A stretch of DNA of 34,212 bases from Chryseobacterium gleum (GTDB taxonomy: Bacteria > Bacteroidota > Bacteroidia > Flavobacteriales_D > Sanyastnellaceae): assembly GCA_945878635.1 (NCBI GenBank), contig CAMCTV010000012.1, positions 1 through 34,212 on the forward strand. Direction: 5' to 3'. The notes beneath the pieces are model-generated. The model was not told the DNA's origin, did not search any database, and saw only the letters and a program-made list of their open reading frames with translations. Positions 1 through 34,212 of the stretch are shown in pieces. Numbering within the stretch: the stretch's first letter is position 1; every line of letters begins with the position of its first letter. The position numbers were made by a program, and so were the translations under genes.

Positions 1-893
1 GAGGGATACAATCCGATGGCCTTGGTGAATTGTTCTATCGCCTTGGTGTACTCATTCAAATACGTGCAATAGATGTATCCCTTGTTGTAATATGCCGCCG
101 AGAAATTCTTGTCTATCTGTACAATGGTATCATAACACGCCAAGGCCCTTGTGTAGTATTCTGGCTTTCGGTATCCATTTTCTTGTAAGAACATTGCTCT
201 GTTGTACCATACTTCAACACTTCTGGGCCTTACACCAATAGCTGTTTTGTAATATTCATCCGCCAAATCATTTTTTTGATTGGCAACCAACAAGGCTAGC
301 TCTACATACGCATCATAAAATTGTGGATTCAATTCCACTGCTGTTTGGTAAGAAGAAATGGCCATAGCGGTGTCTCCTTTGGTCTTGAACAATCGGCCTT
401 TGAAGTAATAGACTTCTGGATTGGTGACCTCTACTTTCAGAGCGTCATCCAAATATTTCAAGGCTTGGTCGTAGTTGTTTAATACAATTTCAATGGATGC
501 TGTTTTGATCAGACCAGGAACGTATTGGTTGTTTTTTTCGACTGATTTTTTGTACTGGATATAAGCATTCTTGACATCTTTTTGCATCCAATACAGCTCT
601 CCCTTCTCGACGTAAATTTCGGATTGTGTGCTATCCAAACCCAATGCACGATCCAAATCGCGCAAGGCATCCGCAAAGCGTTGTTTGCTGCTGAGGTATT
701 TTGAACGGGCAATATAATTTTGGTAGTTGTCGGGCTCATCCTTGATGGCTTGGTTGAGGGAATCCAATGTGGCATCTGGACCATTGGTACTGGTCATCAT
801 CTCGGGTGCGTTTCCTCCGCCACAGGCTGTCCAAACCATCACGGTAAGTACCATTCCTATCCAGGTGATTATTGCTTTCTGCATTTGTTTCAT
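1..893 (-). CDS. TPR-repeat lipoprotein, partial (3' end outside window)
   Basis: The minus-strand reading frame opens with ATG at 893 (MKQMQKAII) and stays open to base 1, so at least 297 residues are present and the C-terminus is missing. A hydrophobic segment ending in VWTAC followed by GGG looks like a lipoprotein signal, with Cys at about residue 24, although Trp at -3 is unusual. The rest is a series of tetratricopeptide-like helical pairs, for example AIKDEPDNYQNYIARSKY, ALKYLDDALKVEVTNPEVYY and AISSYQTAVELNPQFYDAYV, with the usual A/Y/P spacing at about 34 residues. TPR lipoproteins of Bacteroidota normally act as protein-binding scaffolds at the envelope; no specific partner can be read here. 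It follows recA on the same strand, but a terminator-like hairpin lies between them, so it probably has its own promoter. A TATTTTCG box lies only 8 bases before the ATG. An alternative ATG three codons later is possible. Confidence 0.88.
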   Translation of the reverse strand, partial: MKQMQKAIITWIGMVLTVMVWTACGGGNAPEMMTSTNGPDATLDSLNQAIKDEPDNYQNYIARSKYLSSKQRFADALRDLDRALGLDSTQSEIYVEKGELYWMQKDVKNAYIQYKKSVEKNNQYVPGLIKTASIEIVLNNYDQALKYLDDALKVEVTNPEVYYFKGRLFKTKGDTAMAISSYQTAVELNPQFYDAYVELALLVANQKNDLADEYYKTAIGVRPRSVEVWYNRAMFLQENGYRKPEYYTRALACYDTIVQIDKNFSAAYYNKGYIYCTYLNEYTKAIEQFTKAIGLYP

Positions 894-901
894 TTGGTTT
901 A

Positions 902-909
902 CGAAAATA
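902..909 (-). promoter_or_regulatory. Candidate -7 box for the TPR lipoprotein gene
   Basis: Read on the minus strand the sequence is TATTTTCG, seven of eight matches to the Bacteroidota TAnnTTTG element. It sits 8 bases upstream of the ATG at 893, so any transcript would have a very short leader. No convincing -33 TTTG at the right distance is seen, so support is weak. Confidence 0.3.
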
Positions 910-934
910 CAAAGAGCCCCAGTGAAAAGCGTAC

Positions 935-964
935 AAAAAAATAAGGACAGCCTCAGTAGTCCTT
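935..964 (-). terminator. Rho-independent terminator after recA
   Basis: On the minus strand AAGGAC (964-959) and GTCCTT (948-943) form a 6-bp stem with a 10-base loop. One A and then seven T (941-935) follow, giving a U-tract in the transcript. It lies about 55 bases past the recA stop codon. The stem is short, so this is a moderate-strength terminator at best. Confidence 0.55.
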
Positions 965-1018
965 GTTCCTTGGTAATGATGTCTAAAAAACCAGTTTTGC
1001 GCTTTGGAAAAAAGGGGA

Positions 1019-2029
1019 TTAAGCGTTGGCTTTGGCGGTAGAAATGGCCGCTCTCACCTTGGCTTCGATTTCTTCTTTCAATTCGGGGTTGTCTTCCAAC
1101 AATTGCTTCACGGCATCGCGTCCTTGACCCAACTTGGTGTCACCGTAACTGAACCAGCTTCCGCTTTTCTTGATGACATTGTGGTCCACACCCATGTCGA
1201 TGATTTCACCCAACAAGGAAATGCCATGTCCATAAATGATATCAAACTCAGCTTGTCGGAAAGGAGGAGCCACTTTGTTTTTCACCACTTTTACTTTGGT
1301 GCGGTTACCGATGGCATTCTCTCCATCTTTGATTTGCGTAGAGCGGCGAATATCCAAACGAACGGACGCATAGAATTTCAAGGCATTACCACCAGTAGTG
1401 GTTTCGGGATTGCCAAACATGACCCCAATTTTTTCACGCAATTGGTTGATGAAAATGCAGCAGCAATTGGTCTTGCTGATTGAGGCGGTCAATTTGCGCA
1501 ATGCCTTGGACATCAAACGTGCTTGAACACCAACGTTCGAGTCGCCCATTTCGCCTTCAATTTCAGAACGGGGCGTTAATGCAGCCACGGAGTCAATGAC
1601 AATCAAATCAATGGCGCCAGAACGAATCAAGTTGTCAGCGATTTCCAATCCTTGCTCACCATTATCGGGTTGAGAAATCAAGAGGTTTTCGGTATCTACC
1701 CCCAAGGCTTCTGCATAAAATTTATCAAAAGCGTGCTCCGCATCGATGATGGCACAAATACCACCTTGTTTCTGCGCTTCGGCAATCGCATGAATAGCAA
1801 GGGTGGTTTTACCGGAAGATTCAGGTCCGTATATTTCAATGATACGGCCTTTGGGGTAACCGCCAATACCTAGTGCACTGTCCAATCCTACAGATCCGCT
1901 AGGGATGACTTCCATCGCTTCAACGGCATTGTCTCCCAACTTCATCACAGCCCCTTTTCCATAGGTTTTTTCCAATTTTTCCATGGCCATTTGAAGGGCC
2001 TTCAATTTTTCTTTGTTTACTTCAGACAT
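1019..2029 (-). CDS. recA: Recombinase RecA
   Basis: RecA forms ATP-dependent filaments on single-stranded DNA for homologous recombination and repair, and in many bacteria triggers self-cleavage of SOS repressors. The 336-residue product has the normal family length. Visible features are the Walker A loop GPESSGKT (residues 68-75), Walker B with LIVIDS (Asp146), and the L2 DNA-binding region with [17 protein letters not shown] near residue 210. The ATG at 2029 begins [12 protein letters not shown], a typical RecA N-terminus. The gene is monocistronic by appearance: a small membrane-protein gene ends 61 bases upstream and a terminator-like hairpin follows. Its leader holds a -7-like AATATTTG box and, just upstream, a 17-base inverted repeat that recurs exactly at 26791-26807. 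This suggests regulated expression. No lexA is present in the window. Confidence 0.98.
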
Positions 2030-2051
2030 TGCGTTAGATTTTTAAGTTTTA

Positions 2052-2059
2052 CAAATATT
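2052..2059 (-). promoter_or_regulatory. Candidate recA -7 promoter box
   Basis: The minus strand reads AATATTTG, seven of eight matches to TAnnTTTG. A TTGG about 17 bases upstream could act as the -33 element and lies inside the dyad at 2071-2087. The predicted start would leave a leader of roughly 15-20 bases before the recA ATG. Confidence 0.45.
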
Positions 2060-2070
2060 TTCACTTCAGC

Positions 2071-2089
2071 TTGTAACCAATTTACAACG
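2071..2089 (-). promoter_or_regulatory. Dyad operator candidate upstream of recA (copy 1 of 2)
   Basis: On the minus strand this reads CGTTGTAAATTGGTTACAA. Bases 2071-2087 form a perfect 6-bp inverted repeat, TTGTAA and TTACAA, around a 5-base spacer. The complete 19-base string occurs once more in the window at 26789-26807. Here it ends 11 bases before the -7-like box of recA and overlaps the expected -33 region, the position of a repressor or activator site. The protein that binds it cannot be named from sequence. Confidence 0.6.
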
Positions 2090-2090
2090 G

Positions 2091-2312
2091 TTATTTTTTT
2101 TCTTTATTGGGGTAAAGATCTTTGATGACCAAGAATGCCGCCAGGTAAATGCTGGTGAAGATGATGGCATACCAGAGTGAGCGGTTGGGCTGCACTCCAA
2201 GTCCTTGGGCATTCTCAATGAAGTGTTCGTGAAGGCGTTGTCCTATATACCAACTCAACAAAAAGAACACTGGAGCCAAGATCAGGTACCAAAATTGAAA
2301 TCGTTTAGTCAT
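2091..2312 (-). CDS. Small two-helix membrane protein of unknown function
   Basis: This 73-residue protein starts at ATG 2312 (MTKRFQFWYLIL). It has two hydrophobic stretches, about residues 6-23 (FQFWYLILAPVFFLLSWY) and 48-64 (YAIIFTSIYLAAFLVI). They are joined by a polar loop rich in His, Asn and Gln, and the tail is basic (PNKEKK). The predicted topology is two transmembrane helices with both ends probably cytoplasmic, given the positive ends. I do not recognise the family. It lies between lpxH and recA on the same strand, 149 bases after lpxH and 61 before recA, so it may have its own promoter. Its stop codon lies almost against the dyad element upstream of recA. The consistent hydrophobic pattern and the ATG support a real gene, but with no homologue recognised the call is not certain. 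Confidence 0.65.
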   Translation of the reverse strand: MTKRFQFWYLILAPVFFLLSWYIGQRLHEHFIENAQGLGVQPNRSLWYAIIFTSIYLAAFLVIKDLYPNKEKK

Positions 2313-2461
2313 GCTGAAATGTTTCTGCGAATTTCAACGAAGTTTTGGTTTACACCTTCTTTTTTGATCAAAACTTTATGCGTGATTTATGAGCAAAAAG
2401 TAAGCGTTTTCCACAATTGATGCGGTTTTCAGTTGGTATAGGGGGTGTATAACCTTTCTGT
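2313..2461. other. 149-base intergenic region between lpxH and the small membrane-protein gene
   Basis: This is the longest gene-free stretch in the window. It is AT-rich and probably holds the promoter of the minus-strand gene at 2312. No exact TAnnTTTG box at a sensible spacing and no strong hairpin was found. One TTTTCCACAA string (about 2407-2416) resembles a DnaA box but stands alone. Confidence 0.4.
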
Positions 2462-3196
2462 TTATGGCTCAATCAAATGAACCCCCTCCTCATCCCAAAC
2501 GGCATAAGTGAAGTGCTGTATCCAATCTCCAAGGTTGATATATTGACTATTGGCTGACACCTCCATGATTTTTGGGTAGTGGCGATGTCCAAAGACATAA
2601 TAGTCATGATGGGTTTCTTTCTCGATGCTTTGACAATATTGAAACAACCATTCCTGCTCACCATGAAAAATCTTGTCCTTTTCCAATCCCTTGCCTCGGC
2701 TGTATCCGGAAAGGCCAGAGGCCAACCAAATGCCAAAATTGGGATGCAGCCTTGCAAATAGCCATTGGCACAATTGTGAATCAAAAAATCGTTTCATGAA
2801 CTTGTAACTATGGTCGCCTGGACCTAAACCATCCCCATGTCCTAAGTACATTTTTTGTCCGTTGTGTTCTATGACAATCGGCTTGCGGTGCAAAATGATG
2901 CCGCATTCTTTCGGCAAATAGTCAAAGATCCACATGTCATGGTTGCCTGTGAACCAGTGTATCCGAATTCCTCTATCGGTGAGCTCTGCTATTTTTCCTA
3001 AACATCTTACAAATCCCCTAGGTACAGCTCTTTTGTATTCAAACCAAAAATCAAAAACATCACCCACCAAGAATATTTCATCCGCGTCCTTGGACACTTC
3101 ATCCAACCAGGCAACAAACTTCTTTTCACGGACCAAACTGTCTTCGTGATTGGGGCTGCCGAGGTGTAGATCAGATATGAAATATTTTTTCTTCAT
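2462..3196 (-). CDS. lpxH: UDP-2,3-diacylglucosamine diphosphatase family (LpxH-like metallophosphoesterase)
   Basis: LpxH hydrolyses UDP-2,3-diacylglucosamine to lipid X and UMP at the inner face of the cytoplasmic membrane, the fourth step of lipid A synthesis. The 244-residue protein carries the calcineurin-like metal-binding motifs in order: SDLHLG (Asp9, His11), GDVFDFW (Asp46), GNHD (Asn85, His86), GHGDGLG (His120) and FGHRH (His204, His206). These would hold the two-metal centre. The ATG at 3196 shares one base with the stop codon of the upstream peptidase gene (TGATG), which indicates translational coupling; a TTG one codon earlier is less likely. LpxK, another lipid A enzyme, is encoded at the head of the same apparent operon, which supports the LpxH role. 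A less specific phosphoesterase of the same fold cannot be fully excluded. Confidence 0.88.
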   Translation of the reverse strand: MKKKYFISDLHLGSPNHEDSLVREKKFVAWLDEVSKDADEIFLVGDVFDFWFEYKRAVPRGFVRCLGKIAELTDRGIRIHWFTGNHDMWIFDYLPKECGIILHRKPIVIEHNGQKMYLGHGDGLGPGDHSYKFMKRFFDSQLCQWLFARLHPNFGIWLASGLSGYSRGKGLEKDKIFHGEQEWLFQYCQSIEKETHHDYYVFGHRHYPKIMEVSANSQYINLGDWIQHFTYAVWDEEGVHLIEP

Positions 3197-6100
3197 CAAC
3201 GGGCCAAATTCTTGGCAACAATTTTAAATGGATCCATGGCTGCAATGTTCACCTTGAACATGATGTATTGATAGGGCTTTATACCCAATTGCGTAAGAGA
3301 ATCCTTTAACTCTTGGGACATCACTATCGGCGCGTAGATTTCAACCACATCCTTCACGATAGGAATAATCACACCTGAACAGAACAACCATTGGCTGTTG
3401 TAGTTTTTGCGGTCAAGGATTCTGCTGTCTGATAAAATGTAATTGATGTTGCTTTGTTGCCCATACATCGCTGTTGTGTATAATGATAACGGGAACTTGA
3501 TGGGCAAGCGGTAGCGAATCTGTCCTGATATCATTCGGATATCAAATCTTCTTCCCGTTGGGGTATAAAGCATACCATGGCCATCTTGGATTTGACGACT
3601 TAAAGCGCCTTCCGTTTCAGTCCTTCCCGAATAGAAGTTGTTGAAAGTGAAATCTGTCTCGGCAGTTGCGCCCTCAGGATTGAATGCAGCTAGTGTCCGG
3701 TAGTTGTTTACTCCGCTGAATAAAATGAAGTCAATGGTGCGCTTGGCATTGTTACGGTTGTAGTTGTAGGAGTACTTCATCTGCGTGGTGCGTTGATCGC
3801 CATCCCACTTGCCGTTTTCAATTGCCCCTGTCCATTGCATTTGGTATTCAACGCGGTGTTGTAAACCAAAATTACGACCTGTCTGTATGGTTGTTTGCGC
3901 AAAGTCTTGGAGGGTGCTGCTTTGGGTTTCTGAACCAGTGATGTTGGTGGCGTTGTTTTTCTTCAATACGATTCCCGCCAACTGAACGTCAAAGTTGAAC
4001 TTGTTATGATAACGTTCGGGTCTTCCTTTGGTACTGAAAGTGATGTAAGGTTTTACGGTTTGGTATTGAGAGTTGAAGTAAACATCCCTTCCATTGAGGC
4101 TTTCTGTAAGATCTGCAAAATAGAATTGCTTGGCATTGGCTCCTAATGTGAATTTGCCCAAGCGCAAACTGGCTTTGGCCATTCCGCTGATATCGTTTTG
4201 ATGGAAGCTATACAATGGAGTTACCGACCACTGCCATCTTCTGTTGAAAACGGTTTTGTTATGAAAGACAAGACCGGCCATGAATTTATCATAGTTGTTC
4301 CATCCCAATAAAGGAACCCAATAGATTTGCGTCGATTGATCGTTGGCAAGGCCTGTGAACGGCTGGAAATCGAGTTTTTCAAAGCGCGGGGCAAAGGTTC
4401 CTTTGCGAACAGTGTTGTTGGTCAAAGACATTTCAGGTATGGATTTCTCCGCATTGATTCTCACCAAGGGTTTTGTTTGATTGTTGTAGTCATTGATGTC
4501 AAAAATCACTTTGCCGACATGACCGGGCTTCAAGACATTGGTCCATTTTGTTTCTTTTTTTCCGTTCTTGTATTCAATGGTAACGGAGCATGGACCCTCT
4601 GTTTGTCCTGTGTTGATGACACGGGCTTGATAGAAGTAATCTACTTTATTGCCTGAATTCAATTTGGTAACGTTGTGTTTTTTGGCAACGTTCATTAGGG
4701 TGTAATCGGCCTTGCCTTTTCCTTGAATAAATTCATCAAAGAACCAATCCAAATCCTGTCCAGTTGTTTTTTCAAATGTAGCTTTGATGTCTGCAGGTTG
4801 CGGATGTTTGAATTTCCATTGAGAGAAATAAGTTTGCATGCATTTGTCAAACATTTCTTCTCCAAGGTATTGTTGGAGGTAATAAAATACAACTGCCGTT
4901 TTCTTGTAAACATTAGCACCATAGTTGATGCTGAGGTAGTCGTCTGAATGACAACGCAATGGTTGATCGATGTCGTATGCTGCGGTTAGCAGGTAGGTTA
5001 GCTGTGACAGGTTGCGTGCGTCAAAAGAGGGCAATTGAAAACTCTTGGTCAGGAACTTAGCGCCTATGTTGATACTCGCACTTTTGTCTCCGTATTTGGT
5101 CATCAAATAGCGGTCTTCGTTGAAAGAATTCAATCCCTCATCCATCCAAGCGTTATCACGCTCATTGCTTCCCAATATACCATAGAACCAATTGTGACCA
5201 ACTTCGTGCATGATAACCGTCTCAAGCTGCAAGGTGTCTCCAGCATTTCCGATGACGGTTACGTTAGGATATTCCATTCCACCTCCAGCACTGATGGTTC
5301 CATCTACTGCTGTTACTTGCGTATAAGGATAATCGCCATTCCATTTTGAATAGTAGTAGGTAGCATCGTTGATGTATTCAATGGCGTTTTTCCAAACTCG
5401 TTTGTTGTCGGGGGTGTACATGGCCCAAGTGGTTACCTTGGTTTTGGTGTAAGGAGTTTCCACACTGCCTTTTCTTACAATCCATCTTTTGTCAGCAAAC
5501 CATCCAAAGTCATGTACATTTTTTTGTTTGTATTGAATGGTCTTCCATTCGCTGCTGCTTTCAGGAAATTCAGCGCCAAAGGAAATGGAATCAGCTGGTT
5601 CATCTTTCTCACTCAATCCATCTAGCCAAGCAATTTCAGAAGCGGTTTGTAAATTGCCCGTTGCACCTACCACGTAATTTTTGGGCAATGTGATGCTCAC
5701 ATCAAAACTTCCGTACTCGCTGTAGAATTCTCCTTGAGTCAAATAAGGCATGGCGTGCCATCCTTTGCGGTCATACACCGCGGGTTTTGGATACCACTGG
5801 GTAATCTGATAACTTTGGCCTATGTGTCCCAATCTGGAGATGCTGCCACTGGGCAATTTTACGCGAAAGGGGGTTGTGATGGTGATGGATTGTCCGGGTT
5901 GCAAGGGTTGCTTTAAATACAATATCCCAATATCAATGTTTTGGGCATCCAACTCCCAATTGATTTTTTCATTGTTGACTTTAAAGTCCAAAGAATCAAT
6001 GAACCCCTTGTCTTCTTTTAATGTGCTGTACAAAACAAAATTTCGGTCACGTGCCAATTGTTTGGCCAATGCGGTATTCTTGTTTTTGTAGGCATTTGGC

Positions 6101-6297
6101 CACAGGTGCATGTAGATTTTGTCCAACGCGTCAGGGCTGTTGTTGGTGTAAATCAAAGTTTCATAGCCTGATAAAAAGTGATTCTGATCGTCCAACTTTA
6201 CAGTCAAGGTATAGTTCACTTCTTGTTGAAAGTATTCTTTTTGTCCAAACGTGTTTAGACAAAAAAATAGAGCGATGATGGCAAATGTCTGTTTCAT
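3196..6297 (-). CDS. M1-family zinc metallopeptidase with long beta-rich C-terminal region
   Basis: The 1033-residue protein starts with a signal peptide (MKQTFAIIALFFCLNTFGQ), so it is exported to the periplasm or outer membrane. An N-terminal beta-sandwich (about 25-250) precedes the catalytic domain. The M1 substrate motif appears as GGMEYP (339-344), with Tyr where GAMEN has Asn. The zinc site is HEVGH (364-368) with Glu387 exactly 18 residues later, as in gluzincin aminopeptidases. From about residue 650 the sequence changes to alternating polar/aromatic strands (for example WQWSVTPLYSFHQ and RYRLPIKFPLSLYTTAMYG). This resembles outer-membrane beta-barrel strands and is much longer than in ordinary M1 enzymes. 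It likely trims peptides at the cell surface; the substrate is unknown. It lies 2 bases after the TlpA lipoprotein stop and overlaps lpxH by one base. Confidence 0.92.
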   Translation of the reverse strand: MKQTFAIIALFFCLNTFGQKEYFQQEVNYTLTVKLDDQNHFLSGYETLIYTNNSPDALDKIYMHLWPNAYKNKNTALAKQLARDRNFVLYSTLKEDKGFIDSLDFKVNNEKINWELDAQNIDIGILYLKQPLQPGQSITITTPFRVKLPSGSISRLGHIGQSYQITQWYPKPAVYDRKGWHAMPYLTQGEFYSEYGSFDVSITLPKNYVVGATGNLQTASEIAWLDGLSEKDEPADSISFGAEFPESSSEWKTIQYKQKNVHDFGWFADKRWIVRKGSVETPYTKTKVTTWAMYTPDNKRVWKNAIEYINDATYYYSKWNGDYPYTQVTAVDGTISAGGGMEYPNVTVIGNAGDTLQLETVIMHEVGHNWFYGILGSNERDNAWMDEGLNSFNEDRYLMTKYGDKSASINIGAKFLTKSFQLPSFDARNLSQLTYLLTAAYDIDQPLRCHSDDYLSINYGANVYKKTAVVFYYLQQYLGEEMFDKCMQTYFSQWKFKHPQPADIKATFEKTTGQDLDWFFDEFIQGKGKADYTLMNVAKKHNVTKLNSGNKVDYFYQARVINTGQTEGPCSVTIEYKNGKKETKWTNVLKPGHVGKVIFDINDYNNQTKPLVRINAEKSIPEMSLTNNTVRKGTFAPRFEKLDFQPFTGLANDQSTQIYWVPLLGWNNYDKFMAGLVFHNKTVFNRRWQWSVTPLYSFHQNDISGMAKASLRLGKFTLGANAKQFYFADLTESLNGRDVYFNSQYQTVKPYITFSTKGRPERYHNKFNFDVQLAGIVLKKNNATNITGSETQSSTLQDFAQTTIQTGRNFGLQHRVEYQMQWTGAIENGKWDGDQRTTQMKYSYNYNRNNAKRTIDFILFSGVNNYRTLAAFNPEGATAETDFTFNNFYSGRTETEGALSRQIQDGHGMLYTPTGRRFDIRMISGQIRYRLPIKFPLSLYTTAMYGQQSNINYILSDSRILDRKNYNSQWLFCSGVIIPIVKDVVEIYAPIVMSQELKDSLTQLGIKPYQYIMFKVNIAAMDPFKIVAKNLAR

Positions 6298-6299
6298 GA

Positions 6300-7415
6300 T
6301 TAAATATTCTTGGCGATCAATTGTTTTAGATTTTCTCCCATAGCATCATTGCCATGCGCAATAACTTTTCCTGATTTGTCCAATAGAATGGGGTAGGGAA
6401 TGGCTTCGATGCCCCATTGATAAGTGACCAAACTTTTCCAGCCTTTTAAATCGCTAACGTGATTGGACCAAGAAAGTTGATCTTGTTTTATAGCTTGCGT
6501 CCAGGCATTTTTGTCTGAGTCCAAAGAAACCGAAAAAACTTCAAAGCCTTTGGATTTATAGGTGTTGTAAATCGAGACAACTTCAGGATTGGCCTTGCGG
6601 CATGGACCACACCAAGAAGCCCAACAATCTACTAGAACTACTTTTCCTCTTAAATCTGTCAATGATCTGTTTTTGCCATTGGGATCAGGTAATGTGATGT
6701 TGGACAATTCTTGGCCAACAGCAATCGCTTGATCCAATGCTTGTCTCTTGGGGCCATTTATTTCTTCAGCAATGCTGTTGACATATTCTACAAAACTGTT
6801 GAAGTACTCACTCTCCGCCATGCTGGTTTTCAAAGCCTCTGCAACCTTGACAAATTGATCATGGTGCACGGTTGGATCCAAGTATTGAAGGGCAACCAAG
6901 GCTCCAGGTTCAGTGTTGTTTCCATCCAACCATTTGAGAACTTTCTTTTCTATTTCATTGCGCAAGGCCAAGTTGATTTTCTTAAAATTGGTATCTTCTT
7001 CTTCCATGGCCATCGTGTTCATCAAACTATCCATGATGGGGTTGACCTCTTTTGAAAATGAGGCCAACTTTTCTGAGTGAGGAGAACCTTTTACATTGCT
7101 CACATTGCGCAATTGTCCAAATTGCCCTTCCAATTCCACGGTCTCCGTGCTGTCTGTGATTAATATGAAGAAATCATTTTCGCTAAGTCCAATGCGATAG
7201 ATGTCTTTCACCAGCCCTTCGTGTGGGCGCATTTCAAACTGCTCGTCTTTACCAATGACGGTGCTATCCAGAATAATATCTTCTCCATCTCGGAAAGCAT
7301 ATAAGTACAAGGTTTGACCTTCACCACCGTGTATGGTTCCTTTGATTTTTTGTTGTTCTTTACTGCAACTGAAAAATGCAGTAAGGAGTATTGAAAAGAA
7401 AACTATTTTTTTCAT
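6300..7415 (-). CDS. TlpA/ResA-type thiol-disulfide oxidoreductase lipoprotein with DUF4369-like N-terminus
   Basis: This 371-residue protein begins with a lipoprotein signal (TAFFSC, Cys17), placing it on the periplasmic side of a membrane. Residues about 22-110 look like the beta-rich DUF4369 domain (GTIHGGEGQTLYLYAF), common in Bacteroidota TlpA lipoproteins. A helical middle part follows, then a thioredoxin fold from about 238. The redox site is WCGPC (268-272), and IPYP near residue 347 supplies the cis-Pro. An extra Cys264 lies four residues before the motif. TlpA/ResA proteins reduce disulfides in exported proteins or in cytochrome c maturation; which applies here cannot be told. The start ATG at 7415 overlaps the gatB stop by four bases (ATGA), and the M1 peptidase gene follows after 2 bases, so it is an internal operon gene. 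Confidence 0.93.
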   Translation of the reverse strand: MKKIVFFSILLTAFFSCSKEQQKIKGTIHGGEGQTLYLYAFRDGEDIILDSTVIGKDEQFEMRPHEGLVKDIYRIGLSENDFFILITDSTETVELEGQFGQLRNVSNVKGSPHSEKLASFSKEVNPIMDSLMNTMAMEEEDTNFKKINLALRNEIEKKVLKWLDGNNTEPGALVALQYLDPTVHHDQFVKVAEALKTSMAESEYFNSFVEYVNSIAEEINGPKRQALDQAIAVGQELSNITLPDPNGKNRSLTDLRGKVVLVDCWASWCGPCRKANPEVVSIYNTYKSKGFEVFSVSLDSDKNAWTQAIKQDQLSWSNHVSDLKGWKSLVTYQWGIEAIPYPILLDKSGKVIAHGNDAMGENLKQLIAKNI

Positions 7416-8896
7416 TCTGAAAGTATTTTTTGTAAGATTCCCGATGCTGTTTTGGGGTTGGCTTTTCCTCCGGATTTTTTCATAAGTTCTCCCATAAATA
7501 AACCAAGAAGCCCTTTGTTTCCTGCTTTATAGGCAGCTACTTTATCTGGCCATGCAGCGATGACGTCGCGTGCAATCGCTTCAATGTCATCCTCATTGGC
7601 GTCCTGCACCAAATTCAATTCCTGTGCTGTTGTGGCTGCATCTTTTTCTGGATGGTCAAACAAAATAGGAAGTATTTTTTCTGCTGCTGCGGAGGATGAT
7701 ATTTTCCCGGATTTAATCAATTCAATGATGCCGGCCAATTGCTTTGGTGTTAGGGTCATGTCTTGAATGTCCATTGCTCTTTCATTGAGCAATGCTTTGA
7801 TAGGTCCCATTAGCCAGTTTGCGGCAGTCTTGAATTCTGAGGTAATTGCAATGAGAGATTCAAACCAAAGAGCGGTTTCTTTCTCAGCAGTGATGACCAA
7901 GGCATCGTATTCTGTTAATCCCAAATTTTGAACGTACTTGCTCACCAAAGCTTGAGGAAGTGCGGGCATTTTTTCATGAATTATTTTGATTTGCTCATCT
8001 GAAATGATCACAGGCAACAAATCAGGTTCAGGGAAGTATCTGTAGTCGTGCGCTTTTTCTTTGCTTCTCAATGAAAATGTGGATCCGTTGGCCGCGTCAA
8101 AACTTCGTGTTTCTTGCACAATTTCTCCTCCAGCTTCAACAATTTCAATTTGTCGGCGCATCTCGAACTCAATGGCGCGTTGCACATTGCGAATGGAGTT
8201 CATGTTTTTTACCTCACAGCGCGTATTGAATTGTTTATCTCCTTTTTTTCTCACGGAAATATTGGCATCACAACGCATAGAACCTTCTTCCATGTTACCA
8301 TCGCAAATGTCCAGATAGCGCACCAATTTTCTCAGTTCAGTTAAATAGTTGTATGCCTCTTTGGAACTTCTTAAATCAGGTTCACTCACCACCTCAATCA
8401 GAGGTACACCGGCGCGGTTCAAGTCAATCAGTGTGTCAAAAGGATCTTGATCGTGCATGCTTTTTCCCGCGTCCTCTTCCAAGTGCGCGCGCGTTATGTT
8501 GATGCGCTTGGGTTGGTCATTTTCATCTTTGATGTCCAAATAACCTCCCGTTAAAATGGGCGTTTTGTCCTGCGTGATTTGGTAACCTTTGGGTAAATCC
8601 GCATAGAAATAATTTTTACGCGCAAAATAAACCTCTTGTTGGATGGTCATGTCCATGGCCAAGCCCAATTTAATCGCATGGTCAAATGATGTTTTGTTCA
8701 CCATGGGTAAAGTCCCGGGATGTCCCAAGGTAATTGGACTAACCAAAGTGTTGGGTAGTTCTCCAAAGAGATTGGCATCCGCTGCATATGCTTTGGATAA
8801 GGTTTTCAACTGCATGTGCACTTCTAACCCAACCACCAATTCGTATTGGTCAATGGGTAGTGCTTTTATATTTTTTTCGTCCACCAGAGATTCCAT
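7412..8896 (-). CDS. gatB: Aspartyl/glutamyl-tRNA amidotransferase subunit B
   Basis: GatB is the kinase/tRNA-binding subunit of the GatCAB complex, which converts misacylated Glu-tRNA(Gln) or Asp-tRNA(Asn) to the amidated form in the cytoplasm. The 494-residue length fits the family. Signature segments are ELVVGLEVHMQLKT near residue 19, ARKNYFYADLPKGYQI near 87, RAGVPLIEVVSEPDLRS near 160 and EVKNMNSIRNVQRAIEFE near 225. A YqeY-like helical tail ends in GELMKKSGGKANPKTASGIL. The ATG at 8896 lies 31 bases inside the end of lpxK, and the stop overlaps the next start by four bases, so translation looks coupled on both sides. The partner genes gatA and gatC are not in the window, which is common because the three subunits are often scattered. 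Confidence 0.97.
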   Translation of the reverse strand: MESLVDEKNIKALPIDQYELVVGLEVHMQLKTLSKAYAADANLFGELPNTLVSPITLGHPGTLPMVNKTSFDHAIKLGLAMDMTIQQEVYFARKNYFYADLPKGYQITQDKTPILTGGYLDIKDENDQPKRINITRAHLEEDAGKSMHDQDPFDTLIDLNRAGVPLIEVVSEPDLRSSKEAYNYLTELRKLVRYLDICDGNMEEGSMRCDANISVRKKGDKQFNTRCEVKNMNSIRNVQRAIEFEMRRQIEIVEAGGEIVQETRSFDAANGSTFSLRSKEKAHDYRYFPEPDLLPVIISDEQIKIIHEKMPALPQALVSKYVQNLGLTEYDALVITAEKETALWFESLIAITSEFKTAANWLMGPIKALLNERAMDIQDMTLTPKQLAGIIELIKSGKISSSAAAEKILPILFDHPEKDAATTAQELNLVQDANEDDIEAIARDVIAAWPDKVAAYKAGNKGLLGLFMGELMKKSGGKANPKTASGILQKILSE

Positions 8897-9879
8897 TCTG
8901 TTTCTTCTTCTTCGTTGATTTGTAATACAATGGGCAAATAAAAAATAGGCATGCCCTTCCAGTCAATCATATCCTTGATGCGCATGGCATCTTTTTCTGT
9001 GGTTACCCAGGCTTCCGCACTGCCGCCAAAGTTAACCATTTTGGTCTTTAAGTTTTCCAAATCATTGTCGTCAAAACGATGATGGTCTGCAAAGTTTATC
9101 GCTTCTCCAAGGTGCATCCGTTCTGCCACTGATTGATGAAAGCTTTTGGGATGCGCAATACCGCAAAAGCTACCCCAATTTTTGAAATCATTTTGATGGT
9201 GATCAAATACAGGCAGCATCGGCAAGTAGGCTGTATGAAAGAAAAACACAGGCGCATCACTGAATGCCCGCACCTTTGCTATCATGCTCTTTTTTTCTTC
9301 ATGATTCAATTGTGCAGGTGATCCTGTAAAGACGATGACATCAGCCACTGATGCCCTGGATTTTAAATCCCTTAATCCTCCCCAAGGCCAAAGATTGTCA
9401 TTGTAAAATGGACTCGAGTAACGAGAAAGTAGTACGTTGATATCCCCTTTTAAACTGCGGTGCTGAAAGGCATCATCCAGAATGATACATTCTGTTTCGG
9501 GATGTTGTTGATGAATTTGGACGGCTGCCTCCCAGCGCTTTTCCCCAACGTAAGCAATTGTATTGGGATGATGCAAAGCGATTAACTTGGGTTCATCTCC
9601 TATCTCATCTGCAGTGCTCTGGGTTTGGATTTGTCTGATTCCCTTTGTTTTGCGTCCATACCCTCTAGATAGAAAGGCTACGCGGTGAATTGTCTTCAAT
9701 TGACCGATGAGTAGATCGGTAAAAGGCGTTTTTCCAGAGCCTCCAATGGCCAAGTTGCCAATGACAATTGTTTTCACAGGAGCTGACCGGGATTGGAAAA
9801 TACCAAATTCATAGCACCAATGCCTTATGGAAATCACAAGTTGCAACAAGGCAGATATTAGGCGGCGGATGAGAAGCAT
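8866..9879 (-). CDS. lpxK: Tetraacyldisaccharide 4'-kinase
   Basis: LpxK phosphorylates the 4' position of the lipid A disaccharide precursor at the inner membrane, using ATP. I start it at ATG 9879 (MLLIRRLISALLQL), giving 337 residues. The frame stays open upstream to 9990, but that would run through the divergent NIF3 gene start and add a segment atypical of LpxK. The N-terminal hydrophobic/basic helix fits membrane association. The P-loop is GGSGKTP (46-52), followed by SRGYGR (71-76), the LpxK motif LDDAFQHR (134-141), and KDAMRIKDM near the C-terminus. It heads the run lpxK-gatB-tlpA-M1-lpxH, so two lipid A enzymes bracket the operon. Its last 31 bases overlap gatB. Confidence 0.95.
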   Translation of the reverse strand: MLLIRRLISALLQLVISIRHWCYEFGIFQSRSAPVKTIVIGNLAIGGSGKTPFTDLLIGQLKTIHRVAFLSRGYGRKTKGIRQIQTQSTADEIGDEPKLIALHHPNTIAYVGEKRWEAAVQIHQQHPETECIILDDAFQHRSLKGDINVLLSRYSSPFYNDNLWPWGGLRDLKSRASVADVIVFTGSPAQLNHEEKKSMIAKVRAFSDAPVFFFHTAYLPMLPVFDHHQNDFKNWGSFCGIAHPKSFHQSVAERMHLGEAINFADHHRFDDNDLENLKTKMVNFGGSAEAWVTTEKDAMRIKDMIDWKGMPIFYLPIVLQINEEEETEWNLWWTKKI

Positions 9880-9916
9880 GAATGCGTTAAATTGCGCATT
9901 GCAAATTACAAAAGAG

Positions 9917-11017
9917 ATGACAACGATTAACGAAGTAATCCAAAAGCTAGAGGATTGGGCCCCACTTTCTTTACAAGAATCATATGACAACGGCGGTTTG
10001 ATCGTGGGCGATGGTGATCAACCATTGCGTGGTGTGCTAATCTCATTGGATTGCACGGAGGATATAGTGGACGAGGCCATCAAAAAAGATTGCAATTTGA
10101 TTGTTTCGCATCACCCCATAGTTTTTTCGGGAATAAAAAAGTTAAATGGGAAAAACTACATCGAGAGAACGGTAATCAAAGCCATTCAAAACAATGTGGC
10201 CATATACGCCATTCATACGGCTTTGGACAATGTGCATACAGGAGTCAATAGAATTATAGGACAGCGATTGGGTTTAAAGCAAATGGCCATTTTGCGTCCC
10301 AAGAAGGCGCAATTGTTGAAACTAACCATTTACACACCAGCTGAATATCAGACGGCTTTGGAGAAAGCACTATTTCATGCAGGCGCAGGCAAGATTGGGA
10401 ACTACGATCAATGCACTTTTGTATCCAAAGGGCAAGGTAGCTTTAGACCATTGCCTGGCGCAAATCCCTTTGAAGGAACAATTGGGGAGCGCAAGATTCA
10501 AGAGGAGGTGAAGTTGGAAGTGTTGGTTCCGTTGCATCAAAAAGGTCAGGTTTTTAAGGCCATGCAGCAGGCCCATCCATATGAAGAAATGGCGCACGAG
10601 TGGGTGATGCTGGAGAATCTGCATCAGGAGATTGGATCAGGAATGATAGGTCTTTTGGAAAGTCCAATGCCTGTCCTCGATTTTCTTGGATATGTCAAAG
10701 AAAAGATGGGGTGCACCTTGGTTAAACACACCAAAATGCACAAGGATTTCATCCAGAAAGTGGCATGGTGCGGTGGCAGTGGGGATTTTTTACTGGAAGA
10801 TGCCATTGGCCAATGCGCCGACGTATATATCAGTGCAGATTTTAAGTATCACCGATATTTTGATCACAATGAGAGAATCATGATATGTGACATTGGGCAT
10901 TTTGAAACAGAATCTTGCGTAATTGACTTACTAAATGATTGGTTTACAGAAAAATTTACTACTTTTGCCATCCACAAAACGGAGATTGTAACCAATCCCG
11001 TTAATTATTATTTCTGA
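9917..11017 (+). CDS. NIF3/YbgI family dinuclear metal-binding protein (long form)
   Basis: NIF3 family proteins bind two metal ions and form toroidal hexamers. Some are annotated as GTP cyclohydrolase 1 type 2, but the physiological role is unsettled. The chosen ATG at 9917 (MTTINEVIQKLEDW) is the standard N-terminus and gives 366 residues; an upstream in-frame ATG at 9827 would overlap lpxK. Metal ligands are visible in SHHP (His64-65 region), HTALD near residue 103 and DIGHFETE near 325. The middle part (about 130-235) is the PII-like insert of the long form, with QGSFRPLPGANPFEGTIG. It is divergent from lpxK, 37 bases away, and is followed one base after its stop by the coiled-coil gene. 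This pairing is frequent in Bacteroidota and suggests a shared function. Confidence 0.94.
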   Translation: MTTINEVIQKLEDWAPLSLQESYDNGGLIVGDGDQPLRGVLISLDCTEDIVDEAIKKDCNLIVSHHPIVFSGIKKLNGKNYIERTVIKAIQNNVAIYAIHTALDNVHTGVNRIIGQRLGLKQMAILRPKKAQLLKLTIYTPAEYQTALEKALFHAGAGKIGNYDQCTFVSKGQGSFRPLPGANPFEGTIGERKIQEEVKLEVLVPLHQKGQVFKAMQQAHPYEEMAHEWVMLENLHQEIGSGMIGLLESPMPVLDFLGYVKEKMGCTLVKHTKMHKDFIQKVAWCGGSGDFLLEDAIGQCADVYISADFKYHRYFDHNERIMICDIGHFETESCVIDLLNDWFTEKFTTFAIHKTEIVTNPVNYYF

Positions 11018-11018
11018 A

Positions 11019-12665
11019 ATGGCGAAAAAGATCATCAAATCCTCCAAGCCTGCCCAGAAAGCCACTAAGGTTGTGAAACCAGAGGTTAAAAAGGCAGTCA
11101 AGAAAGAGGTTAAGAAGTCTCCGCCGGTAAAGAAAAAGATTGAAGAGAAAGCAAAGCCGGTGAGTAAAGGCAAAACAGTAGTTGCAAAAAAGGCAAAGCC
11201 TGTTGTAACTGTGAAAGCAAAGGCACCGGAGAAAAAAAATGTGAAGAAAGCAATGCCTGCAAAAAAAACAAAAGCACCAGCCAAGAAAGTGGCAGCCAAA
11301 AAGGTCGAAGTGGCCAAACCTGTGGCAACCAAGAAGGCAGCCGTTCAACCGACCCCCTCTAAGAAAGTTGTACCAGCAAAGAAATCTGTTCCTGTAAAAA
11401 AGGCTGCGGAAGTAAAGAAAACAGTGCCTGCTAAAAAGGCTGCCCCTGCAATAGAGAAGCCAGTAAAGGCTGCTCCGGTAAAGAAGGCCCTAGAAAAAGC
11501 CATCAAGGAGTCTCCCAAAAAGAGTCAGACACCAGCAGCGCCTGTCTTGGAGAAAGCAACCCCAAAGGCGGCATCAACTGAAAAGGTGGTCAAGGCTCCT
11601 GAGCCAGTAGCTGCTCCGGTAAAAAAAACAGCCCCAAAAAAGGCTGAAGTGGTGAAAGTTTTGACGCCTGAAGAAGCATTGCTAGCCGAGCGCCCGAAGC
11701 CCCGAATGGTGGATTATGTCAGAGAGTCCAAGCCTACAGCCAATCCGGTATTTGTTGTAACGCCAGAAGGAATGGCCAATGTGAAATTTGCGCCAATGGC
11801 CAAAGTAGAAAAAAATGAAAAAAAGGAATCCCAAGAAAATATGAAAACCACAAATCGTTTTGCTTTTGTCGAAGGAGACAATAAGAACAGCGGAATTACC
11901 ATCGAAAACAAGCTTAGAGCCCTTTACGATGTTCAGTTAATTGATTCACGCATTGACAAGATTCATGCTACACGAGGAGAATTGCCATTAGAGGTGGAAG
12001 ATTTAGAGAATGAAGTTGCTGGTCTTCAGGTTCGTGTTGGTAAAATGCAAGATGAGGCTAATGCGGTAGAAGAGGATATTGCAGCAAAGAAACAAGGCAT
12101 AAAGGATTCTGAGTCTCAAATCAAAAAGTACAAAGAGCAGTTGGATAAGGTTAAAAATAACCGTGAGTACGAAGCGTTGAATAAAGAGATTGAATTCCAA
12201 GAATTGGAAATTCAATTGTTTAAAAAGAAAATCAGAGAAGCGGAGATGTTGCATGAGACCAAGTTGAGCAATTTGGAGGGAAGTCAGCAGAAATTGGAAA
12301 ACAGAACCAATGATTTGGATTTCAAGAAAAAGCAGCTTTCTGAAATCATTGCAGAAACAGAGCGCGAAGAGGCTGTTTTGTTAGGCAAAAGCGCTGAGGC
12401 AAAGAAGTTGTTGGATCAAAGATTATTAGATTCTTATGAGCGTATTCGTAAAGGAGCAAACAATGGATTGGCTGTAGTGCCCATCGATCGTGAAGCATCT
12501 GCAGGATCATTTATTCATATCCCTCCACAAAAGCAAATGGACGTTGCTGCAAGAAAGAAAGTAATTGTTGATGAGCACAGTGGAAGAATTTTGGTAGATA
12601 GTATTTTGGCCAATGAGCAATTGGAGAAAATCAATGCCATGTTGGCCACTGAATTGGGAAAGTAA
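11019..12665 (+). CDS. Coiled-coil protein of the C4 zinc-ribbon (zf-RING_7/CT398-like) family, cysteine-less, with Lys/Ala/Pro-rich histone-H1-like N-terminus
   Basis: The 548-residue product has two unlike parts. Residues 1 to about 220 are low-complexity and strongly basic, built from units such as PAKKAAPVKK and VAAKKVEVAKPVATKK, like linker-histone tails. Residues about 290-548 match the family encoded next to NIF3: a long antiparallel coiled coil (LRALYDVQLIDSRIDKI through KNNREYEALNKEIEFQELE), then the C-terminal region NGLAVVPIDREASAGSFIHI and VDEHSGRILVDSIL. In zinc-binding members the latter hold CxxC pairs; here the positions read SAGSF and DEHSG, and no Cys occurs anywhere in the protein. 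An ATG at 11841 (MKTTNRFAFVEG) would give a normal-length family member without the tail. The basic tail suggests nucleic-acid binding; that is inference. The start at 11019 lies one base after the NIF3 stop, and the gene ends at a strong terminator. Confidence 0.9.
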   Translation: MAKKIIKSSKPAQKATKVVKPEVKKAVKKEVKKSPPVKKKIEEKAKPVSKGKTVVAKKAKPVVTVKAKAPEKKNVKKAMPAKKTKAPAKKVAAKKVEVAKPVATKKAAVQPTPSKKVVPAKKSVPVKKAAEVKKTVPAKKAAPAIEKPVKAAPVKKALEKAIKESPKKSQTPAAPVLEKATPKAASTEKVVKAPEPVAAPVKKTAPKKAEVVKVLTPEEALLAERPKPRMVDYVRESKPTANPVFVVTPEGMANVKFAPMAKVEKNEKKESQENMKTTNRFAFVEGDNKNSGITIENKLRALYDVQLIDSRIDKIHATRGELPLEVEDLENEVAGLQVRVGKMQDEANAVEEDIAAKKQGIKDSESQIKKYKEQLDKVKNNREYEALNKEIEFQELEIQLFKKKIREAEMLHETKLSNLEGSQQKLENRTNDLDFKKKQLSEIIAETEREEAVLLGKSAEAKKLLDQRLLDSYERIRKGANNGLAVVPIDREASAGSFIHIPPQKQMDVAARKKVIVDEHSGRILVDSILANEQLEKINAMLATELGK

Positions 12666-12684
12666 TTGTTAGATATTCAATATG

Positions 12685-12710
12685 AAAAAAGGGGCTATTG
12701 CCCCTTTTTT
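12685..12710. terminator. Strong bidirectional Rho-independent terminator
   Basis: GGGGC (12691-12695) pairs with GCCCC (12700-12704) around the loop TATT. Flanking A6 and T6 tracts extend the stem to 11 bp and supply a U-tract in both directions. It lies 20 bases after the coiled-coil gene and 19 bases past the end of the facing MerR gene, so it can end both transcripts. Confidence 0.93.
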
Positions 12711-12728
12711 AGTTCCTGCAATTTTTTG

Positions 12729-13622
12729 TTAAGAAACAAAATTTGCAATGAGTTGCTCAACCCCAGGATAAAAGGAGACCAATTGGAAATCAGGTGATTT
12801 TATCCCTTTGGTTAATACACCTGTAAAATGGAAATGGCATCCGCTATCTGTGAAATGCTTGGATATTTTCTTCAAATAATCAGGCATCATTATGGGAAGT
12901 GGATTGGTGGTTAGAATGGAAATGAAATCTACTTCTCCTAAACGTTGATGCACTTGAATCAAATCCTCTAGAGGGACGCTTTGTCCCAAGAAAATGGTTT
13001 TGTAACCATTGGATTTGAAAATGTGCTGAATCATAATCAATGATATCTCATGAATCTCCAATTCAGGCAAAAACAAAACCAAACTTCTCTCTTTGGTCAC
13101 AGGTGAACCTTTGAGGTTCTCAATTTGGTGAAATAATTTTTGTCGAATAAGACAAGAAATGAAATGCTCCTGGGCTGGGCAAATGGCATCTGCCTGCCAC
13201 ATTACGCCAATTTCATGAAGAAATGGAAGGATGACTTCAACAAAGGTCGCAGACAATCCTTTGGCTTCAATGTAACTATCCACCACACTGCTGAATAGAT
13301 TTTCATCATAATTCAACATGGCAATTTTCAGAACGTGCTGGTGGTGATTGTCAGGGCCATTGTCTTTGTCATTGACTTTTAAAGTAACATCCTTCACCTC
13401 TTGTTCAGTCATCTTGGCGATGTTGGATATTTTGTGCCCCGAACCTATCAATAGTGAAATGTTGAGCAGTCTTTTGAGATCATTGTCAGTATACCTTCGG
13501 ATGTTGGTATCAGTACGATCTGGATGCAGCAAATTATACCGCTGTTCCCAGATTCTGATGGTGTGAGCTTTTATTCCAGTAAAACTCTCCAATTCTTTGA
13601 TGGTAAAAACCTGTTCTCTCAC
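12729..13622 (-). CDS. MerR-family regulator with cobalamin-binding domain (CarH-like)
   Basis: The 297-residue protein has a MerR helix-turn-helix at residues 5-75 (FTIKELESFTGIKAHTIRIW) and a C-terminal B12-binding fold. The helical cap carries W-x9-EH (Trp142, Glu152, His153), the adenosylcobalamin contact motif of CarH. The Rossmann part has ELEIHEIS with His191 at the position of the cobalt ligand; the usual DxHxxG reads ExHxxS. GQSVPLEDL (213-221) fits the nucleotide-loop region. CarH proteins repress carotenoid and light-response genes in the dark and dissociate on illumination; that role is only inferred here. The start is GTG 13622, since an in-frame TAG lies five codons upstream and no ATG precedes the HTH. 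It is divergent from the GlmU-like gene, with 102 bases between. No carotenoid genes are in the window, so its targets are probably elsewhere. Confidence 0.9.
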   Translation of the reverse strand: MREQVFTIKELESFTGIKAHTIRIWEQRYNLLHPDRTDTNIRRYTDNDLKRLLNISLLIGSGHKISNIAKMTEQEVKDVTLKVNDKDNGPDNHHQHVLKIAMLNYDENLFSSVVDSYIEAKGLSATFVEVILPFLHEIGVMWQADAICPAQEHFISCLIRQKLFHQIENLKGSPVTKERSLVLFLPELEIHEISLIMIQHIFKSNGYKTIFLGQSVPLEDLIQVHQRLGEVDFISILTTNPLPIMMPDYLKKISKHFTDSGCHFHFTGVLTKGIKSPDFQLVSFYPGVEQLIANFVS

Positions 13623-13715
13623 AACGTTATTTTTCTAATAAACCACTCAATCTCCTAATTTGTTCAATTCCTTGCTTATTTTGCAACAGAAAAGTAAAAA
13701 CAAAATCTTTTCCTT

Positions 13716-13720
13716 AGGAG
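13716..13720 (+). promoter_or_regulatory. Shine-Dalgarno site of the GlmU-like gene
   Basis: AGGAG lies 4 bases before ATG 13725. Clear Shine-Dalgarno sequences are uncommon in Bacteroidota, so this one stands out against the other starts in the window. Confidence 0.6.
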
Positions 13721-13724
13721 TAGA

Positions 13725-14870
13725 ATGAAAATAACTTTGTTTGAGAACAACGCTATAGCTGATTTATTTCCAATAGCTATGACCCGCCATGTGGCTGAAA
13801 TCCGCTGGGGTATGCAGACCTTACAAGAGAAATGGGCACACTTCTTTGAGGAGGTTGCTTTGCATAGTGATCGTGAATATTTGGGATTGAGCGCAGAGCG
13901 TTCAGGGGTTTGGATTTTGGGCAATATTGTCCCTAATCCTGCATTGGTTGATAGCATCATTAATCTTCTTCCCGGCCAATCTTTGGTTCAAGGGAATGAA
14001 CTTCTAGCTTTTCATTCGCAATTGAATGAGGCCAATGAAGCCGTTCCGTGCATTGATCCTTTTGTAAAATTGAAACAACTTTCAGATCTCTTTTCATCGT
14101 TAGGAGAAATTATAGTTGGAGACTTTGATAATGTGAACTCCAATGACTTTCACCACGATGTTCTGGCAGGCGTTACCATCATTGGTGATTCATCACAGTT
14201 GTTGATTGCTAAGAACGCAAGGATTCAACCGGGTTCTATTTTAAACTGTGCAGAAGGTCCTATCATTATTGATGAACAAGCTGAAGTGATGGAAGGCAGT
14301 ATGGTGAGAGGGCCTTTTTATCTTGGTAAAAAGGCAACGTTGAAAATGGGAACCAAAGTGTATGGACCAACAGCCATTGGCCCTGAATGCAAAGTAGGCG
14401 GTGAGGTTTCCAATGTGTTGTTTTTGGGTTTCAGCAATAAGGCGCATGATGGATTTTTGGGCAATGCGGTGGTTGGTGAATGGTGCAACTTTGGTGCGGA
14501 TAGCAATTGCTCCAACTTGAAGAACAACTACAGTTTGGTGAAGCAATATTCATACACCACAGGAAAAGAAGAAAATACAGGTTTGACATTTTGTGGTATT
14601 GTAATGGGAGATCATAGCAAATGCGGGATCAACACCATGTTCAATACAGGAACTGTTGTTGGCATTGCTGCCAATATTTTTGGTGGAGGATTTCCAAACA
14701 AACACATCCCTTCATTCTCATGGGGAGGGTCGGAAGATTTAGAACCCTATGATTTTGACAAGGGCATTGAAACCATTCGTGCTGTCAAAAAGAGAAGAGG
14801 GTTAGAATTAACTGACAGAGAATGGCATGTTTTGTCAGAGATACATCGTCAATTTGGTTATAAAAAATAA
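13725..14870 (+). CDS. GlmU-like putative sugar nucleotidyltransferase/N-acetyltransferase
   Basis: The 381-residue protein belongs to the Bacteroidota-type family known as alternate GlmU (TIGR03991). It is thought to supply UDP-N-acetylglucosamine for peptidoglycan and LPS. The N-terminal part keeps the pattern LFPIAMTRHVAEIRWGMQTL, a shortened nucleotidyltransferase motif. From about residue 140 hexapeptide repeats form a left-handed beta-helix, for example IIDEQAEVMEGSMVRGPFYL and GPTAIGPECKVGGEVSNVLF. NTGTVVGIAANIFGGGFPNK and the tail SFSWGG are typical of the acyltransferase end. ATG 13725 has a good Shine-Dalgarno sequence. It leads a plus-strand series with lon, porQ and def, although the 71-base gap before lon may hold a separate promoter. 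The activity rests on family assignment; the substrate is not provable from sequence. Confidence 0.9.
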   Translation: MKITLFENNAIADLFPIAMTRHVAEIRWGMQTLQEKWAHFFEEVALHSDREYLGLSAERSGVWILGNIVPNPALVDSIINLLPGQSLVQGNELLAFHSQLNEANEAVPCIDPFVKLKQLSDLFSSLGEIIVGDFDNVNSNDFHHDVLAGVTIIGDSSQLLIAKNARIQPGSILNCAEGPIIIDEQAEVMEGSMVRGPFYLGKKATLKMGTKVYGPTAIGPECKVGGEVSNVLFLGFSNKAHDGFLGNAVVGEWCNFGADSNCSNLKNNYSLVKQYSYTTGKEENTGLTFCGIVMGDHSKCGINTMFNTGTVVGIAANIFGGGFPNKHIPSFSWGGSEDLEPYDFDKGIETIRAVKKRRGLELTDREWHVLSEIHRQFGYKK

Positions 14871-14941
14871 AAGTGGGCCACAAAGGCAGTAGGTCAAAGT
14901 TGGCATTGCTGTTGAGATTGGGCCAAAAGAAAATTGTGGGT

Positions 14942-17374
14942 ATGGAGGAATCATTTTTTAATTTATTACCAGAAGACATGGCCGATCATGAGTATATCCC
15001 ATTGATTACGGCTGAGGATGAAGATGCCATGGACAAGGAAGAAACCCCTGCGGTACTCCCCATTTTGCCATTGCGAAATACTGTTCTTTTCCCCGGTGTT
15101 GTTATCCCGATTACTGTGGGCAGAGACAAGAGTATCCGTTTGATACAAGATGCCAACAAAGGAAAGAAAACAATAGGTGTTGTAGCACAGATAAATCCTG
15201 ATATCGATGAGCCGGGATTTGATGATTTATATAGAATAGGAACACAAGCCACCATCATCAAAATGTTAAAGATGCCCGATGGAAATACCACGGTCATTTT
15301 ACAAGGCAAAAAAAGATTTGAGATCCAAGGGATGGTATCCATGGATCCATATTTCAAAGCCCAGGTGATAGAGTTCCCAGAGGTGAATCGGGATGATGCA
15401 TCCAAAGAGCAACAAGCATTGTTTGAGTCCATAAAAGAACAGGCTTTGAAGGTGATTCAAATTTCTCCCGAGATACCAACCGAGGCATCTGTGGCCATTA
15501 AGAATATTGGAGGGTTGAGTTTTTTAACCAATTTCATATCTTCCAATATGAAGGCCAATGTGGAGCAAAAGCAGGCGTTACTGGCTGTTGCTGATTTGCG
15601 CGAAAGGGCGCAGATGGTGATGGAACATTTGGCCAAGGAGATTCAAATGTTGGAGATGAAGAATGAGATCCACAAGAAAGTTCATACTGACATATCCAAG
15701 CAGCAGCGCGAATATTTTTTGCAACAGCAAATGCGCCAAATTCAAGATGAGTTGGGTGCCAATCCGTTGAAGGAAGAAATAGAAGAAAAACGCGCTAGGG
15801 CCGTTGATAAAAAATGGCCAGAGCCTGTAGCAAAAGTTTTTTTCAAGGAACTGGGAAAATTGGAGCGCATGAATCCACAAGCTGGAGAGTTCAGCGTTCA
15901 GGCCAATTACATAGATCTTCTTTTGGATTTGCCTTGGGAAGAATATTCAGATGATAATTTTGATTTGAAACATGCCAAAGAAGTTTTGGATCGTGATCAC
16001 TTTGGAATGGAAAAAGTGAAAGAGCGAATCATAGAACACTTGGCTGTGCTCAAGATCAAGGGCGATATGAAATCTCCTATCATATGTCTTTATGGTCCTC
16101 CCGGAGTGGGTAAAACTTCATTGGGCAAATCCATTGCAGAAGCATTGGGTAGGAAGTATGTGCGCATGGCATTGGGCGGTTTGCACGATGAAGCAGAGAT
16201 CAGAGGACACCGCAAAACTTACATTGGAGCAATGCCGGGGCGTATTTTGCAAAGTTTAAAAAAATCTGGCACAGGCAATCCGTTGTTTGTGTTGGATGAA
16301 ATTGATAAAGTAGGCCAAGGTGTTCATGGCGACCCCAGCAGTGCCTTGTTGGAAGTATTGGACCCAGAACAAAATAGTGCATTTTATGACAACTATGTTG
16401 AGTTGGATTACGATTTATCCAAGGTGATGTTCATTGCAACTTGTAATAGTTTATCGTCTATTCAACCAGCCTTGCGAGATCGATTAGAAATCATTGAAGT
16501 GTCTGGATATACAGTAGAGGAGAAGTTGGAAATTGCCAAGCGACATTTGCTTCCAAAGCAATTAAAGGAAAACGGAATTACAGAATCCAAAATTCAATTT
16601 CCAGATGAAATATTGACCATGCTGGTGGAAGAATACACCAATGAAAGTGGCGTTCGTTCTTTGGAGAAAAGAATCGGTAAATTGATTCGAAACCGCGCCA
16701 AGCAGATAGCTTTAGAAGAACGATACAGCAAGGTTTTGAAACGAGAGGACGTCATTCAAGTTTTGGGGCCGAGCTATGAGAAAGATCGTTATACGGACAA
16801 CGATGTCCCAGGTGTGGTAACAGGATTGGCCTGGACACCAACCGGCGGTGATATACTTTTCATTGAAACCAGTTTGACACCCGGAAAAGGCAAACTGACT
16901 TTGACTGGTAATTTGGGTGATGTCATGAAAGAGTCGGCCGTGATTGCCTTGGAGTATTTAAAGGCCAATGCAGAATTGATTGGCGCAGAGATTAAAGATT
17001 TTGACGCCGCTAACATTCATCTGCACGTTCCCCAAGGCGCTGTCCCTAAGGATGGTCCAAGCGCGGGAATTACCATGCTCACAGCAATGGCTTCTGCGTT
17101 TACCCAGCGTAAAGTCAAGAAGTATTTGGCCATGACAGGAGAAATTACTTTGCGTGGACGGGTGTTGCCAGTAGGTGGAATCAAAGAAAAAATATTGGCC
17201 GCCAAGAGAGCAGGGATTAAGGAAATTATCTTGTGTGAAAAAAACAGAAAGGATATCGAAGAAATCAATGAACGATATCTGAAAGGATTAAAGTTTCATT
17301 TTGTCAATGAAATGTTTGAGGTGCTTGAAATCGCATTACTCAAAGAAAAAGTGACCAAGAAAACGTGGCAATAA
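14942..17374 (+). CDS. lon: ATP-dependent Lon protease
   Basis: Lon is a cytoplasmic hexameric AAA+ serine protease that removes misfolded and short-lived regulatory proteins. I start it at ATG 14942 ([13 protein letters not shown]), giving 810 residues. A GTG-initiated extension back to 14873 would add an atypical basic segment. The N-terminal substrate-binding domain begins at [20 protein letters not shown] coiled-coil linker contains [20 protein letters not shown]. The Walker A loop is GPPGVGKT (385-392), followed by [11 protein letters not shown]. The protease domain has the catalytic dyad Ser707 (DGPSAGIT) and Lys750 (GGIKEK), 43 residues apart as in E. coli Lon. The gene is complete, and porQ begins 20 bases after its stop. 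No heat-shock operator was identified in the 71 bases before it. Confidence 0.98.
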
Positions 17375-17394
17375 TTTCAAGCTTTAAACGTTGA

Positions 17395-18429
17395 ATGGAG
17401 ATGAAAATTTTCAGATTGTCGGGAATTATCTTGTTGTTGTTTTGTACAACAAAATATCAGGCGCAAAACGGAGCGGGTGAGAGTAGTTTTCAATCGGCTC
17501 AATTGGGATTTCAGTCAACGGTGATTGGTTTGGGTGGGTATTCAGGGGCTTATAAGGAGACGCAGAGTGCCATGTATTTGTGCAACCCAGCGTTGTTGGA
17601 TTCAACGTCAAAGGGTAAATTAATGTTGGGATATACCCGTTACATTGGAAGAACCAATGCTACCGAAATGGCCTATTCTATTGGTAAAATCGGCAAGTTT
17701 GTCTATGGATTCGGATTCAAGTATTTGGGTTATGGTAAGAATGATACCTATGATTCCAATGGAAACTATTTGGGAACTTGGTCAGCCGCCGATTTTTCCA
17801 TTAAAGGTTTGGCCAGCTATCAGATTGATTCTAGTTTGCATGTTGGGGCATCTTTGCAGCAGGCAGTGGTGCAGATGCCTCAAAATAGTTTGACGGGTAC
17901 ATTTGTTGATGTTGGTTTTTATTACAAAGAACCTCAATCAACATGGTCTGCTTCATTGCTTTTTAAAGGGATGGGAACTGTTTATAGTGATGCCCAAAAA
18001 AGTCCTTTTGACATTCAATTGGGTTTGAGCAAGAAGCCAAAGAATGCGCCTTTTCGTTTGTTGTTAACGCTCTATGGATTGCAGCATTGGGATGTGCTCA
18101 CTGAAGATGAAAGGACACTGATTCAAACAACGGATCCCATTTCAGGAGAAGTAATCACTGAAAAGCGATGGATATGGGGTGACAATGCAATGCGTCATTT
18201 GCATACAGCAATGGAATGGCAATTTGGTCAATTGCGTTTGTACACCGGCTTTAATTATGAAAGACGCAAGACGCTTCAAATAGAGCGCGCGCCAGGATTG
18301 GTTGGCATGTCCATGGGATTGGGATTAACCACCAAGCGTTGGGAGTTCAATTATGCATGGTCCAATTTTAATCCATCCAATGTGGTTCACTCAATCGGCA
18401 TAGTATTTCAGCCATTTTCGTATCATTGA
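17395..18429 (+). CDS. porQ: Type IX secretion system protein PorQ
   Basis: PorQ is an outer-membrane beta-barrel protein needed for the late steps of T9SS cargo handling at the cell surface. The 344-residue product has a signal peptide (about MKIFRLSGIILLLFCTTKYQAQ). Barrel strands follow, with the characteristic early segment GLGGYSGAYKETQSAMYLCNPALLDSTSKGKL, in which NPALL marks this barrel family, then GFGFKYLGYGKNDTYD and FSIKGLASYQIDSSLHVGASLQ. It ends in Phe/Tyr-rich strands (WEFNYAWSNFNPSNVVHSIG). Either ATG 17395 or ATG 17401 may be used. The gene sits between lon and def with 20- and 25-base gaps. Two T9SS cargo genes are encoded 1-8 kb downstream on the other strand, which supports an active system. 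Assignment is by sequence pattern; other PorP/FadL-like barrels are the main alternative. Confidence 0.8.
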   Translation: MEMKIFRLSGIILLLFCTTKYQAQNGAGESSFQSAQLGFQSTVIGLGGYSGAYKETQSAMYLCNPALLDSTSKGKLMLGYTRYIGRTNATEMAYSIGKIGKFVYGFGFKYLGYGKNDTYDSNGNYLGTWSAADFSIKGLASYQIDSSLHVGASLQQAVVQMPQNSLTGTFVDVGFYYKEPQSTWSASLLFKGMGTVYSDAQKSPFDIQLGLSKKPKNAPFRLLLTLYGLQHWDVLTEDERTLIQTTDPISGEVITEKRWIWGDNAMRHLHTAMEWQFGQLRLYTGFNYERRKTLQIERAPGLVGMSMGLGLTTKRWEFNYAWSNFNPSNVVHSIGIVFQPFSYH

Positions 18430-18442
18430 TACTTTTACATCT

Positions 18443-18450
18443 TATTTTTG
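18443..18450 (+). promoter_or_regulatory. Perfect TAnnTTTG box directly before def
   Basis: TATTTTTG matches the Bacteroidota -7 consensus at all fixed positions and ends 4 bases before the def ATG. If used, the transcript would start at or next to the start codon. A TTG lies upstream at 18426-18428, but its 14-base spacing is shorter than the usual 19 or so. Confidence 0.4.
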
Positions 18451-18454
18451 TTGC

Positions 18455-19024
18455 ATGATTTTACCCATAGTGGCCTACGGTGACCCTGTCTTGAAAAAGA
18501 AGGCAGCGGATATTGATAAAACTTATCCTCATTTGCAGGAGCTGGTGAACAACATGTTTGAGACCATGCACAAAGCTCCCGGTGTGGGTTTGGCAGCGCC
18601 ACAAGTTGGACTGCCCATCAGACTTTTTGTGGTAGATGTTTCTCAGTATGGAGAAGGTGAAGATGCCGATCCGGATTGCAAAGATTTTAAAAGGGTATTT
18701 ATCAATCCCATCATTTATGAAGAGGAGGGAGAGGAGTGGTCAATGGAGGAAGGTTGCTTAAGTCTGCCGCAATTGCGTTTAGAGATTTACCGCAAGCCCA
18801 TCGTGAAGATTGAGTATTACGATGAGAATTGGGATTTGTATGAGGAGGAGTTGGATGGTTTTCCTGCACGGGTTGTTCAGCATGAATATGATCACCTTGA
18901 AGGAATACTCATCTCTGATCGTGTCAGCCCGATGAAAAGAACATTGCTCAAAAGCAAATTGAACAACATCGCCAAAGGAAATGTTAGTGTGAATTATAGA
19001 ATGAAATTTCATGATGCGTTGTAA
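18455..19024 (+). CDS. def: Peptide deformylase
   Basis: Peptide deformylase removes the formyl group from the N-terminal methionine of nascent proteins in the cytoplasm, using a metal ion (usually iron). The 189-residue length is normal. All three family motifs are intact: GVGLAAPQ (43-50), EEGCLSLP with metal ligand Cys101, and QHEYDHLEG with ligands His143 and His147 and catalytic Glu144. The ATG at 18455 begins MILPIVAYGDPVLKKKA, the standard N-terminus. It follows porQ by 25 bases, and its last 14 bases overlap the next lipoprotein gene, so those two are very likely co-transcribed. A consensus -7 box sits immediately before the start codon. Confidence 0.97.
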   Translation: MILPIVAYGDPVLKKKAADIDKTYPHLQELVNNMFETMHKAPGVGLAAPQVGLPIRLFVVDVSQYGEGEDADPDCKDFKRVFINPIIYEEEGEEWSMEEGCLSLPQLRLEIYRKPIVKIEYYDENWDLYEEELDGFPARVVQHEYDHLEGILISDRVSPMKRTLLKSKLNNIAKGNVSVNYRMKFHDAL

Positions 19025-19550
19025 GGGTTTATTGTTTATTCTTGCTTGTATGGCCAGTATCTGGCTTTCTTGCAATGGGTCTTCTCAAGGAAGGGGGGAG
19101 GAACAGATGAAATTAAGTAATCAGATATCTCAATTGTCAAAGGAGGTTTATCAGAACAATTCGGCCATGGATATGGCCAAAAGTGAAGAGCTTTTGAAAT
19201 GCTTAACTGAATATTCTAATAAATACAGACAAGATTCATTGTCGGCTGTGTACCTTTTGGATGCAGCTCAATTGTCCTCAAGTATTGGAAAGTATCAGCA
19301 AGCTGTCCAATTCCTAATGAATTATGTAGAACACCCCAATGCATCCAAGAAAGATTACGCCACCTATTTGGTAGGCTATCAATACGATGCGTTTTTGAAA
19401 CAACCGCAACAAGCTGAGAAGTATTACAGAGCCACCATTGAGCGTTTCCCTGATTCACCTTGGGCCAAAACAGCCAATCAAAGTCTGCAGTGGACCGGAA
19501 TGTCGGATCAGGAAATCATTCAGAAACTAGAGCGTCAGTCTGCTCAATAA
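19011..19550 (+). CDS. Small TPR-type lipoprotein downstream of def
   Basis: The 179-residue protein opens with a hydrophobic leader ending in SIWLSC followed by NGSSQG, a lipoprotein signal with Cys at about residue 21. Residues 35-60 are helical, and 75-160 contain TPR-like pairs (SLSAVYLLDAAQLSSSIGKY, AVQFLMNYVEHPNASKKDYA, AEKYYRATIERFPDSPWAKT). The last pattern resembles the tol-pal/BamD-type repeat FPDSPWA. A short helical tail ends in LERQSAQ. It probably scaffolds protein complexes at the periplasmic face; no partner can be named. ATG 19011 (or the adjacent ATG 19014) lies inside the end of def, indicating translational coupling. It converges with the secreted-protein gene ending at 19559, with only 8 bases between and no terminator seen. 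Confidence 0.85.
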   Translation: MMRCKGLLFILACMASIWLSCNGSSQGRGEEQMKLSNQISQLSKEVYQNNSAMDMAKSEELLKCLTEYSNKYRQDSLSAVYLLDAAQLSSSIGKYQQAVQFLMNYVEHPNASKKDYATYLVGYQYDAFLKQPQQAEKYYRATIERFPDSPWAKTANQSLQWTGMSDQEIIQKLERQSAQ

Positions 19551-19558
19551 CGGTTGTG

Positions 19559-21568
19559 TTATCTTACAATGACAACACTCCCTTGAAAGGTTTGCCTTTC
19601 CGACAATCCCTCTAAATTAATATCGATAACCCAGGTATATGCCCCATCGGGGACGTACACATCTCCATTGTCATTGTTGCCATACCAGGCTTGCTTGTAA
19701 TCATCACTTTCATAAATCTTTTCGCCATTTCTATTGAAAATGCGCATGCGGTACTTGAAAATTTCCCTTTTGCTTACCAAAACAGGTTTGAATCCATCGT
19801 TGAGGCCGTCGTTTCCGGGTGTAAATGCAGTAGGACAGTAAATTTCAAATCCACTTTCAATTTGTAAGAACTTACAAACTGTAGTTTCGCATCCAAGAAT
19901 ATCAAATCCCGTCAGGCAAACCTCGAATTCAGAGGGAACAAGGACATCGTAGTAATGAGCGGGCGCCCAATCGTAGGAAGATTGGCCATCCCCAAATTCC
20001 CAAAAGTTGACAGCGGTATTCCCAAGGGTTTCATTGAACGTTACTTCAAAATCTGCCAGTGATGGTTTGGAAGGGTTGTATTCAAAGTCAACGATAGGGT
20101 CTGGAAAAGGACAGACTAGATTGATGGAGTCCATGGAATTGGAGCAGCCATTGTTATCGGTTAGAGACAAACCAACAGAATGACACAGACTATTTTCAAA
20201 GATATAAGTGAAATTATTGGCTCCAGCCGCTGCCTGTAAACCATCCACGGACCAAACGAAGTCCGTGTTGCTGCCAGTTGTGGTGCTGGTGAAATCAACG
20301 GATAGTGGCAAACAACCTTCTGTTACACTGGCATCAAATTGAATGAGCGGAAGGTCATAAACAAGGATGTCATGTGTGGTATAACTGGGACAAGTACCAC
20401 TCACCGAATAAATGATGGTTTGTAATCCTGCGCCAGAGGTGGAGGGGTTGAAAATACCTTGAACATTGACGCTATTATTGGGTGCCGACCATACACCTCC
20501 ATTTACTGTTGTTGTTAGGGCAACAGATGCAGCATTGATGCACATCGACGTAGGTGAAGAGAATTGGCTGTTGGCATCAGGGACAACAGAGATATTGATG
20601 TTGGCAGCCAGTGCACATCCGCCAACCGGGACACTTGGTGTATAGGTAACAGGGTAGGTTGCGTTGGCGTTGATGTTGATGCCAGACGGGTAAAAAGCGC
20701 CATTGTTTAGCACGCTTGGATTTCCATTCCATGTTCCCCCGGGTGGTTGTGCATTCAAGTTAATGGGTGAATCTCCTTCACACAATGTTCCAACAGGATC
20801 TATACTGGCGGAAATTGTCCCAATGTAAGTATCATTGATTGCTACAGCGCAACCATCAGGGTTGATGATGTCCATTCCAAAAGGAATGTTGCTTCCAATG
20901 ACATTAGTGATATTGTCTGTGCTTTGGTTGACTAATGTAGTGGGGAAATTTGCGCTCGCTGGAAAGGTGTTGTTCAGATCAAAAGAAATATTCCCCATAC
21001 CTGATTGACTTACTGTTACCTCAATCCAATTGTTAAAGCAATCTTGAGCAGTGGATACCAAAATTTCGGGTTGTATGGTCAATGCAATCGTATTGGATTG
21101 CGCCGCATCCAATGGATTTCCCGGTACATTAACGTAGGGTAAATTGATTGTAATATCATACAATGTAATGGATTGGAAATACAAGGTGACGGGGGCGTTG
21201 AGACTATTGAAAGGAGGTGGTATAGCACCCATCAAAGTGTTAAAATCAAACAGGAAAGGAGTAAGAAAAACATTATCAGGTTGGGATTGTAATATCCCCA
21301 AGAAGGCAGGGTCAGAAACAACCTCATTATTGGAATAGCTAGGAGGGGCTCCAAAAATGGCAATGCCCACACCAGGATTGTAATTCACTGCTGGTATTCC
21401 CAAATCTGAGGGCATATTATTGGCTCCAAGTACGTTGAAACTGAAGTTATCTCCAAAGCAAATAATGCCGTCATTGTTGGCCTCTGCAGCGGAAAGTGTG
21501 CCAATAAAAGCCTGGGCATTTAAACCTTGGTGTGAAAACAATATCAAAAACAGCAGAGTAATGCGCAT
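19559..21568 (-). CDS. Secreted PKD-domain protein with T9SS type B sorting domain
   Basis: The 669-residue protein has a signal peptide (MRITLLFLILFSHQGLNAQ) and a long extracellular part rich in Asn, Thr, Pro and Gly. Repeated Ig/PKD-like modules occupy about 230-560. The clearest are FDASVTEGCLPLSVDFTSTT with TYIFENSLCHSVGLSLTD, and WEFGDGQSSYDWAPAHYYD, which has the PKD pattern WEFGDG. The last ~95 residues (YCPTAFTPGNDGLNDGFKPV to VVIVR) are the gliding-motility-associated C-terminal domain (CHU_C/TIGR04131 type), the type B signal for T9SS export and cell-surface attachment. Enzymatic domains are not seen, so adhesion or structure is likely. It has the same two-module plus sorting-domain ending as the larger gene at 21645, pointing to paralogy. 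A TAATTTTA box lies 4 bases before the ATG. Confidence 0.93.
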   Translation of the reverse strand: MRITLLFLILFSHQGLNAQAFIGTLSAAEANNDGIICFGDNFSFNVLGANNMPSDLGIPAVNYNPGVGIAIFGAPPSYSNNEVVSDPAFLGILQSQPDNVFLTPFLFDFNTLMGAIPPPFNSLNAPVTLYFQSITLYDITINLPYVNVPGNPLDAAQSNTIALTIQPEILVSTAQDCFNNWIEVTVSQSGMGNISFDLNNTFPASANFPTTLVNQSTDNITNVIGSNIPFGMDIINPDGCAVAINDTYIGTISASIDPVGTLCEGDSPINLNAQPPGGTWNGNPSVLNNGAFYPSGININANATYPVTYTPSVPVGGCALAANINISVVPDANSQFSSPTSMCINAASVALTTTVNGGVWSAPNNSVNVQGIFNPSTSGAGLQTIIYSVSGTCPSYTTHDILVYDLPLIQFDASVTEGCLPLSVDFTSTTTGSNTDFVWSVDGLQAAAGANNFTYIFENSLCHSVGLSLTDNNGCSNSMDSINLVCPFPDPIVDFEYNPSKPSLADFEVTFNETLGNTAVNFWEFGDGQSSYDWAPAHYYDVLVPSEFEVCLTGFDILGCETTVCKFLQIESGFEIYCPTAFTPGNDGLNDGFKPVLVSKREIFKYRMRIFNRNGEKIYESDDYKQAWYGNNDNGDVYVPDGAYTWVIDINLEGLSERQTFQGSVVIVR

Positions 21569-21572
21569 GACA

Positions 21573-21580
21573 TAAAATTA
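21573..21580 (-). promoter_or_regulatory. Candidate -7 box of the 669-residue secreted-protein gene
   Basis: The minus strand reads TAATTTTA, seven of eight matches to TAnnTTTG, 4 bases before ATG 21568. The upstream gene's terminator U-tract lies just before it, so this gene needs its own promoter. The match is weak in AT-rich sequence. Confidence 0.3.
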
Positions 21581-21587
21581 CGGGTAT

Positions 21588-21622
21588 AAAAAAAAACTTC
21601 CCACACTTGAGGTGGGAAGTTT
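21588..21622 (-). terminator. Rho-independent terminator after the giant secreted-protein gene
   Basis: AAACTTCCCAC (21594-21604 read on plus) pairs perfectly over 11 bases with GTGGGAAGTTT (21612-21622) around a 7-base loop. On the minus strand a run of T (21596-21588) follows. It begins 22 bases past the stop codon at 21645 and separates the two paralogous genes into different transcripts. Confidence 0.9.
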
Positions 21623-21644
21623 CAACGGTAAGAAGTTAGTTACT

Positions 21645-24600
21645 TTATCTGATGATGGTTACCGCACCGGTGTATATTTTTCGGTCTTCTAGACCCTCAA
21701 GTATGACCTCCATTCTCCATTGGTAAGAACCATTTGGGACGTAGTAACCCGTGCTGGATTGATTGTCACCAATCCACCATTCTTTGTAGTCATTGGTTTC
21801 AAAAACGGTATTTCCCCAGCGATCAAAGACGACAAATTTGTAGAAACGAATGCGGTCAGCTCCGGAAATTACGGGTCTGAGCGCCTCATTCAAATTGTCA
21901 TTGTCAGGAGTAAAGGATGATGGCATGAAAACTACAAAGCCCTCTTCAATCATCACTTGTCGGGTCACTTCTGTTGAACATTGATTGGCATCTGTTCCTA
22001 CAAGCACAACATCATAACTTCCAGGTTCTGTGACTTCCGCAAAATTAAATGTGGTGTATGGTTCAGGTGATGTTCCATAATTGGCAAAATTCCAAGCATA
22101 ACTCACCAAGGGAGAGGTAGAATTGTCCAGGAATTGGAACTCTGGATTATCCATGGTTACGCTTTCCGGGTTGTACAAGAAGGCAACTTCTGGTTGTGGA
22201 TGAACTTCAAGCATGTCTTCATAACGCGTGGTATCGACGCATCCATTGATGTCGGTAATGGTCAATGTGATGTCATATTTTTTTGGCATCATCAAAGCAA
22301 GATTGATGCTGTTGCAATCTCCTGAGGTCTGAAGAACATCATCCAAATACCATTGGCAATCGGTGGTTCCGTTGATTAAATCGCTTTCATTGACTAAAAC
22401 AAAGTCACCTTGCGGCATACAATCTTCGAATAAATCGGGAGTGACGACGGCATCCGATGTGTCATGAATGGTAACTGTGATAAAGTCGTTGGAAAGCACG
22501 GGGCATTCTACTCCTGCTACACCAGCTACATCATAGTATGCCTCATAAGCTCCGGTTGCATTTACATTGCTTAAATCGAAAGTAGATCCATTTTCAATGA
22601 TATTGTCTTGTGCTCCGGTACCTGTGATTGGATCAATGGGTCCAATGTGCCAGATTCCATTCAAAGGCAGGCCTCCAATAGCGGACAAATCAAATTCAGC
22701 TTCATTCAGACACTTGCTCACTGCATTGGTTCCAGCTGGAGCCAAAACAGCTTGCGGGATGAAGTTGTCTAAGAACGATATTTGGTATTCATCCGACCAC
22801 TCTGAGCAGCCGGGTGCAGTGACTGTTGGATTAAAACGAACGCTGAAATAAAGCGGCTGATTAGCGGGAAATAATGCAGTGTTGTTATTCAAAAGACCAT
22901 CACTGAGCAAATCAGCATACAATTGATTGAAATCAATTGGAGCAGCAGGACCAACATTTCCAGGGCCAGGATTAAAGTAAGGAGTCAGAGGATTGGTAAA
23001 GGTGCTTCCGTTCCAAATGATTTCCCATTGGCCAGCTTGCGGATTTGTGTTTGCACCTTCCCATTGTCCAACCAGTTGAAAATTGGCATCGGTTCCGCAA
23101 CGAATCTCTTGATTGGGAGAAGTAGGAAGGATAGCAGGTGTTCCGCCGATTTCATTCCATGAAACTTGCCCAATGGTGGGAGCAACAAAAGGATTGAATG
23201 TATGGTCGATGGTGCACCCATATGTATCTTCCAAAGTGATATCTAAAACATAACCTGATGTTAATCCGGAGTAGGTCATGTTGGCTGGATTTGCATTATC
23301 GGCATCATTGATGGCTACAATAGCACCCGCCGCTGAATTTAATAAAGGTGCAGACCAAGTAAAAGGATAGCTGCCAGCGTGTACATCAAAAGTGATACCG
23401 CTAGATGGACAGTCAGGCACGATGTTTTCTACTTCAATCAGCGGTGTAAATACCAACTCCCAATCAGTGGTAAAACCACCGCAGATTAAGCTTCCTGAAA
23501 ATGGATCATAGCCTGTGGCGAAGATGTTTCCAGTATATGGAGTTGTTGGATTTCCAGCATTGATTTCTGCAGATGGAATAAGCAAGGGAACTGTCCCGGA
23601 TGCACCCAACAATGAATTCAAATTATAAATGGTGACAATTCGGGCATTGATGACCAATGGCATATCAATAGGGTCATTGATTGAATTGAGCAATGCGATG
23701 ATTTGATCTTGTGTGGAGTAGTTGGTTCCATTGAATGTGTTGTCAATACTCAAGGGATTGGCAATACTGGGCGTTGCACCAGAAAAATCAATCGGTTCAA
23801 AGTCCCATAAGATTTGTTGACCAGTTGCGGGATCTACTAGGATTAAACCCAATGCGCGTTGGTCAGGAATCGGTTGGTAATCATTGGGCGTTACTTCTGC
23901 ATAGGCAATGGCCGGGGGAGTAAAGTTATTGTTCGAGGTGAAGTCAATCGATTCATTGGGGCACAACACCAATAGTGAGGGATTGCCGGCCGGTGATTCC
24001 GCAGGACTATAAGTACCCATATCTACAATGTCACAATTACAGGCTCCAGGCATTGTAAACGGTATTGATGCAGTACAAGTTAATCCAGTACCGTTTGGAT
24101 ATTCAAAATCAACCACCAAGTTGTTGGTGTAGGGCTCTGTTAAGCCAACACCTACTGGAGGTGTCGGTATTTGGGCAAAATAGGAAAGAGCAGGGAAGTT
24201 GCCAGTGGTGAAATTGTTGGAGAAATTGTCGTATTCATTCAAGGTGTTCTTGGTGAACACAGGATTGGCAACAGTGTCCAAAGTTGAGGTGTAATAGATG
24301 TGCGCGTCTAAACCGTTTGGTGGGTAATCAAAGTCAAAACTAACTTCCAATTCAAAGAAATTTCCATAACCAATACAATCAGGGATAGCATTGGTTACTT
24401 GAAGGTTGGTAATTTGACAAGTGCAAGGATCTTGGAAGAAAGGATTCCCCGCAGTGTTATTAACGACAAAATTAAAGGCATTGGTTAACACCGCAGGAGT
24501 TGATGGATATGTTTCGTTGACCAAGGTGCTGAAGCTGCAAGTGCCATCAGAAATGGAGAAGGATAGTGTATTGGCATCGTTATAAACGATGTTGGTATAG

Positions 24601-26756
24601 TCCAAATCAATGGTTGAAGTTCCAGCAGGAAGAGTAGATAGGTCAAAAGTATTGGCTGCAATATTTCCATTTACAGAGACTGCAACAGGAATTCCATTGT
24701 TGAAAAAGGATAAGATATTATTGGCTGACATCACATCAAAGCCTCCAATGTTGGCAGTTAGTGCAACATCAAAGGCGGATCCTTGTGCGGTCGAGGTGCA
24801 ATTGTTTACTATAGGATTTACCAACTCGATTTGAGGAATGGTAATCGTTTCTGGTGCGGGCAGCGTGCATGTTGAGCTGAGATCGTTTCCGCCTGCGTCA
24901 ACGATGGTGAATGTGATGTCGCAAAGGGCGTCACTGGACAAAGCCAAAGCACCTTGCGTATTGAGTGGAGCAAAAACACCAAAGGACCATGAATTGTTGT
25001 TTATGGTATTAATGACATTGGCATTACCAATGGTCCAAGGTTGTGTTCCACCACATTCATACTCCATGGTCAAAGTAGAACCTATGGGAAGTGCATTGAC
25101 ATTTAAATCAACCTCAACATCGTAATAGTTGTCCCCAGCACCACCGACAGGCATGGGCTGACAAGTGGTGGTGATGGTTTGGAATTCAACCAAGCAACCA
25201 CAAGCTGCCGGTGAAACCAAATTGGACGTCGCAGTGCAAGTGGGCAATGCATCAAAGTATGCAGTTACTGCGTTGGTTGCACTTCCATTGGCATACATGG
25301 TGAAATCAATATCCAGAGGACTTCCTACAAAAGGTGCAGGAAAACTCTGCACTTGTTGACCATTTACTTCAATGATTAGGTTTCCGGAAGCGGGCGGGTT
25401 AAAGAAAGATACGAAGTTTTGGTTGGTATTGTCTATCGTAATTAATCCATTGGTTTCATCGCACAAAGATGGTGTTACACAGATAGGTAGGTTAATGCCG
25501 CAAGGGGCTGTACCCACTGTTGGGGGCGGATAGCTGTACCCGCTAGGTACACATTCACCGCATCCACCACCATAGCTTCCAAAAACATTATCACCTCCGC
25601 TAAGAACATTAATGTTGAGGTCGACTATGTTAGCACTGTTGATTGTTGCGGTGATGCATCCGGTGAAGGTGCAACTTCCACCATCGCCCCAGTTGGTTCC
25701 TGGTGAGCCAGAGCTATTGTAGTCAAAATAGTAGCCAACAGTGTTGTTAGTCCCTGATAAATCATCCGTTCCACCACAAGGAGTGGATGGATTGATGGTA
25801 GTACTATACACCCAGTTTCCAACGCCTCCGCCACAATTGGCAGGAAGGACATCTTGGGCAATGGCTGTCCATCCTGGGCCCAATTGGAATTGAATACCAT
25901 CCATCCATAGACCATTCATACTTTGCCAATCAATTTCATAGCAAATTTGAACATTTGTCCCGATAACAGGCGCAGCTAAAGCCGCGGCAGGGGTAAAAGT
26001 GAAAGACTCTGCACCTCCGGGAATGCAATCGTTCAAAGTTGGGATGGTTCCTTGGCACATGCAGTTTGAACCTAGAATGACATCACCAACAGTTTCAGGA
26101 TTGCCATCATCGCAGGTCATTCCGGTATATACGGTTCCGCATTGGTCGTTGCAATCCGTTGAATTGGTTACCCATCCGGGCTCAGGATTGCAAGTTGAAA
26201 CGGTAACTCCAGTTTCTCCATATCCATCGCCGTCCGCGTCAGGACTGTACGTTTGAGGGCTAGCACATTCAGCACTGCACATACTAAAGGATATATTTCC
26301 TCCACCATAAGCCCAAAGTTGAACATAGATGGGGGTTCCCGCAGTTTGCGTTACTGTGATTTGCGGCATCAATCCAGGACCTGTGTCATCATCGCAATCG
26401 AGTAAAGTGTAAGTGTTGGTTGCTGCATTGAACGTGTAAGCGGCCATACCTGCGTCTACAGTACCAGAAGGGTTTAAGAATAAAACACCGGTGCTGGGAA
26501 CATTGATTAAAACCCAAACGTCAGGTTGTTGATTGCCTGCCCAACTAGGGTTATTGGCACAGCCTGGTCCACCGGGATTAGCTGAAGGAGTGTACTGCGC
26601 AGGATCTACATTGATGGAAATACATCCAGTTGTTGGATCTTGGGTAAAAGCGCTGTTAGGCTCATCCTGACCAAACACGCTATTAGAGTTGCACACCATT
26701 GCGATGGTGGTGAAAAGAATCGAATAAACGAATATCGAAGTGCCTCGGTTTTTCAT
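21645..26756 (-). CDS. Giant secreted modular protein with PPC-like, MopE-like and PKD-like modules and T9SS type B sorting domain
   Basis: I start at ATG 26756 (MKNRGTSIFVYSILFTTIAM), which gives a normal signal peptide and 1703 residues; a GTG start at 26789 would put an atypical segment before it. Residues about 45-165 resemble a bacterial pre-peptidase C-terminal-like beta domain (QPDVWVLINVPSTGVLFL, LLDCDDDTGP). Next come DADGDGYGETGVTVSTC with TDCND, a MopE-like/calcium-loop motif, and the Cys-rich CDDGNPETVGDVILGSNCMC. The middle holds repeated modules opening with a C-x-C pair (CGCLVEF near 518, CTCQITN near 777, CNCDIVD near 905). PKD-like modules with YAWNFANYG precede the type B sorting domain (PSSFTPDNDNLNEALRPV to VTIIR). 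It is presumably exported by T9SS and displayed on the surface as an adhesin or matrix protein; no catalytic domain is recognised. Lys is scarce and Asn/Thr/Pro high, typical of such proteins. Confidence 0.93.
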   Translation of the reverse strand: MKNRGTSIFVYSILFTTIAMVCNSNSVFGQDEPNSAFTQDPTTGCISINVDPAQYTPSANPGGPGCANNPSWAGNQQPDVWVLINVPSTGVLFLNPSGTVDAGMAAYTFNAATNTYTLLDCDDDTGPGLMPQITVTQTAGTPIYVQLWAYGGGNISFSMCSAECASPQTYSPDADGDGYGETGVTVSTCNPEPGWVTNSTDCNDQCGTVYTGMTCDDGNPETVGDVILGSNCMCQGTIPTLNDCIPGGAESFTFTPAAALAAPVIGTNVQICYEIDWQSMNGLWMDGIQFQLGPGWTAIAQDVLPANCGGGVGNWVYSTTINPSTPCGGTDDLSGTNNTVGYYFDYNSSGSPGTNWGDGGSCTFTGCITATINSANIVDLNINVLSGGDNVFGSYGGGCGECVPSGYSYPPPTVGTAPCGINLPICVTPSLCDETNGLITIDNTNQNFVSFFNPPASGNLIIEVNGQQVQSFPAPFVGSPLDIDFTMYANGSATNAVTAYFDALPTCTATSNLVSPAACGCLVEFQTITTTCQPMPVGGAGDNYYDVEVDLNVNALPIGSTLTMEYECGGTQPWTIGNANVINTINNNSWSFGVFAPLNTQGALALSSDALCDITFTIVDAGGNDLSSTCTLPAPETITIPQIELVNPIVNNCTSTAQGSAFDVALTANIGGFDVMSANNILSFFNNGIPVAVSVNGNIAANTFDLSTLPAGTSTIDLDYTNIVYNDANTLSFSISDGTCSFSTLVNETYPSTPAVLTNAFNFVVNNTAGNPFFQDPCTCQITNLQVTNAIPDCIGYGNFFELEVSFDFDYPPNGLDAHIYYTSTLDTVANPVFTKNTLNEYDNFSNNFTTGNFPALSYFAQIPTPPVGVGLTEPYTNNLVVDFEYPNGTGLTCTASIPFTMPGACNCDIVDMGTYSPAESPAGNPSLLVLCPNESIDFTSNNNFTPPAIAYAEVTPNDYQPIPDQRALGLILVDPATGQQILWDFEPIDFSGATPSIANPLSIDNTFNGTNYSTQDQIIALLNSINDPIDMPLVINARIVTIYNLNSLLGASGTVPLLIPSAEINAGNPTTPYTGNIFATGYDPFSGSLICGGFTTDWELVFTPLIEVENIVPDCPSSGITFDVHAGSYPFTWSAPLLNSAAGAIVAINDADNANPANMTYSGLTSGYVLDITLEDTYGCTIDHTFNPFVAPTIGQVSWNEIGGTPAILPTSPNQEIRCGTDANFQLVGQWEGANTNPQAGQWEIIWNGSTFTNPLTPYFNPGPGNVGPAAPIDFNQLYADLLSDGLLNNNTALFPANQPLYFSVRFNPTVTAPGCSEWSDEYQISFLDNFIPQAVLAPAGTNAVSKCLNEAEFDLSAIGGLPLNGIWHIGPIDPITGTGAQDNIIENGSTFDLSNVNATGAYEAYYDVAGVAGVECPVLSNDFITVTIHDTSDAVVTPDLFEDCMPQGDFVLVNESDLINGTTDCQWYLDDVLQTSGDCNSINLALMMPKKYDITLTITDINGCVDTTRYEDMLEVHPQPEVAFLYNPESVTMDNPEFQFLDNSTSPLVSYAWNFANYGTSPEPYTTFNFAEVTEPGSYDVVLVGTDANQCSTEVTRQVMIEEGFVVFMPSSFTPDNDNLNEALRPVISGADRIRFYKFVVFDRWGNTVFETNDYKEWWIGDNQSSTGYYVPNGSYQWRMEVILEGLEDRKIYTGAVTIIR

Positions 26757-26762
26757 ACCCTG

Positions 26763-26770
26763 CGAATATA
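26763..26770 (-). promoter_or_regulatory. Candidate -7 box for the giant secreted-protein gene
   Basis: The minus strand reads TATATTCG, seven of eight matches to TAnnTTTG, ending 6 bases before ATG 26756. The 17-base dyad at 26791-26807 lies 20 bases upstream of it, where the -33 element would be, so this gene could share the operator with the divergent gene. Confidence 0.4.
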
Positions 26771-26788
26771 ACTTAAAATTAATTTTCA

Positions 26789-26807
26789 CGTTGTAAATTG
26801 GTTACAA
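26789..26807 (+). promoter_or_regulatory. Dyad operator candidate in the divergent promoter region (copy 2 of 2)
   Basis: CGTTGTAAATTGGTTACAA is identical over all 19 bases to the element upstream of recA. The perfect arms TTGTAA (26791-26796) and TTACAA (26802-26807) flank ATTGG. Read toward the plus-strand gene at 26843 it has the same orientation as at recA. It ends 10 bases before a GAGTTTTG box (26818-26825), against 11 bases at recA. The region is only 86 bases and must serve two divergent genes. Confidence 0.6.
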
Positions 26808-26842
26808 TATTGGAAGAGAGTTTTGCTTCAAATAATAACAAG

Positions 26843-27229
26843 ATGCAAAACGTACCTTACTACCTTCAAGACACTAACCATGCTCAGTTTGTTGCATGGC
26901 AATCTGATCAATATCAACGTGAGAAAGGCTGCTTGGCTTTTATGGGTGGGCAATGTTTTATTCACCCCATGAAAGACGGACGTTGGCATGTGATGAATGG
27001 TCCAACACATCGTTGGCAAATTGTTGAGCAATTGGATGTATTTGACTGGCAAATTCTGAAGGCTTTTTGTGCCATTGAAGAAAATGAACAACAAAAAATG
27101 AGGAGTTTCCTGACATCCAAGTGCCAGAACTTTAAAGAGGTGCTCTTGCGTTTGCCGCAAAACAACGTGAGTTGGAAAAACCATTTCCTAACGCAATTCT
27201 CAAAAGCACAACAAGAGTGGGAGGCCTGA
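26843..27229 (+). CDS. Unrecognised 128-residue protein sharing the recA upstream element
   Basis: I do not recognise this protein. The ATG at 26843 begins MQNVPYYLQDTNHAQFVAWQ; a TTG at 26798 in the same frame lies inside the dyad and is unlikely. No signal peptide or transmembrane segment is seen, so it is probably cytoplasmic. The first half has several aromatic and Gly turns (GCLAFMGGQCF, GRWHVMNGPTHRWQIVEQL) that suggest a small beta domain. The second half is helical and polar (IEENEQQKMRSFLTSKCQ to QFSKAQQEWEA). It contains three Cys and is rich in Trp and Gln. It is divergent from the giant secreted-protein gene and lies 49 bases before ligA on the same strand. The upstream dyad shared with recA and the ligA neighbour suggest a link to DNA repair; this is inference only. 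Confidence 0.75.
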   Translation: MQNVPYYLQDTNHAQFVAWQSDQYQREKGCLAFMGGQCFIHPMKDGRWHVMNGPTHRWQIVEQLDVFDWQILKAFCAIEENEQQKMRSFLTSKCQNFKEVLLRLPQNNVSWKNHFLTQFSKAQQEWEA

Positions 27230-27245
27230 TGCATGTACAGCATAA

Positions 27246-30231
<2,986 letters not shown>

Positions 30232-30244
<13 letters not shown>

Positions 30245-31020
30245 TAAATAAGGACGGTAAAGTTGAAGCGTTTGTGCGTTTGATGGAGATCATGGAGGAT
30301 TTGCGTTCGGGTTGTCCCTGGGACATGAAGCAAACCTGGGAATCTTTGCGTCACCTGACCATTGAGGAAGTGTATGAGTTGGGAGATGCCATTCTTGACA
30401 ATGATGCACAAGAAGTTAAGAAAGAACTGGGAGACATTCTTTTACATATTGTTTTTTATGCCAAAATTGCTGAGGAGTCCAAAGGGTTTGATTTGGCAGA
30501 TGCTTTGAACCATGTTTGCGAAAAACTCATACACCGTCATCCACATATCTACGGCGATGTTAAAGTTGCAAACGAAGATGAGGTAAAGTCCAATTGGGAA
30601 AGATTGAAGTTGAAAGAGGGGAGCAAAGGCGTGTTGGCGGGTGTTCCGCAGTCATTGCCTGCTATGGTAAAGGCGCAACGCATTCAAGAAAAAGCACGTG
30701 GAGTAGGTTTTGATTGGGATAAGCCTCAACAGGTTTGGGGAAAAGTGAAAGAAGAAATGGATGAGTTTCATCAGGCTTGCGAGTCACAAGATGAACAGAA
30801 TAAAATGGATGAGTTGGGTGACGTGTTGTTTTCAATCATCAATTATGCGCGATTTGTGGGGTTGAACCCAGAGGAAGCTTTGGAAAGAACCAACAAAAAA
30901 TTCATTCGCCGTTTTCAGTTTATGGAAGGTAAAATGCTAGAGCAGAATTTGAATTGGGATCAAATGAACCTAGAAAGTTTGGATGTCTTTTGGAATCAAG
31001 CCAAAAAGGAAGGATTGTAA
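30232..31020 (+). CDS. mazG: Nucleoside triphosphate pyrophosphohydrolase MazG
   Basis: MazG hydrolyses nucleoside triphosphates to monophosphates and pyrophosphate, clearing abnormal (d)NTPs and affecting the stringent response. The 262-residue protein has the tandem MazG domains of the long form. The N-terminal repeat has CPWDMKQTWESLRHLTIEEVYELGDAI (residues about 24-50) and KKELGDILLHIVFYAKIAEE. The C-terminal repeat has VKEEMDEFHQAC and MDELGDVLFSIINYARFVGL, followed by NPEEALERTNKKFIRRFQFME. The acidic ExxE and ExxD metal-binding pairs are intact in both. ATG 30232 overlaps the upstream gene by 13 bases. It converges with the sirtuin gene ending at 31025, only 4 bases away and with no terminator seen. 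Confidence 0.97.
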
Positions 31021-31024
31021 GTAG

Positions 31025-31705
31025 TTAAATTTGATTCAACTTCTCAATGTACTCTCGCATTCCTGACGTGGCTGACTTTTCAATGGTATGAAAATAGGTG
31101 GGTAGATGTTGGGGGATTTTAGGATCGATGATCCATTTCTCGCTTTGTCGTGTTGTAAACTGGATAAGACTTGCCGCAGGATAGACCAAAAGACTGGTGC
31201 CAATCACCAAAAAAATATCTGCTTTTTCTGTGATTTCAATGGCCCGCTCCAGCATAGGGACATCTTCACCAAACCAAACGATGTGAGGTCTCCAATGTCC
31301 ACCCGTGGATGTAGGTTCAAGAAGCATAATCTCTTCAGCGGACGCTATATTTTCAATTTGGACGGAGCATCTTTTTTTAGATATTTCTCCGTGAAGATGT
31401 AAAACATTTGAAGATCCAGCGCGCTCATGGAGATCGTCAATGTTTTGAGTGATGATGTCAACATCAAATTTACTTTCTAAATCAGCGAGCAGCAAATGCG
31501 CTTCGTTGGGTTGCGCATGAAACACTTGTTTTCGGCGTATGTTGTAAAATTCAAGGACAAGCGTTGGGTCCTTTTCCCATGCCTCGGGAGTTGCTACATC
31601 TTCAATACGGTGGTTTTCCCACAAACCATCACCATCTCTAAAGGTTTGAATGCCGCTTTCTGCGCTGATTCCGGCACCGCTAAGTACAACAAGTTTCTTC
31701 TTCAT
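31025..31705 (-). CDS. cobB: NAD-dependent protein deacylase, CobB/SIRT5-type sirtuin lacking the zinc cysteines
   Basis: Sirtuins remove acyl groups from lysines using NAD+. I start at ATG 31705 (MKKKLVVLSGAGISAESGI), giving 226 residues; an upstream in-frame extension would run into the preceding gene. Present are GAGISAESGIQTFR (10-23), TQNIDDLHERAG (87-97) with the NAD-binding Asn-Ile-Asp, and the catalytic His105 in HLHGE. Tyr54 and Arg57 (FYNIRR) match the Y-x-x-R pair that favours succinyl or malonyl lysine in class III sirtuins. The zinc module is reduced: only one Cys (113) exists in the whole protein, and the second CxxC is replaced by STGGHWRPHIVWFGE. It is the last gene of the operon, overlapping the AlbA_2 gene by four bases (ATGA), which suggests coupled synthesis. 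A housekeeping deacylase is likelier than a defence SIR2. Confidence 0.94.
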   Translation of the reverse strand: MKKKLVVLSGAGISAESGIQTFRDGDGLWENHRIEDVATPEAWEKDPTLVLEFYNIRRKQVFHAQPNEAHLLLADLESKFDVDIITQNIDDLHERAGSSNVLHLHGEISKKRCSVQIENIASAEEIMLLEPTSTGGHWRPHIVWFGEDVPMLERAIEITEKADIFLVIGTSLLVYPAASLIQFTTRQSEKWIIDPKIPQHLPTYFHTIEKSATSGMREYIEKLNQI

Positions 31706-32340
31706 CTTAAGGAAAAATAGGCTATCCCGGCTTTCACTTCCCAATCAACAATTTCCCAACGAATGAGCTTGGCCAGAATTTTTTGTGCGATTTGTCTTTT
31801 CATGCCAATGGTTTTTGATAAAGCGCTGAGCGAGCGGGTTCCATTTTTTAATTCGGCAATCAGTTGCTGCTCTTTGGGACTATAGTAGAATTTCTCTGGA
31901 CGCCCTTGCTCTTCCATCTTCCATAACTCATGAATAACAGCAGGCGCTAGGGTGTTGTTGTCGTGCTCTCTCAGATAAGCTTTCCACTCATTGGGAATGT
32001 CTTCACATAAAGTTGGTTTGGATATGTTTTCTGGGACGTTGACTTCTAGTACAAAACGATCATCTACCTTCCAAGTCTGGAATTGGAGGTGCACGGCAGG
32101 TTTACAGTATTGATGTGCCGCAAATTGCATCATGTGAAATTCTTCTTCCGGTCTAATTCCGCCTATAGCGCCGTTGTCTTTAACGCCAATGAGTATTCTA
32201 CCTCCAATGGTGTTGGAAAAGGCAGATATTGTTTTAGAGATTTTTCGAGCTTCGTCGATGCGGAGTTTGAAATCTTGTTGAATGTGCTCTCCTTCAGCAA
32301 TCCATTTTTTGACATACGGAATTTGATGAGCAGAGGACAT
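31702..32340 (-). CDS. AlbA_2 (Schlafen-like) domain protein with C-terminal winged helix
   Basis: Residues about 13-125 match the AlbA_2 domain (PF04326), seen in many bacterial proteins annotated as putative regulators or ATP-binding proteins. The landmarks are GEHIQQDFKLR (17-27), ISAFSNTIGGRILIGVKDNG (38-57) and IGGIRPEEE. The segment to about 150 contains YLREHDNNTLA, another family hallmark. The last ~60 residues (YYSPKEQQLIAELKNGTRSL to VDWEVKAGIAYFSL) look like a winged helix-turn-helix, so DNA binding and transcription control are plausible. The 212-residue length is shorter than AlbA_2 proteins with the extra ATPase C-domain. It starts at ATG 32340, 2 bases after the phosphatase gene, and overlaps the sirtuin start by four bases. 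The signalling genes upstream suggest it is a response component; its true function is unknown. Confidence 0.85.
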   Translation of the reverse strand: MSSAHQIPYVKKWIAEGEHIQQDFKLRIDEARKISKTISAFSNTIGGRILIGVKDNGAIGGIRPEEEFHMMQFAAHQYCKPAVHLQFQTWKVDDRFVLEVNVPENISKPTLCEDIPNEWKAYLREHDNNTLAPAVIHELWKMEEQGRPEKFYYSPKEQQLIAELKNGTRSLSALSKTIGMKRQIAQKILAKLIRWEIVDWEVKAGIAYFSLR

Positions 32341-32342
32341 GA

Positions 32343-33605
32343 TTATTCACAGTAAATGGAGAGCAATGTAATGTCATCTATTTGCTCCTGCGTTCCCAAA
32401 AAGTCCCTTATTTTTTCACTCAGGTAACTGGGACCTTTTGCAAAAAAGTCAGGTTCATGAATCCACTTTTCTAGTCCAATCCATTTTAACCTTTTATTGT
32501 TTGGTCCACCCATTAAATCCAGCAGGCCATCTGAGAATAGTATTATTCTCTTTTGATGTGCATTGAAACTCCCAGTGTCCACCTCAGATTCATGAGCAAT
32601 CATTCTGAAAAATCCTTTGCTTTTGGAAATGATTTCTGTTTGGTCTTGGTCAAGAATTACAATGTTGGAGTTGAAGTTGGCATATTGAACATCATGGGTT
32701 TTGAATTCAATTTTTAAAATGCAGAAGTCAACGCCAACACTCTCTAAAAATTCAACCTTGTCGATATGAACTTTGCTTTTTAATCCGATGATAATTTCTT
32801 GAGCGGCAGCTTCGATATTGATATCATCCGATTGGCTGAGCAGATAAGATTTAGCGATGTCGATAACCAATACACTCAAAAGTGCGCCTGCCAATCCATG
32901 GCCTGTGCAATCTCCTTGTATGATGTACCCATAGTTTTCCGTTTTATGGACCCAGTGAAAATCTCCGCTTATTACTTTCAATGGCGATTCGTACAAATAA
33001 GTTGAATTGATTTCAGGACCCAGTACGTCCAATGAAGGTACAAATGCATTTTGAATAAGTTTAGCATACTCAAGCCCTTCTAATAGTTCCTGATTTTTTT
33101 GTTCCAATTCAGCGGTGCGCACATTCACCAAATTCACCAAATCTTCATTGAGTATTCTTAGTTCTTTTTCTTGTGCTTCCAATCGACGTTCATTGTCATA
33201 AGCATGAATGGCTTCCAAAATGGTAAGTTCCAAATCCTTGGGATACCAGGGCTTCTCAATGAAGTGGAATAGACCAGTTTTGTTGATGACATCAGCCACA
33301 GCTTTTACATCTGCCTGTCCTGTCAACATGATTTTTTTGCACTTCGGGATGATTTGACTAACTTGAATCAATAGATCACTCCCTTTCATGGGATACATTA
33401 AATAGTCACTAATGATGAGTACCAATTCTGATTCGGCTTCAACTATGCCATTGCATGCTTCCAATGCACTGGCAGCATTGTCAAGGGCAATGAGCGTGAT
33501 ATCCTCCGGGAGAAATCGCTTGAGATGATTGATAAGCACATTTAAAATAATGGCATCATCATCCACTGCTATGATGTATCTCTGGTATTTATTGAACTCG
33601 CTCAT
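32343..33605 (-). CDS. Response regulator with C-terminal SpoIIE/PP2C-type phosphatase domain
   Basis: The 420-residue protein has a receiver domain (7-135) with acidic pocket DDD (15-17), phosphoacceptor Asp67 in SDYLM, Thr95 and Lys118 (EKPW). A coiled-coil linker follows (about 138-178, rich in E/L/N). The SpoIIE-type Ser/Thr phosphatase domain (about 178-420) has SGDF (Asp215), GDCTGHG (Asp232), FSDGLLD (Asp359) and DDITLL (Asp410-411), so its metal ligands are intact. Proteins of this design are switched by phosphorylation of the receiver and act on a phosphorylated anti-sigma antagonist or other partner; no partner gene is nearby. ATG 33605 is 3 bases after the stop of the hybrid kinase gene, its likely phosphodonor, and 2 bases separate its stop from the AlbA_2 gene. 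Confidence 0.95.
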   Translation of the reverse strand: MSEFNKYQRYIIAVDDDAIILNVLINHLKRFLPEDITLIALDNAASALEACNGIVEAESELVLIISDYLMYPMKGSDLLIQVSQIIPKCKKIMLTGQADVKAVADVINKTGLFHFIEKPWYPKDLELTILEAIHAYDNERRLEAQEKELRILNEDLVNLVNVRTAELEQKNQELLEGLEYAKLIQNAFVPSLDVLGPEINSTYLYESPLKVISGDFHWVHKTENYGYIIQGDCTGHGLAGALLSVLVIDIAKSYLLSQSDDINIEAAAQEIIIGLKSKVHIDKVEFLESVGVDFCILKIEFKTHDVQYANFNSNIVILDQDQTEIISKSKGFFRMIAHESEVDTGSFNAHQKRIILFSDGLLDLMGGPNNKRLKWIGLEKWIHEPDFFAKGPSYLSEKIRDFLGTQEQIDDITLLSIYCE

Positions 33606-33608
33606 GCC

Positions 33609-34212
33609 TTATTTAGAACTTTTCTCTAAGTGTGTTTTCATTTCTTCAATGCCTTGACGAATGAGCGTTACCATATGATGACCGTGGTAAGTACCATCTC
33701 CAACAATTTGTTCTTCAACAATAAATGATCTAAAGTTTTCTAGAGCCGTTAATGCCTCATCCATTCCCATATTGTGTAGGTTCGGTTTTAGTTCATGTAA
33801 CTTAGCACGAATGATATGAATATTTTGCTCGTCGATGGCCTTGCTGACCTCGTTGGCTATTCTGGTTCCTTCTAGCACAAACAATTGAACAATGCTATTC
33901 ACTATTTTTGGATCTTCACCTACCAAATCCTTGATTCGGTCAAGTCCAAAACTAGGGAGTGCATTTGATTCGGCTTTCATTACTAAATTATTTTTTTCTT
34001 TTCTACGAAAATATTTCGATAATACTTGAATAATTTCCAATTCTTCAAATGGCTTGATGAGGTAATCATCCATACCCGCGTTTTGACATTTGATTCGCTC
34101 AGATTGTTGCGCATTTGCTGTCAGCGCAATGATGGGTAGGACAATGCCTTTGGAACGCATGATTTTACATGCTTCAATTCCATCAATCGTAGGCATTTGA
34201 ATATCCATCAGG
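33609..34212 (-). CDS. C-terminal part of a hybrid histidine kinase: receiver plus HPt domain, partial (5' end outside window)
   Basis: The frame is open through the right edge, so the N-terminus, with sensor and kinase domains presumed, is missing. What remains starts inside a receiver domain: MDIQMPTIDG holds the phosphoacceptor Asp, then ALTANA with the conserved Thr/Ala, and DDYLIKPFE with the switch Lys. After a linker comes a helical HPt domain (about 33640-33940) in which KLHELKPNLHNMG carries the probable phospho-His (codon near 33796), matching the usual AHxLKGxxxxLG pattern with Pro for Gly. Such tripartite kinases pass phosphate from receiver to HPt and on to a separate response regulator. 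The regulator encoded 3 bases downstream is the natural target. Treating the internal ATG at 34208 as a start would make no sense, since it cuts the receiver. Confidence 0.92.
   Translation of the reverse strand, partial: LMDIQMPTIDGIEACKIMRSKGIVLPIIALTANAQQSERIKCQNAGMDDYLIKPFEELEIIQVLSKYFRRKEKNNLVMKAESNALPSFGLDRIKDLVGEDPKIVNSIVQLFVLEGTRIANEVSKAIDEQNIHIIRAKLHELKPNLHNMGMDEALTALENFRSFIVEEQIVGDGTYHGHHMVTLIRQGIEEMKTHLEKSSK

Follow-up and report, generated by a model that had tools for sequence, protein, structure and literature searches.

Which protein acts on a palindromic sequence that stands before recA and recurs, letter for letter, in a second promoter of the window (the whole stretch of 34,212 nucleotides that was analysed)? 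The 19-mer CGTTGTAAATTGGTTACAA was recovered at both places where the original prediction had put identical copies, 2071-2089 (minus strand) and 26789-26807 (plus strand); it extends the 17-mer of the recA promoter to 2089 and begins at 26789 at the ORF128 site (Table 1). With both orientations checked, this pair is the only exact repeat of at least 17 bases in the window, and the chance expectation for 19-mer pairs is about 0.0065, in agreement with the claim of a repeat beyond chance. The inner TTGTAA-N5-TTACAA is indeed a perfect inverted repeat, and its mismatch-free copies in the window are these two sites only. The -7-like elements predicted 11 and 10 nt past the 17-mer were likewise found, at 2059-2052 on the minus strand and at 26818-26825 on the plus strand. 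The element is a genuine regulatory box, and the analyses described below concern its targets, its geometry and its probable binder.

Table 1. Positions of the box copies, promoter elements and genes considered in this study.
Feature	Position	Strand	Remark
recA-promoter box TTGTAAATTGGTTACAA (17-mer)	2071..2087	minus	exact sequence; conserved in genus and family
ORF128-promoter box TTGTAAATTGGTTACAA (17-mer)	26791..26807	plus	exact sequence; kept in six genus genomes
-7-like element AATATTTG, recA promoter	2052..2059	minus	TTTG begins 16 nt past box
-7-like element GAGTTTTG, ORF128 promoter	26818..26825	plus	TTTG begins 15 nt past box
recA	1019..2029	minus	ORF of 336 aa
ORF128, box target	26843..27229	plus	start codon 35 nt after box; same-box orthologues in G001-G005
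ligA, NAD-dependent DNA ligase	27279..29330	plus	ORF; identity read from N-terminal sequence
Conserved ~78-aa target protein, 79-aa ORF in this genome	L006:1387-1623		
wHTH-WYL-WCX protein gene	G000:C36:7316-8335	minus	outside window

Box sites and target genes

In the 2.35-Mb genome TTGTAA-N5-TTACAA occurs at six sites, as against one for the reversed control pattern. At each of the six, the strand of the gene that follows reads TTGTAAAT-N3-TTACAA, and the search for the motif near start codons that had been proposed with the original prediction placed every one of them 31-45 nt before a start codon, counted from the box end. The targets are recA, ORF128, an AAA ATPase gene (L001) and ORFs of 110 aa (L004), 290 aa (L005) and 79 aa (L006). 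A genome scan allowing two mismatches was uninformative (202 matches vs 307 for the control). Across the seven genomes of the genus the pattern TYGTAAATNNNTTACRA gave 36 matches vs 2 for its control, and these matches precede the same genes from species to species, namely the 79-aa ORF, ORF128, recA, the ATPase gene, the 290-aa ORF and the 110-aa ORF. Additional boxes of G006 stand before SRAP and before a 117-aa ORF followed by rmuC, and in G014 a box lies ahead of an SbcD-like phosphoesterase gene, so that the anticipated occurrence of the box before repair genes was observed among the relatives.

Each target retains its own box across species though the flanks differ. Short palindromes can scatter as repeats, and scatter without promoter preference had been named beforehand as the outcome that would speak against an operator. 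Such a dispersed repeat, or a mere chance match, is nevertheless hardly credible for this element, since reversed control patterns yield almost nothing, the box of each target is kept across species while its surroundings change, and the conservation at recA contradicts it.

The second site had been assigned to a divergent promoter. It does lie between divergent genes, but its orientation, its spacing and its conservation in the genus fit the rightward ORF128, for which a Pfam search matched no family. The ligA gene begins 49 nt behind ORF128 and may share its transcript; it is the next gene after ORF128 in four of the six species, G001 and G003 being the exceptions. Because the box is kept in these two species as well, ORF128 was regarded as the target, and ligA was rejected as a conserved target of this site. 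The gene divergent from ORF128 (21645-26755, minus strand) has a very long product that begins like a signal peptide; genus members retain some secreted-type gene opposite ORF128, and the encoded protein varies between species. It is the less likely box target, having neither orientation nor spacing in its support.

The commonest box target is a conserved protein of about 78 aa (SRPxGYNxYAWNVxKK...EFYxM), represented in this genome by the 79-aa ORF, which lies with its box upstream of a uvrD-like helicase gene. The predicted fold of a 77-aa target protein gave no PDB match below E 0.001. Fusions of the ~78-aa protein to TPR-like repeats were seen in some lineages (L171, L173, L181). Moreover, IS1595/ISXO2-type transposase genes of two genera are preceded by boxes (L327 and L332 in G006, L093 in G014), and a transposon may therefore have acquired the damage box.

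Conservation at recA and promoter geometry

RecA orthologues were found in 38 of 40 relatives. Conservation of the box upstream of recA across the genus, proposed earlier as a check, was observed: G004, G005 and G006 have the box without any change, G001 and G003 with slight changes. It is kept in the family as well, where it reads CGTAAAT-N3-TTACG at about the same position, and reaches other families. The outer bases, C..G for the larger part of the family, are T..A in this genus. In genomes with bcp followed by recA the box stands ahead of bcp, for example as ACGTAAATAGATTACGA (G027) or ACGTAAATAGGTTACGT (G038).

For the analysis of promoter geometry 89 boxes were pooled from all loci with one count per promoter. 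The consensus obtained from the box promoters is GTAAAT-N3-TTAC, the 17-bp dyad is centred on a base, and the middle position of N3 holds C or G in 98% of the 89 boxes. The TTnG of the -7 element lies 15 or 16 nt past the 17-mer in 70 of the 89 promoters, and TTTG was found at these distances in 54 of them and is nearly missing elsewhere nearby; these counts are not independent events, because the promoters are related by descent, and the same spacing is common to several unrelated genes. The combined pattern box+13N+TAnnTTnG had 13 matches in the family genomes and 0 for the control. The -7 elements of box promoters are often imperfect. As the TTnG follows the box at a fixed distance of 15-16 nt, the bound protein would cover the -33 region.

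Palindrome and position had originally been read as an operator. A conserved regulatory site was confirmed, but the interval between the -7 element and a box lying over the -33 region is fixed, and this makes an activator site likelier than the operator of a repressor, which needs no such constancy.

A WYL-domain protein as candidate regulator

In most of the family a box stands behind the gene of a WYL-domain protein, on that gene's own strand and no more than about 50 bp past its stop codon; in G010, G014 and G017 box pairs lie directly behind this gene, and of 80 loci taken from named Flavobacteriales genomes many also have a box behind the WYL gene. There it most often precedes the conserved ORF of about 78 aa. 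In this genus no box was found near the WYL gene itself. Strong matches to the WYL protein (E below 1e-60) were obtained in 33 of 40 genomes, this genome included, with one strong orthologue in most genomes and weaker paralogues in some. The protein is 99% identical to its counterpart in a Flavobacteriales metagenome-assembled genome, isolate CE-Oct18-124.

The distribution of the recA box follows that of the protein. Of the 49 genomes that have the WYL protein, 25 had a perfect GTAAAT-N3-TTAC, scored within 900 bp of recA, as against 0 of the 61 that lack it, a group to which three genomes were assigned because their WYL match was weak (Fisher p 2e-11, uncorrected for kinship, the counts not being independent). 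For the class sample alone the numbers were 8 of 21 vs 0 of 59. Among the 24 of 49 WYL-protein genomes that have no perfect recA box, some have one base changed (GTAAGT in G007, G008 and G009) and some distant families have nothing. In G022 (86% complete), where a WYL orthologue was not found, the recA box appears decayed, reading ATGTAAATGGGGGACGAT (L025).

The orthologue of G017 contains the domains PF13280 (WYL, E 1.7e-21) and PF25583 (WCX, E 5.7e-9), and an N-terminal winged HTH missed by Pfam is predicted from helices at 5-18, 28-40 and 49-61 and strands at 71-82. For the near-identical L153 protein a structure was predicted (mean pLDDT 81, pTM 0.52) that is composed of a winged HTH, a helical linker, a WYL barrel and a WCX domain. 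Its best PDB matches in Foldseek were PafBC with RNA polymerase and DriD with single-stranded DNA (ssDNA) and DNA, with CapW and BrxR behind, at TM-scores of only 0.34-0.45, which are low probably because the domain angles differ; sequence profiles were likewise nearest to PafBC and DriD. Whereas the original prediction had left the binding protein unnamed, gene linkage and co-occurrence thus provide a strong candidate. Judged from sequence, the box is most likely bound by a WYL-domain activator related to the ssDNA sensors PafBC and DriD, and its palindromic form suggests a homodimer.

Within the helix predicted to read the DNA (49-61), position 53 holds either E or D. Each of the 30 proteins with E goes with boxes ending in TTACG, and 19 of the 22 with D go with TTACA. 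In a tree built without the recognition-helix region residue 53 changes three times, each time together with the A in at least some members. This covariation was rejected as proof, significance being unreachable with three changes in the tree.

The same protein could bind the box and repress, in the manner of BrxR and CapW, until released by a ligand after damage. These WYL repressors are among the fold matches, and a protein over the -33 region could equally block the polymerase, but the constant -7 spacing over many unrelated genes, the imperfect -7 elements, and a fold and domain composition (WCX present) nearer to the activators PafBC and DriD make repression unlikely. Less probable still is a CRP/FNR-type factor, as brought up in the original prediction, or another palindrome binder, with the WYL gene as a mere neighbour or target. 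The half-site TTGTAA loosely resembles CRP/FNR half-sites, and since the box often stands behind the WYL gene and before its neighbour, linkage alone could mark a target. However, the dyads of CRP and FNR are even-spaced (TGTGA-N6-TCACA and TTGAT-N4-ATCAA), unlike the odd 17-bp dyad with its axis on a base; moreover, the recA box is missing from genomes without the WYL protein, and this genus kept the protein after the linkage was lost. The earlier suggestion was not supported.

In the Bacteroidetes the role at recA could also be expected of the non-canonical LexA, an S24 peptidase repressor with a CI-like HTH, whose site is CTAA-N5-TTAG with diverged versions known (PMC8565304), among them a palindrome confirmed in Elizabethkingia (PMC8565304). 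A diverged site of this repressor would match the box in phylum, in its role at recA and in the dyad-N5-dyad spacing (PMC8565304), although the half-site is another one: the recA box GTAA-N5-TTAC fits neither CTAA-N5-TTAG nor GGA-N5-TCC. PF00717 represents the S24 domain, which is the catalytic part of LexA in both its canonical and its Bacteroidetes form. It had no match in the seven genomes of the genus (this genome being 93% complete) nor in G013, G015 and G024, all of them box carriers, and is present in many other relatives. The promoters of the relatives' S24 genes that were read contained no GTAA-N5-TTAC box, a few having CTAA-N5-TTAG, and the box adjoins the WYL gene instead. The diverged LexA site was therefore rejected, as the box is present in the genus and the S24 gene was not detected; repression of recA by such a LexA is considered very improbable. 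Because the box most likely binds a WYL activator, DNA repair would in this genus probably be controlled without the usual LexA repressor.

Proposed mechanism and relation to known WYL systems

It is considered probable that a WYL activator on GTAAAT-N3-TTAC, presumably sensing ssDNA, drives a LexA-independent damage regulon from recA. The proposal draws on the box with its conservation, spacing, orientation and targets, on the linkage of box and WYL gene and their joint occurrence, and on the S24 domain undetected in the genus, all of which were read from genome sequences; direct binding by the WYL protein, activation rather than repression, the ssDNA signal and induction by damage would follow by analogy with PafBC and DriD. 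Single-stranded DNA arising at damaged or stalled forks would bind the WYL domains and switch the protein on, as in DriD and PafBC. The protein, probably as a homodimer, would then sit on GTAAAT-N3-TTAC over the -33 region and help RNA polymerase to start at recA and ORF128, perhaps with ligA; the 79-aa ORF, the AAA ATPase gene and a few others would be activated as well.

DriD of Caulobacter crescentus, the activator of an SOS-independent damage response, shares the wHTH-WYL-WCX architecture and is among the best fold matches. Its palindromic sites overlap the -35 region, and their interval to the weak -10 elements is constant (PMC12340889), a geometry comparable to the position over the -33 region with a fixed -7 element observed here. 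The two differ in site (ATACGAC-N7-GTCGTAT in DriD, GTAAAT-N3-TTAC here), in sequence (about 17% identity over the fold alignment) and in regulon, as DriD controls didA, bapE, recJ and dnaG beside a LexA SOS response, whereas here recA is at the core and LexA was not found. PafBC of mycobacteria, the best Foldseek match, is a WYL damage activator at recA and other repair genes that acts by sigma adaptation and is activated by ssDNA (PMC11804915); unlike the single gene and palindrome found here, it is a heterodimer, and its site is not a palindrome. PafBC and DriD belong to class A of the WYL regulators; according to the PafBC authors, proteins of this class are common in Bacteroidota (PMC6789036), and a literature search of partial coverage returned no description of a WYL damage regulator in this phylum. 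WYL damage activators as such are already known; the lineage, the DNA code and the regulon appear to be new.

The non-canonical LexA was reported in 2021 as running the SOS response of Bacteroidetes, and for clades lacking this LexA no damage switch was known. If true, control of recA by a WYL activator would fill this gap for at least one genus and extend regulation of the PafBC/DriD type, with a DNA code of its own, to a further phylum. The analysis names candidate damage genes, among them a small conserved family without a fold match, and the diverging sites and recognition helices provide a set for testing DNA choice by WYL regulators. The joint reading, in which an ssDNA-sensing WYL activator drives recA and the ~78-aa family and, through the IS1595-type box, transposition may answer damage, is held with little better than even confidence.

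Further observations were made at the periphery of the regulon and of its candidate regulator. In this genus the gene of a protein of about 125 aa that ends in DDLPF, an SSB-like tail, precedes the WYL gene by 11-12 bp (L153:5600-6000; L119); such a neighbour was rejected as a general rule, having been seen at five loci only. The boxes of recA and ORF128 have common central bases within a genome, and these differ together between species, being TGG/TGG here (2071-2087, 26791-26807) and TCA/TCA in G001 (L318, L312) and G003 (L326, L314). The central bases at the other targets stay CCT or CCA.
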